A stretch of DNA of 64,000 bases from an uncultured Pelagibacteraceae bacterium. Its GTDB lineage: Bacteria; Pseudomonadota; Alphaproteobacteria; Pelagibacterales; Pelagibacteraceae. Positions 1 through 64,000 of the stretch are shown in pieces. The position numbers and the translations under genes were made by a program. Under the pieces are notes generated by a model. That model worked only from the letters and a program-made list of their open reading frames with translations. It ran no database searches and was not told the DNA's origin. Where the stretch lies: the NCBI GenBank assembly GCA_902579105.1, contig CACHFM010000002.1, positions 1-64,000 on the forward strand. Direction: 5' to 3'. The stretch's first letter is position 1, and each line of letters starts with the position of its first letter.

Positions 1-1119
1 AGAAAAAAACTAAAATCATATAAAAAAGTTGAAGTTAAACAAAGTACTGTAGTTGAGAAAATTATAAATAATAAAAATGAAGTAAATATTTTTTTTAAAG
101 ATATTAATTCAAATAAAATATTTAAAATAAAATCAAAATATTTAGTTGGTTGTGATGGAGCAAATTCAACAACAAGATCACAAATGAAAACAAAAATGAA
201 TAATTTGGGTTTTACTCAAAAATGGGCAGTTGTAGATTTAATATTAAATAAAAATAAGAAAAATTTACCAGACAGAACTATTCAATATTCAAATCCTCAA
301 AGACCTGCTACGTATTGTAGAAATGTCGGTAAAAGAAGAAGATGGGAGTTTGCAATTAAAAAAACTGAAAATATAGAAACTATTCTTTCTGATAAATATA
401 TTTGGAATTTTTTAAAACCTTGGCTTAAAAAAAAAGAAGCTCAAATGGAAAGGAAAACAATATATACATTCCATTCAGCGTTAGCTAAAAATTGGAAAAA
501 AGGAAGGGTTTTTATAGCTGGAGATGCTGCTCATTTGATGCCACCATTTATGGGTCAAGGAATGTGTGCTGGTATCAGGGATGTTTCAAATCTTGCATGG
601 AAGATTTCACATTGTTTAAACAATAAACATGATGAAAAGCTTTTAAATACATACCAATCTGAAAGATTTTCAAACGTCAAAGAGTATATTGAAACCACAA
701 TGCGTATGGGAGAGTTTGTAAATGCAGTAGGAAAATCACCAATAACTAATAATATTTCTGCAGACAGCAAAGGCAAAAAAAGCATGAAATCTATAAAACC
801 TAAACTTGGACGTGGTTTAGGTAAACCAAAAGATAAATTTAGAGGAAAGATTTTTCCACAATTTAGAAATAATGGAAAAAATTTAGATATAAAATTTTCA
901 AAAAAACCAATGTTAGTTCTTTCAAATAAATTTAAACAATCATTATCAAAAAAAATCAACTTTTATAAAAATAAAAATAATAAAAAACTTTCAAAATATC
1001 TAGAAAATGCAAACTGTGAGGGTTTTATTATTCGACCTGATAGATTTATCTTAGCATCAATAAAAAACTTGAAAGATGTTAAATTAATAACAAAAAAAAA
1101 TTTAAAATTATTAATTTAA
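1..1119 (+). CDS. FAD-dependent aromatic-type monooxygenase (MhpA-like), 5' end outside window
   Basis: The frame is open from base 1, so the gene starts upstream of the window and the first Met visible at 184 is internal. Two class A flavin monooxygenase signatures are seen: an LVGCDGANSTTR segment (about residues 52-63 of the visible part) and a GDAAHLMPPFMGQG flavin-phosphate motif. This resembles the MhpA / 3-(3-hydroxyphenyl)propionate hydroxylase branch, which uses NAD(P)H, FAD and O2 to hydroxylate aromatic acids. The N-terminal GxGxxG FAD-binding fold is off the window. The C-terminal tail is Lys-rich and poorly conserved by eye. It converges on the next gene with a 9-base overlap. 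The family is well supported, the substrate is not. Confidence 0.85.
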   Translation, partial: RKKLKSYKKVEVKQSTVVEKIINNKNEVNIFFKDINSNKIFKIKSKYLVGCDGANSTTRSQMKTKMNNLGFTQKWAVVDLILNKNKKNLPDRTIQYSNPQRPATYCRNVGKRRRWEFAIKKTENIETILSDKYIWNFLKPWLKKKEAQMERKTIYTFHSALAKNWKKGRVFIAGDAAHLMPPFMGQGMCAGIRDVSNLAWKISHCLNNKHDEKLLNTYQSERFSNVKEYIETTMRMGEFVNAVGKSPITNNISADSKGKKSMKSIKPKLGRGLGKPKDKFRGKIFPQFRNNGKNLDIKFSKKPMLVLSNKFKQSLSKKINFYKNKNNKKLSKYLENANCEGFIIRPDRFILASIKNLKDVKLITKKNLKLLI

Positions 1120-1896
1120 ATTTAAAAGCTCTTTAACAGCCTTAACTTTTGTATGATTATTTGGTGCTATTTCACCATTTGGCATCAGCATTGAATTTTC
1201 AAATCCAACTCTAATTTTTCCACCTAAACTTACAGCTTTTTTTAAACAATCAACTTCTTCTTTGCCAAAAGCGCAAACAGCCCAATCGGCATTTAAATTA
1301 TTATTGTTTAGTTTATCTAAAAATAATGGAATTTTATTAGGATCGCTTACTTTTCCAGAGTAGTGACCAATTACAAATAAACACCATGTTCCATCTTTTG
1401 ATATTTTTCCTTTGTTGAGCACATCACAAAGTAAATCTAAATCCTTTGGCTCATAACATATATGTTGAATTTTCGTTCCACCTTGAGTTAGTGACTGGTA
1501 TAATTTTATATCCTCTTCAGTTGGATTTCTTGAAGGTATCATTTCTCTAATTCCGATAGAGATACCTGGGGGACTTACTTCATAAGCTAGTTTCCTCATT
1601 TCATTTGGAGAATATCTACCGACTGCTTCTGTAGTTACTTGCAAATGCATATTGGGAACACTTGACTGTAAATCGTTTAATGCTTTTAAACACATTTCTG
1701 AATTAAGTATATGATCACCTTTTTCATCTCTTAAATGAAAATGTATTCCTTCTGCTCCTTCATTAAAACATGATTTTGCAGTCTCTACTATTTCATTAAT
1801 AGTTACAGGGACTTCAACATGATCTTGTTTTTTTGGTCTTGCTCCATTGGGCGCTATCATTATTTTGGGCAATCTTTCTGGCTGATAAAAATTCAT
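1111..1896 (-). CDS. Beta-keto acid cleavage enzyme (BKACE, DUF849)
   Basis: A 261-residue protein starting with an IMIAPNGARP strand followed by VTINEIVETAKSC and a GIHFHLRDEKGDH segment. The paired His of HFH and the Arg-Asp that follow are typical of the zinc-dependent BKACE TIM barrel. Family members condense a beta-keto acid with acetyl-CoA to give acetoacetate plus a CoA ester; the founding member is the 3-keto-5-aminohexanoate cleavage enzyme of lysine fermentation. The substrate cannot be read from the sequence. It lies 44 bases downstream of umuC on the same strand and overlaps the monooxygenase gene tail to tail. Length is slightly shorter than many BKACEs (about 270-310). Confidence 0.85.
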   Translation of the reverse strand: MNFYQPERLPKIMIAPNGARPKKQDHVEVPVTINEIVETAKSCFNEGAEGIHFHLRDEKGDHILNSEMCLKALNDLQSSVPNMHLQVTTEAVGRYSPNEMRKLAYEVSPPGISIGIREMIPSRNPTEEDIKLYQSLTQGGTKIQHICYEPKDLDLLCDVLNKGKISKDGTWCLFVIGHYSGKVSDPNKIPLFLDKLNNNNLNADWAVCAFGKEEVDCLKKAVSLGGKIRVGFENSMLMPNGEIAPNNHTKVKAVKELLNLN

Positions 1897-1940
1897 AAAT
1901 TCATATTAGTTTATCATAATTATATTGCAAAAAATTTTAT

Positions 1941-3221
1941 TTAAACAACTCTAATGATTGGTAAGCTATAAAAATCAGCTGTATCTATCTTAGAAGAGTA
2001 TTCTTTTCTCATATTCCATTTTTTTTGAACCCCAGCACTTGCAACACTTAAAGTAGATCTCCCGTATCTATGATTAGTATTATCAATAGATCTCATTAAA
2101 CTGCTTATTTTCTCATCTTTTTTAGATGTAAATAAGTTTGTCTTATCACTAGCATTAGATAGTCCTGTTAGCATCACACCTGCTTTTTGATATCGATAAC
2201 CATTTTTGAAAATATTTTCTAAAATAGCAACTGCAGTTTTAACTGTTTCGATACTGTTGTTGGTTGCAATTGGAAAATCAATTGTTTTTGAATTTGAATA
2301 ATATCCAAAGTTTCTTTGAAATGGACTGGTTCTCACAAAAACAGTAATTGCCTTTGCAACTAAAGACTCTGATCTAATTTTTTCAGATGCATTTAAACAA
2401 TAGTTTGCAACTGCTTCTTTTAATTCTTGAAATTTTTCGATTCTTCTTCCAAATGATCTTGAGACAACACAACTTTTTCTTTTTGTAGTAGTTTTTTCTA
2501 AATTAATACAAGAAATACCTCTAAGCTCCATTGCAGTTCTTGAGCTTAAAACATTTGATGATTTTTTTATCCAGGTATTAGATTTATTTTTTAATTGCTT
2601 GGCATTATAAATTCCATGCTTTTGATAAAACTTTGTTAACTGTCTTCCAACACCCCATACATCATTAATTTCAACTTTTTCTAAAATAGGATCTAAGTTT
2701 TCTATCCCAATTAAACTTGTAATACCCGATTGTTTTTTCTTTGCGATGTGATTTGCAACTTTACTTAAAGTTTTTGTTTTTGCTATTCCAATACTAGTTG
2801 GAATACCTGTCCATTGTAAAACTGTTTCTCTAATTTCTTTTCCAATTTTTTCTACTTCTATATCCGGAAAATTTGATAAATCTAAAAATGCTTCATCAAT
2901 AGAATAAATCTCTATATCTGAATTAAATCTTTTTAATGTACGCATCACTCTTCTAGATAAATCTCCATATAAAGAATAATTAGATGAAAACACTTCAACT
3001 TTATTTTTAATGATTATATCTTTTGCTTTAAAATAAGGTTCACCCATTTTTATTCCTAAAGCTTTTGCTTCGTTAGATCTTGAGACAATACATCCATCAT
3101 TATTGGATAAAACTACAACAGGTTTTTTTCTTATTTTAGGATTGAATAATCTTTCACAAGAAACATAAAATGAATTACAATCAACTAGTGCTATTTTTTT
3201 AGTACGTAGAATGGATGACAT
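1941..3221 (-). CDS. umuC: DNA polymerase V catalytic subunit UmuC (Y-family)
   Basis: A 426-residue Y-family polymerase, close to the 422 residues of E. coli UmuC. The palm acidic residues are visible as [13 protein letters not shown] (Asp14) and [10 protein letters not shown] (Asp109, Glu110). The [20 protein letters not shown] segment and the GVGRQL helix-hairpin follow, then the little-finger and UmuC C-terminal region. A DKTNLF stretch near residue 360 could bind the beta clamp. It performs error-prone translesion synthesis with UmuD'2 and RecA. Its start overlaps the umuD stop by 23 bases, indicating one transcript from the SOS promoter at 3595-3641. Confidence 0.95.
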
Positions 3222-3594
3222 AAGTTACAACTCCCCAAATAAAAACATCTTGCTCTTCATTAATTAAAATTTTGTCAGAAAACTCTTTAGATCCTGATGT
3301 TAAAAATTTTTTATCTCTTTCTTGAATTAAAGTTTTAACTACAAGTTCGTCATGAACATTTGCAATTACTGTTGAAAAATTTTTTGGTTTTAAACTTTTA
3401 TCGACAACCAATAAATCTCCATCATTGATCCCAACATCTACCATTGATTTTCCCTGTACTCTGATAATGAAAGTAGCTGGAACATTTCTTATCAAATGCA
3501 TGTTAAGATCAATGTCTTCTTCAATATAATCAGTGGCAGGAGACGGGAAACCAGCACCAGCTTTATGTAGATAATAAGGTATAGTTAGTTTCAT
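3199..3594 (-). CDS. umuD: UmuD self-cleaving subunit of polymerase V
   Basis: S24/LexA-type autoprotease, 131 residues from the start chosen here. The cleavage site is Ala14-Gly15 in [10 protein letters not shown], the nucleophile is Ser50 in GKSMVD, and the general base is Lys87 in DELVVKTL. The spacing (36 and 37 residues) equals that of E. coli UmuD (24/25, Ser60, Lys97). An upstream in-frame ATG at 3622-3624 would add ten residues, but it lies between the -35 and -10 elements of the promoter and its extra codons would translate the SOS operator, so 3594 is preferred. The product is cleaved on RecA filaments to UmuD' and then activates UmuC. Confidence 0.93.
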
Positions 3595-3641
3595 GTTCTT
3601 GTTTTGTTCTAATTTATAGCCCATTTATATAATGCACGCAA
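3595..3641 (-). promoter_or_regulatory. umuDC SOS promoter with canonical alphaproteobacterial LexA box
   Basis: On the minus strand a -35 TTGCGT (3641-3636), a 17-base spacer and a -10 TATAAA (3618-3613) are followed two bases later by AGAACAAAACAAGAAC (3610-3595). The plus-strand reading GTTCTTGTTTTGTTC at 3595-3609 matches the published alphaproteobacterial SOS box GTTC-N7-GTTC exactly. The box ends directly at the ATG chosen for umuD, so LexA would cover the transcription start and the leader would be only about 15 bases. Confidence 0.85.
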
Positions 3642-3654
3642 GAGGTTGTATTTT

Positions 3655-3693
3655 GAGTCCGTAATTGAATCAAAAGTGAATCAAAAGGTGAAC
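3655..3693. repeat. Helically phased GA(A/G)TC/GAAC direct repeats upstream of umuDC
   Basis: GAGTC at 3655, GAATC at 3667, GAATC at 3678 and GAACA at 3690 recur at 12, 11 and 12 bases in the same orientation, with TGAATCAAAAG repeated exactly in the middle. They lie just upstream of the umuD -35 element and within the 165-base gap to the divergent GFA gene. They could be degenerate SOS half-sites or another regulator's site; function unknown. Confidence 0.5.
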
Positions 3694-3759
3694 ATTAAAA
3701 CCACATTTTGTGCTCTTGTGGATAACTTCAACCAAAGATAGTTTAATTTAATATTTAAA

Positions 3760-4242
3760 ATGAAAAATACTCAATCATTAAAAGGTGGATGCATATGTGG
3801 ACAGGTAAAATATCAGATCACAGACAAACCTTTGTTCACCCAAGCTTGTCACTGCAAAGATTGTAAAGTGATAACAGGGTCTTCATACGTTGTAAATACA
3901 AGTGTTTTAGAAAATACTTTAATGGTTGAAGGTGAAATTTCGTCAACTAAACTTACAGCAGGAAGTGGTGCAGCATCCAGAGCCTTTTTCTGCACTAAAT
4001 GTGGAACCTATGTCTATACTGATTACGACTCAGCAGTAGGTAGACTAACGGTTAGAACAAAAACTTTAGAGGATCCAGATAAGTTTCCACCTCAAGCACA
4101 TATCTTTGTAAAAGATAAAGATCCATGGTTAAATTTATCAGAAGATGTTAATTGTTTTGAAGAAATGTATGATGCAAAAACAACATGGCCAGAAGAAAGT
4201 CTTAAAAGATATAGTGAATATTTGAAAAATCGGCCAAAATAA
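3760..4242 (+). CDS. GFA/CENP-V domain protein
   Basis: A 160-residue zinc-binding protein of the glutathione-dependent formaldehyde-activating (GFA) fold. The metal-binding cysteines are seen as GGCICGQVKY at residues 9-18, CHCKDCK near 30-36 and FFCTKCGTYVYT near 85-96. Family members are annotated as S-hydroxymethylglutathione synthases, but many have no shown activity, so the reaction is not assigned. It is transcribed away from umuDC and heads a run with a second GFA protein, a P-loop kinase and a TolC-like protein. Full length for the family. Confidence 0.85.
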   Translation: MKNTQSLKGGCICGQVKYQITDKPLFTQACHCKDCKVITGSSYVVNTSVLENTLMVEGEISSTKLTAGSGAASRAFFCTKCGTYVYTDYDSAVGRLTVRTKTLEDPDKFPPQAHIFVKDKDPWLNLSEDVNCFEEMYDAKTTWPEESLKRYSEYLKNRPK

Positions 4243-4265
4243 AAAATTTAAAGGAGGCAAAAATA

Positions 4266-4634
4266 ATGAATAAATTGACATGTCACTGTGGTGGAATTGA
4301 AGCAGAAGTTAATGTTCCTGAAAATGGGTTTGAAAAAGTTATGCGCTGTAATTGTTCTATATGTAAAAGAAAAGGATATATTATAGGAGTAGTTCAACCA
4401 GATGATTTTAAATTTATTAAAGGTGAGGAGCTTTTAACGCTTTATCAATTTTATACAAAAACTGCTAAACATTATTTTTGTAAAGTTTGTGGTATTCATA
4501 CTCATAACAGACCAAGAAGTAATCCAAAAATATACGGTGTAAATATTGCTTGTGTTGAAGGTATTAAACCATTTGAGATAGAAAATGTTCCAGTTAATGA
4601 TGGTGAGAACCATGCATTAGACCAAAAAAAATAA
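4266..4634 (+). CDS. Short GFA/CENP-V domain protein
   Basis: A 122-residue GFA-fold protein, distinct from its neighbour. Cysteines lie in LTCHCGGIEAEV (residues 4-15), MRCNCSICKRKG (about 26-37) and FCKVCGIHTHNR (about 77-88), the standard three-cluster zinc pattern. It is preceded by AAGGAGG at 4252-4258, one of the few strong Shine-Dalgarno sequences here, which suggests high translation. The gap to the upstream GFA gene is 23 bases, so co-transcription is likely. The reaction is unknown; formaldehyde-glutathione chemistry is only a family-level guess. Confidence 0.85.
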   Translation: MNKLTCHCGGIEAEVNVPENGFEKVMRCNCSICKRKGYIIGVVQPDDFKFIKGEELLTLYQFYTKTAKHYFCKVCGIHTHNRPRSNPKIYGVNIACVEGIKPFEIENVPVNDGENHALDQKK

Positions 4635-4639
4635 TTTTC

Positions 4640-5575
4640 ATGCAACAAGTAAGTATCTGTTTTAATAAAGTAAAGAAGGACTGTTTAAGGTTTATAAAAT
4701 CCCAAGAAACATCAACTGAGAAATTTAAAGGAAAGGAAAAGATGCTTAAGTCTTTTTTAATTCCAATATGTTTTTGGGTTGCAAATAAGACAAAAATTAA
4801 AAAACCTTATTTTGTTGGTTTAGCTGGTGGACAAGGAACAGGAAAGACAACTATAAGTTCAATTATTAAAATAATACTAGAAAAGTATTTCAAATTAAAA
4901 GTATTTAAAATTTCTATTGATGATTTTTACAAAACTAGAAAAGAACGATTAAACTTGTCAAAAAGAATTCATCCAATGCTTATGACAAGAGGTGTTCCAG
5001 GAACACATGATATAGATATGATGCTTAATTTTTTTAAAAAGGCAAAAAGTAAAAATTTTAAAAAAATGAAATTACCAAACTTTAATAAAGCAGCTGATGA
5101 CAGATTTATTAAAAAGCATTGGTATAGAATTGATCAAAAGCCAGATGTTATTATTTTTGAAGGATGGTGCGTAGGAGCTAAAGCAGAATTAGTCAAAACT
5201 CTTAAAAAATCAATTAATTCAATGGAAAAGATTAATGATAAAAAACTTATTTGGAGAAAATATGTTAATCAGCAATTAAGAACTAAGTATAAGGACTTGT
5301 ATTCTCAATTGAATTGTATGGTTTATTTAAAAGCAAAAAACTTTAATATGCTTCAAAAATGGAGATTAAAACAAGAACATAAACTTTGGCTTAAAACAAA
5401 AAAATCATCTAGCCATAAGATTAAGATAATGAGCAAAGGAGACGTATTAAATTTTATGCAAACATATCAAAGAATTACAGAAAATATGTTTAAAAAGATG
5501 CCTAAATATGCATCTATCGTTTTAAATTTAAATAATAACCATCAAATCAAAAATGCTATATATAAAAAAAAATGA
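4640..5575 (+). CDS. D-glycerate 3-kinase-like P-loop kinase
   Basis: A 311-residue P-loop protein with Walker A GGQGTGKTT near residues 63-71, a KISIDDFYKTRKER segment, RGVPGTHDID and an IIFEGWCVGA strand. This order is that of plant-type glycerate kinase (GLYK) and the related YggC/Tda10 proteins. The family phosphorylates D-glycerate to 3-phosphoglycerate, linking glycine/serine or photorespiratory-type carbon to glycolysis. About 60 residues precede the P-loop, as in GLYK. The start is 5 bases after the GFA gene and the end overlaps the TolC-like gene by ATGA, so it is probably in one operon. Specificity is not proven. Confidence 0.75.
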   Translation: MQQVSICFNKVKKDCLRFIKSQETSTEKFKGKEKMLKSFLIPICFWVANKTKIKKPYFVGLAGGQGTGKTTISSIIKIILEKYFKLKVFKISIDDFYKTRKERLNLSKRIHPMLMTRGVPGTHDIDMMLNFFKKAKSKNFKKMKLPNFNKAADDRFIKKHWYRIDQKPDVIIFEGWCVGAKAELVKTLKKSINSMEKINDKKLIWRKYVNQQLRTKYKDLYSQLNCMVYLKAKNFNMLQKWRLKQEHKLWLKTKKSSSHKIKIMSKGDVLNFMQTYQRITENMFKKMPKYASIVLNLNNNHQIKNAIYKKK

Positions 5576-6864
5576 AAAAATTTTTTATACTTATTAGTTT
5601 AATATTATTTAATTTTAGTAATGCATTAGCAGTTACTTTATATGATGCTTTAAATCAAACTTATCGAAATAATATTCAATTAAATGCCGAAAGAGAAAAT
5701 ATAAAAATTTCTGAGGAAGACATAAATATTTCAAAGGCTGATTATAAACCATCAATAACTTTAAGTGGATCAAAAAGCTTAGAAGAAACAAATAAACTTA
5801 CAAATCAAAGTGGTGGAGATGCAACAGCTAGCGATGTAAATCCACTGACAACTTCCATAAAGCTTGAGCAAACACTTTTAGATTATGGAAGAGATTTAAC
5901 TTATGAAAAAAATATAGTAGGACTAGACTTAGCAAAAGCAAAATTGATTAAAAAAGAACAAGATATTCTTCATAAAGCTATAGAAGTTTATACTAATTTA
6001 ATATTAGCGAGAGAAAATTTAAATATAAATTCGAAAAATTTAAATCTATTAATTAGACAAGTTGAAAATGATAAAATTAGACGAGACCGTGGACAAATTA
6101 CAAATACTGATTTAGCTCAGTCTGAATCATCTCTTGCTGGTGCCCAAGCTCAATTTGCTAAATCTAAAAGTGATTTATTAATTAACAAACTTTATTATGA
6201 AAATGTTATTGGTAAAATTGAAGATCCAAACTTACTTCAAAAGAATTCGGATGCAATTGTAAATATTCCAAAAACTTTAACTGAAGCAATAAATCTTTCA
6301 AAACAAAATAATCCTGATATTAAAATTGCTAAATTAGATTTAGCACAATCAGAAAAAGATTTAGCTATCTCAGAGTCTGATTTAAAACCAACAGCATCTG
6401 TTTCTATAGAAAGATCTTATTCTGATGATTTTAGTGCAACATATGATCGAAAAGAAAAAGATACATTAAAAGCTACACTTAACTGGCCTTTTTATTCTGG
6501 TGGAAAAAAACAATATACAATTAATAAAAATTCAAATTTAACAAATAGAAAAAGATTATTATTAGATGATGTTGTTAGAACCAATGAAACTAATGTATCT
6601 AGTTCATGGTCAAGTTTACAGTCTTCTAAAAGTTTTTTGAATTCTGTGAAAATTCAAGTAAGGGCTGCAAAAATTGCTAATGAAGGAATTGCTGCAGAAT
6701 ACGAAAGAGGATCAAGAACAACTCTAGATGTTATTCAATCTAATTCTTTATTGCTTTCAGCTCAATTATCTTTGGTTAACTCTGAAAGAAACTATCTTTT
6801 AGCTCAATATAATTTGTTAAAAGCAGTAGGGCTTTTGAATAGCCAATATCTAAAACTTAAGTAA
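5572..6864 (+). CDS. TolC-family outer membrane efflux protein
   Basis: A 430-residue protein with a signal peptide (MKKFFILISLILFNFSNALA) and the duplicated TolC architecture: TLYDALNQTYRNNIQLNAERENI at the mature N-terminus, and a second half beginning TLTEAINLSKQNNPDIKIAK near residue 235. Long Gln/Asn/Ala-rich helices correspond to the periplasmic tunnel and the intervening segments to the outer membrane strands. It would form the exit duct for a type I secretion or RND/MFP pump, but no such partner gene is in this window. Its ATGA overlap with the kinase gene is translational rather than functional evidence. Confidence 0.9.
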   Translation: MKKFFILISLILFNFSNALAVTLYDALNQTYRNNIQLNAERENIKISEEDINISKADYKPSITLSGSKSLEETNKLTNQSGGDATASDVNPLTTSIKLEQTLLDYGRDLTYEKNIVGLDLAKAKLIKKEQDILHKAIEVYTNLILARENLNINSKNLNLLIRQVENDKIRRDRGQITNTDLAQSESSLAGAQAQFAKSKSDLLINKLYYENVIGKIEDPNLLQKNSDAIVNIPKTLTEAINLSKQNNPDIKIAKLDLAQSEKDLAISESDLKPTASVSIERSYSDDFSATYDRKEKDTLKATLNWPFYSGGKKQYTINKNSNLTNRKRLLLDDVVRTNETNVSSSWSSLQSSKSFLNSVKIQVRAAKIANEGIAAEYERGSRTTLDVIQSNSLLLSAQLSLVNSERNYLLAQYNLLKAVGLLNSQYLKLK

Positions 6865-6877
6865 TTATTTGATTTTT

Positions 6878-6922
6878 TTGAGTAATAAATAAATATATTG
6901 CTAATGAGAACAAAATGTGTAC
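6878..6922 (+). promoter_or_regulatory. recA promoter with probable SOS box
   Basis: TTGAGT (6878-6883), an 18-base spacer and TAATGA (6902-6907), with an extended -10 TG at 6899-6900, are directly followed by GAACAAAATGTGTAC (6908-6922). That is GAAC-N7-GTAC, one base off the GAAC-N7-GAAC alphaproteobacterial SOS box and sharing the A-rich spacer of the umuD box. It ends 50 bases before the recA start. Confidence 0.65.
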
Positions 6923-6972
6923 ATTTAAATTCATGATTCGAGATTTAAAAAAAATTAAAAAAGAGGCTAAAA

Positions 6973-8109
6973 ATGACGAAAAATAACCTAAAAGTAGTTA
7001 AATCTACTAAAGACCAAGAAACAGAAATCAAAGAGAAAAACAAAGCATTAGACGCAGCAATCAGTCAAATCACAGATAATTTTGGAAAAGGCTCAGTTAT
7101 GAAGCTTGGCGAAAAAAGAGCAATGGATATTGAGTCAATATCTACGGGTTCTTTAAGTTTGGATTTAGCTTTAGGAATAGGTGGATTACCAAAAGGAAGA
7201 ATTGTTGAAGTTTATGGACCAGAGTCTTCTGGAAAAACAACATTAGCACTGCAAGTAGTTGCTGAAGCTCAAAAGGCAGGTGGAATTTGTGCATTCGTAG
7301 ATGCCGAACATGCTTTAGATCCAGTTTATGCAAAAAAATTAGGAGTGAACACTGAAGAACTTTTAATTTCGCAACCAGATGCAGGTGAACAGGCATTAGA
7401 AATAGCAGATACGCTAGTAAAATCAGGCTCTATTTCAGTAATCGTAATTGACTCGGTTGCAGCATTAACTCCAAAAGCTGAAATTGAAGGTGAGATGGGC
7501 GACCATCATGTAGGTCTTCAATCAAGATTAATGAGTCAGGCTTTAAGAAAGTTAACTGGTTCAATTTCTAACACAAATACAATGATGATTTTCATTAACC
7601 AAATTAGAATGAAAATTGGAGTTATGTTTGGAAGTCCTGAAACAACATCAGGTGGAAATGCACTTAAATTTTATTCATCTGTAAGAATGGACATAAGAAG
7701 AATTGGTGCTATCAAAGATAAAGATGAAATCATAGGTAACTCTACAAGAGTGAAGGTAGTAAAAAATAAAGTTGCACCACCATTTAAAGTTGTTGAGTTT
7801 GATTTAATGTATGGAAAAGGAATTAGCAAAATGGGTGAACTAGTCGACCTAGGTGCTAAGGCTGATATTATTGAAAAATCAGGTGCATGGTATGCTTATA
7901 AAGGTGAGAAAATAGGACAAGGTAGAGAAAATGCCAAGATCTATTTAGCTCAAAACCCAAAAGTTGCTGCAGAAATTGAAATGGCAATTAGGGAAAAAGC
8001 TGGTGTGATTTCAAAAAAGATTGAAGGAAACCCACTTGATCCAGAAAAAATTGAAAAAGAGAAAAAGGTAGCAGAAAACGAAGAAGTTGCTCCCTCAAAA
8101 AAGAATTAA
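6973..8109 (+). CDS. recA: Recombinase RecA
   Basis: A 378-residue RecA with Walker [10 protein letters not shown] at 82-90, Walker [20 protein letters not shown], the loop-1/2 DNA-binding regions ([18 protein letters not shown] and [20 protein letters not shown]) and an acidic/basic C-tail. It polymerises on single-stranded DNA for recombinational repair and is the coprotease for LexA and UmuD, linking it to the umuDC operon upstream. The first 20 or so residues are a Lys-rich extension compared with E. coli. A terminator follows, so it is probably monocistronic. The purine-rich AAGAGG at 6960-6965 serves as ribosome binding site. Confidence 0.99.
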
Positions 8110-8131
8110 TTAATAAGTCATCTTTAATTAT

Positions 8132-8160
8132 AAAAGGCGCTTGATTTAAGCGCCTTTTTT
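8132..8160 (+). terminator. Rho-independent terminator of recA
   Basis: AAGGCGCTT (8134-8142), loop GATTT, AAGCGCCTT (8148-8156), flanked by A's on the left and a T run to 8160. It is a perfect 9-base stem extendable by A-T pairs. The A/T flanks on both sides would also permit weak function in reverse. Confidence 0.92.
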
Positions 8161-8208
8161 CTCGCACTGTTATCTAGACATAAAATAAAAAAGCTGTATT
8201 TTAAAAAT

Positions 8209-10875
8209 ATGGCTGACAAAACCTTAAATGAAATAAGGAATACTTTTTTAAAGTATTTTGAAAAGAATGAGCACAAGATTGTTGAGTCTAGCAATTTAGT
8301 TCCCAATAATGATCCTACATTGATGTTTGCCAACTCTGGCATGGTTCAGTTTAAAAATGTATTCACAGGTTTAGAAAAAAAAGATTATGTAAGAGCTACC
8401 ACTTCTCAAAAATGTGTTCGAGCAGGAGGAAAGCATAACGACCTTGAAAATGTTGGTTATACACCTCGACACCATACTTTTTTTGAAATGTTGGGAAATT
8501 TCTCTTTTGGAGATTATTTTAAAGAGCAAGCAATCCATTATGCATGGGATTTAATTACAAAAGACTTTGGTATAGATAAAAATAAAATTTATGTAACAGT
8601 ATTTCATGAAGATGATGAGGCATTCAATTTTTGGAAGAAAATTGCGGGTTTTAGTGATGATAGAATTTTGAGAATTGCAACATCAGATAATTTTTGGTCG
8701 ATGGGTGAAACAGGTCCGTGTGGCCCATGTTCTGAGATATTTTTTGATCATGGCGATCATTTACCTGGAGGACTACCAGGATCAAAGAATGAAGATGGTG
8801 ATAGATTTATAGAAATTTGGAATTTAGTCTTTATGCAATTTGAACAAGTTACAAAAGATAAAAGAATAAATCTTCCAAAACCTTCAGTGGATACTGGTAT
8901 GGGTTTAGAGAGAATTGCTGCATTGTTGCAAGGAACACATGACAATTATGAAACAGATCACTTTAAAAAAATAATTAATTCTGCATCAGAAATTGTTAAA
9001 GTTAAACCAGATGAATCTAATCTGTCCAGTTTTAGAGTTATAGCAGATCACTTAAGAGCAAGCTCATTTTTAATTGCAGAAGGTGTATTACCATCAAATG
9101 AAGGAAGAGGTTATGTTTTAAGAAGAATTATGAGAAGAGGAATGAGACATTCTCATTTGCTTGGTTCTAAGAAACCAGTTTTTTATAGTTTGTTTGATAC
9201 TCTAAAAAATGAAATGTCAGGAAATTATCCTGAGCTAGTAAGAGCAGAGTCTTTAATTAAGGAAACTCTAAAAATGGAAGAAGAAAAATTTTTAGTTTTG
9301 TTAGATAGAGGAATTAAAATTTTAAACGAAGAAATTTCTAAAATAAATAAAGTCTTACCTGGAGAGGTAGCTTTTAAGTTATACGATACGTATGGCTTTC
9401 CATTAGATTTAACAGAAGATATTTTAAGAAATAAATCAATGTCAATTGATAAAGAAAAATTTCAATCATTGATGAAAGAGAGTAGAGAACTTGCTAAGAA
9501 AAACTGGAAAGGATCTGGTGACTCAGCAGTAGAAGATTTTTGGTTTGGAATAAAAGATAAATTAGAAGCAACTGAATTTTTAGGTTACGAAACTAATCAA
9601 GCAGAAGGTGTTGTGCTGTCATTGTTAAAGGAGAATAAAGAAGTTGAAGAGCTGAAAGAAAATGAAGAGGGAATGATTATTGTAAATCAAACTCCATTTT
9701 ATGGAGAATCTGGAGGACAAGTTGGTGATACTGGCGAGATAGTATCAAATGATTTGAGATTTGAGGTACAAGATGTTCAAAAAAAACTTGGTGATTTATT
9801 TGTTCATTATGGAAAAGTGATAAAAGGATCAATCAAATTAAAGCAAAATGTGGAATTAAAAATAAATACTGAAAGAAGAGATAATACTCGAGCTTATCAC
9901 TCAGCAACCCATCTTTTACACGAGTCTTTAAGAAGAGTGCTTGGTACACATGTAACTCAAAAAGGTTCTTTAGTAGAACCAAGTAGATTGAGATTTGATT
10001 TCAGCCATATGAAACCAATTTTAAATGAAGAAATTGATAAAATAGAGAAATTTGTTAATACCATGGTATCTAAAAAATCTGATGTAAAAACAAGATTAAT
10101 GACTCCAGATGAAGCAGTTGAAAATGGCGCTCTAGCTTTATTTGGAGAAAAATATGGTGATGAGGTCAGAGTTCTTTCAATGGGTGATGAAGAGGGAAAG
10201 TATTTTTCAACTGAATTATGTGGAGGAACACATGTAAAAAATACTGGTGATATTGGTAAATTTAAAATTATTAGCCAATCTTCAATAGCTGCGGGAGTAA
10301 GAAGAGTTGAAGCTTTAAGAGACAAGCAACTAGAGGAATACCTTAAAAATAAGGAAAAACTATCTAATTTGTCATCTGAAAAAAATGAAGAAACTATAAA
10401 AGAATTAAGCCAAGAAATAGTTAACTTGGGTGGAAAACCAAATTTAGATCAAACGGATCAAAAAATATTAATTAAAAATTTAACAAAACAATTAGAAACC
10501 ATTTCAGTTAATTCTATATTAGAAGATAAATCAAAAAATATTATTAAAGATGAAGAAATTAATGGAGTAAAATTAAGACTTCAAAAAATTGACGGATTAC
10601 CTCCTAAAGAATTAAGAAAACTTGTTGATAAAGGAAAAAAAGATTTAAGCAAAGGTATTGTGGTTGTATTTGCAAGTAAAGACGACAAAGTTGGACTAGC
10701 AGTTGGAGTAACTGATGATTTAACAAATAAGTTTGATGCAGTTGAATTTGTTAAAGTAGGATCTGAAATTATTGGTGGCAAAGGTGGTGGAGGCAGAAAA
10801 GATTTTGCGCAAGCTGGTGGTCAAGATCAATCTAAAATAGAAGACGCATTTAAAAAACTTAAGAGTTTAATTTAA
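8209..10875 (+). CDS. alaS: Alanine--tRNA ligase
   Basis: An 888-residue class II synthetase. Visible parts are the N-terminal catalytic core ([37 protein letters not shown]), the editing domain with [12 protein letters not shown] and CGGTH metal-binding motifs, and a C-terminal DHHA1 domain with the [16 protein letters not shown] signature. It charges tRNA-Ala and clears mischarged Ser/Gly. Length matches the family (about 875). The start is 49 bases after the recA terminator; recA-alaS order is common in Alphaproteobacteria. Its last 9 bases overlap the convergent icd gene, so no intergenic terminator separates them. Confidence 0.99.
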
Positions 10876-12081
10876 TTTCTTTTTAAGATTACCATCAATT
10901 TCATCTAAAAACTGATTGGTAGTTAAATATTTGCTTGATGGACCAATAAGAATAGCCAGGTCTTTTGTCATTGCACCATTTTCTACACAATCAATGCAAA
11001 CTTTTTCAATAGTTTTTGAAAAATTAATAAGTTCATCATTACCATCTAATTTTCCTCTATGAGCCAACCCTCTAGTCCAAGCAAATATAGACGCAATCGG
11101 ATTTGTTGAAGTTTCTTTACCTTGTTGATGTAATCTGTAGTGTCTTGTAACTGTTCCATGAGCAGCTTCGGACTCCATCACTTTCCCATCTGGTGTTAAC
11201 AATGTACTAGTCATTAATCCTAATGAACCATAACCTTGTGCCATAGTATCAGATTGCACATCACCATCATAATTTTTACAAGCCCAAATATATTTTCCAC
11301 TCCACTTCATTGCACATGCAACCATATCATCAATCAATCTGTGCTCATATGTTAAGTTATTTTTTGCAAATTCTTCTTTATATTCTTTATTGAAAACTTC
11401 TTGAAATATATCTTTAAATCTACCATCATATTGTTTTAGAATTGTATTTTTAGTTGACAAATAGACAGGCCATTTCTTAATCAAACCATAACTAAAACAA
11501 GATCTTGCAAAGTCTTCTATTGACTTATCTAAATTGTACATTGAAAGCGCTACACCAGGTCCAGTGAAATTAAATACTTCGTATTTTATTTCATCTTTAC
11601 CATCTTCTGAAGTCCATTTGACTTCCATTTTTCCTTTACCTGGTACTTTAAAATCCGTCGCTCTATATTGATCACCAAAAGCATGCCTTCCTATAACCAC
11701 AGGATCTGTCCATGAGGGCACAAGTTTTGGTATGTTTTTACAAATAATTGGTTCTCTAAAAACTGTGCCTCCAATAATATTTCTTATAGTTCCATTTGGT
11801 GATCTCCACATTTTTTTTAAATTAAATTCTTTAACTCGAATCTCGTCTGGAGTTATTGTGGCACACTTAATTCCAACCCCAACTTTTTTTATGGCGTTAG
11901 CAGAGTCAATAGTAGCTTGATCATTAGTTTTATCTCTATTTTTTATGCCCAAATCATAGTACTGGATATCAAGATCAAGATAAGGAAGTATTAATTTGTT
12001 CTTAATAAACTCCCAAATAATTCGAGTCATTTCATCACCATTTAGCTCAACAATGGGGTTTTTTACCTTGATTTTACTCAT
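10867..12081 (-). CDS. icd: NADP-dependent isocitrate dehydrogenase
   Basis: A 404-residue enzyme of the eukaryotic-type homodimeric NADP-IDH subfamily, recognised by [13 protein letters not shown] at the N-terminus, the substrate loop [23 protein letters not shown], the metal-site region [29 protein letters not shown] and [24 protein letters not shown]. It converts isocitrate to 2-oxoglutarate in the TCA cycle and supplies NADPH. It is monocistronic by position, divergent from psd with a 70-base gap and overlapping alaS tail to tail. No frameshift or missing active-site residue is seen. Confidence 0.98.
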
Positions 12082-12151
12082 TAAAATAATTTTATCATAT
12101 TAATTGAATTTGGTTGGTTTATATACATATTAATCAAAAATTATCAAATAG

Positions 12152-12805
12152 ATGAATATGATTAGCAAGATTTTTCCAAAGATCCACACCGAAGGTTATA
12201 AGTTTATTGTTATAGCTGCAATTGTAACTATCGTTCTGTTGTTCTTTAGTGGTTTTTTGGGATTAATAAGTTTTTTATTAACTGTTTGGGTGTACTATTT
12301 TTTTAGAGATCCAGAAAGAGTAATTATCGAAGATAACAATTTTTTAGTGAGTCCTGCTGATGGTGAAGTTGTTTATGTTGATGAAGTAGATGGACCAAAA
12401 GAAGTTGGACTTGAAAATAAGAAATTTAAAAAAATAAGTATATTTATGAATGTTTTTGATTGTCATGTTAATAGAACTCCTTGTTCAGGATTAGTTGAAG
12501 ATATTTTATACAAGCCAGGCAAATTTTTAAATGCTTCGCTTGATAAAGCTAGTGAAGATAATGAAAGAAATTATTATAAAATTAAGGATCCTCATGGAAA
12601 TGATATTGTTGTTGTTCAAATTGCAGGACTTATAGCAAGAAGAATTGTATGTGAAACAAATAAAGATCAAGAACTGAGACAGGGAGATAGAATTGGCATG
12701 ATTAGATTTGGTAGTCGTGCAGATGTTTATTATGAAAATTATGAACCACTTGTAAAAGTTGGGCAAAAAACAATTTCTGGTGAAACTTTGTTAGCAAAAA
12801 AATAG
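12152..12805 (+). CDS. psd: Phosphatidylserine decarboxylase, short type
   Basis: A 217-residue proenzyme of the short alphaproteobacterial type. Membrane-associating hydrophobic helices occupy residues about 18-45, then SPADGEVVYVDEV, FMNVFDCHVNRTPCSG, and the GMIRFGSRADVYY motif whose Gly-Ser is the autocatalytic cleavage point that produces the pyruvoyl group. It makes phosphatidylethanolamine from phosphatidylserine. The next gene, 2 bases downstream, is pssA, which makes its substrate, so the two consecutive steps are co-expressed. Confidence 0.96.
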   Translation: MNMISKIFPKIHTEGYKFIVIAAIVTIVLLFFSGFLGLISFLLTVWVYYFFRDPERVIIEDNNFLVSPADGEVVYVDEVDGPKEVGLENKKFKKISIFMNVFDCHVNRTPCSGLVEDILYKPGKFLNASLDKASEDNERNYYKIKDPHGNDIVVVQIAGLIARRIVCETNKDQELRQGDRIGMIRFGSRADVYYENYEPLVKVGQKTISGETLLAKK

Positions 12806-12807
12806 TT

Positions 12808-13614
12808 ATGCAACAGCCAAAAAATAATTTTAAAGTAGTTACGGATAAAAAAAATGCAAGAATAATTTTACCTAATATGCTTACTCTAATTGGAGTTTGT
12901 ATAGGTTTAACTTCAATCAGGTTTGCATTAGACGGAAGATTTGAATTTGCAATTATTGCAATAATTTTAGCAGCTGTAATTGATGGATTAGATGGAAGAA
13001 TCGCAAGGTTAATAAAAGGAACTTCAAAGGTCGGTAAAGAACTAGATTCATTAACCGACATGATAAGCTTTGGTGTAGCTCCAGCTTTTATCATGTATTT
13101 TTGGAAATTAAACACTCTAGGGAGATTTGGATGGCTTATATGCTTAATTTATGTAATTTGTGTAGCATTAAGATTGGCTAGATTTAATATTAATTCTAAC
13201 CAAGATCCTTCTTGGAAAGATAATTTTTTTGAAGGCGTTCCTTCTCCTGCAGGAGGTATTTTAGTATTAACTCCGTTAATAATTAGTATGACTAATTTTA
13301 ATTATATTAAGATTAATTATGATATTGTCGTGCCAGTATTTTTTATAATTACTTCTTTCTTATTAATTAGCAAATTCCCAAGTTACTCTTTTAAAAAAAT
13401 AGTAATTCAGAGAAAAACCACAATTTTTTTGTTATTTGGAATAGTTTTATTTTTTGGATTACTTCTTGTTTATCCATTTAACGTTATTTCAATAAGTGCA
13501 ATTATTTATTTATTTATGCTTCCAATTAGTTTTATACATTATCAAAAATTAAAAAAACAAAATGAGCATAGTAATTATAAAGATGAAGATGAAGATCTTG
13601 AAGATGTATTATAA
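12808..13614 (+). CDS. pssA: CDP-diacylglycerol--serine O-phosphatidyltransferase
   Basis: A 268-residue integral membrane enzyme with the CDP-alcohol phosphatidyltransferase signature spread over IDGLDGRIARLIKGTSKVGKELDSLTD near residues 51-77: two Asp pairs, the AR, and the downstream G and D residues. About seven hydrophobic helices follow and the C-terminus is acidic. It transfers phosphatidyl from CDP-diacylglycerol to serine. Two bases after psd and overlapping the next gene by TAATG, so it is part of an operon psd-pssA-glycosyltransferase-rlmE. Confidence 0.96.
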   Translation: MQQPKNNFKVVTDKKNARIILPNMLTLIGVCIGLTSIRFALDGRFEFAIIAIILAAVIDGLDGRIARLIKGTSKVGKELDSLTDMISFGVAPAFIMYFWKLNTLGRFGWLICLIYVICVALRLARFNINSNQDPSWKDNFFEGVPSPAGGILVLTPLIISMTNFNYIKINYDIVVPVFFIITSFLLISKFPSYSFKKIVIQRKTTIFLLFGIVLFFGLLLVYPFNVISISAIIYLFMLPISFIHYQKLKKQNEHSNYKDEDEDLEDVL

Positions 13615-14525
13615 TGAAAAAACATGTTGTTGTATCTCTGGCAGACTCGAATTACTTTCCCTTATTAGATGAATTAATTAATTCTATAAAAAGATTTAAT
13701 GAAAGTAATGAAATTGCTATATGCATTTTAGATGCTGGATTAACTGAAAAGCAAAAAGAAAGTTTGTCTACAAAAGTAGATGAAATAAAAGCTGCAGAAT
13801 GGGACATTGAAGTTCCAGATAGCAAAATTAAAGGTAAAGAATGGTTGAAAAGTCAAGTATCAAGAGCTTTTTTACCAAAATATTTTCCAGATTATGAAAA
13901 ATATTTATGGATTGATTGTGATGCTTGGGTAAATACTTGGGAAACTGTTGAGTTGTATTTTAAAGCTTGTGAAAATGGAAAAGTTGGAATTACTCAAACT
14001 ATAGGTCCTGGATATAAAATAACTTCAAAAGTTAATTGGGTTTTTGGGAAGCTTGCAATTATAAAATCTCAGAATTTTAAACATGCTGTTAAATCTAATA
14101 TTAGTTATGATAAAGCTAGAAAATTAGCTTTTGCACCACATATAAATATTGGAGTTTTTTCATTAGAAAAAAATTCTCCTGCATGGAAATCTTGGCAAGA
14201 AAATTTAAGACAAACATTAAAAGCTGGAGAAATATTTGGTTCTGAGCAATTAGCAATGAATATATCTGTTTATATTGATAATATTGAAACAGAATTTCTT
14301 CCCTTAAACTGTAACTGGATAACTAGTAATCTTTTACCAAAGTTTGATGAGGACCAAGAATGTTTTGTAGAACCTTATTTACCAAATAATAAAATTGGTA
14401 TTATGCATCTTGCAGCAGGAATTTGGAAAGATAATAAAGATATGAGACTAAATAAAGAAGTCACAATAGATATCAAAACTATTAAAGGAAAAGTTTTAAA
14501 TAAAAGTCTAAGGTTTATTAATTGA
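13614..14525 (+). CDS. Putative glycosyltransferase (GT-A-like, DxD motif)
   Basis: A 303-residue soluble protein. Residues 1-40 form a beta-alpha start (HVVVSLADSNYFPLLDELINSI), and KYLWIDCDAWVNTW holds a DxD at 101-103, as in nucleotide-sugar-binding glycosyltransferases. INIGVFSL and GSEQLAMNI segments near residues 174 and 224, and a HLAAGIWK near the end, recall GT8-like enzymes. No signal peptide or membrane helix is seen. It follows the phospholipid genes, so a lipid or surface polymer acceptor is possible, but neither donor nor acceptor can be identified. Confidence 0.65.
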   Translation: MKKHVVVSLADSNYFPLLDELINSIKRFNESNEIAICILDAGLTEKQKESLSTKVDEIKAAEWDIEVPDSKIKGKEWLKSQVSRAFLPKYFPDYEKYLWIDCDAWVNTWETVELYFKACENGKVGITQTIGPGYKITSKVNWVFGKLAIIKSQNFKHAVKSNISYDKARKLAFAPHINIGVFSLEKNSPAWKSWQENLRQTLKAGEIFGSEQLAMNISVYIDNIETEFLPLNCNWITSNLLPKFDEDQECFVEPYLPNNKIGIMHLAAGIWKDNKDMRLNKEVTIDIKTIKGKVLNKSLRFIN

Positions 14526-15133
14526 AAAAAAATAAAATTTCTAAAAATTGGATTAATAAACAAAGAAGAGACACTTACGTTAGACAATCAAAGTTAGATG
14601 GTTATCGAGCCAGATCTGCTTATAAATTAATTGAAATTGATGAAAAGTTTAAAATATTTAAGGGTGATATATCGGTTATTGATATAGGAGCTGCTCCTGG
14701 AAGCTGGTCTCAATATGCAGCTAGAAAATCTAAAGGTGGAAGAATAATATCAATTGATTTAAAAAAAATGGAACCAGTAGAAAATACTATTCAAATTCAA
14801 GGTGATTTTACAAAACCAAGTATCAAAGATGAGATAGGACAATTTGTCATCTCTAAAGTGGATGTAGTTATGTCTGATATGGCTGTTAATACTACAGGAA
14901 TTAAAAACATCGATTCAATTCAAACAGGTGAATTGTGTAAAGAAGCAATGAATTTTGCCAAATATATATTGACTGACAATGGTTTTTTTATTTCAAAAAT
15001 TTTTATGGGAGGAACATTTAACGAAATAATCTCAGATGGAAAAAAAATTTTTAAAGAAGTTAAAGTTTTTAAACCAAAATCTAGTAGAAAAGATTCAAAA
15101 GAAAATTTTATAATTTGTAGAAAACTTAGATAG
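14522..15133 (+). CDS. rlmE: 23S rRNA (uridine-2'-O) methyltransferase RlmE/FtsJ
   Basis: A 203-residue SAM methyltransferase with the FtsJ order: the YRARSAYKLIEIDEKF N-terminal segment carrying the first catalytic Lys, SAM motif DIGAAPGSWSQ near residues 57-67, MSDMAVNTTGI carrying the catalytic Asp, and a late Lys in FISKIFMGG. It 2'-O-methylates the A-loop uridine of 23S rRNA. The start is a TTG overlapping the preceding stop (TTGA at 14522-14525); no in-frame ATG lies near, and the N-terminal basic tail is conserved in the family. Confidence 0.95.
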   Translation: MKKNKISKNWINKQRRDTYVRQSKLDGYRARSAYKLIEIDEKFKIFKGDISVIDIGAAPGSWSQYAARKSKGGRIISIDLKKMEPVENTIQIQGDFTKPSIKDEIGQFVISKVDVVMSDMAVNTTGIKNIDSIQTGELCKEAMNFAKYILTDNGFFISKIFMGGTFNEIISDGKKIFKEVKVFKPKSSRKDSKENFIICRKLR

Positions 15134-15170
15134 AGACTTTAAATTTAAAATGAATCATATATAAGTGATT

Positions 15171-16247
15171 ATGGTTTCTATAAAAGAGTCTCTTACCTTC
15201 GATGATGTTACTTTAGCACCTAGATACTCAGAAATACTGCCTTCAGAAACAGATACTAGTGTTGCTCTAACAAAGTATCTTAAACTTAAAATACCACTTT
15301 TGTCTTCAGCAATGGATACCGTTACAGAGAGCAAAATGGCAATAGCATTAGCAAAAGCTGGTGGAATAGGGGTTATTCATAGAAATTTAGATATTAAAAA
15401 ACAAATATTAGAAATAAAAAAAGTAAAAAAACAAAAGTTATTAGTTGGTGCAGCGGTTGGAGCTGGTCCTAAAGAATTAATAAGAGCAAAAAGTATAATT
15501 AAAGAAGGAGTAGATTTAATAGTAGTAGATACAGCACATGGACATACAAAAAAAGTATCCGAAATAATCAAATTCATTAAAAAAATAAAAAGTAAAAAAA
15601 TTGCTTTATGTGCAGGGAATATTGCCACTCCAGAAGCTGCGAAATTTTTAATTAAATTGGGAGTTGATATTATTAAAGTTGGAATTGGACCAGGTTCTAT
15701 TTGCACAACTAGGTTAGTTGCAGGTATTGGAGTCCCTCAGTTAAGTGCAATTTTAACGGTAAGAAACGGTATTAAAAATAAAAACGTAAAAATTATTTCA
15801 GATGGTGGAATTAAGTACTCAGGAGATCTTGCAAAAGCATTTTCTGCAGGTGCTGATGCAATTATGATAGGTTCATTATTCGCTGGAACAAAGGAAACAC
15901 CTGGAAAGTTAATTAAAAAAAAAGGAAAAGTATTTAAAAGCTTTAGAGGCATGGGCTCAGTAGGTGCAATGAATAAAGGATCTGCTGATAGATATTTTCA
16001 AACAAATCAAAAAGATACATCTAAATATGTCCCAGAAGGAGTTGAAGGATTTGTAAAATATAAAGGTGATGTTGAAAGTATAATTTATAAATTAATAGGT
16101 GGTCTTAAATCATCAATGGGTTATCTTGGATCAAAAAATATTATAAAATTAAGAAATAAACCAAATTTTGTAAAAATAACTAAAGCAGGTTTTTACGAAA
16201 GTATGGTTCACAATGTTGATGTTATAAAAAATGATAGTAAATATTAA
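15171..16247 (+). CDS. guaB: IMP dehydrogenase lacking CBS domains
   Basis: Oxidises IMP to XMP with NAD+, the first committed GMP step. A 358-residue enzyme against about 490 for the usual form: residue 82 or so of the barrel ([16 protein letters not shown]) runs directly into [11 protein letters not shown] at 89, where a Bateman (two-CBS) domain is normally inserted. The catalytic barrel is complete, with DTAHGH (120-125), catalytic Cys178 in [19 protein letters not shown] and a mobile flap with SADRYFQ. The GTG at 15165 would add two residues, but ATG at 15171 is preferred. Forms the cluster guaB-TPR-guaA. Confidence 0.95.
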
Positions 16248-16684
16248 TGAGTAAAATTTTAAAATTAACAATCTTTATTTATTTAATAATAACTTCTTTT
16301 ACAGTAGCCATAAGTAAGCAAAATTTTTTTGAGGAAGCTTTAAAAATGTATCAGGAAGAAAAATATGATGATGCACGTTTTTTGTTTGAAAGAAATATTG
16401 TTTACAACCCTAAAGACGCTATTTCTTATTTATATCTTGCCAAAATTTATAATCACGAAGAAGATGAGAGAAAAGAAAAGAATAATTTAGAGACAGCATT
16501 GTTAATTGAACCAAATAATGAAGAGGTTTTATTAATGTTAATGAAAATAGCCTTGAAAAAATCAAACTATTCTAAAGTTAAAGATCTTTCAAAAACTTTT
16601 GTTAAAGTTTGTGAAAAATTATGTAATGAAAATGACTCAATTCAAGAAACATTAAAAAATATAGAACCTAAAAATGAGTCTTGA
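16247..16684 (+). CDS. Small exported TPR-repeat protein
   Basis: A 145-residue protein with an N-terminal hydrophobic segment ([17 protein letters not shown]) that is a signal peptide or anchor, followed by two to three TPR-like helix pairs: [40 protein letters not shown] and [20 protein letters not shown]. TPRs are scaffolds; no enzymatic motif is present. It sits between guaB and guaA, overlapping the guaB stop by one base and guaA by 11, so it is co-translated with purine genes. Its function is unknown and a purine role is not implied by the sequence. Confidence 0.7.
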
Positions 16685-18236
16685 TCAAAATCTTGACAAG
16701 ATCTTAATTGTAGATTTTGGCTCACAATTTACACAATTAATAGCTAGAAGAATTAGAGAATTAGGTATTTTTTCTGAGATTGTGAGTCACAAAAAAATTA
16801 GAGTTAAAGATATAAATCAATCTATAAAAGGAATAATTTTATCTGGAGGACCACTAAATGTTTATCAAATAAGCAAATATACATTTAATAAAAAAATTTT
16901 AGATCTAAACATACCAATTCTTGGAATTTGTTTTGGTCATCAAATATTATCTAAGTTAAATGGAGGTAGAGTTAAGCAATCAAAACATCGTGAATTTGGT
17001 TTAGCAAATATTTATAGAAAGAATAATAGTCTTTTAACAAATAATTTTTTTACAAATAAAAAATTTAAAAGAGTTTGGATGAGTCATGCTGATCAAGTTT
17101 CTAAGCTCCCAAAAAATTTTAAAGTAATTGCATCAAGTGATAATTCAAAATTTGCGATTATTGAAAACAAAATAAGAAAATTTTATGGAGTTCAATTTCA
17201 TCCTGAAGTAACGCATACAAAAAATGGAAAAAAAATAATTAGTAATTTTATTTTTTTAATTTGTAAAATAAAAAAAAATTGGTCTCCAAAAGATCAAAAA
17301 ATTAAACTTATTAATAATATAAAAAAACAAGTTGGTTCAAGTAAAGTTATCTGTGCTTTATCAGGAGGTGTAGATAGCAGTGTTGTTGCACAGCTTTTAA
17401 ATAAAGCAATTGGAAAAAAATTATATTGTATTTTTGTAAACACTGGTCTTTTACGAAAAAACGAAGAAAATCAAGTTATTAATACTTTTAAAAAAAAATT
17501 AAAAATTAATTTAATTTATGTTAATGCGGAAAAAGAGTTTCTAAAAAAACTCAATAATGTTTCTGATCCAGAAAAAAAGAGGAAAATTATTGGTAATTAT
17601 TTTATAAAAATATTTGAAAGTTATGCAAAAAAAATTAAAAATGTAAAATTTTTAGCACAAGGAACACTTTATCCCGATCTAATTGAAAGCAAATCTGTCA
17701 CCGGAAGCGAAAGTTCTAAAATTAAATCTCATCATAATGTTGGGGGACTTCCAAAAAAAATGAAATTAAAACTTATTGAACCTTTGAAGTTTTTATTTAA
17801 AGACGAAGTTAGAAAATTAGGTTTAGAACTAAATTTGAGTAAAAGTATTATTTCAAGGCATCCATTTCCAGGTCCTGGATTAGCAATAAGAATACCTGGT
17901 TTGATTACAAAAGAAAAAATACAGATTTTAAAAGATGCCGATTATTATTTTATTAAAGCTTTAAAAGATCATGGTTTTTATCATAAAATATGGCAAGCCT
18001 ATGCAGCTTTATTACCTGTAAAAACTGTAGGCGTAATGGGTGATAATCGGACATATGAATATATATGTTTATTAAGAGCAATTACCTCTGAAGATGGAAT
18101 GACTGCTGATTTTTATGATTTTAAAAAGTCTTTTTTGCAAACAATTTCGAATAAAATAGTAAACAGCATAAGAGGAATTAATAGAGTTGTATATGATATT
18201 ACATCTAAACCACCTAGCACTATTGAATTAGAATAG
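16674..18236 (+). CDS. guaA: GMP synthase (glutamine-hydrolysing)
   Basis: A 520-residue two-domain enzyme converting XMP to GMP. The N-terminal class I glutamine amidotransferase shows LSGGP at 57-61, nucleophile Cys86 in GICFGHQ, and the [10 protein letters not shown] His-Glu pair. The ATP-pyrophosphatase domain begins with the PP-loop [12 protein letters not shown], followed by TLYPDLIES and a C-terminal dimerisation domain ending [17 protein letters not shown], the conserved guaA terminus. It completes the guanine route begun by guaB. Confidence 0.98.
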
Positions 18237-18259
18237 TTTTATAACTATAAATTAATATT

Positions 18260-18679
18260 ATGAAATATTTACACACAATGATTAGAATTAAAAATGTCGA
18301 TGAGTCATTAAGATTTTTTTGTGATGGTCTTGGACTGAAAGAAACAAGAAGAAAAGATAGTGAAAAAGGAAGATACACATTAATCTTTCTTGCACCTCCG
18401 AATGATGAAAAAACAGAAATTGAATTAACTTATAATTGGGATGGTGATGATCTAGGAGAAGGTTCGAGAAATTTTGGACATCTCGCTTATAGAGTAGATA
18501 ATATTTATGAAACTTGCCAAAAATTAATGGATATGGGCTATACAATTAACAGACCTCCTAGAGATGGTCATATGGCATTTGTTAGATCTCCAGATCAAAT
18601 TTCAATTGAACTACTTCAAGAAGGATATCTAGATCCTAAAGAACCTTGGGTATCAATGGAGAATACTGGCTCTTGGTAG
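18260..18679 (+). CDS. gloA: Lactoylglutathione lyase-like glyoxalase
   Basis: A 139-residue VOC-fold protein: MKYLHTMIRIKNVDESLRFF, TLIFLAPP, IELTYNWD, FGHLAYRVDNIYETC and ISIELLQEG. The metal ligands expected for glyoxalase I are present (His at residue 5, Glu in IELTYNWD, His in FGHLAYRV, Glu in ISIELLQ). It isomerises the methylglyoxal-glutathione hemithioacetal to lactoylglutathione. Length is typical (about 135). It follows guaA by 23 bases and is followed by a panB fragment. Confidence 0.9.
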   Translation: MKYLHTMIRIKNVDESLRFFCDGLGLKETRRKDSEKGRYTLIFLAPPNDEKTEIELTYNWDGDDLGEGSRNFGHLAYRVDNIYETCQKLMDMGYTINRPPRDGHMAFVRSPDQISIELLQEGYLDPKEPWVSMENTGSW

Positions 18680-18683
18680 TTTG

Positions 18684-18816
18684 ATGAAAAAAAAATTTTT
18701 GGATTTAATTAATAAAAAAATATGCAAACATAAGAAAAGAAATTAATAAAGCAGTATCTAGCTATTCTAAAGACGTGAGAAAAAAAAGGTTTCCTTCAAA
18801 AAAACATTCTTATTAA
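18684..18816 (+). pseudogene. Remnant of panB C-terminus (ketopantoate hydroxymethyltransferase)
   Basis: From 18718 one frame reads KKYANIRKEINKAVSSYSKD and then VRKKRFPSKKHSY before a stop at 18814-18816. This matches the diagnostic PanB tail pattern (Y..DV...FP...HSF/Y). In that frame there is a stop at 18706. From ATG 18684 the other frame reads MKKKFLDLINKK, and dropping one A from the A7 run at 18714-18720 would join the two into a 43-residue peptide. The catalytic body of PanB is gone. Read as a fossil left after loss of pantothenate synthesis; a surviving small ORF with an A-run indel is the alternative. Confidence 0.6.
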
Positions 18817-19428
18817 TTAAAAGTATTTAATAAATTTTTCATTTATTTTTAAGATCTCAAGATCTACTAATCCACCAATTACTAATTGAAGGCCAACAAT
18901 TAATATAAAAATTAGTCCAATATAAGCTATCCAAATATGCTTTTGAATATAATTGGCCATATAGCTAGCCAATGCCCCTGTAAGAACAACTGACAAAACT
19001 AGTCCAAAAATCATGTATCCAAAATAACCTTTTGAAGCAGCAACTACGCCGATAACGTTGTCAAAACTAATCATAATGTCAGCAAATAAAACTTTTCCGA
19101 TACTGCTTATATACGAAGGTTCTTTAATTTTTTTTGGCGACTGCTTTACTTTTTTGATATCTAATAAATCTTTTCTTAAATCATTTACGATCCAAATTAA
19201 AAGAAGACCACCTAAAATCTTTACAAAATAAAATTCAAATAAAAAAGTTGCAAAGATCGCAAAAAATATTTTGAAAACAAAAGCTCCTATAACACCCCAA
19301 AGAATTATTTGTTTTCTGTTTTTGGGAACGAAGTTAGATGCAATAGAACCAACAATTACAGCATTATCAGCTGTTAATATCATGGTGATAAAAATAATAT
19401 TAGTTAAAATAATGAGTTCTTCAATCAA
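18817..19428 (-). CDS. TerC-family integral membrane protein
   Basis: A 203-residue protein with about seven hydrophobic helices. Family signatures are TADNAVIVGSIA near residues 19-30 and ADIMISFDNVIGVVAAS near 115-131, which place Asp-Asn pairs within the membrane. TerC/YjbE/YkoY proteins are linked to tellurite resistance and, in better studied cases, to manganese export or metalation of secreted proteins. No partner gene is adjacent, so substrate remains open. It is convergent with the glyoxalase region and the panB remnant. Confidence 0.88.
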   Translation of the reverse strand: MIEELIILTNIIFITMILTADNAVIVGSIASNFVPKNRKQIILWGVIGAFVFKIFFAIFATFLFEFYFVKILGGLLLIWIVNDLRKDLLDIKKVKQSPKKIKEPSYISSIGKVLFADIMISFDNVIGVVAASKGYFGYMIFGLVLSVVLTGALASYMANYIQKHIWIAYIGLIFILIVGLQLVIGGLVDLEILKINEKFIKYF

Positions 19429-19476
19429 GATAAATTAATAATATTTTAAATTTTTAATAATACAATAAAAAGTATT

Positions 19477-19507
19477 TAAAAAAAAGGCGGTCAAGTTAAT
19501 GACCGCC
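19477..19507 (-). terminator. Terminator of the livK-like gene
   Basis: GGCGGTCA (19486-19493), loop of six, TGACCGCC (19500-19507), with an A run at 19478-19485 that is a U run when read on the minus strand. It lies 22 bases beyond the binding-protein stop and shields terC from read-through. Confidence 0.9.
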
Positions 19508-19529
19508 TTAATATAAATTTAACTTTAAA

Positions 19530-20786
19530 TTATTTTTGAGCCCAAGTAGGCATTGGATACTTCAATTTACAAGCAGCTAACTCAAATGGATAAACAGTAC
19601 AGTATTTTCCACCTTGTACTTGCATTAAAATACCTCTAGTTTTCTCGTTTTGACCATCAGAACCAAATTTAATTCCTCTATAAGGAACTATTAAAGAGTC
19701 AGATGACATATCTAGATTAACCAATGCTTGTCTAATTTTTTCAGGGTCTGTTGATCCTGCATTATTAATTGCATTAGCTAATGCCATAAAACCAGTAAAT
19801 GCTCTAGCAGGTACATCTGATAGATCTCTTCCACCTGAATGAGTTTTAAAAAGATCATTTACAGTTCCAATCATTGGAATAGTAGTTGCTAGGTCAGTAT
19901 TAAAAGGTGATCTTGTGATCACACCCTCTGCTTTACTTCCCATAGTAGCTATAAACTTAGGATCTGTATAACCAGCATTCTGAGCAACTAAAAGTTTAGG
20001 GTTATAATCAAGTTCTTTTGCTGTATTTAAAAATAAATAAGCATCAGCAGTATATGATGAAGGCAATAACACATCAGGGTTTTTTGCTTTCAATCTTTGT
20101 ACTTCAGAACTTAAAGTTGTTGTTTTTGCTTTGTAGCTTATCTTTTCAATTACTTTAAATCCTTGATCTTTAGCCATTTTGTCTTGAGTACCACCACTAT
20201 CAGATCCCCAAAGAGTATCTTCGTGAATAATACCAAGCGTTTTTAATTTGTTGCTATTTTTCTTGTTAAAGTCATTCATAAACTCAAACATTAGCTGAGT
20301 GAATTCACCATCGTGAGGTGTAACTCTAAAGAAATATTTAAATCCTCTTGTAGTTAGTTTAGGAGATGTAGACTCTCCGTTAACCCAAGGTATTCCTGCT
20401 CTTTCAGATACTTGACTAGCTGCACCTGTAACAGATGAATAATATGCACCAAACATTGCATGAACTTTATCAGAATTTAACATTTTCTCTGTTTCACCAA
20501 CACCAACATCAGGTTTTCCACCATGGTCTCCAACAACAATTGATATTTTTGCTCCACCTAGACCTTTAAGTCCAGCATCTTTAGCTAAAGGCATGCCAGC
20601 TATATTGTGACTATTATTTATAATATCCAAAGCAGTTTTTACTGCTGCAACCGCATCCTTACCAACCTGAGCAACTGGACCAGTTAATGGATACAGTACT
20701 CCAATTTTAACATCTTGTGCAGAACTTATTACCGGCGCACAAACTAATGATAAAAATGCAAATACTGAAAGTATTAATTTTTTCAT
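19530..20786 (-). CDS. Branched-chain-type amino acid ABC transporter substrate-binding protein
   Basis: A 418-residue periplasmic protein with signal peptide (LILSVFAFLSLVCAPVISSA, cleavage about residue 23) and the LivJ/LivK fold: DVKIGVLYPLTGPVAQVGKD, SDKVHAMFGAYYSSVTGAAS and INGEST-like WVNGESTSP. An AGGAG-type Shine-Dalgarno (AGAGGGG) precedes it. It is transcribed alone with its own terminator, divergent from livHMGF, which permits the usual excess of binding protein. The HAAT family binds Leu/Ile/Val but also amides, urea and other amino acids; the nearby oxoproline genes make a non-classical ligand possible. Confidence 0.93.
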   Translation of the reverse strand: MKKLILSVFAFLSLVCAPVISSAQDVKIGVLYPLTGPVAQVGKDAVAAVKTALDIINNSHNIAGMPLAKDAGLKGLGGAKISIVVGDHGGKPDVGVGETEKMLNSDKVHAMFGAYYSSVTGAASQVSERAGIPWVNGESTSPKLTTRGFKYFFRVTPHDGEFTQLMFEFMNDFNKKNSNKLKTLGIIHEDTLWGSDSGGTQDKMAKDQGFKVIEKISYKAKTTTLSSEVQRLKAKNPDVLLPSSYTADAYLFLNTAKELDYNPKLLVAQNAGYTDPKFIATMGSKAEGVITRSPFNTDLATTIPMIGTVNDLFKTHSGGRDLSDVPARAFTGFMALANAINNAGSTDPEKIRQALVNLDMSSDSLIVPYRGIKFGSDGQNEKTRGILMQVQGGKYCTVYPFELAACKLKYPMPTWAQK

Positions 20787-20893
20787 TTATTTCCCCTCTA
20801 ATTTGTTTTTTAATTACTTAATTTAATACTATATCTATAATCAATTCAATGATTTACTTTAATAATAATATTTAAAATCTATACGTAATATAA

Positions 20894-21760
20894 ATGACTT
20901 CAGAAATAATTCTTCAAGCGATTATTACAGGATTAATGATGGGGTTAATCTATGCATTAATAGCTGCAGGCTTAAGTTTAATATTTGGATTAATGGATAT
21001 CGTTAATTTTGCTCATGGTGAGCATTTAATGTTATCTATGTTTTCATCATTTTGGTTATGGTCATTGTTTGGATTAGATCCAATATTTTCTATTCCAATA
21101 ACAATTTTGTTAATGGCTTTTTGTGGAATAATTACTCACTACTTTTTAATAAGATATATTTTAAAAGCAAAAATGTTAATTCAAATTTGCGCAACATTTG
21201 GATTATCAATATTTATTAGATCAATTGCTCAACTACTTTGGACTCCTGATTTTAGAAATGTAGATAAACCTTTATTGGAAGGTAGATTAGAAATAGGCTC
21301 TGTTTTTATTGGACAACCTCAATTAATAGCAAGTCTAGTATGTTTGATTGCTTTTATTGGATTATATTTGTTTGTTACAAAAACAGAAACTGGTTTAGCT
21401 CTTCAAGCAACAGCCCAAGATAGACATGCGGCTGAAATTTTAGGAATACCTTCAAATAAAATGTTTGCTATTGGCTGGGCAATTGGACTTGGTTGCGTTG
21501 GAGTAGCAGGAGGAATGATGGCTAATTATTTTTTTATTTTTACAGATGTTGGAATTAATTTTGCATTATTTGCTTTTGTTGCTGTAGCTCTTGGAGGTTT
21601 TGGAAGTATTATTGGATGCTTATATGCAGGAATAATTATTGGGTTAGTAGAATCTTTGGGAGGACTATTAATAGACCCATCATTTAAACTTTTATATGTT
21701 TTTGTAATTTATTTATTAGTCGTAATTTATAGACCACAAGGTTTGTTTGGTAGGTATTAA
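20894..21760 (+). CDS. livH: Branched-chain-type ABC transporter permease LivH
   Basis: A 288-residue permease with about eight transmembrane helices. The LivH signatures are GLMMGLIYALIAAGLSLIFG and MDIVNFAHGEHLML at the N-terminus, a cytoplasmic ATQDRHAAEILGI-like EAA loop near residue 175, and the C-terminal VIYLLVVIYRPQGLFGRY. It pairs with LivM to form the membrane channel. No clear Shine-Dalgarno precedes the ATG. First gene of livHMGF; its stop overlaps the livM start (TAATG). Confidence 0.94.
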   Translation: MTSEIILQAIITGLMMGLIYALIAAGLSLIFGLMDIVNFAHGEHLMLSMFSSFWLWSLFGLDPIFSIPITILLMAFCGIITHYFLIRYILKAKMLIQICATFGLSIFIRSIAQLLWTPDFRNVDKPLLEGRLEIGSVFIGQPQLIASLVCLIAFIGLYLFVTKTETGLALQATAQDRHAAEILGIPSNKMFAIGWAIGLGCVGVAGGMMANYFFIFTDVGINFALFAFVAVALGGFGSIIGCLYAGIIIGLVESLGGLLIDPSFKLLYVFVIYLLVVIYRPQGLFGRY

Positions 21761-22773
21761 TGGATAATAGATTATTAATAGCAAAATCAGAACCTCTTTG
21801 GAACACGAACAATAGAGTTATATTTTTGGTAGGAAGTTTAATAACTTTATTATTCGCTTTACCACTTTTTGGATTAAACTCTTTTTATCTCCATCTATTC
21901 ATAATGATTTTTATGCATGCGGTTATGGCTCAGTCATGGAATGTAATAGCTGGTTTTTCTGGTCAAATTAGCTTAGGACATGGCGCTTTTTTTGGAATAG
22001 GAGCTTATGCAACATCATTTTTTTATATTCAATTTGGAACATCTCCTTGGATTAGTATGCCGATTGGAATTTTAGTTTCTGGAATTTTTGCAATTTTAAT
22101 TGGTATCCCGATGCTAAGATTAAGCGGCCATTACTTTGCGATTGCTACTTTATTAATAGGCATAAGTTTTCAAGTTGTTTTTCAAAGATGGGATTTAGTT
22201 GGCGCTGCATCTGGTTTGTGGGTACCTATGACCTCGGAAGATTCTTGGTTAGCTTTACAATTTCATAAAAGTAAAGTTCCTTATTATTATATTTTTTTAA
22301 TATTTTTTTTAATAACCTTTTTTATAGTATGGCTCTTAAGTCGATCAAAATTAGGATATAGATTAAGAGCAGTTAGAGATGATCCACAAGCTGCATTAAG
22401 TTTGTGTATAAATGTTTCAAATTATAAAATTATCGCATATGTGATTTCAGCCATGATAATGGCTCCAATGGGAAGTTTATTTGCACAATATATTTTAATT
22501 ATAGATCCAGATAGAGTTTTTAATATTGAAATATCAATAATAGTTTTATTAATAACAGTTTTAGGCGGAATAGGTAATGTTTGGGGACCAATAATTGGTG
22601 CAGCAATTCTTATCCCAATTTCAGAATATTCGAGAATTTATTTGGGAGGAACAGGTGGAGCAGTGGACCTTATTCTTTATGGATTAATTTTAATGATAAT
22701 TTGTATTTTTAGACCAGATGGCCTTATCTCATTTGTGCCAAAAGATATTTTAGAAAGAAAGAAGCAAAGATGA
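21760..22773 (+). CDS. livM: Branched-chain-type ABC transporter permease LivM
   Basis: A 337-residue permease with about nine to ten hydrophobic helices. LivM features are the MAQSWNVIAGFSGQISLGHGAFFGIGAY segment, the LRAVRDDPQAALSLCINV ATPase-contacting loop and the C-terminal IFRPDGLISF. It has the usual hydrophilic N-terminal extension. It overlaps livG by ATGA, so the two are translationally coupled. Confidence 0.94.
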   Translation: MDNRLLIAKSEPLWNTNNRVIFLVGSLITLLFALPLFGLNSFYLHLFIMIFMHAVMAQSWNVIAGFSGQISLGHGAFFGIGAYATSFFYIQFGTSPWISMPIGILVSGIFAILIGIPMLRLSGHYFAIATLLIGISFQVVFQRWDLVGAASGLWVPMTSEDSWLALQFHKSKVPYYYIFLIFFLITFFIVWLLSRSKLGYRLRAVRDDPQAALSLCINVSNYKIIAYVISAMIMAPMGSLFAQYILIIDPDRVFNIEISIIVLLITVLGGIGNVWGPIIGAAILIPISEYSRIYLGGTGGAVDLILYGLILMIICIFRPDGLISFVPKDILERKKQR

Positions 22774-23492
22774 AGATACTATCCGTTGAAAATTTAAGTA
22801 GATCTTTTGGTGGAATTAAAGCAAATGATAATATTTCATTTAAGGTTGACGAAGGAACTATACTGGGAGTTATTGGCCCAAACGGAGCTGGAAAATCAAC
22901 TTTATTTGATTTAATCACAGGATATACAAAAGCAGACAATGGAAAAGTAGAATTTTTTAATAAAAATATTTTTGGACTAAGACCTGACAAAATAAGCAAT
23001 CTAGGAATTGGTAGGACATTTCAAAAATTAAAACCTTTTGCAGATCAAACATTGCTTGAAAATGTAATGATTGGTTCTTTTGTAAAAGAAAAAAATATAA
23101 AAAAAGCAAGAGACAAGGCTCTAGAGATTATAGATTTTGTTGATTTAATAGAAAAACGACATCATTTCGCTAGAGAGCTATCAACCGGACAAAGAAAAAG
23201 ATTGGAAATGGCTCGGGCAATGGCTATTGAACCAAAATTACTTTTGATGGACGAAGTTACGGGTGGAGTCGATCAAAAAACTATACCTGGTTTAGTTGAG
23301 CTAATTTTAAAACTTAAAAAATCAGGAGTAACAATTATTACAATTGAACATAACATTAATATTATAATGGAAATTTCAGATAATGTTTTAGCTTTAGATC
23401 AAGGTAAAAGTATTGCTTTTGGATCACCAAAAGAAATTCAGAATAATAAGCAAGTAATAGATTCTTATTTAGGAACAGTTGATGCTGCTTGA
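22770..23492 (+). CDS. livG: Branched-chain-type ABC transporter ATPase LivG
   Basis: A 240-residue ABC ATPase: Walker A GPNGAGKST near residues 35-43, Q-loop FQKLKPF, signature LSTGQRKRLEMARAMA, Walker B LLLMDEVTGGVD and the H-loop His in ITIEHNI. The signature Gln-rich form LSTGQ and the Glu-Val-Thr after the Walker B Asp are slightly atypical (usually LSYGQ and DEPxxG). It drives the importer with LivF as a heterodimer. Confidence 0.93.
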   Translation: MKILSVENLSRSFGGIKANDNISFKVDEGTILGVIGPNGAGKSTLFDLITGYTKADNGKVEFFNKNIFGLRPDKISNLGIGRTFQKLKPFADQTLLENVMIGSFVKEKNIKKARDKALEIIDFVDLIEKRHHFARELSTGQRKRLEMARAMAIEPKLLLMDEVTGGVDQKTIPGLVELILKLKKSGVTIITIEHNINIIMEISDNVLALDQGKSIAFGSPKEIQNNKQVIDSYLGTVDAA

Positions 23493-24189
23493 TGTAAAAA
23501 ATATTGATGTTTTATATGATGATTTCCAAGTTGTTTGGGACGTTTCAATTAATGTAAATAAAGCTGAAATGGTTGCTATATTAGGACCAAATGGTTCTGG
23601 AAAAAGTACAATTTTAAATACTATTAGTAATTTAGTTCATCATAAAAATGGAAGTATTCATTTTGGTAATAATTTAATCTCAGAAACACCAACATATAAG
23701 AGAACGGAACTTGGAATATCTCATGTTCTTGAAAGAAGAAGAGTTTTTCCTCATCTAACAGTTATGCAAAATTTACTACTTGGCGCTTGGCATCCAAAAG
23801 CAAAAGATCAATTGTCAAATTCTTTAAGTAAAATTTATAAAATTTTTCCAAAACTAGAGGTTAGATCAGATCAACTTGCAAGAACAATGTCAGGTGGAGA
23901 GCAACAAATGCTTGCAATTGCAAGAGGAATGATGGGACTTCCAAAACTTTTAATGGTTGATGAGCCTTTTTTAGGATTATCTCCAATGGTAGTTAAAGAT
24001 TTAATTGGTATTTTTAAAAATATTGTTAGCGAAGGTATCTCCATTCTTTTTGTTGAGCAAAATGTGAGATTAGCTTTAAGTATGGCTGACCGAGGGTATG
24101 TTTTAGAAAGTGGTAGGCTAGTTGTTTCAGGAAAGTCTGAAGATTTAATTAACAGTGATAAAGTTAAAAAAGTTTTTTTAGGAAAATAA
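23482..24189 (+). CDS. livF: Branched-chain-type ABC transporter ATPase LivF
   Basis: A 235-residue ABC ATPase beginning MLLDVKNIDVLYDD. Walker A GPNGSGKST (about 32-40), VLERRRVFPHLTVMQNLLLG after the Q-loop (the LivF hallmark), signature MSGGEQQMLAIARGMM, Walker B LLMVDEPFLGLSP and the FVEQNV H-loop region, where Gln replaces His as in most LivF. A TTG at 23479 would add one residue; ATG at 23482 is chosen. It overlaps livG by 11 bases and ends one base before the convergent DUF1445 gene. Confidence 0.94.
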   Translation: MLLDVKNIDVLYDDFQVVWDVSINVNKAEMVAILGPNGSGKSTILNTISNLVHHKNGSIHFGNNLISETPTYKRTELGISHVLERRRVFPHLTVMQNLLLGAWHPKAKDQLSNSLSKIYKIFPKLEVRSDQLARTMSGGEQQMLAIARGMMGLPKLLMVDEPFLGLSPMVVKDLIGIFKNIVSEGISILFVEQNVRLALSMADRGYVLESGRLVVSGKSEDLINSDKVKKVFLGK

Positions 24190-24190
24190 A

Positions 24191-24976
24191 TTAAAAGGCA
24201 GCCAAATCATTATTTAGTTTATCTGTAATAAGCATTTTACCAGGGCTATGAGTTATACAAAAATCAGGCTTTGCTTTTTCTAAAATTGATTGAGGAGTAA
24301 CTCCACAAGCCCAAAAAACCGGTATTTCATTACTCTCTAAATTTCTAGGAGGATCTCCAAATTCTGGTTTCATTATATCTTTAATTCCAATTTCTTCAGG
24401 ATTTCCTAAATGTATAGGAGCTCCATGAACTGCGGGAAATCTTGAACTAATTTCAATAGATTTGATAGCATCTTTTGAAGTTAAAGGTCTCATTGAAACG
24501 ACCATTTTACCTGAAAATTGTCCAACTGTTTCACAATCTATTGATGTTTGATACATTGGTACTATCGTATCATTTTGTATATGTTGCATTTGTATACCAG
24601 CTTCAATTAAAGGGAGCTCAAAAGACATTGAACAACCTAATATAAAAGTTACTAGATCTTCATTCCAGTATTTTTTTATATCAAGAGGCTCATCGACTAA
24701 TTCACCTTTTTTCCAAATTCTATACTGAGGAATATCTGTTCTAATATCAATTTCTCCTAGATCTTTTAAATGTGGACTACCTTTAGTTCCGACTCCTATT
24801 AATGGACAAGGTTTAGGATTTTTTTTACAAAATGATTCAAAATCAGAAGCATACTTACTTGGTAGTATACATAGATTTCCTTGAACATATTTATATGCAG
24901 TGCCTGCTGTTTGATCTGTATATTTATTTTCTCTTATTATTTTTCTTGCTTCTTTTGGATTTTGAATATTAAGCAT
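24191..24976 (-). CDS. DUF1445 protein, D-glutamate cyclase-like
   Basis: A 261-residue protein recognised as DUF1445 (putative hydro-lyase) from YVQGNLCILP, DIPQYRIWKKGE, FILGCSMSFELPLIEAG, MVVSMRPL and AVHGAPIHLGNPEEIGI. The mammalian relative DGLUCY converts D-glutamate to 5-oxo-D-proline. No signal peptide is seen. Downstream on the same strand come DoxX, TPR and pxpA, with pxpBC opposite, so the neighbourhood handles 5-oxoproline and supports a cyclase-type role. The bacterial reaction is inferred from family and context, not read directly. Confidence 0.8.
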   Translation of the reverse strand: MLNIQNPKEARKIIRENKYTDQTAGTAYKYVQGNLCILPSKYASDFESFCKKNPKPCPLIGVGTKGSPHLKDLGEIDIRTDIPQYRIWKKGELVDEPLDIKKYWNEDLVTFILGCSMSFELPLIEAGIQMQHIQNDTIVPMYQTSIDCETVGQFSGKMVVSMRPLTSKDAIKSIEISSRFPAVHGAPIHLGNPEEIGIKDIMKPEFGDPPRNLESNEIPVFWACGVTPQSILEKAKPDFCITHSPGKMLITDKLNNDLAAF

Positions 24977-24984
24977 ATCTTTTA

Positions 24985-25371
24985 TTATTTTAATTTTTTA
25001 TATTTTAAATAATAGTCTAAAGTAAATTTTTTTGCTTCATATGAAGCAATTATTAAAAATCCTCCAGAAATAGACAAATTTTTTAAAAAAGCCATAATTT
25101 GCATGTTATTAGTAAAATCAGAATGGAATATTATTGAAACCATCAAGGTAAAAATAAACATCGCTGCTGCAGCAATTCTAGTTTTAAATCCAATAATCAA
25201 TAAAATAGGAATTATTAACTCAAAAATTAAAGATGGATAAAAAAGAAACTCTGGTACTCCAAAGTTTTCCATATATTCAATAGTTTCAAACTGGTAAAAA
25301 TATTTTCTTACTGACTCATATAAAAATAAAGTAGAGAGAAAGACTCTTCCAAGTACTTCTACAAAATTCAT
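24985..25371 (-). CDS. DoxX-family membrane protein
   Basis: A 128-residue protein with four hydrophobic helices. RVFLSTLFLYESVRKYFYQFETIEYM near the start, FLYPSLIFELIIPILLIIGFKTRIAAAAMFIFTL in the middle and FLKNLSISGGFLIIAS near the end are typical of DoxX/DoxD-like proteins. Their role is unclear; some join thiosulfate or oxidative-stress systems. It is 4 bases after the TPR gene and 8 before DUF1445 in a tight minus-strand operon. No cofactor motif is visible. Confidence 0.82.
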   Translation of the reverse strand: MNFVEVLGRVFLSTLFLYESVRKYFYQFETIEYMENFGVPEFLFYPSLIFELIIPILLIIGFKTRIAAAAMFIFTLMVSIIFHSDFTNNMQIMAFLKNLSISGGFLIIASYEAKKFTLDYYLKYKKLK

Positions 25372-25375
25372 AAGT

Positions 25376-25867
25376 TTAATATTTAGATTGCTTTTTTCCT
25401 TCGATAATTTCTTTTAACTCGTCATACTCTTCACAGTTACAAGTTTCTAATACTTTTAATCTTTCTTTTGCAAGATTTATTCTATTAGTTGCAACATATA
25501 ACTCACCCAAGTATTCATTAATACCTTTATGATTAGGTTCAATTTCTAGTCCAAGAAGATAATATTTTTCTCCAGCTTCGTAATCGCCAAGTTTTCTAGT
25601 AGTAAAACCTAAGTAATTTAAAGTATCTGCTTGAAGTGGTTTTTTTTTGTTTGAAATAATTAATAGTTTTTGTGCTTTTTCATATCTTTTATTTGCTTTT
25701 TCTTTTTTACCCTTTTTTTCATATTTTTTTGCTGACTTAATAATAGAAACAGCTTTGTCATAATTAGATTTAACTTTTGATGAACCACTATCAGAAGTTC
25801 CAGCAGCATTAGAGTATGCGGAAACTTGAAAAATTAAAAAAAGTGTAATCAAATATTTTTTTAACAT
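25376..25867 (-). CDS. Secreted TPR-repeat protein
   Basis: A 163-residue protein with a signal peptide (LITLFLIFQVSAYSNAAG, cleavage near residue 21), a Ser/Lys-rich linker and three TPR-like units: YDKAVSIIKSAKKYEKKGKKEKA, ADTLNYLGFTTRKLGDYEAGEKYYLLGL and KGINEYLGELYVATNRINLAKERL. A CNC pair near residue 145 is curious. It is a probable periplasmic scaffold; partner unknown. It overlaps the pxpA stop by one base. Confidence 0.75.
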   Translation of the reverse strand: MLKKYLITLFLIFQVSAYSNAAGTSDSGSSKVKSNYDKAVSIIKSAKKYEKKGKKEKANKRYEKAQKLLIISNKKKPLQADTLNYLGFTTRKLGDYEAGEKYYLLGLEIEPNHKGINEYLGELYVATNRINLAKERLKVLETCNCEEYDELKEIIEGKKQSKY

Positions 25868-26640
25868 TAAATAAATTTCTCCAGTAAGTTTAAAGGTTTT
25901 AATTCAAGTCCATTATCTAGCAAATTGTCTCTAATCGATTTTGCTGTGGCTAGTGAACTCTCGTTATCTCCATGTATACATACAGAATCTATTTCACAAG
26001 GTATTTGCTTTCCACTGTGACAATTAAGTGACTGATTTTTTACCATACTTAATACATGTTTTTTAGCTTCTTCTGGATCAGTTATTAGTGCGTGGGGTTT
26101 TTTTCTAGAAACTAGATTTCCATCATCTTCATAAGTTCTATCTGCAAAGATTTCGCATGCAATTTTCATTTTAAATTTTTTTGCAGCTTCCTCCATTTTA
26201 GATCCTGTTGGTACCAAGTATATTAAATCTTTACTAATTTCATTTATCGCTTGAGCTAAAGTAGTTGCTAAGTCTATATCTTCACAAGCCATATTGTTTA
26301 AGGCTCCATGAGGTTTTATATGTGTTACATTTCCTCCATGTTGAACTGAGATCTTTTGTAAAATATCGTATTGATCAAAAATTAATTTTTTTATTTCTGA
26401 AGAGGGTAAATTCATTCTTTCTCTTCCAAAATTTTCAGGATCATTAAATGATGGATGTGCTCCAATGCTTACACTATTTTTCTTAGAAATTTTAACAACT
26501 TGATGCATTGTATCAACATCTCCCGCATGATAGCCGCAAGCAATATTTGCTGAATTTACTATCTCGAGCAAATCTGGATCATACTTATTAGAATGATGTT
26601 TCGATTTCTCACCTAAATCACAATTTATATTAATTTCCAT
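25867..26640 (-). CDS. pxpA: 5-oxoprolinase subunit A (LamB/YcsF family)
   Basis: Recognised by the N-terminal INCDLGE, SANIACGYHAGDVDTM, SIGAHPSFNDPENFGR and VTHIKPHGALNNM motifs of the LamB/YcsF fold, and the C-terminal SVCIHGDNESSL. PxpA with PxpB and PxpC forms the ATP-dependent prokaryotic 5-oxoprolinase that opens 5-oxo-L-proline to glutamate. The start at 26640 gives MEININCDLGE, as in relatives. A farther ATG at 26670 would add ten residues and overlap the divergent pxpB start, so it is rejected. 257 residues, normal length (about 245-255). Confidence 0.95.
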   Translation of the reverse strand: MEININCDLGEKSKHHSNKYDPDLLEIVNSANIACGYHAGDVDTMHQVVKISKKNSVSIGAHPSFNDPENFGRERMNLPSSEIKKLIFDQYDILQKISVQHGGNVTHIKPHGALNNMACEDIDLATTLAQAINEISKDLIYLVPTGSKMEEAAKKFKMKIACEIFADRTYEDDGNLVSRKKPHALITDPEEAKKHVLSMVKNQSLNCHSGKQIPCEIDSVCIHGDNESSLATAKSIRDNLLDNGLELKPLNLLEKFI

Positions 26641-26668
26641 AGTCTTAAATGTTGAAGTATAACATGGC

Positions 26669-27346
26669 ATGATGAAAAATATATCAAATCTTGGTGACGC
26701 AGCCCTGTACTGTGATTTTGGTATTGAAGTTAATAAAAAGATTAATTCTGAGGTAATAAAATATTTTAAGGCTATTAAAGAAAAAAATATTCAAGGAATA
26801 AATAATTTAACACCATCATATAATAAGCTAATTATTTCTTATGATCTAAGGATAACTAATTTTAAAGAACTTAAAGATAAAATTGAAAAGCTTGATATCA
26901 AAAAAACAGAAAAGGTAATTAATAAGAAATTAGAAATACCAGTATGTTGTGATGACTCATTTTCTTTGGATATAGAAAGAGTGAAAAAAAAATTAAATTT
27001 AACTAGAGATCAAATTTTAGGAAATTTTTTTAATAAAGAATATTTTTGTTATATGACAGGTTTTATAGCAGGCATGCCTTTTTTAGGAGATTTAGATAAA
27101 AATATGAGAGTTCAAAGATTAGAAACTCCTAGAATAAAAGTCCCCAAAGGATCAGTTGGAATAACAGAACAATTTGCAGATATCTATACTTTTGAAAGTC
27201 CTGGGGGATGGAACATAATTGGAAATACACCTTTAGAAGTATTTGATAGTTCAAAAGAAAAGGATCCTAATTTAATTAATTCAGGAGATACGGTTATCTT
27301 TAAACAAATTACATTAGAAGAGTATAAAAATTATAATGAGCAATAA
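26669..27346 (+). CDS. pxpB: 5-oxoprolinase subunit B (KipI family)
   Basis: A 225-residue KipI/PxpB-type protein: NLGDAALYCDFG at the start, IPVCCDDSFSLDIERV, YFCYMTGFIAGMPFLGDLD and the RLETPRIKVPKGSVGITEQ segment with GGWNIIGNTPL. It partners PxpC in ATP-dependent 5-oxoproline hydrolysis; the Bacillus homologue also inhibits the sporulation kinase KinA. Two consecutive ATGs at 26669 and 26672 are available. It is divergent from pxpA with a 28-base gap, so both promoters must lie largely in coding sequence. It overlaps pxpC by 11 bases. Confidence 0.94.
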   Translation: MMKNISNLGDAALYCDFGIEVNKKINSEVIKYFKAIKEKNIQGINNLTPSYNKLIISYDLRITNFKELKDKIEKLDIKKTEKVINKKLEIPVCCDDSFSLDIERVKKKLNLTRDQILGNFFNKEYFCYMTGFIAGMPFLGDLDKNMRVQRLETPRIKVPKGSVGITEQFADIYTFESPGGWNIIGNTPLEVFDSSKEKDPNLINSGDTVIFKQITLEEYKNYNEQ

Positions 27347-28280
27347 TTATTTTGAAATACTAAGAGCTGGAATTAATACGACCTTTCAAGACAAAGGAAG
27401 AAATAATTTATACCATATTGGCATTCCTTTTAGTGGAGCTATGGATAATAGAAATTATTTGTTAGCAAATAAACTAGTTGGTAATAAATTAGATTTACCC
27501 GTTATAGAGTTTGCATATCAAGGTCCATTATTAAAGTACAATGGTGATAAAATTAACATTGCAATTACGGGAGACGTTATATTTGAGCTAAAAAAAAAAG
27601 ATAATAAAATTCAGGGAAATTGTTATGAAAGTTATCAATTAGAAAATGGAGATGAGATTGATATTCTATCAACAAATAAATCTGTTTATGGTTATTTATC
27701 TATTAGTGGTGAGTATAACGTAAAATTACAGTGGGGAAGTTGTTCAATAAACACAAAAGCTAATATTGGTTCTAACAATGGTAAAAAATTTGATAATGGT
27801 CAAAAAATAAATATTTCTAAAATAAATTTAAATCAAGAAAAAAAGAAAACTAATTATCTTAATTCAAAAGTAGAAAATATAAGAGTAATTAAAGGAACAA
27901 ATTTCGATTATTTTTCTGAGGACGGAAAAAAAATTTTTTTTGAAAAGGAATTTATTGTTTCGAAATTATCTGACAGAATGGGTATGAGACTAGAAGGACC
28001 CAAGATAGAGAATATTGTTAACACTAATATTAAATCAGAAGGTTTGTTGAAAGGCGTAATTCAAGTTCCAACTGATGGCAATCCTATTATCATGCTTTCA
28101 GATCATGGTACAATAGGAGGTTATCCAAAAATTGGCGTTGTAATAAGTGCTGATTATGACAGGCTAGTTCAAATATCTCCCGGTTCAAAAATTAAATTTA
28201 AAGAAATTGAATTATCAGATGCTGAAACTTTATTTAAATTATATGAGATGGAAACTCAAAATTTAATCTCACAAATTTGA
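27336..28280 (+). CDS. pxpC: 5-oxoprolinase subunit C (KipA/biotin-dependent carboxylase-like)
   Basis: A 314-residue KipA/PxpC protein: EILRAGINTTFQDKGR, the GIPFSGAMDNRNYLLAN signature, VIEFAYQGPLL, RVIKGTNFDYF, the SDRMGMRLEGP motif and GTIGGYPKIGVVISAD. It forms the catalytic complex with PxpA and PxpB that turns 5-oxoproline into glutamate at the cost of ATP. Its stop overlaps the EamA transporter start (TGATG), coupling the two. Confidence 0.94.
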   Translation: MSNNYFEILRAGINTTFQDKGRNNLYHIGIPFSGAMDNRNYLLANKLVGNKLDLPVIEFAYQGPLLKYNGDKINIAITGDVIFELKKKDNKIQGNCYESYQLENGDEIDILSTNKSVYGYLSISGEYNVKLQWGSCSINTKANIGSNNGKKFDNGQKINISKINLNQEKKKTNYLNSKVENIRVIKGTNFDYFSEDGKKIFFEKEFIVSKLSDRMGMRLEGPKIENIVNTNIKSEGLLKGVIQVPTDGNPIIMLSDHGTIGGYPKIGVVISADYDRLVQISPGSKIKFKEIELSDAETLFKLYEMETQNLISQI

Positions 28281-29149
28281 TGAATATAATTCAAAAGTTA
28301 CCAGGTCCCTTTTTAATATTTTTAGGTGCATTTTGTTTAAGTTTTGGAGGATTAATAGTAAAATCTTTTGAAGGAGCTACACTTTGGCAAATATTATTCT
28401 GGAGACAATTTTTTTTTGTTATCTTAGTTAGTATTTTTTTATTACTAACTTATAAAAAAAAAATATTTATTGCTTTATATGAATCTGGATTACCAGGTTT
28501 TTTTGGAGGAATAATACTTGGATGTGGATTTAGCGCCTATGTTTTTGCAATGTATAAAACTACAGTTGCTAACACTAATTTTATTATTCAAACTCAAGCA
28601 ATTTTTTTAGCAATTTTTGGTTATTTATTTTTAAGAGAAAGGATATCCAAATTAACATTAGTTTCCATAATTCTTGCCATTATGGGAATTATATTAATGG
28701 TTGGCAATTCTTTATCACCAGGACAATTATCTGGAAATCTAGTTGCTTTTATAATGCCAATCTCTTTTGCAATTTTAATAATAATAGTAAGAAAATATCC
28801 AAAGGTAGATATGATACCATTACAACTTTTTGCAGGAATAGTTGCAATGCTAATAGGTTATTTTGTTTCTATAAAAATCAATATATCTACAAATGATATT
28901 TTGTTAGCTTTTATTGCTGGTTTTTTTCAAGTTGGACTTGGATTTATTTTTATAACTATAGGTGCAAAAAAGACTTTATCAGCAACGGTAGGAATTTTAA
29001 TGATGACTGAAGCTGTCTTTGGTCCTTTTTGGGCTTGGATGTTTTTAAAAGAAACACCACAATTAATTGCATTAATAGGTGGTTCAATCATCATTATTGC
29101 AGTTTTAATTCAATTTTTTTTCTTGTTAAAAAACACTAAAAAAACCTAA
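28280..29149 (+). CDS. EamA-family (DMT) transporter in the oxoprolinase operon
   Basis: A 289-residue protein of ten hydrophobic helices in two EamA repeats (FLIFLGAFCLSFGGLIVKSF ... FLFLRERISKLTLV and a second half from LVAFIMPISFAILIII to FWAWMFLKETPQLIA). DMT proteins move amino acids, nucleotide sugars and other metabolites, often as exporters. Coupling to pxpC suggests a substrate related to oxoproline or glutamate, but this is context only. ATG at 28280 is preferred over the TTG at 28277. Confidence 0.88.
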   Translation: MNIIQKLPGPFLIFLGAFCLSFGGLIVKSFEGATLWQILFWRQFFFVILVSIFLLLTYKKKIFIALYESGLPGFFGGIILGCGFSAYVFAMYKTTVANTNFIIQTQAIFLAIFGYLFLRERISKLTLVSIILAIMGIILMVGNSLSPGQLSGNLVAFIMPISFAILIIIVRKYPKVDMIPLQLFAGIVAMLIGYFVSIKINISTNDILLAFIAGFFQVGLGFIFITIGAKKTLSATVGILMMTEAVFGPFWAWMFLKETPQLIALIGGSIIIIAVLIQFFFLLKNTKKT

Positions 29150-29180
29150 AATAATTTAATTATTTGTGATATAAATTTTG

Positions 29181-29320
29181 TACGGGAGAGACTACTTGAC
29201 TGTAGCGCCGAAGGAGCAACCACCCCGGAAACTCTCAGGCAAAAGGACCGTACATATTAACTCTGGAAAGAGAATTATTCTCGCCGAAGGAGCAAATCTC
29301 TCAGGCAAAAAGACAGAGGG
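29181..29320 (+). ncRNA. Tandem glycine riboswitch
   Basis: Two aptamers in series, 29181-29254 and about 29257-29326. Each contains the conserved GCCGAAGGAGCAA core (29208 and 29283) and CTCTCAGGCAAAA with AGGAC or AGAC closing its helix. This is the cooperative glycine riboswitch widely found ahead of glycine cleavage genes and reported in SAR11. No terminator hairpin lies between aptamer 2 and gcvT, so control is probably at translation or by the aptamer-2 P1 helix, whose extended form would include the Shine-Dalgarno-like GAGGGGG (29316-29322) and the start codon A. Confidence 0.96.
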
Positions 29321-29325
29321 GGTTA

Positions 29326-30441
29326 ATGAGAGTTAATATGGAAACAAAAAAAACATCTTTAAATAATCTTCACCAAAGAAATCAAGCTAAGTTTGTTGAG
29401 TTTGCTGGTTACGAGATGCCCATACAATATAGCAAAGGTATTATTGAAGAACATAAATTTACAAGAAAACATTCTGGAATTTTTGATGTTTCTCATATGG
29501 GTCAGTTATTTATTTATGGAGGAGAAGATTTAACTATAGAACTTGAAAAAATTTTTCCACTAGATTTAAAGAATTTAAAACAAAACAGTTCAAAATATAG
29601 TTTTTTAATGAATGAAGAGGCTGGAATATATGATGATTTGATAATCACAAAAATTGATGAAGGTTATCTCATCATATTAAACGCAGCATGCAAAGAAAAT
29701 GATTTTCAAATTTTATCGAAATTATTAGGTGGTAATTTTAAAATGATTTTAGACAACGAAAGAGCTTTAGTAGCACTTCAAGGACCTAGATCTGTTGAAA
29801 TTTTAAACTCAGTTTTAAATGGAGTTGAGAAATTGAATTTTATGACAGGCAAATGGATTGATTTTGAAAATCAAAGATTATTTGTGACAAGATCTGGATA
29901 CACCGGTGAAGATGGATTCGAAATATCTATATTAAATGATTTTGCTGAAGAGTTTACTCAAAAATTAATTGATAAAGGAGCACAACTTATAGGACTTGGG
30001 GCAAGAGATACTTTGAGATTAGAAGCTGGACTATGCTTATATGGTCATGAATTAGATATTAATAAAACCCCAGTTGAAGCAAACCTTAAATGGGCAATAT
30101 CAAAAGAAAGATTGTCAAATGGAGGGTTTGTTGGATCTGAGAAAATTATGAACCAAATTCAAGGTGGAACAAGCCAAATAAGAGTTGGTATTAAACCAGA
30201 AGGTAGATTAATTGCTAGAGAAAAAACAAAAATTTTTAAAGAAACTGAAACGCAAATTGGAGAAATCACAAGTGGAACTTTTGGTCCAAGTGTAAATGGA
30301 CCAATAGCTATGGGATATGTTGATAAAGAATTTTCAAAAATAGATACTAAGATTTTGCTTGAAGTAAGAGGAAAAAAATATCCAGCAAATATTTGTGAGT
30401 TACCATTTTATAAAAAAAATTATGTGAAAGGAGTAAATTAA
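29326..30441 (+). CDS. gcvT: Glycine cleavage system T protein (aminomethyltransferase)
   Basis: A 371-residue T protein: [81 protein letters not shown] with the folate/aminomethyl-binding Arg-Asp, and a C-terminal GYVDKEFSK. It moves the methylene group of glycine from the H-protein lipoyl arm to tetrahydrofolate. Two starts fit (29326 and 29338); 29326 places GAGGGGG 4 bases upstream inside the riboswitch helix. First gene of gcvTHP. Confidence 0.97.
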
Positions 30442-30821
30442 TGAGTGAAGTAAAATTTTCAAAGGAACATGAGTGGATTACTTTAGAAGGAGATGTAGCC
30501 ACCATAGGCATTACAAAGCATGCAACAGAAATGCTTGGAGATATAGTTTTTGCAGAACTTCCTGAAAAAGGATCTAATGTTGAAAAAGATGGTACAGCAG
30601 GAGTAGTAGAGTCAACTAAGGCAGCAAGCGATGTATATACTCCGGTAAGTGGAGAAGTTATGGATACCAATCAAACAATTGTGGATGATCCTTCAAAAAT
30701 TAATGAAGATCCCGAAGGTTCAGCTTGGTTTTTTAAATTGAAGATCAAAGATAACTCCGAACTGGATTCATTGATGAATAGAGAAGAATATGAAAAATTT
30801 TCAAAAGAAAGTAGTAGTTAA
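30441..30821 (+). CDS. gcvH: Glycine cleavage system H protein (lipoyl carrier)
   Basis: A 126-residue lipoyl carrier: [42 protein letters not shown] with the lipoylated Lys60, and a C-terminal [10 protein letters not shown]. It shuttles the aminomethyl group between the P, T and L proteins. Start overlaps the gcvT stop by one base, and the gcvP ATG follows its stop directly. The L protein (lipoamide dehydrogenase) is not in this window, as is usual because it is shared with other complexes. Confidence 0.97.
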
Positions 30822-33680
30822 ATGTTAAAAAACGCTCAAAAGGATTTTATTCAAAGACATATTGGTCCTTCAGAAGAAGAGCAAAATATAATGCTTAAAG
30901 AGTTAGGATTTAAAAATCTAGATGAATTAATTAAAAACACTGTACCAGAAAAAATTCTTTTTAAAGATGATTTAGGTATTGGTGATCCTAATTCTGAATA
31001 TAAAGCACTAAGAAAGCTAAAAAACATTTCAAAAAAAAATAAAGTATATTCTAGTTTTATTGGCATGGGGTACTACGGAACTTATACTCCATATGTAATA
31101 TTAAGAAATATTTTAGAAAATCCAGGATGGTACACTTCTTATACACCATATCAACCAGAGGTAGCTCAAGGAAGACTTGAGATGTTATTAAACTTTCAAC
31201 AAATGGTAATTGATTTTACAGGAATGGATATTGCTAATGCATCTTTATTAGATGAAGGTACTGCCGCAGCTGAAGCAGTAGGTTTAAGTTATAGAATTAC
31301 TAAATCTAAAACAAAAAAAGTTTTTGTTTCAAAAAATTGTCATCCACAAACGATTGAAGTTGTTAAAACAAGAGCAGAACCTTTAGGATTAGAAATAATA
31401 GTTGGAGATGAAGATAAAGATATTAAAGAAGAAGTTATTTGTGGTATTATTCAATATCCAGGAACATTAGGTGACATTAAAGATCCAAGTGAAGCTATAA
31501 GTAAAATTCACAAACATAATGGTAAAGCCGTACTAGTTTGTGACTTATTAGCTTTAGCAAAATTAAAAACGCCGGCAGAATTAGGCGCAGATATTGCGGT
31601 GGGTAGCTCTCAAAGATTTGGTATACCGATGGGATATGGTGGTCCACATGCAGCATTTTTTGCTACTAAAGATGAGTACAAAAGATCAATGCCAGGAAGA
31701 ATAGTAGGTGTTTCAGTAGATCGACATGGAAAAAAAGCTTACAGACTTGCTCTTCAAACAAGGGAACAACATATTAGAAGGGATAAAGCTACTAGTAATA
31801 TTTGTACCGCTCAAGCTTTGTTAGCAATAGTTTCTGCAGCCTATGCGATTTATCATGGTCCAAAAGGAATTAGAAAAATATCAGAAAGTGTTTCACAATT
31901 AACAAAAAATTTTGCAGACAAGTTAAAACAATCAGGCTACGAACTTTATTCAAATCATTTTTTTGACACTGTAACAGTTAAAACTTTAGATAAGACAGAT
32001 AAAATTTATAAAAATGCATTAGATCAAGGAGTTAATATTAGAAAAGTTAATTCTGAGATGTTAGCAGTTTCTTTTGATGAGAGGAAAAATCTTTATAGAG
32101 CAAATCAATTATTAAAAATTTTTAATTGTTCTGAAACGATAAAGGAAACAATGAACGAGAGCTTATCTAATTTGCCTAAAAATTTATTAAGAACCTCAAC
32201 CTATCTAGATCATCCTGTATTTAATAATTATCATTCAGAAACAGAGATGCTTAGATATTTAAAAAGATTAGAAGACTCAGATATAGCTTTAAATAAATCA
32301 ATGATTGCATTGGGTTCTTGTACAATGAAATTAAATGCAGTGTCTGAAATGATACCAATTACATGGAAAGAATTTTCACAACCACATCCTTTTTCTCCAG
32401 TAGAGCAAATGGATGGTTATAGAGAATTATTTACAGATTTAAAAAATTGGCTTAGATCAATTACAGGTTTTTCAGGTGTATCATTGCAACCAAATGCTGG
32501 AGCTCAAGGAGAGTTTGCTGGTTTAATGGTTATTCGTAAATTTCATGAAAAAAATCATGAAGACAATCGAAATGTTTGTTTAATACCAAGTTCAGCTCAT
32601 GGCACAAACCCTGCAAGTGCACAAATGGTAGGCATGAAAGTAGTTGTTGTTAAATGTGATCAACATGGAAATGTAGATTTTGAAGATTTAAAAAATAAAG
32701 CTGAAGAACATTCAAATAATCTTGCCGCATTAATGGTCACTTATCCTTCAACGCACGGTGTTTTTGAAGAAAAGATAACTGATATATGTGAACTTGTTCA
32801 TAAGCATGGAGGTCAAGTTTATATGGATGGTGCAAATTTAAATGCATTAGTAGGAATTGCAAAACCAGGTAAATTTGGTCCTGACGTTTGCCATATTAAT
32901 TTACATAAAACATTTTGTATACCACATGGAGGAGGCGGACCAGGCATGGGGCCGATAGCATGCAAAAAACATTTAGAAGGTTTTTTACCTAAACATTCTG
33001 TAATTAAAGATTGTGGACCTGCCACTGGTATCGGAGCTGTCTCTGCTGCACCTTGGGGAAGTGCAAGTATTTTATCAATTTCGTGGATGTATATTAAAAT
33101 GATGGGATCTGAAGGTTTAAAAAAAGCCTCGCAAGTAGCCATATTAAATGCAAATTATATTGCACATAAACTAAAAAAATCATTTCCAATCTTATATAAA
33201 GGAAAAAGTGGGAATGTTGCCCATGAGTGCATTATAGATATTAGAAAAATTAAGTCAGATACAGGTATAACAGAAGAGGATATTGCAAAACGATTAATAG
33301 ATTTTGGATACCATGCTCCCACTATGTCTTGGCCAGTAGCAGGTACTATGATGATTGAACCTACAGAAAGTGAAAGTTTAAAGGAAATAAACAGATTTTG
33401 TTCTACGCTTGAAAAAATTAAAACCGAAATCGATAAAATTCAGAATGATAAATATGATAAAATTGATAATCCTCTTAAGAATGCGCCACATACTCACCTT
33501 GAATTAACATCAGACAAATGGGATCATAAATATGAAAGAGAAGAAGCAGCTTATCCATCTGAATTTTTAAAGACAGCCAAGTATTGGCCACCAGTTGGAA
33601 GAGTAGATAATGTTTATGGTGATAAAAATTTATTTTGTACATGCCCATCCATTGAGGAGTATGAAGATACAGCGGCGTAA
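30822..33680 (+). CDS. gcvP: Glycine dehydrogenase (decarboxylating), single-chain P protein
   Basis: A 952-residue single polypeptide rather than split GcvPA/GcvPB. The N-terminal half carries FIQRHIGPSEEEQ and GMGYYGTYTPYVILRNI; the C-terminal half carries the PLP lysine in DVCHINLHKTFCIPHGGGGPGMG near residue 700 and AHGTNPASAQM. It decarboxylates glycine and loads the aminomethyl group on GcvH. With gcvT and gcvH it supplies one-carbon units, the pathway that also generates formate for the fds operon at 41-47 kb. Confidence 0.98.
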   Translation: MLKNAQKDFIQRHIGPSEEEQNIMLKELGFKNLDELIKNTVPEKILFKDDLGIGDPNSEYKALRKLKNISKKNKVYSSFIGMGYYGTYTPYVILRNILENPGWYTSYTPYQPEVAQGRLEMLLNFQQMVIDFTGMDIANASLLDEGTAAAEAVGLSYRITKSKTKKVFVSKNCHPQTIEVVKTRAEPLGLEIIVGDEDKDIKEEVICGIIQYPGTLGDIKDPSEAISKIHKHNGKAVLVCDLLALAKLKTPAELGADIAVGSSQRFGIPMGYGGPHAAFFATKDEYKRSMPGRIVGVSVDRHGKKAYRLALQTREQHIRRDKATSNICTAQALLAIVSAAYAIYHGPKGIRKISESVSQLTKNFADKLKQSGYELYSNHFFDTVTVKTLDKTDKIYKNALDQGVNIRKVNSEMLAVSFDERKNLYRANQLLKIFNCSETIKETMNESLSNLPKNLLRTSTYLDHPVFNNYHSETEMLRYLKRLEDSDIALNKSMIALGSCTMKLNAVSEMIPITWKEFSQPHPFSPVEQMDGYRELFTDLKNWLRSITGFSGVSLQPNAGAQGEFAGLMVIRKFHEKNHEDNRNVCLIPSSAHGTNPASAQMVGMKVVVVKCDQHGNVDFEDLKNKAEEHSNNLAALMVTYPSTHGVFEEKITDICELVHKHGGQVYMDGANLNALVGIAKPGKFGPDVCHINLHKTFCIPHGGGGPGMGPIACKKHLEGFLPKHSVIKDCGPATGIGAVSAAPWGSASILSISWMYIKMMGSEGLKKASQVAILNANYIAHKLKKSFPILYKGKSGNVAHECIIDIRKIKSDTGITEEDIAKRLIDFGYHAPTMSWPVAGTMMIEPTESESLKEINRFCSTLEKIKTEIDKIQNDKYDKIDNPLKNAPHTHLELTSDKWDHKYEREEAAYPSEFLKTAKYWPPVGRVDNVYGDKNLFCTCPSIEEYEDTAA

Positions 33681-33690
33681 AAATTATTAA

Positions 33691-34935
33691 ATGAAAATTG
33701 CCGTAGTAGGATCAGGAATATCAGGATTAAGTGCTGCTTACTATTTATCAAAAAAACATAAAGTAGATCTTTTCGAAAAAGAAAATCAATTTGGCGGTCA
33801 TGCAAACACTCTCAATGTTAAATATGATTTAAATAAAGAAATTAATGTAGATATCGGATTTATGGTTTTCAATAAAAAAACATATCCAAATTTAATTAAT
33901 TTTTTTTCAGAAAATAATATAAAAATTGAAAAAAGCGACATGTCATTTTCAGTATCTGAAACAAATGACGGCATAGAGTATTGTGGCAAAGGGATTAAGG
34001 GTATTTTTTCAAATAAGAAAAACTTATTTAACATAAAATTTATCAAAATGTTTTTTGAGATAATAAGTTTTTACAAAAATTGTGAAAAGTTAGAAATTAA
34101 TAAAGATAATAAAAAAACATTAGGTGAATATTTAGAAGAAATAAAAATTTCAAAATATTTTATTAATTATCATATTATACCAATGGTATCAGCAATATGG
34201 TCTATGCCCCCTTACGAGTCCTCTCAAATGCCATTAACATTTTTTTTAAATTTTTTTAAAAATCATGGATTATTTAAATTAAAAAATAGACCACAGTGGT
34301 ATACTGTTGAAAATCGAAGCAAAACTTATGTTAACAAAATTATTGATCAGATTAGTGGAGAACATTTTAAAAATTACAATATAAATAAAGTTGGTAGAAA
34401 TGATTATGGAGTTAAAATTTATTATGGTGGAGAAAATGAATTTTTTGATTATGACAAGGTAGTAATTGCAACACATGCAGATGAAGCTTTACGCATGATT
34501 CATAACCCAACAGTAGAAGAAAAAAAAATTTTAAAAAATTTTAAGTATAGAGAAAACATAGCAGTAATACATTTTGATGAATCTATTATGCCAAAAAATA
34601 AAAAAGCATGGTGTTCTTGGAATTCATCAATGAGCAAAGAAAATATTGAAAAAACATCAGTTACATATTGGTTAAATCAATTGCAAAACTTAAAAATAAA
34701 AAGAAATATATTTTTAACAATAAATCCGTTTATAAAAATACCTGAGAACAAAGTATTTAAAAAAGTCTTATTTACTCACCCTTATTACGATAATGATGCA
34801 TTAAGTAATCAAATTAATTTAGCTAATATTCAGAATAAAAAAAATATTTTATTTTGTGGGAGTTATTTTGGTTACGGTTTCCATGAAGATGGAATAAAGT
34901 CTTCAATTGATATGATGAATTCAATTAATGATTAA
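33691..34935 (+). CDS. FAD-dependent amine oxidase-like protein (COG2907 type)
   Basis: A 414-residue flavoprotein. GSGISGLSAAYYLSKKHKVDLFEKE at 8-32 is a Rossmann FAD-binding motif and FGGHANT follows. VIATHADEALRMI (about 256-268) is typical of the NAD(P)/FAD-binding proteins found beside DUF1365 and CFA-like methyltransferases, and the C-terminal CGSYFGYGFHEDG closes the FAD site. It overlaps the DUF1365 gene by 8 bases. In Rhodobacter a related cluster under sigmaE/ChrR makes methylated furan fatty acids; from memory a flavoprotein acts there as a fatty acyl desaturase. Lipid substrate is inferred. Confidence 0.8.
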   Translation: MKIAVVGSGISGLSAAYYLSKKHKVDLFEKENQFGGHANTLNVKYDLNKEINVDIGFMVFNKKTYPNLINFFSENNIKIEKSDMSFSVSETNDGIEYCGKGIKGIFSNKKNLFNIKFIKMFFEIISFYKNCEKLEINKDNKKTLGEYLEEIKISKYFINYHIIPMVSAIWSMPPYESSQMPLTFFLNFFKNHGLFKLKNRPQWYTVENRSKTYVNKIIDQISGEHFKNYNINKVGRNDYGVKIYYGGENEFFDYDKVVIATHADEALRMIHNPTVEEKKILKNFKYRENIAVIHFDESIMPKNKKAWCSWNSSMSKENIEKTSVTYWLNQLQNLKIKRNIFLTINPFIKIPENKVFKKVLFTHPYYDNDALSNQINLANIQNKKNILFCGSYFGYGFHEDGIKSSIDMMNSIND

Positions 34936-35695
34936 AAATTCTTTTATTTACACAGGAAATGTTGTTCATAAAAGATTTAAGCCTAAAATTCATTTTTTCA
35001 AATATAAAGTATTTTCATTATTAATAGATTTATCAGAAATACATTTATTAGATAAAGATTTAAAAATTTTTTCTTACAACAAATTCAATATTATTAGTTT
35101 CTATGACAAGGATCACGGACCAAGAGATGGTAGCTCTGTTAAAAATTGGGTAATAGATAATCTAAAAAAAAATAACATAGACACTAACGACATCCAAATA
35201 AAACTTTTATGCTATCCAAGAATATTTGGTTATGTTTTTAACCCATTAAGCGTATTTTACGTATATGACAAAAACTTAAATTTAATATCTATTTTATATG
35301 AAGTTAAAAATACTTTTGGAGAACAACATACCTATGTTTTTAAAAGTGATATTAATAATAATTTAGTTCAGCACATGTGTAAGAAAAAATTTCATGTATC
35401 TCCTTTTATAGAAATGGATTGTGTTTATTTTTTTAGATTATTAAAACCAGGCAATAAAATATCTGTGATCATTGACCAAAATGACAAAGAAGGTAAAATT
35501 CTATATGCATCTCAAGATGGCGTAAAAAGTGAAATAACCAACGCAAATTTGACTAAATCATACCTAAAACACCCATTAATGACTTTTAAGATTATATTAG
35601 CGATACATTTTGAGGCATTTAAATTGTGGAGTAAAGGAATTAAATTTATTAAAAAAAAATTTAAGATTAAAAATAATATAACTGTAGAAAATTAA
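34928..35695 (+). CDS. DUF1365 protein
   Basis: A 255-residue protein recognised as DUF1365: FIYTGNVVHKRFKPKIHFFKYKVF at the start, the LLCYPRIFGYVFNPLSVFYVYD signature near residues 97-118, EVKNTFGEQHTY, and a KKFHVSPFIEMDCVYFF stretch. No catalytic motif is assigned. It is consistently found between a COG2907 flavoprotein and a CFA-like methyltransferase. Overlaps of 8 and 1 bases on the two sides indicate one transcript. It may be membrane-associated through the hydrophobic segments. Confidence 0.85.
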   Translation: MIKNSFIYTGNVVHKRFKPKIHFFKYKVFSLLIDLSEIHLLDKDLKIFSYNKFNIISFYDKDHGPRDGSSVKNWVIDNLKKNNIDTNDIQIKLLCYPRIFGYVFNPLSVFYVYDKNLNLISILYEVKNTFGEQHTYVFKSDINNNLVQHMCKKKFHVSPFIEMDCVYFFRLLKPGNKISVIIDQNDKEGKILYASQDGVKSEITNANLTKSYLKHPLMTFKIILAIHFEAFKLWSKGIKFIKKKFKIKNNITVEN

Positions 35696-36873
35696 TGTTT
35701 GTATATAAAACATCAGATAAATTGGTTTTTAACATTCTAAAAAGTATTAATTATGGTTACTTAGAAATCACTTCTATAGAAGGTGACATACTAAAATTTG
35801 GCAATCCAGAACATGATTTAAAAACTAGTTTAATTATAAAAAAACCAAATTTTACATATAATCTTATAAGGGGAGGTAGTATTGGATTTGCCGAATGTTA
35901 TATGAGAGGTGAGTTTGAAACAGATGACCTATCAAATTTAATTGAGCTAACAGCAAGAAATATTAAAGTTATATATAGATTTTCTGGATTACTTGATTTT
36001 CCAATAATTAATTTTGTTAAAAATAAACTAATTAAAAATACAAAGAGCAGAAGCAAAGAAAATATTGCCAAACATTATGATTTAGGAAACGATTTTTTTT
36101 CTCTTTGGTTAGATAATACTTTAACTTATTCAAGTGCTATTTTTGAGAAAGATACTAAGAGTTTATCTGAAGCTCAAAATAATAAATATCAAAAATTAAT
36201 TGATTTAATTAAACCTAATAATGGCGATAAGGTTTTGGAAATAGGATGTGGTTGGGGAGGTTTTGCCGAATACATTGGTAAAAAATACGATGTTAAACTT
36301 GATTGTATAACAATTTCAAAAAAACAGTTCGATTATACAAAAGAAAGAATTCATAATTGTGGATTAAATGAAAAAGTAAATATTGAGATTAAAGACTATC
36401 GAGATATTAAAGGTAAATATAACTCGATAGCTTCAATTGAAATGATTGAGGCTGTGGGTCAAAATTATTTAGAAAGTTATTTTAAAACAATTAAAGGGAA
36501 TCTTGCCGAAAATGGAAAGGCTGCTATTCAAGCGATTACCATAGATGATAGTTTATTTGATAGATATAAAAATAAACAAGACTTTATTCAAAAATATATA
36601 TTTCCAGGTGGTTTCCTTCCAAATAAGAATAGTATTAATAAATATGTTTCTAATAATGGGTTAACCATAAACTCTTATATTTCTTACGCAGATCATTACG
36701 CAAATACTTTAAAAATCTGGAGAGAAGAATTTAACAAAAAATGGAATTTAATTAAAAATCAAGGTTTTGACTTAACGTTTAAAAGAATGTGGGAATTTTA
36801 TTTATCTTATTGTGAGGCAGGCTTTAAATCAAAAAATATTGATCTAATACAATTTTCACTTCAAAATAAATAA
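35695..36873 (+). CDS. Cyclopropane-fatty-acyl-phospholipid synthase-like SAM methyltransferase
   Basis: A 392-residue CFA-synthase family protein: the NIAKHYDLGNDFFSLWLDNTLTYSSAIF segment near residues 122-149, SAM motif VLEIGCGWGGFAEYIG, SIEMIEAVGQ with the bicarbonate-associated Glu, and PGGFLPN. It methylates or cyclopropanates unsaturated acyl chains in membrane phospholipids. The context (flavoprotein, DUF1365) fits the subgroup making branched or furan fatty acids rather than plain cyclopropane, but this cannot be told from sequence. Its start overlaps the DUF1365 stop (TAATG). Confidence 0.9.
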   Translation: MFVYKTSDKLVFNILKSINYGYLEITSIEGDILKFGNPEHDLKTSLIIKKPNFTYNLIRGGSIGFAECYMRGEFETDDLSNLIELTARNIKVIYRFSGLLDFPIINFVKNKLIKNTKSRSKENIAKHYDLGNDFFSLWLDNTLTYSSAIFEKDTKSLSEAQNNKYQKLIDLIKPNNGDKVLEIGCGWGGFAEYIGKKYDVKLDCITISKKQFDYTKERIHNCGLNEKVNIEIKDYRDIKGKYNSIASIEMIEAVGQNYLESYFKTIKGNLAENGKAAIQAITIDDSLFDRYKNKQDFIQKYIFPGGFLPNKNSINKYVSNNGLTINSYISYADHYANTLKIWREEFNKKWNLIKNQGFDLTFKRMWEFYLSYCEAGFKSKNIDLIQFSLQNK

Positions 36874-36893
36874 AAGCAAGAAAGGGAAGTATT

Positions 36894-37442
36894 ATGCGAC
36901 ATATAAAAATTATTAGATCAATTTCATTGATAATTGCAATATTCTTAATTACAAGTTGTTCAAATAATAGTTCTATGAAACCAGAAGATTTCAAAAATAA
37001 AGAACCAAGACTAATAATCGAAGAATATTTAACCGGTAACGTAAAGGCTTGGGGAGTTTTACAAAATAGATCAGGTAAAGTTACAAGACAATTTTCAGCA
37101 GACTTAGACGGAACTTGGGATGGCAAACAATTAATTTTAAAAGAAAAATTTAATTGGGACGATGGAGAAGTTCAAAATAGAGAATGGATTATTAATAAAA
37201 TTGATGAAAATAACTATGAAGGAACTGCCGGAGATGTTGTGGGTAAAGCAAAAGGATATTCTTATGGACCAGCATTTAAATTTGAATATGTTTTATTGGT
37301 TCCAGTTAAGGGCAGAGAAATGAAAATTACTTTTGATGATTGGATATTTAAACAAGATGAAAGAGTTGCTATAAATAGAGCGACAATGACTAAATTTGGA
37401 ATTAAAGTAGCTGAATTGACCGTAGTATTTATTAAAGATTAA
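36894..37442 (+). CDS. DUF3833 lipoprotein
   Basis: A 182-residue protein with a lipobox: hydrophobic ISLIIAIFLITSC with Cys22 as the probable lipidated residue. The mature part has a lipocalin-like beta pattern with LIIEEYLTGNVKAWGVLQNR, FSADLDGTWDG and FDDWIFKQDERVAINRATMTKFG, recognised as DUF3833. It commonly neighbours CFA-type clusters and may bind or deliver lipid. Its Shine-Dalgarno is AGGGAAG at 36882-36888. Convergent 4-base overlap with the SDR gene. Confidence 0.82.
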   Translation: MRHIKIIRSISLIIAIFLITSCSNNSSMKPEDFKNKEPRLIIEEYLTGNVKAWGVLQNRSGKVTRQFSADLDGTWDGKQLILKEKFNWDDGEVQNREWIINKIDENNYEGTAGDVVGKAKGYSYGPAFKFEYVLLVPVKGREMKITFDDWIFKQDERVAINRATMTKFGIKVAELTVVFIKD

Positions 37443-38200
37443 TTTTTTTTTTGATATTTCGTCAGCTTACCAATCAATCCAAAATAAAGTTTGCTTGGTA
37501 GAAATCCTAAAAGTTTTAAAATAAGTGTAAGTTGACTTGGAAAATGTATTTCAAAATTATTTGTATTGATTAGCCCATCATAAATTTTATTTGCAGCGTA
37601 TTCAGTTGATTTTAAAAAAGGCATTTTAAAATTATTTTTATCTGTCATTGGTGTTTTTATAAATCCAGGTGATACTAAACAAATTCGAACATTCGATCTT
37701 TTAAAATCAAAATATAAACTTTCTGCTAAATTATTTAATGCTGATTTTGATGGACCATAGCCAGTTGAATTTGGCAATCCCCTATATCCAGCTATGGATG
37801 AAACAATAGTAATTATGCCTTCTTTTCTACTCTTAAAATATTCTTCTACTGCTTTGATACTGTTTAACGTTCCAAAAAAGTTTACTTTAAAAACATCTTC
37901 TATTTGCTCAACATCTATATCTTTTTCTTTTTTTGGGTTCCAGGTTCCTGTTGAAAAAAAAACAATATCAATATTGTTATATTTGTTTTTAACTTTTTCA
38001 AATATCTCTTTACACTTTGCTTTGTCAGTCACATCAAGTGGAAAAGCTGAAATATTTTCATATTTATTTTCTAATTCATGCAATAACTCTTCACGTCTAG
38101 CAGATATAGCTACATTCCAACCTTTATTTGAAAATTTTATTGCTAAAGCTCTACCAATGCCTGTGCTTCCACCTGTAATCCAAATAGTTTTTTTATTCAT
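37439..38200 (-). CDS. Short-chain dehydrogenase/reductase
   Basis: A 253-residue classical SDR: cofactor motif TGGSTGIG at 9-16, the SARREE and PLDVTD segments, catalytic Ser in IVSSIAGYRG, and the Tyr-x-x-x-Lys in YGPSKSALNN near 148-157. The C-terminus is hydrophobic and ends with Lys. Arg residues after beta-2 suggest NADP(H). It is the only minus-strand gene in this cluster, convergent with DUF3833 and divergent from tspO by 9 bases. Substrate unknown; SDRs of this kind often accompany the CFA/DUF1365 cluster. Confidence 0.88.
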   Translation of the reverse strand: MNKKTIWITGGSTGIGRALAIKFSNKGWNVAISARREELLHELENKYENISAFPLDVTDKAKCKEIFEKVKNKYNNIDIVFFSTGTWNPKKEKDIDVEQIEDVFKVNFFGTLNSIKAVEEYFKSRKEGIITIVSSIAGYRGLPNSTGYGPSKSALNNLAESLYFDFKRSNVRICLVSPGFIKTPMTDKNNFKMPFLKSTEYAANKIYDGLINTNNFEIHFPSQLTLILKLLGFLPSKLYFGLIGKLTKYQKKN

Positions 38201-38209
38201 TTTATATTA

Positions 38210-38692
38210 ATGTATATTATTAAAATGATTAAAAATAAAATTTTAACTTTTATATTTTTTTTTATCATTACTTTTTCAGCTTCCTTAATCGGAGGATTTG
38301 CCACACTTAATTATAAGGAGCCATGGTATTCATTATTGAATAAGCCAATATTTAATCCTCCAGATTGGATCTTTGCTCCAGTTTGGACCACACTTTATTT
38401 GATGATGACATTGGCTATATGGTTATTTTGGCACAGTAGTAATAAAGATATAAAAACAATTAATATTTATCTTGCTCAAATTGTTATAAATACAACTTGG
38501 AGTATTGTTTTTTTTGTTTTTCATCAAATACTATTTTCAATTTTTGTTCTTATTTTGTTAATTATTTTAATAATTATTCTTATTAAAAAATTTAACAATG
38601 TTAACTTAATAAGTTCATATCTAATGATTCCTTATTTACTTTGGTGTTGCTTTGCATTAGTTCTGAATTTAAGTATATATTTATTAAATTAA
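38210..38692 (+). CDS. TspO/MBR family membrane protein
   Basis: A 160-residue protein of five hydrophobic helices with TspO hallmarks: SLIGGFATLNYKEPWYSLLNKPIFNPPDWIFAPVWTTLYLMM across residues 25-66, including the Trp-Tyr and Pro-Pro-Trp residues of loop 1, and a C-terminal PYLLWCCFALVLNLSIYLLN. TspO binds porphyrins and in Rhodobacter modulates photosynthesis and oxygen responses. A second ATG at 38225 is also possible. Its presence with CFA-like genes resembles singlet-oxygen-responsive clusters. Confidence 0.92.
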   Translation: MYIIKMIKNKILTFIFFFIITFSASLIGGFATLNYKEPWYSLLNKPIFNPPDWIFAPVWTTLYLMMTLAIWLFWHSSNKDIKTINIYLAQIVINTTWSIVFFVFHQILFSIFVLILLIILIIILIKKFNNVNLISSYLMIPYLLWCCFALVLNLSIYLLN

Positions 38693-38694
38693 TT

Positions 38695-39798
38695 ATGGAT
38701 GATGTTGTTATTATAGGAGGCGGCATAATCGGAGCGGCTTCTGCTTATTTTTTATCAAAAGAAGGAAGAAAAGTAAAAGTTATTGAAAGAGACCCTACAT
38801 ATAAAACAGCATCTTTTCCTCTTTCATTAGGTGGTTTTAGAAGACAATTTTTTCAAAAGGAAAATATTTTATTAGGAAAGTTTGCAAGAGAATTTATCTT
38901 TCAAATACCTGAATTATTAAAAACTGAAAAAAATCCTAATCCTACAGCGAGTATGGTAACTAACGGTTATTTGTTAATGTTTGGTCCCGAACATGCAGAA
39001 GAACAATATAGAGCTTTAGAAAATCATAAAGATTGTGATGCTGGTACAAAAAATATTAAAGGCTCAGAATTATCAAAAGTATTTCCGTATATAAATAATG
39101 AAGGAATTGAAACTGCAACTTATACAGACAATCAAAGTGAAGGGTGGATTGATCCATTTATGTTTCATAGTGCTTTAAAAAGTAAGGCTATAGAATTGGG
39201 AGCTGAATTTATTAAAGGTGAAGTTAAAAATATTTCTGATATTAAGGCGAAAACTATAATTTCTGCTGCCGGCTGTTGGACTAAAGAATTGCTTGGAGAT
39301 ATACCTGTTGTTCCTCAAAAACATACAGTTTTTAGAGTTAAATGTCCCAAATATATTAAAGAAATGCCATTATCTGGAGACTTAACAACCGGAGTTTATT
39401 GGAGACCAGAAGGAGGAGAATATTTAGCAGGTTCGCCTAATTCAGTCTTTGATGCAAAAGATTTAGAACCTGCTTGGAATGATTTTGAAGAATTAGTTTG
39501 GCCAGCACTAGCAAAAAGAATACCAGTTTTTGAAGAATTAAAATTAACTGGCGGTTGGGCAGGTTATTATGATTGTAATAAGTTAGATAATAATGCTGTT
39601 GTTGGCAAACACCCTAAATATGAAAATGTATACATGGCATCTGGATTTACAGGCAGAGGATTAATGCAAGCTCCTGGAATCGGAAGGGCACTTACTGAAT
39701 TGATTACAACAGGCTCTTATCAAACAATTGACATTAGTGATTTTTCGGTTGAAAGAGTTCTTGGAAAAAGTGCTAGACCAGAACCTTATGTTTTATAG
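38695..39798 (+). CDS. FAD-dependent oxidoreductase, DAO family
   Basis: A 367-residue oxidase with N-terminal FAD motif VVIIGGGIIGAASAYFLSKEG, a FPLSLGGFRRQFF segment, the mid-protein TIISAAGCWTKELLG and C-terminal YMASGFTGRGLMQAPGIGRAL of the DAO (glycine/sarcosine/D-amino acid oxidase) family. It probably oxidises a secondary or primary amine; glycine, sarcosine or dimethylglycine would fit the one-carbon theme. ATG at 38695 lies 2 bases after the TspO stop; a TTG at 38641 would give a spurious 18-residue extension inside tspO. It converges on selO. Confidence 0.85.
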   Translation: MDDVVIIGGGIIGAASAYFLSKEGRKVKVIERDPTYKTASFPLSLGGFRRQFFQKENILLGKFAREFIFQIPELLKTEKNPNPTASMVTNGYLLMFGPEHAEEQYRALENHKDCDAGTKNIKGSELSKVFPYINNEGIETATYTDNQSEGWIDPFMFHSALKSKAIELGAEFIKGEVKNISDIKAKTIISAAGCWTKELLGDIPVVPQKHTVFRVKCPKYIKEMPLSGDLTTGVYWRPEGGEYLAGSPNSVFDAKDLEPAWNDFEELVWPALAKRIPVFEELKLTGGWAGYYDCNKLDNNAVVGKHPKYENVYMASGFTGRGLMQAPGIGRALTELITTGSYQTIDISDFSVERVLGKSARPEPYVL

Positions 39799-39799
39799 C

Positions 39800-41245
39800 T
39801 TATGTTCCACAGAAAGTTTGATATTCTTTAGTATTTGAAGGTGACTGAAAGTCTTCAATATTTTTTTGATTTTCATAAGATTTAGTCAAAATAGATAATA
39901 ATTTATTCATAACTTCTAAATTATTTTCATTTGCCTCTTTTAAGGCCTCTTCAACTTTATGATTTCTTGGAATAACAACAGGATTAGAACTCTTCATAAG
40001 TTTTAATGATTTATCTTTTGAACTATTGTTAAGCAAAATTCTTTTTTGCCACTTATTTGTCCAATTAATATAGTCTTTATTATTATAAATCTCATTATTA
40101 CTAGTTTTTATATTCATCAAATTACAGAAGGTATTAGTATAATCAGCTTTGTTTTTTTCCATCCAATTTAATAAATCTTTGATTAAAATTTTATCATTCT
40201 TATCTTCACCAAATAAACCAAGTTTATCCCTCATCATATTTAACCATTTAACTTCATAAATTTTTTCAAAATTATTGATAGTTTCTGTTGCAATTTTAAT
40301 AGCTTCATCCTGGTCTTTATCAATTAGAGGAATAAGGCATTCAGCAAATCTAGCTAAATTCCATTTTGTTATAGGAGGTTGGTTTGCAAATGAGTACCTT
40401 CCATGACTATCAATAGAGCTAAAAACAGTTTTGGGATCATAATGATCCATAAATGCACATGGACCATAATCAATTGTTTCACCGGAGATTGCCATGTTAT
40501 CAGTATTCATTACTCCATGAATAAATCCAACACGCATCCAATTAATAACTAGTTGGCATTGTTTTTCCATTACAAGGTTTAGTAAATCTAAAGCTTTATT
40601 TTTTGATGTTTTAATTTCAGGATAATGTCGATCAATTGTATAATTCATGAGGATTTTTAAATCATCAATATTTTGTTTAGCTGCTATATATTGAAAAGTT
40701 CCAACACGAATATGGCTTGATGCAACACGTGTTAATATAGCACCAGGTAATAAATTTTCTCTTACGACTTTTTCTCCAGTTTTAACTACTGCAAGACTTC
40801 TTGTTGTTGGAATTTTTAAAGAATTAATTGCTTCACTTATTATATATTCTCTTAACATTGGCCCTAAAACAGCACGACCATCACCATTTCTTGAGAAAGA
40901 TGTTCTTCCAGAACCTTTAAATTGAATGTCAAATCTAAAGTTTTTATTGACTAAATGTTCACCTATCAGAACTGCTCTTCCATCTCCTAGCATTGTAAAA
41001 TGACCAAATTGATGACCCGCATATGCTTGAGCAATGGTATTAGAACCATCAGGCAAAGAATTACCAGAAAATAGTTTTGCTAATTCTTTTTTATTAATTT
41101 TTGAAAAATCTAATTTTAAATCTTCAGCTAATTTTTCATTTAAAATAACTAACTCAGGATCATGAACTGGTGTCGGTTTAATATCTTCTTTAAAAGTACT
41201 AGATAATTTTGAATATGTGTTATCAAAATGCCAACCGATGGTCAT
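39800..41245 (-). CDS. selO: Protein adenylyltransferase SelO (YdiU family)
   Basis: A 481-residue pseudokinase-fold protein: IAQAYAGHQFGHFTMLGDGRAVLIGE, FDIQFKGSGRTSFSRNGDGRAVLGPMLREYI and NLLPGAILTRVASSHIRVGTFQ, followed by NTDNMAISGETIDYGPCAFMD with the metal-binding Asp-Asn. SelO transfers AMP to Ser/Thr/Tyr of redox-related proteins. The C-terminus ends Cys-Gly-Thr, where eukaryotic SELENOO has selenocysteine. It is the last gene of the minus-strand formate operon, 5 bases after fdsA. Confidence 0.95.
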   Translation of the reverse strand: MTIGWHFDNTYSKLSSTFKEDIKPTPVHDPELVILNEKLAEDLKLDFSKINKKELAKLFSGNSLPDGSNTIAQAYAGHQFGHFTMLGDGRAVLIGEHLVNKNFRFDIQFKGSGRTSFSRNGDGRAVLGPMLREYIISEAINSLKIPTTRSLAVVKTGEKVVRENLLPGAILTRVASSHIRVGTFQYIAAKQNIDDLKILMNYTIDRHYPEIKTSKNKALDLLNLVMEKQCQLVINWMRVGFIHGVMNTDNMAISGETIDYGPCAFMDHYDPKTVFSSIDSHGRYSFANQPPITKWNLARFAECLIPLIDKDQDEAIKIATETINNFEKIYEVKWLNMMRDKLGLFGEDKNDKILIKDLLNWMEKNKADYTNTFCNLMNIKTSNNEIYNNKDYINWTNKWQKRILLNNSSKDKSLKLMKSSNPVVIPRNHKVEEALKEANENNLEVMNKLLSILTKSYENQKNIEDFQSPSNTKEYQTFCGT

Positions 41246-41250
41246 TTCAT

Positions 41251-44019
41251 TTAACTAACTTCAGCTTGATTATTTTTTGGTTTAACTTCTGTTTTAAACT
41301 GATTAGAAATTTTTTGAACTTCTACTGAAGAAACTTTATATTCAGCACACATTGTTTCCTCATCTTTTCCATGACCAGTTACCATATTAACCATGTGTTC
41401 TGGAAAATGAAAAGTTGTAAACACTATTCCCTCTTTAACTTTATCTGTTACTTCTACTTTTAAAGCAACCTCTCCTCTTCCTGAATAAAGTCTTCCAATA
41501 TCCCCAGTGCTTAAATCTCTATGCGCTGCATCTTTAGGATGTATCAACAATACATCCTCGTCAACTATGTTAATATTTTTTGTTCTTCTAGTCATGGTAG
41601 CAGCGTTGTAGTGTTGTAACACTCTACTTGTAGTTAAAATCAAAGGATAATCTTTTTGGTTAGCTTCAATTTCTGAAGATTCTTTCCAATCAAAGTTTTT
41701 AAGTCTACCTTTTCCTAGTTTAAAAGTTTCAGTATGTAAAATTTTAGTATCCGTTCCATCTTCTTGAACTGGCCATTGCAATCCGAATTTTCCAAGTCTT
41801 TCTCTAGTTACTCCTTTAAAGAATGGAACAATATCAGCAATTTCGCTAAGTACTTGATCTGCATCATATGTTGGTTGATCAAAACCAAGTTTTTGCATCA
41901 TATCTGTTACAATTAAACCATCTGGTTTAGTTCCAGGTAATGGTGGAACCGCCCTGTTAACTCTTTGTATTCTTCGTTCTGTATTTGTAAAAGTTCCATC
42001 TTTCTCTAAGAAAGTTGTACCTGGTAAAACAACTGTAGCTAGTTTTGCAGTTTCACTCATAAAAATTTCTTGGACCACCAAAAGTTCTAATGAATTCATA
42101 GCCTCAACAACATGTGCGCTATTAGGATCTGTTTGAACAATATCTTCACCAATAATCCATAAACCTTTTAATTGTTTATCAATCGCAGCTTCAAACATTT
42201 GTGGAATTTTTAAACCAGGTTTTGTTGGATGAGTTACACCATATTTTTCTGTATAAAATTTTTGGTGTTTTTCCTCTGCTACAGGAAAATATCCCGCTCC
42301 TTGATGTGGCTGACAACCCATGTCAGCTGCTCCTTGAACATTGTTTTGACCTCTAAGCGGATTTACACCAACACCTTTTCTTCCTATATTTCCAGTGATC
42401 ATTGCAAGATCTGCAATTAACATAACTGTTTTAGAACCTTGTTCGTGTTCAGTAACTCCCAAACCATGGAATTCCATTGAATTTCTTGCTGTAGCATAAG
42501 CAATTGCAGCTTCTTTAACTAGCTGTTTGTCAACACCTGCCATTTTTGCTAGATGATCAACATCTTGTCTTTCAATTTCTTTCAAGAAATTATCAAACCC
42601 TTCAGTTCTGTCTCTTATAAAGTCTGCGTTATACAATTTTGATTTAATTATAAAATGTAACATCATATTAAGAACAGCAACGTTTGTTCCAGGTCTTAGT
42701 TTAATATGGTAATCAGCAAGTTTTGCAAGTTCAGTTGTAACTGGATCAAGTACAATTAATTTTTTGCCTTTCATTACTTGCTGTTTAATTTTTGCTCCCG
42801 TTACAGGATGTGCATTTGTTGGATTTGCTCCAATTACTAAAAACAAATCTGCATGGTAAATATCTTCTGTAGAATTAGTTGCAGCTCCAGTTCCGAATGT
42901 TTGTTGCATTCCCCATGCAGTTGGCGAATGACAAATTCTTGCACAACAGTCAACGCTGTTAGTGCCAACAGTTGCTCTTATCATTTTTTGAAATACATAG
43001 TTTTCTTCATTAGTACATCTTGCAGATGAAATTCCCGCAAAAGCATCAGGGCCATTGTCTTTAACAATTCTATCCATTTCTTTTTTAATAAAATCATATG
43101 CTTCATCCCATGTAGCTTCTTCAAATTTTCCATTTCTTTTTATTAATGGTGTTTTTAATCTATCTGGGTGATCATAAAAACTAAATGCATATCTTCCTTT
43201 AATACATGTATGACCTGCATTAACCTCTGTTTCTTTAGGTGTATCGATTGCTACGACTTTATCGTCTTTAATAGAAGCTTCAAGATTACATCCAACACCA
43301 CAATAAGAACAGGTTGTTCTAACTTTTTCATCTACGTCTGCAGATTTAGATTGAAATACATCTGAGATTGCATCGGTAGGACAGGTATGTGCACATGCAC
43401 CACATGAAACACAAGAAGAATCACCAAACATCATATCGTTATCTGTAGTAATTCTAGATTCAAAACCTCTACCACTCATAGTTAAAACAAATGATCCTTG
43501 GATTTCATCGCACGCTCTAACACATCTTCCACAATTGATACAATTATCCAAATTCATTCTCATATAATCATGAGATGTATCTCTTGGAATTCCTTTGTTT
43601 TGCTTAGGTGAATTATATCGGTGATCTGAAATTCCTAGATCATTAGCAACAGTTTGAAGTTCACAATTGTTATTTACTTCACAGCTGTCACATTCCATCG
43701 GGTGGTCTGTTAAAACTAATTCAACAATATTTTTTCTAAGGTCATTTAATCCTTCGTTAGTTGTAAAAATATGTTGATTTTCTGCAACTGGTGTATGACA
43801 TGAAGCAACAACTCTTGTAGGGCCATCTTTTTCCAAAGCTACTTCAACTGAACAAACTCGACATGCACCATACGGTGCTAAATTAGGATCATCACAAAGA
43901 GTAGGAACTTTTTTTTCACCTACATAGCTTTTAACAAATTTTAAAATTGAAGTATGATGTGAACCAATTTCGTATGGTTTTCCATCTATATAGGCAATTT
44001 TTCTTTTTTCAGAGCTCAT
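41251..44019 (-). CDS. fdsA: NAD-dependent formate dehydrogenase alpha subunit
   Basis: A 922-residue molybdopterin oxidoreductase. In order: N-terminal 2Fe-2S ferredoxin domain (ACRVCSVEV, CHTPV), His-ligated region CDSCEVNNNC, two 4Fe-4S motifs (CINCGRCVRACDE, CVSCGACAHTCPTD), then the catalytic FdhF-like part beginning CSYCGVGC. The active-site residue is Cys in CCARICHSP, where selenoenzymes have Sec. It oxidises formate to CO2 and passes electrons to the fused FdsGB and NAD+. Formate from one-carbon metabolism is the likely substrate. Confidence 0.95.
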   Translation of the reverse strand: MSSEKRKIAYIDGKPYEIGSHHTSILKFVKSYVGEKKVPTLCDDPNLAPYGACRVCSVEVALEKDGPTRVVASCHTPVAENQHIFTTNEGLNDLRKNIVELVLTDHPMECDSCEVNNNCELQTVANDLGISDHRYNSPKQNKGIPRDTSHDYMRMNLDNCINCGRCVRACDEIQGSFVLTMSGRGFESRITTDNDMMFGDSSCVSCGACAHTCPTDAISDVFQSKSADVDEKVRTTCSYCGVGCNLEASIKDDKVVAIDTPKETEVNAGHTCIKGRYAFSFYDHPDRLKTPLIKRNGKFEEATWDEAYDFIKKEMDRIVKDNGPDAFAGISSARCTNEENYVFQKMIRATVGTNSVDCCARICHSPTAWGMQQTFGTGAATNSTEDIYHADLFLVIGANPTNAHPVTGAKIKQQVMKGKKLIVLDPVTTELAKLADYHIKLRPGTNVAVLNMMLHFIIKSKLYNADFIRDRTEGFDNFLKEIERQDVDHLAKMAGVDKQLVKEAAIAYATARNSMEFHGLGVTEHEQGSKTVMLIADLAMITGNIGRKGVGVNPLRGQNNVQGAADMGCQPHQGAGYFPVAEEKHQKFYTEKYGVTHPTKPGLKIPQMFEAAIDKQLKGLWIIGEDIVQTDPNSAHVVEAMNSLELLVVQEIFMSETAKLATVVLPGTTFLEKDGTFTNTERRIQRVNRAVPPLPGTKPDGLIVTDMMQKLGFDQPTYDADQVLSEIADIVPFFKGVTRERLGKFGLQWPVQEDGTDTKILHTETFKLGKGRLKNFDWKESSEIEANQKDYPLILTTSRVLQHYNAATMTRRTKNINIVDEDVLLIHPKDAAHRDLSTGDIGRLYSGRGEVALKVEVTDKVKEGIVFTTFHFPEHMVNMVTGHGKDEETMCAEYKVSSVEVQKISNQFKTEVKPKNNQAEVS

Positions 44020-45674
44020 TAGTTTTCGTTAACCATATCATTTTTCATTTCGTCACCAAAGTACTTAAGAATGTTCATTATTGGAGTAGGGATTGCTCCA
44101 CAAAGTGCACATAAACAACCTTTTTTCATTGTTATTAGCAAATCATTTAATACTTTCAATGGTATTTTTGCCTTTTTACTCTTTAACTGATCAAACATTT
44201 CTTTTCCTCTATAAGATCCAAGTCTTCCCGGAAAACATTTTCCACATGATTCTTCAGCGGTAAATTCAAATAAATGATGAATATACTCTACCATTGGAAA
44301 ATCTTTTGGAATACTAACTATACTAGCATGTCCCAACATAAAACCTGCAGTAGTAAATTCTTGAAAGTCTAAATTCAATTTCTCAGCTTCAGCTATAGGT
44401 ATCACTCCACCCAGAGGCCCACCAATTTGTAATGCCTTAATATCTTCTTTAAAACCTCCACCAATATCATATAAAACTTTTTTCATTGGTGTTCCCATTT
44501 CTATTTCATAAACACCAGGATTATTAAAAAAACTGTCAAAACAAACTAACTTAGTTCCAGCTGATTTTTTATTACCGATTGCTGAAAATTTTTCTGAACC
44601 ATTTAAAAGTATACCAGCAGCTGCAGCAAGAGTTTCAACATTATTAACTACAGTTGGTTTTTTATATAATCCCTCAGTAACTGGAAAGGGTGGTCTTACA
44701 TCAACCTCCGCTCTTCGTCCTTCTATAGAAGCTATTAGGGCAGTTTCCTCTCCACAAATGTATGCGCCTTGCCCAATACAAATACCTAAATCAAAAGAAA
44801 AACTTGTTCCTAAAATATTTTCACCTAATAAACCTTCTTTTTTAAGAGAATTAATTGATGCATTTAAAGATTCAATTGATTTTGGATATTCTCCTCTAAT
44901 ATATAAAACCCCTTCATCACTACCAATTACATATCCACAAATAATCATTCCAAATATTACTTTCAATGCTTGGTCTTCCAGCAAATATCTATCTGAGTAA
45001 GCACCAGAGTCACCTTCATCAGCATTACAAATAACATATTTTTTATCTCCTTTTGCTTTACTGCAAAAATCCCATTTCATTCCAGTTGGAAATCCAGCAC
45101 CACCACGACCTGTTAAGTTAGATTCTAGTAAAGATTTTATTATTTCTTGTTTATCTGTGTTAATAAATTTTTTTAAATGATCTTTAAATTTTTTAATATC
45201 AGATAGTTTATCATCCATTAAAAAACTTGTTGAGGCGAAACTCTCTGAATAAAATTTTTCTTGCTCCAAATCATTTCCCTTAATTATTTCGTCTATTTTA
45301 TTTATATCGTTACCAGCATAATTTTGACCATCATAATGAAAAGCATGATTTTCATAACAATAGCCAAGACAAAACATTTCTCCAACTTTATCATCTCCAA
45401 GTTTTTCTTTTAATTTCTTCTTTAATGGTTCTTGAGTTCCAGCACACATACAAGCACTTCCATTACATACAAAAGCTTTTTTTTCTCTGTGAGATGGTCT
45501 TAAAAATTCATAAAATGACTCAGCTCCATGAAGTGTTGATACTCCGAGATTATGCTTTTTAGCAATTTCTTTAATATCTTTTGGGTTCTTGCTAAGTGTA
45601 TTTTCTGATATTTGCTTAAACAGATTATCTTTTAAGCCAATCCTACCCGATAAATTACTTATATTTTTCGACAC
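44019..45674 (-). CDS. Fused formate dehydrogenase gamma-beta subunit (NuoE-NuoF type)
   Basis: A 551-residue fusion. Residues about 1-130 are NuoE/FdsG-like with a 2Fe-2S set (CNGSACMCAGT, FCLGYCYENHA). The rest is NuoF/FdsB-like with GRGGAGFPTGMKW, CNADEGDSGAYSDRYLLE for FMN/NADH, EETALIASIEG and a 4Fe-4S site from ESCGKCFPGR and CLCALCG. In Cupriavidus and Rhodobacter these are two genes, fdsG and fdsB; here they are one. It reduces NAD+ with formate electrons. One-base overlap with fdsA. Confidence 0.93.
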   Translation of the reverse strand: MSKNISNLSGRIGLKDNLFKQISENTLSKNPKDIKEIAKKHNLGVSTLHGAESFYEFLRPSHREKKAFVCNGSACMCAGTQEPLKKKLKEKLGDDKVGEMFCLGYCYENHAFHYDGQNYAGNDINKIDEIIKGNDLEQEKFYSESFASTSFLMDDKLSDIKKFKDHLKKFINTDKQEIIKSLLESNLTGRGGAGFPTGMKWDFCSKAKGDKKYVICNADEGDSGAYSDRYLLEDQALKVIFGMIICGYVIGSDEGVLYIRGEYPKSIESLNASINSLKKEGLLGENILGTSFSFDLGICIGQGAYICGEETALIASIEGRRAEVDVRPPFPVTEGLYKKPTVVNNVETLAAAAGILLNGSEKFSAIGNKKSAGTKLVCFDSFFNNPGVYEIEMGTPMKKVLYDIGGGFKEDIKALQIGGPLGGVIPIAEAEKLNLDFQEFTTAGFMLGHASIVSIPKDFPMVEYIHHLFEFTAEESCGKCFPGRLGSYRGKEMFDQLKSKKAKIPLKVLNDLLITMKKGCLCALCGAIPTPIMNILKYFGDEMKNDMVNEN

Positions 45675-45692
45675 AAATACCCTTTTTTTATA

Positions 45693-46532
45693 CTATTCCA
45701 CAATAACTTTTTTGTTATTTGTGTAAATATTAAAACTGTCACTCTTTACGAAACCAATAAGGGTAATGTCAAATTTATTCGCTAAATCGATTGCCAGACT
45801 AGTTGGCGCACCAACTCCAACCATAATCCCAATATTAGTCATTAAAACTTTCTGTACTAACTCAAAATTAAGTCGACCAGAACATGTTATAAATTGAGTT
45901 TCAGGATTTAATTTATTTTCCTTTAAAATACTACCAATTAGCTTATCTAAAGCATTGTGTCTTCCAACATCCTCTCTTACAGTAATTAATTTTCCTTCAC
46001 TAGAAAAAAGACCACTAGCATGTATTCCTCCTGTTTTACTAAATTCTGACTGACTTTTTCTTAATGCATTTGGTGATTGAACGATTGTTTCTTTAGATAT
46101 CTTTGGTTCAGTTGAGCTAGGTTTATTTTTTTTAATTATTTCCAATGCATCAAGTGATGATTTTCCACAAACGCCACAGGAAGAATTTGTCAAAAATTCT
46201 CTTTTAATTTTAGAAATATTTACATTATCAGAATTATTTAAAGTTACTAAAATTTTGTTCTGAATATTATACTGTCCTACTTTTTCTCCATAACTTTCTA
46301 TAGAATTAATATGCTCAATATTTTGAATAATTTGTTCATTAAATAAAAATCCTCTTACTAGGTCTTCATCATGGCCTGGAGTTCTCATGGTAATAGATAA
46401 ATTTTGCGTAATCCATTTATTTTTATCTTTAAATTTCAAAGAAATTTCTAGTGGTTCTTCTATTGATACCAAGTCTTCTATATTTTCAAACTTTTCTGAA
46501 GAAAATTTTAAAACTTTATATTTTGAATTCAT
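45693..46532 (-). CDS. fdhD: FdhD sulfurtransferase for formate dehydrogenase
   Basis: A 279-residue accessory protein: RTPGHDEDLVRGFLFNE, the CGVCG cysteine pair in NSSCGVCGKSSLD near residue 118, a GGIHASGLFSSEGKLITVREDVGRHNALDKLIG segment and SGRLNFELVQKVLMT. FdhD moves sulfur from IscS to the bis-MGD cofactor of FdhA; without it the enzyme is inactive. Its place directly upstream of fdsGB-fdsA supports joint assembly. Length matches E. coli FdhD (277). Confidence 0.96.
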   Translation of the reverse strand: MNSKYKVLKFSSEKFENIEDLVSIEEPLEISLKFKDKNKWITQNLSITMRTPGHDEDLVRGFLFNEQIIQNIEHINSIESYGEKVGQYNIQNKILVTLNNSDNVNISKIKREFLTNSSCGVCGKSSLDALEIIKKNKPSSTEPKISKETIVQSPNALRKSQSEFSKTGGIHASGLFSSEGKLITVREDVGRHNALDKLIGSILKENKLNPETQFITCSGRLNFELVQKVLMTNIGIMVGVGAPTSLAIDLANKFDITLIGFVKSDSFNIYTNNKKVIVE

Positions 46533-46535
46533 AAA

Positions 46536-47012
46536 TTATTTTAAAGGATAATTTTTTTGTAAAAGATATTTATTAATTAAAATTGCTAATAATAAAATAA
46601 TGATACACCCAAAAATTATAGGATTAATTAAATAATCATAAGATGCACTTCCAATAATTACCATAATTGGATTACCTCCTGCTGGCGGATGAACTACATT
46701 CAACAAAATCATGAAAAAAACACCTGCACCTACAGCTAATGCTATATTTATATAAATAGGCAAAGGAATAAAGTTAACAAAAATTACCCCTACCAAAGCA
46801 GTTAATAAATGACCAAAGAAAACATTCTTTGGTTGTGCAAAGGGACTTTCAGGAAAACCAAATAGTAATACCATCGAGGATCCAAAAGAAGCAGCAATAA
46901 AATAACCCAAAGTACTTTTGTAAGTAAGAACTGTTAATACTCCAATTGTAAATGCAGAAAAAAAACCTGCTATTAATGCTTTTTGTAATATTGGTTTTGT
47001 AATTTTAATCAT
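46536..47012 (-). CDS. HPP-family membrane protein
   Basis: A 158-residue protein of about five hydrophobic helices with the HPP signature VVHPPAGGNPIMVIIGSASYDYL near residues 107-129, plus FGFPESPFAQPKNVFFGHLLTALVG. HPP proteins of cyanobacteria and chloroplasts have been reported as nitrite transporters. Lying between fdhD and a NifU-like gene in the formate operon, a small-anion (formate) channel is a reasonable guess, but no residue proves it. It is 3 bases from fdhD and adjoins the next gene with no gap. Confidence 0.8.
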   Translation of the reverse strand: MIKITKPILQKALIAGFFSAFTIGVLTVLTYKSTLGYFIAASFGSSMVLLFGFPESPFAQPKNVFFGHLLTALVGVIFVNFIPLPIYINIALAVGAGVFFMILLNVVHPPAGGNPIMVIIGSASYDYLINPIIFGCIIILLLAILINKYLLQKNYPLK

Positions 47013-47411
47013 TTAAATTTTTAAAGCTTTTAAAACAGTTTTTAAAGGTAGAAGTAAACACTCTTTTCTAGATAGGTTTTTTTTATTTAGAATTTTTTTA
47101 AAATCTTTCCAGTTTTTTTCTAGAGTTGTCTTAACATCATCAAATAATTTCTCACCATTAGATATAAAAGATTTTATCTCATCTATTTTCTTATCTTTAA
47201 TTTTTCTTGATAATAAGCTTACTGATGCTTGGCAATAAACACACGATTTGCATTGATATCCCATGTCTTTAACAACATCATTTTTTACAATTAAGCTTAT
47301 TTCCATTTCATCACCACATAAAGGATTTTTATTTTTTGATTTATGAGTAAAATTTTTGATAATTTTATTATTCTCGGTCTGAGAAGCTATTTCTAAAATT
47401 CTAAGGTCCAT
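47013..47411 (-). CDS. NifU/IscU-like iron-sulfur scaffold protein
   Basis: A 132-residue protein with three scaffold cysteine positions: NPLCGDEMEISL near residue 32, MGYQCKSCVYCQASVSLLS near residues 51-69, and RKECLLLPLKTVLKAL near 117. These match the IscU/SufU N-terminal domain that builds 2Fe-2S clusters. A dedicated scaffold fits the many clusters of FdsA and FdsGB. It is the first gene of the operon, 43 bases divergent from mobA. The extra CxxC in the central cluster is unusual compared with IscU. Confidence 0.82.
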   Translation of the reverse strand: MDLRILEIASQTENNKIIKNFTHKSKNKNPLCGDEMEISLIVKNDVVKDMGYQCKSCVYCQASVSLLSRKIKDKKIDEIKSFISNGEKLFDDVKTTLEKNWKDFKKILNKKNLSRKECLLLPLKTVLKALKI

Positions 47412-47454
47412 TATATTTCTTTAATTCAATCTCTAATGTTTTATATTTTGATAA

Positions 47455-48063
47455 ATGGATCATAACAATATTTTAGGCACAGTACTAGCAGGCGGAAAGT
47501 CCGAAAGGTTTGGAGAGGACAAATCTCAAGTAAAATTAGAAGGCAAATTACTTATTGATTATATTTTATCTGAGATAATCGATGAATTTAAGGAAATTTT
47601 GGTTGTTTCAAATAATCAAATTAAATTTAAACATTCAGACAAAATTTCAGTGATTGAAGATTTAAAAAAAGATCAGGGTCCACTGGGAGGAGTATTTACT
47701 GCGATGAAATGGATAAAAGAAAAAAATAAAAATTACAAATGGATTTCTACCTTTCCTGTTGACACTCCATTTTTTAAAAGAGAGATTTTGCAAAACTTTT
47801 TAAGTGAGATAAATTTAGAAGAAAGTAATCTATTTTTTATCAAATCTAATCAAACAAGACATAATATATTTGGAATTTGGTCTATTGATTTAATGGAAAA
47901 ATTAGAAGAAGATTTGAACAATGGAGAGAGAAAAGTAGAGGTTTGGGCTAACAAAGTTGGTGTAAAAGTAATAAATATGGAATTTATAAATAAAGATCCA
48001 TTTTTTAATATTAATACAAAGGATGATTTAGAAAAAGCTAAAGAAAAAATTAACAATGATTAG
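47455..48063 (+). CDS. mobA: Molybdenum cofactor guanylyltransferase MobA
   Basis: A 202-residue nucleotidyltransferase: GTVLAGGKSERFGEDKSQVKLEGK at 8-31, DLKKDQGPLGGVFTAMKW and FPVDTPFF with the metal-binding Asp. It attaches GMP to molybdopterin, giving the MGD used by FdsA. It is divergent from the formate operon and overlaps moeA by 8 bases, so cofactor synthesis and enzyme share an intergenic control region of only 43 bases. Confidence 0.94.
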   Translation: MDHNNILGTVLAGGKSERFGEDKSQVKLEGKLLIDYILSEIIDEFKEILVVSNNQIKFKHSDKISVIEDLKKDQGPLGGVFTAMKWIKEKNKNYKWISTFPVDTPFFKREILQNFLSEINLEESNLFFIKSNQTRHNIFGIWSIDLMEKLEEDLNNGERKVEVWANKVGVKVINMEFINKDPFFNINTKDDLEKAKEKINND

Positions 48064-49309
48064 TTATCAAACTTCTAAAAGAATTTTAAAAAAAGGAATT
48101 ATTAAAATTAAAAGTGAGAGTATTTTAAGTATTAATTCTTTGAATAGAGTTGCTTCATCAAATATTTACTCTAAATTTAACTATCCATCTAGTGATAATG
48201 CAGCTTTTGATGGTTATGCCATTAGTTCAAATGATACTAAAAATATAAATAAAAATAAATCGAAGGCTTTTAAGATAATTGGATCTATCGCAGCTGGAAA
48301 AAAACCTTTTAAAAAAAGAATAAAGAAATTTGAAGCAGTTGAAATAATGACAGGCGGTATTATTCCAAATGGTTTTGATACTATTATTCCAATAGAACAA
48401 ATAAATTTTTATCCAAATAATAAAACTCGAAAATTTATTTTAATAGATAGAAAAATAAGTAAATATAATCATATAAGATTTGCAGGATCTGATTATAAAA
48501 AAAATGAATTAATTATTAAAAAAAATACTATTATTTTACCAAACCAAATATTAGCTTTAAAAACATTAGGTATTAAAAATATTAATGTGAAGAAAAAAAT
48601 TAATATTCTTTTTTTCTCAACTGGTAATGAAATATCGAACGGTGACACAATCCCTAATTGGAAAGTTAGAAATTCAAATAGTCATTATATTAAAAATTTA
48701 AACGTGAACTTTTTATTTAACTTTAAGAATGGTGGAATTTTAAGAGATAATGATGAGAAAGTTTTCAAATTAAAAATAAGAAAAATGTTAAATTCCAAAA
48801 CTGATATAATTGTTACTTCAGGGGCCGTTTCAGCTGGCAAATATGATTTTATTCCTAATGTAATAAAAACTTTTAGATTATCTAATTATTTTAAAAGTGT
48901 AGCAATAAGACCAGGTAAGCCGGTTTTATTTGCTAAATTTAAAGGTAAACAAAAAGCAATCTTTGGATTACCAGGAAACCCAATGTCTTCAGCTGCTTGT
49001 TTTAGATTTTTTGTATATCCTTATATTTCGAGTTTATTAAACCTTAGTGATGAAAGACCTATTCAAGCTGTTTTAAAAAATAATTTTGTTAAAAAGAAAA
49101 ATTTTACAAGGTTTGCAAAAAGTAAAATTAACACAACTAAAAATGGAAAAATCGAAGTTGAAATTTTAAAAGGTCAAGAGTCATTCAGAATTAAATCATT
49201 TATAAAATCAAATATTTGGACATTGTTACCTGCGGGTAAATCAAAATTTAAAAAAGGTGAGATTGTAGATTGTTTTTTTTCAAATTATTCTAATCAAAGT
49301 TTGATTTAG
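48056..49309 (+). CDS. moeA: Molybdopterin molybdenumtransferase MoeA
   Basis: A 417-residue protein: SDNAAFDGYAISS near the start, EIMTGGIIPNGFDTIIPIEQ, FFSTGNEIS, the MoCF-binding TSGAVSAGKYDFIPNV and FGLPGNPMSSAACF, and a short C-terminal domain IV. MoeA inserts molybdate into adenylated molybdopterin. It is notably Lys-rich. No MogA or MoaABCDE gene is in the window, so earlier steps lie elsewhere. Confidence 0.95.
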   Translation: MISYQTSKRILKKGIIKIKSESILSINSLNRVASSNIYSKFNYPSSDNAAFDGYAISSNDTKNINKNKSKAFKIIGSIAAGKKPFKKRIKKFEAVEIMTGGIIPNGFDTIIPIEQINFYPNNKTRKFILIDRKISKYNHIRFAGSDYKKNELIIKKNTIILPNQILALKTLGIKNINVKKKINILFFSTGNEISNGDTIPNWKVRNSNSHYIKNLNVNFLFNFKNGGILRDNDEKVFKLKIRKMLNSKTDIIVTSGAVSAGKYDFIPNVIKTFRLSNYFKSVAIRPGKPVLFAKFKGKQKAIFGLPGNPMSSAACFRFFVYPYISSLLNLSDERPIQAVLKNNFVKKKNFTRFAKSKINTTKNGKIEVEILKGQESFRIKSFIKSNIWTLLPAGKSKFKKGEIVDCFFSNYSNQSLI

Positions 49310-49360
49310 AGAATATCATTTTTGTTGTAGTTAAATCCTTTTGCAATTAAACATTTGCCT

Positions 49361-50266
49361 ATGTTAGAGCTTAAAAATCCAAAAATTGCAGTTCCAGTTG
49401 TTTTGGTTGCAGGACTTTTATGGTCTTTTGGAGCGCCAGTTGTCAGATACATGAATGATCCACATTTATTTACATGGCAGTATATTTTTGGAAGAGGAGT
49501 AACAATATTTATTTTATTGAATTTATATTTATACTTTGAGGAAGGTGTTAATTTTTATAAAAATTATTTCAAAATAGGCTTGTCAGGAATTATTGGTGGT
49601 TCTGGTTTAGGAATTGCAATGATCACTTTTATCTATTCAATAACTAATACTAGCGCTGCAGTTACTTTGTTATGTTTAGCGGCAATGCCTTTTTTTACTG
49701 GTCTATTAGCTTTTTTATTTCTAAGGGAAAAAATCTCTTTAAATGTTTGGATATCAATTTTAATTGCATCAGTTGGATTGGGTATTATGGCAGTTGATAG
49801 TAACGAACAAAATTCATTAATTGGATTTATATTTGGAATAACCTCTTCAATAGGATTTTCAATTTTTTCAGTAACTTTAAGATGGAAAGAACAAACTCCA
49901 AAATTTACTACTGTAGCGTTCGCAGGTTTTTTCTGTGTTATTTTTTCATCAATAGTTATTTTAGCAAATGAACAAGTTTTCTTTTCAACAAGTTATAATA
50001 GCGCATTGTTTTCATTGCATGGAATACTAGTATGCCTTGGTTTAATTTTATATTCAATTGGCTCAAGAGCAATTCCTGCTGCAGAATTAACCTTATTATC
50101 CTTGACAGAAGTAATTGGAGGAATTTTTTGGGTATGGATACCTATTTTAGGAATTAATGAAGTGCCTTCAGTTAATACTATCATTGGTGGCTTTTTTCTT
50201 TTTATATCTATAGTTTATTATAGTCTTATCATGCGTTGGAATAAGAGATATATAGCTCTTAATTAA
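49361..50266 (+). CDS. EamA-family (DMT) transporter
   Basis: A 301-residue membrane protein with ten hydrophobic helices in two EamA halves (VPVVLVAGLLWSFGAPVVRYMN through FLFLREKISLNVWI, then LIGFIFGITSSIGFSIFSV to IGGFFLFISIVYYSL). The substrate is unknown. The ATG at 49361 is chosen; an upstream TTG at 49355 adds two residues. It precedes the amidinotransferase gene by 12 bases, so it may move a substrate or product of that enzyme. Confidence 0.88.
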   Translation: MLELKNPKIAVPVVLVAGLLWSFGAPVVRYMNDPHLFTWQYIFGRGVTIFILLNLYLYFEEGVNFYKNYFKIGLSGIIGGSGLGIAMITFIYSITNTSAAVTLLCLAAMPFFTGLLAFLFLREKISLNVWISILIASVGLGIMAVDSNEQNSLIGFIFGITSSIGFSIFSVTLRWKEQTPKFTTVAFAGFFCVIFSSIVILANEQVFFSTSYNSALFSLHGILVCLGLILYSIGSRAIPAAELTLLSLTEVIGGIFWVWIPILGINEVPSVNTIIGGFFLFISIVYYSLIMRWNKRYIALN

Positions 50267-50278
50267 AAATTGAAAATT

Positions 50279-51394
50279 ATGAGTGATAACAAGATTATTG
50301 TTAATAGTTGGAATGAATGGGATCCATTGAAACATGTAATTGTAGGAAAAGCAGATGGCACATGCATACCTGCTCCAGAACCTGCTCTTGATGCTAAAGT
50401 TCCAGAAGATTCCGATATGAGAGGTCAATACGGCCCTAGAACCAAAGATACAGTCGATAAAGCTAACGAGTTATTAGATAATTTTTCAAATATGTTAATT
50501 AAAAAAGGAATTAAAGTTGATCGTCCAACTCCAATAGATTTTAATCAAAAAACGTCCACACCTGATTGGAAGGTTGAAACAATGTTTGGTTGTATGCCGC
50601 CTAGAGATGTTTTGCTTACTGTTGGTAATGAAATTTTAGAAGCTACTATGAGTTACAGATGTAGATGGTTTGAATACCTTTGTTATCGACCACTTTTAAA
50701 ACAATATTATAATTCTGACCCTAACATGAGACATGAGTCTGCACCAAAACCAAGGTTAACAGATGCTGATTATAGAAAAGATTATTTATCAGATACGATA
50801 GGTATACAAAAAAGATTAAAATGGACAGAAGATAAATTTTTTGTAACTACAGAAGAAGAACCATTATTTGATGCTGCTGATGTATTAAGATTTGGTAAGG
50901 ATTTAATTGTACAACATGGTTTTACAACTAATTTAAAAGGTATTGATTGGTTAAAAAGACATTATAAAGATCATAGAGTACATGCTGTTAATTTTCCTGG
51001 AGATCCATATCCAATACATATAGACGCAACATTTACACCAATTAAAGAAGGTTTAATTATCAATAACCCTCAAAGAAGACTTCCAAAAGAGCAAAGAAAG
51101 TTATTTGAAGATAATGGATGGGAAATAATTGATAGTGCTCAACCTGCTCATAATGAACCACCACCATTGTGTTATTCATCAACTTGGTTATCAATGAATG
51201 TACTAGTTTTAGATCCAAAAACAGTATGTGTTGAAAAAAGTGAAATTTATCAAGCTGAACAATTAGATAAATTAGGTATGGAAGTAATTCCAGTTGAGCT
51301 TAGAGATGCTTATGCATTTGGAGGTGGTTTACATTGTTGTACAGCAGATGTTTATCGTGATGGTGAACTAAAAGATTATTTTCCAAAACAATAA
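50279..51394 (+). CDS. Glycine amidinotransferase-like protein
   Basis: A 371-residue guanidino-group enzyme related to L-arginine:glycine amidinotransferase: VNSWNEWDPLKHVIVGKADG at the start, MPPRDVLLTVGNEILEATMSYRCRWFEY, DAADVLRFGKDLIVQ with the catalytic Asp, FPGDPYPIHIDATFTPI with the catalytic His, and GGGLHCCTADVYR with the Cys nucleophile (first Cys). It would move an amidino group from arginine to glycine or another amine. A TTG three codons upstream is rejected. It adjoins a threonine-aldolase-like gene. Confidence 0.85.
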   Translation: MSDNKIIVNSWNEWDPLKHVIVGKADGTCIPAPEPALDAKVPEDSDMRGQYGPRTKDTVDKANELLDNFSNMLIKKGIKVDRPTPIDFNQKTSTPDWKVETMFGCMPPRDVLLTVGNEILEATMSYRCRWFEYLCYRPLLKQYYNSDPNMRHESAPKPRLTDADYRKDYLSDTIGIQKRLKWTEDKFFVTTEEEPLFDAADVLRFGKDLIVQHGFTTNLKGIDWLKRHYKDHRVHAVNFPGDPYPIHIDATFTPIKEGLIINNPQRRLPKEQRKLFEDNGWEIIDSAQPAHNEPPPLCYSSTWLSMNVLVLDPKTVCVEKSEIYQAEQLDKLGMEVIPVELRDAYAFGGGLHCCTADVYRDGELKDYFPKQ

Positions 51395-51396
51395 AT

Positions 51397-52449
51397 ATGG
51401 CAAAAATTAAAACTAAAAGAGAAAGAGTAAAATTTGCTTCAGATAATGTTACTGGAGCATGTCCTGAAGTTTTAGATGCAATATTGCAGGCAAATGATGG
51501 AGATAGAACTCCTTATGGCAATGATCAAATATCTACAGATCTTCAAAATAAATTTTCAGAAATATTTGAAAAAGATGTGATAGTTTTTCCTACAGCATCT
51601 GGTACAGCCGCTAATGCTTTAGCATTATCAACTATGACACCTTCTTTTGGAAATATATATTGTCATAAATTATCTCACATAAATACTGATGAATGTGGAG
51701 CGCCTGAATTCTATACTGGGGGAGGAAAACTTGTAACTTTAAATGGAATTAATGGGAAAATAACTGCTGAAGAGTTGGACCAAACAATCATGGGAAAAGG
51801 AATTGTACATCATACTCAACCTTCTTCGGTTAGTATTACTCAAGTTTGCGAAACAGGAGAAGTTTATCAATTGGATGAAATTAAAAAAATTGCTGATGTA
51901 AGCCATAAGCATAATTTAAATATACATATGGATGGAGCAAGATTTGCTAACGCATTAGTATCTTTAAATGTAACTCCCGCTGAAATGACGTGGAAATCAG
52001 GTATAGATGTTTTATCATTTGGAGCAACTAAAAATGGTTGTTTAGCAGCAGAAGCAATTATATTTTTTAATAAAGATTTAGTTGGAAATATTGCTTTTTT
52101 AATGAAAAGGGCAGGACATTTGTTGTCTAAAATGAGTTTTGTTTCAGCACAGCTAAATGCATATATATCTAATGATGTGTGGTTAAAAAATGCAAAACAT
52201 GCAAATGAAATGGGTAAAAAAATAAGTGAAGGATTAAAACAGCATTCAGAAATTAATCTAACTTATCCCACAGAAGCAAATGAAGTTTTTGCAAAATTTC
52301 CTAAGCAAGTAATAGAATATTTAAATTCTAAAGGGTACCAAATGAACGAGGAAGAATTAAACGGTAAATCAGTTAGATTAGTTGCTGCATGGAACACTTC
52401 TCAGAGTGATGTTGATGAATTATTGGAAACAATAAAAAAATCTAACTAG
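51397..52449 (+). CDS. Threonine aldolase-like PLP enzyme
   Basis: A 350-residue beta-eliminating-lyase-family protein: FASDNVTGACPEVLDAI, YGNDQISTDLQNKFSEIF, VFPTASGTAANALAL, the conserved HMDGARFANALVSL, and the PLP lysine in LSFGATKNGCLAAEA. The low-specificity L-threonine aldolase reaction gives glycine and acetaldehyde; some relatives act on other beta-hydroxy amino acids. Two bases follow the amidinotransferase stop, so the pair is co-expressed and may supply glycine to it. It overlaps the small convergent gene by 8 bases. Confidence 0.88.
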   Translation: MAKIKTKRERVKFASDNVTGACPEVLDAILQANDGDRTPYGNDQISTDLQNKFSEIFEKDVIVFPTASGTAANALALSTMTPSFGNIYCHKLSHINTDECGAPEFYTGGGKLVTLNGINGKITAEELDQTIMGKGIVHHTQPSSVSITQVCETGEVYQLDEIKKIADVSHKHNLNIHMDGARFANALVSLNVTPAEMTWKSGIDVLSFGATKNGCLAAEAIIFFNKDLVGNIAFLMKRAGHLLSKMSFVSAQLNAYISNDVWLKNAKHANEMGKKISEGLKQHSEINLTYPTEANEVFAKFPKQVIEYLNSKGYQMNEEELNGKSVRLVAAWNTSQSDVDELLETIKKSN

Positions 52450-52669
52450 GATTTTGTTTTAAAAATTCAATATATTTTAAAACATCATCGTAATTTTCAT
52501 CAGGGATATCTTTATAACTTTTGTTGAATTTAGTCTTAACACAAATAGCAACATGAGCGTAAGCGTTTCTTCCTTTTGGATGATTAGGATGGTCGGGAAG
52601 TTGACCCTCCAAATAATCGCCAGCTTCCTGAATAATTTTCCAGAGTTTACTTGCGTTTTCTTTGTTCAT
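52442..52669 (-). CDS. Small conserved hypothetical protein, intact copy beside R-M islet
   Basis: A 75-residue protein. Its C-terminal half, NAYAHVAICVKTKFNKSYKDIPDENYDDVLKYIEFL, resembles the short ORF6C-type domain of phage regulators (SYKDxP then acidic helix); this is by recollection and weak. No membrane segment or signal peptide is seen. The first 60 bases are duplicated at 54585-54644. Reconstructing the ancestor, this gene followed phyH by 5 bases in one minus-strand operon; the R-M islet now separates them, so it has a new upstream region. Confidence 0.7.
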   Translation of the reverse strand: MNKENASKLWKIIQEAGDYLEGQLPDHPNHPKGRNAYAHVAICVKTKFNKSYKDIPDENYDDVLKYIEFLKQNPS

Positions 52670-52670
52670 A
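52611..52670. repeat. 60-bp direct repeat, left copy (R-M islet boundary)
   Basis: Identical to 54585-54644 except G at 52664 against A at 54638. It begins AAATAATCGCCAGC and ends TTTGTTCATA, and is the 5' end of the small gene read on the minus strand. The repeat offset is 1974 bases. Outside both ends the flanks differ at once. Confidence 0.97.
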
Positions 52671-52772
52671 ACGATCCAAGTCTAAATTTGTCCCCAAATG
52701 ATCTATTCTATTTTCTGGTTATCCTATAAATTACATAGATATACAATATAATTACTTTTAGATTCGTTTTAT

Positions 52773-53630
52773 ATGGACGCAAATAAGATTCATTTCGAGC
52801 AAGAAAATCTTCAAAGAGAACTTAATTTAGAGGAAGATTTAGATGTTTGGAAATTCATATTATCTTTAAAAGACAATGAAGTTGAAATTGAAGGAATAAA
52901 CGATAAAGAAAATTTTAAAGTAAAGTATTTTGATAGAGATAAAGCCTCTAGAGATATTAAAAAATTTCCTAACAATAAAAAACCTATTGTTTTTTTTAGA
53001 CAAAGAACAAAAACGATATGTCAAAAAATATGGAATATGAGAACACTTGACTTTAACTTACAAAAAGAAGAGCAGATGAATTTTGCAATGGTTAAAAAAT
53101 TTACAGAAATGCTTATAAATTGTCCTAAGGAGATACAGCTAGAATTTACAAGGCCTCCAAAAAAACAATCAATAAATGAGAAAATTTCATTTAATACATT
53201 AAAGAAATACCTCAACAGTAATTTATGGAATGTAGAGAAGCCTGCAAATGGAGAGTGGGTTGTGGAAGAAGAAAGAATCAAACAAAATCCTGAACATCAA
53301 AGAAAGCTTGCGAATAAAGCTAGAAGTGTAGATTTTATAATCTCATCACAACAAAATCCAAATTTCAAATTTTACGGTTTTGCAAAATTTAGCCAAGCTA
53401 AAGGAAGTGGCCAAGGACTTCAGGCAGGGGAAGCAAAAACATTTTTAAATGAATGTAAAGATTATTGTGATGCTAATGATGATAAAAATCATTTTTTCTG
53501 TTTAATTGATGGTATAGAGGGAGGTAAAGCAGTTAAAAAATTAAAACCAGTGGTAAGACGTTACAATGACAGAATATATATTGGTAATTCTTTTGAAATA
53601 ATTCAAAAAATATCTAAGCATGAAGTCTAA
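52773..53630 (+). CDS. Putative restriction endonuclease of the islet
   Basis: A 285-residue soluble protein of a family I do not recognise with confidence. The candidate nuclease core is near residues 185-225: VDFIISSQQNPNFKFYGFAKFSQ and a Gly/Gln-rich GSGQGLQAGEAKTFLNE. An Asp followed by a strand with Ala-x-Lys in place of Glu-x-Lys is compatible with a divergent PD-(D/E)XK active site. It is placed first in the islet and overlaps the methyltransferase start by 11 bases, the usual type II R-M order. It could instead be another defence effector. Confidence 0.6.
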   Translation: MDANKIHFEQENLQRELNLEEDLDVWKFILSLKDNEVEIEGINDKENFKVKYFDRDKASRDIKKFPNNKKPIVFFRQRTKTICQKIWNMRTLDFNLQKEEQMNFAMVKKFTEMLINCPKEIQLEFTRPPKKQSINEKISFNTLKKYLNSNLWNVEKPANGEWVVEEERIKQNPEHQRKLANKARSVDFIISSQQNPNFKFYGFAKFSQAKGSGQGLQAGEAKTFLNECKDYCDANDDKNHFFCLIDGIEGGKAVKKLKPVVRRYNDRIYIGNSFEIIQKISKHEV

Positions 53631-54609
53631 ATATAAAATAATTAAACAAGATTGTATTAAATGGATGAATGCACAAAATCCTAAATCCATTGACTGTATT
53701 GTGACCTCTCCTCCATATAACTTAAATATTAAATATGGAAATTATGATGACTCTGCACCAAGAAAAGTATATTTAGTTTGGTTAGCAGAAGTTGCTAAAG
53801 CCATTAAGAAAGTACTTAAAGACAAAGGTCAATTATTTTTGAATATGGGTTATTCTAACTCTGATCCCTTTGTTGCAATGGATGTAGCTCAAGTTTTTAG
53901 GAAATACTTTATTTTACAAAATCAATTTACATGGGTTAAACACGTTGTAGTTAATGATTTTGGTCATGGTCAATACAAACCAATAACATCAAATAGATAT
54001 ACAAGCGCAACTACAGAAAGCGTTTTTCATTTTACTAAAAAAGGTGATGTTGCAATAGACAGATTGGCTATTGGACAAAGAAATCAAACCCATCCTATTT
54101 ATCCAGAACTTTATAGCGAGAATAGGCATAGAGCTGTAACTAGAAGGAAAATTGCAAAACGAATGAAATTTAAAAATTATAAAGATGTTCTAGCAAATGC
54201 TACCGACACACAAAAAAAAGAGTTTGAAAATAAGGTTAAACAACTTTTAAAAGAAATACCGTATGAGCCTGAGAAAAAAAAATGTATTGGTAATGCTTGG
54301 TTTATACCATATACCCCAACAAGCAAACTTTCAAAACAGATAGGTGTAGATAAAGGCCATAATTATAGAAAAAATAGTAGAGCAGATCATCCAGCCACAT
54401 TCCCAGAGAAACTATCTGAGCAATGTATTAAACTAAGTGGAATTAAAAAAGGTAGTATTGTTTATGATCCATTTTTAGGCACCGGAACAACTTTGGTGTC
54501 TGCAATAAAACTTGGAATGATAGGTATTGGAACTGAGATTAACGAAAACTATAATAAATTTTCAAAAAAAAGAATTAGCTTAGTAAATAATCGCCAGCTT
54601 CCTGAATAA
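53620..54609 (+). CDS. Site-specific DNA methyltransferase (beta-type, TSPPY)
   Basis: A 329-residue amino-methyltransferase: catalytic motif TSPPYNL near residues 29-35, DKGQLFLNMGYSNSDPF, WVKHVVVNDFG, NAWFIPYTP, and the SAM motif DPFLGTGTTLVSA near 287-299. Catalytic motif before SAM motif indicates the beta order; TSPPY is commonest in N4-cytosine enzymes but occurs in N6-adenine ones. The central region (about 120-220) would be target recognition. The last seven residues, NNRQLPE, and the stop are encoded by the duplicated host repeat, so the native C-terminus may have been clipped. Confidence 0.9.
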   Translation: MKSKYKIIKQDCIKWMNAQNPKSIDCIVTSPPYNLNIKYGNYDDSAPRKVYLVWLAEVAKAIKKVLKDKGQLFLNMGYSNSDPFVAMDVAQVFRKYFILQNQFTWVKHVVVNDFGHGQYKPITSNRYTSATTESVFHFTKKGDVAIDRLAIGQRNQTHPIYPELYSENRHRAVTRRKIAKRMKFKNYKDVLANATDTQKKEFENKVKQLLKEIPYEPEKKKCIGNAWFIPYTPTSKLSKQIGVDKGHNYRKNSRADHPATFPEKLSEQCIKLSGIKKGSIVYDPFLGTGTTLVSAIKLGMIGIGTEINENYNKFSKKRISLVNNRQLPE

Positions 54610-54643
54610 TTTTCCAGAGTTTACTTGCGTTTTCTTTATTCAT
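54575..54643 (-). pseudogene. Truncated second copy of the small hypothetical gene
   Basis: Reads the first 20 codons of the 75-residue gene (ATG at 54643-54641), then Leu-Ser-stop in islet DNA, giving a 22-residue fragment. It sits 5 bases downstream of the phyH stop, the position the intact gene probably held before insertion. One silent C-to-T difference from the intact copy is seen in the second codon. Confidence 0.88.
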
Positions 54644-54644
54644 A
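54585..54644. repeat. 60-bp direct repeat, right copy (R-M islet boundary)
   Basis: Partner of 52611-52670, 59 of 60 bases identical. It overlaps the last 25 bases of the methyltransferase gene, including its stop at 54607-54609. A long target duplication created on insertion explains both copies. Confidence 0.97.
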
Positions 54645-54648
54645 TTCA

Positions 54649-55476
54649 CTAATAAGTACCTTTTTTTTCAGAACCTCTGTAAAAAATTTCTTGTAAGTAA
54701 TCATTTTCTTTTTTTTTTATTTTAAGATCATTTTTATTCATTAAAGATTTGGTTCTTTCAATTCTTTCATGAAAATTAAATTTATCTATACCTCTAGCTA
54801 ATTGAACACTATTTTTACCTAGAACTTGCTTAACATTGGTACCTATATAACTTTGAATTACAAAGCCTATTCTCCTATCATTACTATGATTTATATCTGA
54901 GCCATGAACTACTTTTGGGTGATGTAATGACATTTGACCAGCCTTTAATATTAAAGCTTTCGTTTTTTCTTTTGGGACATTTTTAACAGTTTGACCTCTT
55001 GTTAATAAATTTCCTTCATTAAATTTTTGATCATGAATTTTAAGATCATCTTTATGAGAGCCTGACCACATTCTCATACAACCGTTATGTTCATTAGAGT
55101 CTGTTATTGCAACCCATGCTGTTACCCAATTAAGCGGTTCTAAACCTATGTATTTAGCATCCTGATGATAACTTACAAAGCCCTTTTCATTTGGATTTTT
55201 TATAAAAAGAGTAGTACTACAAATAAGTATATTTTTCCCAATTAAACTTTCAACAGCATTTAAAATTTTTGAATTATGCGCAACCTCATCTAATAATGGT
55301 GAAATAAGATGAGCATTATATCTACCTGATTTTTCTAGTTCTTCAGGCATTTCTTTTTCAATTAGTTCAATTTCATCTCTAATTTTTTTTGCTTTATCTT
55401 TAGAAAAAATATTTATAGGAGAGACAAATCCTTCATCTTCATATTGTTTAAGTTGATTTGATGATAGATAAGTCAT
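54649..55476 (-). CDS. Phytanoyl-CoA dioxygenase (PhyH) family protein
   Basis: A 275-residue Fe(II)/2-oxoglutarate oxygenase. The metal His and Asp are in FVSYHQDAKYIGL (HxD near residues 98-100); the distal His is in LHHPKVVHGSDINHSNDRRIGF, whose Arg would bind 2-oxoglutarate. The N-terminal YLSSNQLKQYEDEGFVSP is typical of PhyH proteins. Bacterial members hydroxylate diverse small molecules, including ectoine (EctD is in this superfamily), and an ectoine-type importer is nearby. The exact substrate is not evident. Confidence 0.88.
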   Translation of the reverse strand: MTYLSSNQLKQYEDEGFVSPINIFSKDKAKKIRDEIELIEKEMPEELEKSGRYNAHLISPLLDEVAHNSKILNAVESLIGKNILICSTTLFIKNPNEKGFVSYHQDAKYIGLEPLNWVTAWVAITDSNEHNGCMRMWSGSHKDDLKIHDQKFNEGNLLTRGQTVKNVPKEKTKALILKAGQMSLHHPKVVHGSDINHSNDRRIGFVIQSYIGTNVKQVLGKNSVQLARGIDKFNFHERIERTKSLMNKNDLKIKKKENDYLQEIFYRGSEKKGTY

Positions 55477-55495
55477 ATTATTTTAAAAAGTTTAT

Positions 55496-56281
55496 ATGAG
55501 CCCAACTATTTCTTCAATAAATTACTGCCCAGTAAAATCTATATCATTTCAAAGTATTGATCATTGTGAAATTAAAAAGAATATTGGAATTTTAGGGGAT
55601 AGAATTTTTGCATTTTCAAAAAATCTAGATCAAGACCAAGTTAAATTGTTTGAAAGAAATCCAGAAGATAGGAAAGGAAAATGGAATAAAATTTTAACTC
55701 TTAAAAATTCTCCATTTTTAAATAAATATAACTTTCTTTTAAAAGAAGAAAAATTGACGTTAACCTTTAAAGAGAAAGAAATTTTAACAGTAGATGTAAA
55801 TATATCCAGTGAAAGACAAAAACTTTCTAACAAAATAATAGAATTAGAAAATTCTTTAAAAGAACCAATAGTTTTAATGAAGAATAAAGACTTTCCTTTT
55901 TTTGATACAACGATATCTAAAAAACTTGATTTTATTAATTCAGTTTCACTTATAAATGTTCAAAGTATTATAGATTTTCAAAAAAAAATTGGTAAAGAAA
56001 TTGAAGTACCTCGATTTAGAGGAAATATATGTATTGATGGATTAAAAGCTTGGGAGGAACGAAATTGGATAGGTAAAATAATTAAAATTAATGATATTTC
56101 ATTTAAAGTTGAAAAAAACATTCCACGATGTGTTGCTATAAATTTAAAACCCAAAACGGACAACAATTCATTAAATTTACTGCACTCATTAAAAAAAACT
56201 TATAATCATTTTGATATGGGAATTTATTTAACCCCATTAAATGATGGTAAAATTAAAATTTCCGATACAGTAGGTCTATAA
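55496..56281 (+). CDS. MOSC domain protein
   Basis: A 261-residue MOSC protein: N-terminal beta-barrel (INYCPVKSISFQS), GILGDRIFAFSKN, and a MOSC core with RFRGNICIDGLKAWEERNWIGKIIKI near residues 170-195 and KNIPRCVAINLKP whose Cys may hold molybdenum cofactor. YcbX and mARC proteins of this family reduce N-hydroxylated compounds. No ferredoxin domain is fused. It is divergent from phyH by 19 bases. Confidence 0.85.
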   Translation: MSPTISSINYCPVKSISFQSIDHCEIKKNIGILGDRIFAFSKNLDQDQVKLFERNPEDRKGKWNKILTLKNSPFLNKYNFLLKEEKLTLTFKEKEILTVDVNISSERQKLSNKIIELENSLKEPIVLMKNKDFPFFDTTISKKLDFINSVSLINVQSIIDFQKKIGKEIEVPRFRGNICIDGLKAWEERNWIGKIIKINDISFKVEKNIPRCVAINLKPKTDNNSLNLLHSLKKTYNHFDMGIYLTPLNDGKIKISDTVGL

Positions 56282-56384
56282 ATTAAATTCAATTACAAGT
56301 TGATCTAAAATTTTTACTATGTTTGCATGGAACTAGAATTCTTGTTAACTTATTTTAAATTATTAAACAACAAGAGGAGAAATA

Positions 56385-57230
56385 ATGAAAAAATTATTTA
56401 AGTCATTTTCAGTTTTTCTTGTTATCCTTTTTAGTATTTCTTCCGTTAATGCTGCAACATTGACTGATAGACTAAAAGATGGTCACAAGTTAAGACTTGG
56501 TTTTGGTACTGCTGTACCGTGGGCTTATGCTGGAGATAATGGTGAAGCTTTAGGTTTTGTTAATATGATTGCTTTAACAGTTCTTGAGGAAATGGGAATT
56601 ACTGAGCATGAAACCAAAGTATTTGAATGGTCTGGATTAATTCCAGGAATTAATGCTAATAGATCAGATATGATTACTGGTGGTATGTACATTTTAAAAA
56701 GTAGATGTGCTAATATCAATTTTTCAGATCCAATAGGTGTTTTTGGTGATGCAATGTTGGTACCAAAAGGAAATCCTAAAAATATTAATAACTATGCGGA
56801 CGTAATTAGCACAGGTGCAAAACTTGTAACTGGTGCTGGTTTCAATACTGTTGAAGCTGCTAAAAAATTTGGTGTTCCAGATAGTCAAATGTTATTAGTA
56901 GAAGGTGAAGTTGGAATTCTTGCTGCAATGAAAGCAGGAAGAGCAGATGTAGCTGTTCAAACTTTCTTCGGTGCAAAAGAACATGAAGAAAAAACAAATG
57001 GTGCATTTGAAGTTACTGATCCTAAGTTAATGCCTAAAGAAACTGTAAACGTAGTAGGAATTGGTTTTAGAAAAACTGATACTGAGTTTAGAGATAACTT
57101 TAACGCTGCATTAGCAAAAGTTCTTGCAAACCCAGCAAAAATGTTAGAGAGAGCTGGTAAATATGGCTATGATAAAGCTCAATTACCACCTCCTGATATG
57201 ACTACAGAATGGGCTTGTTCTACTAAATAA
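56385..57230 (+). CDS. ehuB: Ectoine-type amino acid ABC transporter substrate-binding protein
   Basis: A 281-residue periplasmic binding protein with signal peptide (SFSVFLVILFSISSVNA, cleavage near residue 23) and a type II fold: LRLGFGTAVPWAYAGDNGEALGF, FEWSGLIPGINANRSDMITGGMYI, KGNPKNINNYADV and an AALKAGRADVA-like LAAMKAGRADVAVQ. The GLIPG.NA.R.D.I..GMY..  pattern is that of EhuB, the ectoine/hydroxyectoine binder. A strong AAGAGGAG site precedes the ATG. A hairpin at 57251-57278 follows, so it can be expressed above the permeases. Confidence 0.85.
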   Translation: MKKLFKSFSVFLVILFSISSVNAATLTDRLKDGHKLRLGFGTAVPWAYAGDNGEALGFVNMIALTVLEEMGITEHETKVFEWSGLIPGINANRSDMITGGMYILKSRCANINFSDPIGVFGDAMLVPKGNPKNINNYADVISTGAKLVTGAGFNTVEAAKKFGVPDSQMLLVEGEVGILAAMKAGRADVAVQTFFGAKEHEEKTNGAFEVTDPKLMPKETVNVVGIGFRKTDTEFRDNFNAALAKVLANPAKMLERAGKYGYDKAQLPPPDMTTEWACSTK

Positions 57231-57250
57231 AAATATTAAATTTTAATTTA

Positions 57251-57285
57251 ATCAGGCGACAAAATAACGTCGCCTGATTTTTTTT
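57251..57285 (+). terminator. Hairpin terminator/attenuator between ehuB and ehuC
   Basis: ATCAGGCGAC (57251-57260), an eight-base loop, GTCGCCTGAT (57269-57278) and a T run to 57285. A perfect 10-base stem. Lying inside an operon, it probably acts as partial terminator that keeps binding protein mRNA in excess over the membrane components. Confidence 0.9.
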
Positions 57286-57302
57286 GATTATTAAGGTTTG
57301 TA

Positions 57303-57974
57303 GTGAGCTATTTTGCATTTTTATCTGAACATGGTCCAACCTTGTTACTTGGAACTGTTACTACAGTTAAGGTATTAATTTGCGCAACTATTCTTTATGT
57401 AATTATTTCATTAATTTTTGGATTAATGCGTTTATCAAAAAATCCAATTATTCAAGGTGTTGCTACAGGTTATATAGAATTTTTTAGAGGAACATCTTTA
57501 TTAGTTCAATTATTTTGGTTTTATTATGTATTACCTTTTTTTGGATTAACTTTAGAAGCATTTACCGCAGGAGTAGTTGCTATAGGTATGAATTTTGGGG
57601 CTTATGGAGCGGAAATAGTTAGGGGAGGTGTTTTAGCTGTTCCTAAAGGACAATGGGAAGGTGCTTTTGCACTTAATTTTACTCCAGCAAAAAGAATGAG
57701 GAAAATTATTATACCTCAAATATTTCCAATAATTTTACCTCCTGCAGCGAATCTAACAGTAGAACTTTTGAAAGCCACTGCATTAGTCGCTTTAGTTACA
57801 GTAGTTGATTTAACTTTTGAAGCAAAACAAATAAATTCGATTACTTGGCTATCGGCTCAATGCTTTGGAACTGCTCTTTTAATTTATTATATTATTTCAA
57901 GATTTTTTCTTGTTCCTTTTTTACGTTGGTTAGAAGTTTTAGCCGCAAGAAAAGTTGGAAAGGAGAAAATTTAA
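57303..57974 (+). CDS. ehuC: Ectoine-type ABC transporter permease EhuC
   Basis: A 223-residue His/Glu/Gln-family permease with five hydrophobic helices: LLLGTVTTVKVLICATILYVIIS, GYIEFFRGTSLLVQLFWFYYVLP and the EAA-loop GAFALNFTPAKRMRKIIIPQIFPIILPPAANLTVELLKATALVALV. It starts with GTG just after the hairpin, and ehuD follows one base after its stop. Pairs with EhuD. Confidence 0.88.
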   Translation: MSYFAFLSEHGPTLLLGTVTTVKVLICATILYVIISLIFGLMRLSKNPIIQGVATGYIEFFRGTSLLVQLFWFYYVLPFFGLTLEAFTAGVVAIGMNFGAYGAEIVRGGVLAVPKGQWEGAFALNFTPAKRMRKIIIPQIFPIILPPAANLTVELLKATALVALVTVVDLTFEAKQINSITWLSAQCFGTALLIYYIISRFFLVPFLRWLEVLAARKVGKEKI

Positions 57975-57975
57975 T

Positions 57976-58662
57976 ATGAATGCAGAATGGAGATGGGATT
58001 TTGCAATTGAAATATTGCCACAAATGTTATGGGCAACTTTAAATACGATATTAGCAGCTGGAGTTGGTTATGCAATTGCTACTATCGTAGGATTGTTATT
58101 TTTATTAGGTCAAAGAACTCCAATAAAAATAGTTAATATGATTAATAGAGAGATTGTTGAATTTATTAGATCAACTCCTTTACTAATTCAGTTATTTTTT
58201 GTTTATTTTGTATTACCTCAATTTGGTATTACATTATCAGCTTGGGTATGTGGAATGATAACAATTGGCCTTCATTTTGGAACTTATTTATCAGAAGTTT
58301 ATAGAGGAGCTTTAGAAGGTGTACCTAAAACTCAATGGGAAGCATGTAGAGCTTTAAATTTTTCAACAATGTACACATATAGAAAAATTGTATTACCTCA
58401 AGCATTTCCAATAGCAATACCAGGTATGGGAAATTATTTAGTTGGAATATTTAAAGACACGCCTTTGTTATCAACAATAGGTGTTGCAGAATTATTCCAT
58501 GCAGCAACCGCGGTAGGTGGTTACAACTATCGTTATCTAGAACCATATACTATAGTAGGATTGATATTTTTAACGTTATCTATCCCTGCAGCTATTTGGA
58601 TTAGAAAAATTGAAAAAAATGTTAATGTAGCTCAAGGAAAAATAAAAAAAGAACAACTTTAA
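57976..58662 (+). CDS. ehuD: Ectoine-type ABC transporter permease EhuD
   Basis: A 228-residue permease: FAIEILPQMLWATLNTILAAGVGYAIATIVG, EIVEFIRSTPLLIQLFFVYFVLPQFG and ACRALNFSTMYTYRKIVLPQAFPIAIPGMGNYLVGIFKDTPLLSTIG. The ATG at 57976 is preferred because AAGGAG at 57959-57964 precedes it; a TTG at 57955 would add seven residues overlapping ehuC. It forms a heterodimer with EhuC. Confidence 0.88.
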   Translation: MNAEWRWDFAIEILPQMLWATLNTILAAGVGYAIATIVGLLFLLGQRTPIKIVNMINREIVEFIRSTPLLIQLFFVYFVLPQFGITLSAWVCGMITIGLHFGTYLSEVYRGALEGVPKTQWEACRALNFSTMYTYRKIVLPQAFPIAIPGMGNYLVGIFKDTPLLSTIGVAELFHAATAVGGYNYRYLEPYTIVGLIFLTLSIPAAIWIRKIEKNVNVAQGKIKKEQL

Positions 58663-58665
58663 TTT

Positions 58666-59454
58666 ATGAAAAAAGAATTATTAGACACTATTGTTAATTT
58701 TTCAAATGTTACAAAACAATATGGAGATCTAATTGTATTAGATAAATTAAATTTAGAAATAAAAAAAAATGAAATGGTTTCAATAATAGGACCTTCTGGT
58801 TCTGGAAAAACTACTGTTCTTAGAGTGTTAATGACTTTAGAAAAAATAAATCAGGGTGTTATTCATTTAGATGGCGAACCTCTTACTCATATGGAATCTG
58901 AAGGAAAATTAATAGAAGCTAGTGAAAAATACCTTAGAGAAAGAAGATCGAAAATTGGAATGGTATTTCAACAATTCAACCTTTTTCCTCATATGACTGC
59001 ATTACAAAATTGCATTGAAGCACCAATAGAAGTTTTGGGTATGAAAAAAGAAGAAGCTGAAGAAAGAGCTCTAGATTTATTGGAATTAGTTGGATTAACA
59101 GACAAAAAAGATGAACATCCAAGTAGACTTTCAGGTGGACAGCAACAGCGTGTTGCTATTGCAAGAGCATTAGCAATGAGGCCAAAGGTAATGTTATTAG
59201 ATGAAATTACATCAGCATTAGATCCTGAAGTTGTAGGTGAGGTACTAAATGTAATCAGATCACTTAATAAAGAGCATAATTTAACAATGATAATGGTAAC
59301 TCACCAAATGGGTTTTGCTAGGGAGATATCTGACAGAGTTTGTTTTTTTAATGACGGCAAGATTTTTGAACAAGGACCTCCTGAACAATTATTTGGTGAT
59401 CCACAAAATGAAAGAACTAAACAATTTTTACATGCAGTTCTAGATGCAAATTAA
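58666..59454 (+). CDS. ehuA: Ectoine-type ABC transporter ATPase EhuA
   Basis: A 262-residue polar-amino-acid-type ATPase: Walker A GPSGSGKTT near 42-50, Q-loop FQQFNLFPHMTALQN, signature LSGGQQQRVAIARALA, Walker B VMLLDEITSALDPE and the His switch in VTHQMGFAREIS. The GEPLTHMESEGKLIEASEKYLRERRSKIGMVF insertion is found in EhuA. The C-terminus ends within the convergent MFS gene by 4 bases. Completes ehuBCDA. Confidence 0.9.
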   Translation: MKKELLDTIVNFSNVTKQYGDLIVLDKLNLEIKKNEMVSIIGPSGSGKTTVLRVLMTLEKINQGVIHLDGEPLTHMESEGKLIEASEKYLRERRSKIGMVFQQFNLFPHMTALQNCIEAPIEVLGMKKEEAEERALDLLELVGLTDKKDEHPSRLSGGQQQRVAIARALAMRPKVMLLDEITSALDPEVVGEVLNVIRSLNKEHNLTMIMVTHQMGFAREISDRVCFFNDGKIFEQGPPEQLFGDPQNERTKQFLHAVLDAN

Positions 59455-60758
59455 TTAGTATTCAATATTTTTGGTTTTTCAGTTTCAACTTTTTTAGGTT
59501 CTTCAATTGGCTCTGTTGTTGGATTTAACTCAATTCCAGCCGGAGTAATTGATTGAGGCATTGCAACAAATTGAGAGTCTGGGTTTTCAATAGATGGTCT
59601 TATTCTAGATCTATAAACACCATAAATTCCAATAATTAAATGAAAGAAAATTAAAAATACAAAAAAACCATTTGGACCTACTATATTCATAAAAATTGAA
59701 CACAAAAATGGTCCACCCATTGCCCCCATTCCAAATGTAAATTGTAAACTGGCACCAGCTGCAACAAATTTTTCTTTTGGAATAAAGTCATTAGTATGAG
59801 CTAAAATCAAAGAAAACATGGGCAAACTACAGAAAGAAAATAAAATTAAAAAAATATAAAACCAAAATTTACTAGAAGCTAAACCTTCTGGTAAATGCAT
59901 CGTTCCTGATGCAAAAATTGAACATAATGCAAAAAAAGCTGCTGCAAAACTTGCAATAATAATTACATATCTACGATCAAAAATGTCTGATAATTTTCCA
60001 ATTGGCCATTGTGAAATTGCACCTGAAATTGCAAGTAAAAATGTAACTATTGAAATTTGAAAAATAGAAAAATTCATTTCAGCAGCGTACACAGCTAATA
60101 ATGTAAATAAAGCAGCTTGAATCGTTCCATAAAAAAAAGAACTTATTATTCCAAAAGGAGATGCATCATAGGCTTCTTTTAAAGACATTGATTCAATTTT
60201 TTTAAAAGTTGGAGCTTTTCTCTTAGTCAGTAAAATTGGAATAAGCGCTGCTGAAGTTATAATTGAAATAAGAATAAATGGCTCAAAGTTAATTGGATCG
60301 CTAAAATTTAGAAAAAACATTCCAAAACCTAATGAACTATATAAAATAATCATATAAACGGATAATACACTTCCTCTATTTTTATTACTCGCTCTGTCGT
60401 TTAACCAACTTTCAGCGACAGTATAAATTGACACCATACTAACTCCCGTAATAATTCTAAGTAAAAACCAAACAAAAGGACTTATATAAATAGCATGAAT
60501 TAAAATAACTAATGAAGCAATCGATGCAAAAGCCGCAAAAACTCTAATATGACCTACACGTGAGATTATTTTTGGAATAATTGATGCACCTATAAAAAAT
60601 CCTACAAAATATCCAGACATCATAAATCCTGTAGCAGTTAAACTAAACTCTTCCTTTACGGCCCTAACTCCAAGCAATGATCCTTGAAAACCATAAGCAA
60701 TCATAATTGCCCCCATTCCTAAAAAGAGCGCCCAAGAATTTTTTAATACTTTGTTCAT
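59451..60758 (-). CDS. MFS transporter (YcaD-like)
   Basis: A 435-residue protein with twelve hydrophobic helices in two sets of six, linked by a basic loop near residues 180-195 (LLTKRKAPTFKKIES). GVRAVKEEFSLTATGFMMSGYFVGFFIGASIIPKIISRVGHIRVF in the first half and QWPIGKLSDIFDRRYVI in the second carry the MFS loop motifs. The C-terminal tail of about 40 residues is Pro/Glu/Lys-rich and cytoplasmic. It resembles the YcaD group of drug/metabolite exporters; the substrate is unknown. Confidence 0.87.
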   Translation of the reverse strand: MNKVLKNSWALFLGMGAIMIAYGFQGSLLGVRAVKEEFSLTATGFMMSGYFVGFFIGASIIPKIISRVGHIRVFAAFASIASLVILIHAIYISPFVWFLLRIITGVSMVSIYTVAESWLNDRASNKNRGSVLSVYMIILYSSLGFGMFFLNFSDPINFEPFILISIITSAALIPILLTKRKAPTFKKIESMSLKEAYDASPFGIISSFFYGTIQAALFTLLAVYAAEMNFSIFQISIVTFLLAISGAISQWPIGKLSDIFDRRYVIIIASFAAAFFALCSIFASGTMHLPEGLASSKFWFYIFLILFSFCSLPMFSLILAHTNDFIPKEKFVAAGASLQFTFGMGAMGGPFLCSIFMNIVGPNGFFVFLIFFHLIIGIYGVYRSRIRPSIENPDSQFVAMPQSITPAGIELNPTTEPIEEPKKVETEKPKILNTN

Positions 60759-60801
60759 ATTTATGGCTATCTATTTCTGATTTGCGGCCAAATCAAGTTA
60801 T

Positions 60802-61662
60802 TTATGATTTTTTAAGCTTAATAAAAGAGTGAATAGCTAATGTTAAAATGATCACAACACCACCTTGAATAGTCTCAACACTTGGCTGTTCTTTAATTAC
60901 CATCCATACCCAAAATGGTCCAATGATTGTTTCTAGTAAAAAGAATAAATTTACCTCTTCAGCAGGAATAAATCTTGGAGCTATCGTTACTAAAACAAAG
61001 GGAATAGCAACACATATGATGCACATAAGAGGTACGATTATTAAATCACTTTCAAGCAATACATATGTTTCAATGAAAAACATTGCAAAAATTGCTACAA
61101 GCATTTTTCCAACTACTGCAGCTGGTACCAAATTTTTCTTTTTTGCAGACCTAATAGTTACTGCACCAATGGCCAACCCAAGTGCCGCTACAAAGCCTAA
61201 TAAATCCCCATAAATATTACCTATTTGTAAAGAATCATAAAATATATAAACTGCTGCTATAAACGTTACACCAATAGCGATCCAAGTTTTTTTACCAGGT
61301 ATTTCTTTTAAAAAAATAGCACCCAAGATGGCAGAAAGCATTGGTGCCAAAGCAACCATTACCAGAGTATTAGCAACATTAGTATTTTGAATAGATACAA
61401 CAAAGGTAATATTAGTAATTGAAAAGGTAATTATATAGATTAATCCATGATAGCCACTTGAGAATAATATTTTAAAAAAATTTAATTTATAGATTAATAG
61501 CATCACAATAAAGACTGAAAAAAATGGAATAGCACCACGATAAAAAACTAAACTCCAAGTATCAACATTAGACAATCTTATTAATAAACTATCAGGAGTA
61601 ATAAACATTACCGCTATAAAGGCTAATAGAGAACCTTTTTGCTGATCAGAAAGATTTTTCAT
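60802..61662 (-). CDS. EamA-family (DMT) transporter
   Basis: A 286-residue ten-helix protein with two EamA repeats (LLAFIAVMFITPDSLLIRLSNVDTWSLVFYRG, FLKEIPGKKTWIAIGVTFIAAVYIFY; then GDLLGFVAALGLAIGAVTIRSAKK to FWVWMVIKEQPSVETIQGG). It is the third DMT protein in this window, which fits the reliance of small-genome plankton on export and exchange carriers. It is 22 bases upstream of, and unrelated by sequence to, the HD gene; the substrate is unknown. Confidence 0.87.
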   Translation of the reverse strand: MKNLSDQQKGSLLAFIAVMFITPDSLLIRLSNVDTWSLVFYRGAIPFFSVFIVMLLIYKLNFFKILFSSGYHGLIYIITFSITNITFVVSIQNTNVANTLVMVALAPMLSAILGAIFLKEIPGKKTWIAIGVTFIAAVYIFYDSLQIGNIYGDLLGFVAALGLAIGAVTIRSAKKKNLVPAAVVGKMLVAIFAMFFIETYVLLESDLIIVPLMCIICVAIPFVLVTIAPRFIPAEEVNLFFLLETIIGPFWVWMVIKEQPSVETIQGGVVIILTLAIHSFIKLKKS

Positions 61663-61684
61663 GTTTAGATATTAATTAATAAAT

Positions 61685-62242
61685 TTAAACTAAAGAATAT
61701 GCTTTTCTAGAGAAAATTCTCTTAACTATTGGCTCAAAAAATTCTAAAGGTAAAGATTTATATTTTGGATCAAAAGAATTTTGATCATATTTTTCACAAA
61801 AATCAATCGTATCTTGATAATATTTATGATCTTTATACTTATCTCTTATATTTTTATCTCCACCTAAAAAGTGAGCATAATAAAACATTTGAAATTCTCC
61901 ATGCTTTTGAACTATCCAGTGAGTTTTCTCACTTACATATGGTTTTAGTATTGCTGCAGCATATTCAGCATGGTTCATTGGCGCAAGCTCATCTCCAATA
62001 TCATGAAGTAAAGCTGCAACAATTATTTCTTCACTTTCTCCATTATTATATGCTCTTGTCGCACACTGAAGAGAATGCTCTAGTCTAGAGATTTGATATC
62101 CTTCTAAAGTTTCTGTAAGTCCAGACATAAATTTTAATATTCTTTCTGCAGTTTTATTAGCAAAGTTTTTTTCGTGTTTATCTAAAAAAAGATACTCTTC
62201 TTTTGTACCATTTTTCATTTCGGTAAAGTTTACTTTTTTCAT
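61685..62242 (-). CDS. HD-domain protein, PhnZ-like
   Basis: A 185-residue HD protein. LEHSLQCA (about 56-63), ALLHDIGDEL (HD pair near 79-80), a His in MNHAEYAA, a His in VQKHGEF and a late Asp in KYDQNS give the six-ligand pattern of mixed-valent diiron oxygenases. LEHSLQCA is the exact string I recall from PhnZ, which cleaves 2-amino-1-hydroxyethylphosphonate. The PhnZ lid residue corresponding to Glu27 appears to be Tyr, so the substrate may differ. No phosphonate gene is adjacent; it precedes the EamA gene and follows purF with a 3-base gap. Confidence 0.75.
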   Translation of the reverse strand: MKKVNFTEMKNGTKEEYLFLDKHEKNFANKTAERILKFMSGLTETLEGYQISRLEHSLQCATRAYNNGESEEIIVAALLHDIGDELAPMNHAEYAAAILKPYVSEKTHWIVQKHGEFQMFYYAHFLGGDKNIRDKYKDHKYYQDTIDFCEKYDQNSFDPKYKSLPLEFFEPIVKRIFSRKAYSLV

Positions 62243-62245
62243 ATT

Positions 62246-63727
62246 TTAATTATTTGATGCGCTACTTAAAAGTGATAGTTGAGTGATCTTGTCGTCACCT
62301 AACTCATCAATTGGTTTAACTGGGTAGTCACCAGTAAAATAGTGATCTGTTAACTGAGGATAATTATCATTTCTTTTTTCAAATCCAATTGCTTTATATA
62401 ATCCATCAATTGAAAGAAATTTTAAAGATTTAGCACCGATGTATTTACAAATTTGATCATTCGTTTTGTTAGCGGCCAATAATTCTTTTTTTGTGGGAGT
62501 ATCCACGCCATAAAAATCTGGATATCTTATTTCAGGGCAGGCAATTCTAACATGAACTTCTTTAGCTCCTGAGTCATATAACATTTTAACGATTTTATAA
62601 GAAGTGGTTCCTCTTACTAATGAGTCATCTATTAAGATAATTTTCTTATTTTTAATAGTAGATTGATTGGCATTCAATTTTAATTTAACTCCTAAACTTC
62701 TAATTTTTTGACTAGGCTCAATAAAGGTTCGACCTACATAATGATTTCTGATTAAACCGTGTTCAAAATTCATTTTTAGGTATTGTGCAAATCCTAGAGC
62801 AGCGGCATTTCCTGAATCTGGAACAGGAACAACTATATCGGCATCAATATCATTTTCCTTGGCAAGTTCTTTTCCAATGCTTTTTCGATGTTCGTAAGCA
62901 GTTTTGTTATCTATGATACTGTCAGGCCTTGAAAAATAAATATACTCAAATACGCAAGGTCTAACTTTTTTTAGAGGGAAGGGTTTAATACTTTTTAGTT
63001 TTTCATTTTGAATTAAAACAATTTCACCGTTTTCAACATTTCTTATAAACTTTGCGCCAATAATATCTAAAGCACAAGTTTCAGAAGCTAACACATAGCT
63101 TTTACCTAATTTTCCAATAACTAATGGTCTTATTCCATAAGGATCTCTAACACCAATTAAAGAGTTTTGGGTCAACATAACTAAAGCATAACCTCCTTGA
63201 ATTTGAAATATTGCATCTATTATTTTATCAATTGTTTTTGATCTTTTAGATTTTGCAATTAATTGGACAATTGTTTCAGTATCTGATGTTGTATAAAAAA
63301 TAGCACCTTCATCTACTAACTTTTTTCTTAAAGATATTGAGTTTGTTAAATTTCCATTATGTGAAATACCGATACCTCCTGCATTAGTATCAGCAAAAAA
63401 AGGTTGAATATTTCTTAAAGTATTTTCTCCAGTTGTACTGTATCTATTATGACCAATTGCATAATTACCTTTAAGGTTTTTAAGAATTTTTTCTTTATTA
63501 AAGTTATCACCTACTAAACCAAATCTCTTTTCTGAATAATATTTATTACCATCAAAAGTGACTATTCCACATCCTTCTTGTCCACGATGTTGAAGAGCGT
63601 GTAGGCCGAGTGCAGTTAATGCTGAAGCATCCTTTGTATTGCTAATTCCAAATACACCACATTCTTCTTTTAGTTTAGGATCAAAGCTCTTTAATTTTTT
63701 CTTTAGAATCTTGATATGTTTTTTCAT
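62246..63727 (-). CDS. purF: Amidophosphoribosyltransferase
   Basis: A 493-residue enzyme catalysing the first step of purine synthesis. The N-terminal nucleophile is Cys23 in KEECGVFGIS; 22 residues must be removed to expose it. HALQHRGQEGCGIV, GIGISHNGNLTN and a C-terminal phosphoribosyltransferase domain with IILIDDSLVRGTTSYKIV are seen. A three- or four-Cys pattern in the late part (CPEIRYPDFYG, NDQICKYIGAKSL) is like the Bacillus-type Fe-S enzyme. It overlaps cvpA by 47 bases, the usual cvpA-purF order. Confidence 0.97.
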   Translation of the reverse strand: MKKHIKILKKKLKSFDPKLKEECGVFGISNTKDASALTALGLHALQHRGQEGCGIVTFDGNKYYSEKRFGLVGDNFNKEKILKNLKGNYAIGHNRYSTTGENTLRNIQPFFADTNAGGIGISHNGNLTNSISLRKKLVDEGAIFYTTSDTETIVQLIAKSKRSKTIDKIIDAIFQIQGGYALVMLTQNSLIGVRDPYGIRPLVIGKLGKSYVLASETCALDIIGAKFIRNVENGEIVLIQNEKLKSIKPFPLKKVRPCVFEYIYFSRPDSIIDNKTAYEHRKSIGKELAKENDIDADIVVPVPDSGNAAALGFAQYLKMNFEHGLIRNHYVGRTFIEPSQKIRSLGVKLKLNANQSTIKNKKIILIDDSLVRGTTSYKIVKMLYDSGAKEVHVRIACPEIRYPDFYGVDTPTKKELLAANKTNDQICKYIGAKSLKFLSIDGLYKAIGFEKRNDNYPQLTDHYFTGDYPVKPIDELGDDKITQLSLLSSASNN

Positions 63728-64000
63728 TAGGAAATTCTTTTATAAGATAATTACTACCTTTTTTTAAATATGGAAAGATGTATGATTTATCTAAATTTGT
63801 TGGCCATTTATCATAATTATATACGATATGAATTCCCGAAAAAATACAAACAGAAATAATATATGCTCGAACGAATCCAAAAAGGAGTCCAAAAGTATTA
63901 TCTAAAGCTCCAACACCAGTATAACGAACTGCTTTACTTATTCCTTTATTGACCAATAAAACTAAAAAAATAACCACTACAAAAATTGCAATACCCAAAC
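63681..64000 (-). CDS. cvpA: CvpA-family membrane protein, N-terminus outside window
   Basis: The frame is open to the window edge, so the gene begins beyond 64000 and the TTG at 63998 is not a start. The visible 106 residues show a hydrophobic helix (IAIFVVVIFLVLLVNKGIS), GALDNTFGLLFGFVRAYIISVCIFSG and a polar tail, as in CvpA (colicin V production) proteins, which often lie directly upstream of purF. Its end overlaps the purF start by 47 bases. Confidence 0.85.
   Translation of the reverse strand, partial: LGIAIFVVVIFLVLLVNKGISKAVRYTGVGALDNTFGLLFGFVRAYIISVCIFSGIHIVYNYDKWPTNLDKSYIFPYLKKGSNYLIKEFPNEKTYQDSKEKIKEL

Follow-up and report, generated by a model that had tools for sequence, protein, structure and literature searches.

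A probable panB pseudogene formed by a single internal deletion in a Pelagibacter genome, with predicted import of pantoate or pantothenate

In genome reconstructions of gut bacteria, the presence of PanC without PanB represents the pantoate-salvage ("Apt") variant of vitamin B5 auxotrophy (PMC6593275). Among the papers searched, none brought together SAR11, panB and pantothenate auxotrophy, or SAR11 and pantothenate biosynthesis. In relatives within Pelagibacter, panB lies in the gene order guaA, gloA, panB and convergent terC, and an intact panB frame of 256–259 codons was found at the gloA/terC site in 35 different genomes, as an earlier note on this DNA had anticipated in suggesting a search for the full-length gene there. 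The gap from the last gloA codon to the last terC codon is 784 bp in the largest spacing group of relatives, in which PanB has 257 residues, begins with MKKKILDLIxKKNK, and ends with KKHSY or KKNSY. In some relatives (L046, L056, L070, L076, L080, L088, L091, L113, L117, L120, and L121), the spacing between gloA and panB is larger by ~400 bp (gap of 1181 bp versus about 784–792 bp), possibly with a small extra gene. The panB of genome G239 (L110, G239:C2, about 1304–2025) is broken into two overlapping frames, through an indel in the assembly or because the gene is a frameshift pseudogene. G066 and G367 also contain short frames, which were considered as further fossils and rejected, being cut by contig ends.

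In the window, by which we mean the whole 64,000-nucleotide stretch analysed, the corresponding gap measures 143 bp; the missing sequence is 641 bp, which is not a multiple of three. The flanks retain the ancestral order. The guaA gene (GMP synthase; positions 16674–18236, forward strand, 520-residue ORF) is located upstream, as it is upstream of gloA in the relatives, followed by a gloA-like gene (18260–18679, forward strand, 139-residue ORF; glyoxalase/lactoylglutathione lyase type, the enzyme name being that of the earlier note), the protein of which is 81–93% identical to its counterparts in relatives. On the downstream side, a convergent gene for a terC-like membrane protein (18817–19428, reverse strand, 203-residue ORF) is present, as it is beyond panB in the relatives. 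Between them, directly behind the gloA-like gene, the original panB start codon and first 12 codons (MKKKFLDLINKK; 18684–18719, forward strand) align with MKKKILDLI-KKNK, with which the intact panB of relatives begins, and the last 33 codons with their stop (KKYANIRKEINKAVSSYSKDVRKKRFPSKKHSY, KKYANIRK...KKHSY; 18715–18816, forward strand, TAA at 18814–18816) are found in a different frame. The A7 run at 18714–18720 (forward strand) marks the junction of the internal deletion. The earlier note had recorded the ATG at 18684 and described the A7 run as separating it from the downstream frame; the ATG is there, but it is panB's own start codon, and the run is no spacer but the deletion junction. 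A miscount of this homopolymer as the sole cause of the lesion was rejected, because it cannot explain the absence of 641 bp.

In a profile search of the genome, the downstream piece, or tail, matched positions 227–258 of the 259 of PF02548 (PanB) with an E-value of 6.8e-5 and 22.2 bits, a score below the curated whole-protein cut-off of the family, as expected for a 33-residue piece; it was the sole PF02548 match in the 1.22-Mb assembly. Compared with the C-terminal ends of the full-length PanB ORFs that match it best in relatives, the tail shows 70–82% identity, the 82% being reached with a 262-residue ORF in G444. Taken together with the syntenic site, the profile match and these identities bear out the proposal that the frame ending SYSKDVRKKRFPSKKHSY is a PanB C-terminus, and the enzyme body is indeed gone, residues 13–224 being deleted with only the two ends left. 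The locus thus has PanB similarity at both ends (PF02548 for the tail and the intact panB start for the N-terminal piece), the orthologous gloA/terC position seen in 35 relatives, and a disabling lesion in the form of a frame-shifting internal deletion.

We also considered whether the remnant, instead of being a dead gene, might encode a conserved short protein or act as a regulatory leader, given that a 35-codon frame is uninterrupted and looks constrained at the codon level. However, all counterparts of the tail that could be checked in relatives either form the end of a complete PanB reading frame or stop at a contig edge, and the constraint on the codons stems from the time when PanB was still whole. 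In addition, no ATG, GTG, or TTG follows the preceding stop as a possible start of the frame, only TTA-type codons, and the original panB start leads through the junction out of frame into a 20-residue ORF (MKKKFLDLINKKICKHKKRN; 18684–18746, forward strand, as read from the sequence), for which no support for a function was found. A functional short gene or leader is thereby most improbable. Neither of the findings named beforehand as fatal to the panB assignment was obtained: PanB similarity is present, and no conserved 43-residue ORF under purifying selection was seen at this site in the relatives that could be checked.

Based on these features, we conclude with good confidence that the stretch is a panB (ketopantoate hydroxymethyltransferase) pseudogene produced by a single 641-bp internal deletion, probably through short A-rich repeats, and we predict import of pantoate or pantothenate. 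In many relatives, both breakpoints fall in A-rich stretches having 7–9 nt in common (e.g. AAAAAAATA), and in a few relatives the repeats share only 5–6 nt. Random pairs of breakpoints within panB had at least 8 nt in common in about 0.07–0.5% of trials, and this rarity makes a deletion between short repeats likely. The deletion places codon 12 directly before codon 225 in a different frame, probably after two short A-rich repeats close to the panB ends slipped or underwent illegitimate recombination, and the gene can no longer provide ketopantoate. Recombination between the repeats is therefore put forward as the likely cause, a step that is proposed rather than seen because the ancestor of the window strain is not at hand.

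The deletion is private to the window genome among the genomes sampled, with no second genome carrying the same junction among 399 of the genus. In the tree of guaA and gloA, the row nearest to the window is G235, in which panB is intact (support 96/83), and the panB-minus clade described below is placed on a different, fully supported branch. The median pN/pS of the remnant tail against functional tails is 0.27, compared with 0.34 for functional tails among themselves, and at a single column where all the other tails agree, the remnant has R in place of K. The tail would accordingly appear to have been constrained for nearly all of its history, and the deletion to be recent; as the tail shows no relaxed selection, the deletion is either young or, with lower probability, artefactual. 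The latter reading supposes that panB is intact in the organism and that the 641-bp deletion arose from template switching between the A-rich repeats during amplification, or from mis-assembly. It would account for a remnant undecayed apart from the deletion and for a deletion seen in one genome only, and the genomes of several close relatives come from single-cell amplification, which is prone to chimaeras. Against it, the contig that holds the window is 134 kb long and the neighbouring genes are intact, only four other stretches of at least 120 bp without an ORF of at least 90 residues occur in the 64 kb, and many assemblies of a separate clade lack panB at this site, showing that the loss is tolerated in the genus. 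We therefore regard an artefact as unlikely.

The rest of the pathway was surveyed in the window genome assembly (92.7% complete, 1.22 Mb). The profile search found no other PanB in the assembly, although a copy in the missing part is possible. The panC gene is intact (G000:C7:31981–32745), with no changes at positions where the 22 other copies in the comparison agree; a check for panB and panC elsewhere in the genome, suggested earlier, thus returned the latter alone. The coaX gene (G000:C5:18958–19545) and ilvC are also present, the product of ilvC being known also to reduce ketopantoate in E. coli and B. subtilis (PMC11487621). The panE gene is absent from the window genome and is likewise missing in several genomes with panB, so that it is uninformative as a marker of pathway loss. 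No panD (PF02261) was detected in any of the 24 Pelagibacter genomes tested, with positive controls, and panC is usual in Pelagibacter despite this. Some relatives possess a divergent PanB-like paralogue (about 110–130 bits; e.g. L219, G022:C6, 5322–6137), which adjoins ApbA/PanE-like, aldolase-like, and aldehyde-dehydrogenase-like genes, probably as a catabolic cluster; this paralogue is absent from the window genome. The earlier view that pantothenate synthesis has been lost in the lineage is not supported as worded, inasmuch as, among the genomes sampled, panB persists in the closest relatives and in most members of the genus, and with panC, ilvC, and coaX intact here, one step (ketopantoate formation) rather than the whole pathway has been lost. 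Because these three genes remain intact while panB is lost, the cell is predicted from its gene content probably to need external pantoate, used by PanC, or pantothenate, used by CoaX.

A second, unrelated loss was found in 13 related genomes without PanB above the family cut-off, 11 of which are at least 90% complete and all of which contain panC. Where the site was inspected in this group, the last codon of gloA lies 8 bp from that of terC, with no trace of panB; the clade (L092–L100, L102, L103, L106, L125, L126, L132, and L164) has lost panB independently and cleanly, and the panB-minus, panC-plus state is stable. The median pairwise dN/dS of panC in these genomes is 0.12; PanC is therefore still under selection, and must obtain pantoate from some source. 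An unrecognised enzyme replacing PanB, here and in the panB-less clade, would supply it with no auxotrophy, and the retention of panC by all 13 relatives at this dN/dS is compatible with such an enzyme. Yet the analysis turned up no candidate gene. The surroundings of panC are the same with and without panB, as compared in G000, G086, and G022, and hold no replacement gene. Moreover, the PanC-based pantoate salvage published for gut bacteria needs no new enzyme (PMC6593275), and we consider a replacement to be quite doubtful. Retention of panC under purifying selection without panB points instead to pantoate salvage, as judged from these sequence comparisons.

With respect to uptake, the window genome contains a transporter of the SBF family (G000:C11:1365–1919), to which the pantoate transporter PanS presumably belongs; this gene occurs in most relatives, and is not discriminating because it is present with or without panB. 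The panB loss in the window is ordinary genome streamlining, in which a vitamin gene loss has been caught in a streamlined free-living bacterium with both gene ends still readable; what merits further attention is the recurrence of the panB-minus, panC-plus state. The loss in the window, together with the independent clean loss accompanied by selected panC, suggests that pantoate may be traded among marine bacteria. It is possible, at somewhat less than even odds in our judgement, that pantoate (or ketopantoate), and not pantothenate alone, is exchanged in the ocean as a dissolved precursor of the vitamin, like HMP for thiamin.

In comparison with the intact panB of relatives (3-methyl-2-oxobutanoate hydroxymethyltransferase, PF02548), the window remnant agrees in site, start, and C-terminal sequence, whereas it lacks residues 13–224 and has its ends out of frame, so that no enzyme is possible. 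The panB-less clade (e.g. AG-453-K23, AG-894-G18, AG-905-M17, and AG-918-K13) resembles the window in that panB is gone from the same site and panC is kept, but represents an older, clean removal without a remnant on a separate branch of the tree, while the window keeps both panB ends. Of the features of the Apt variant, absence of PanB (here from a 92.7%-complete assembly) and presence of PanC and a pantothenate kinase were found in the window genome; for the pantoate transporter, the SBF-family protein, shared with relatives that have panB, is a candidate. Like the Apt variants of the gut genomes, it keeps PanC and CoaX with PanB absent; in contrast to them, it has neither panD nor a panD-panC-panS operon (PMC6593275).
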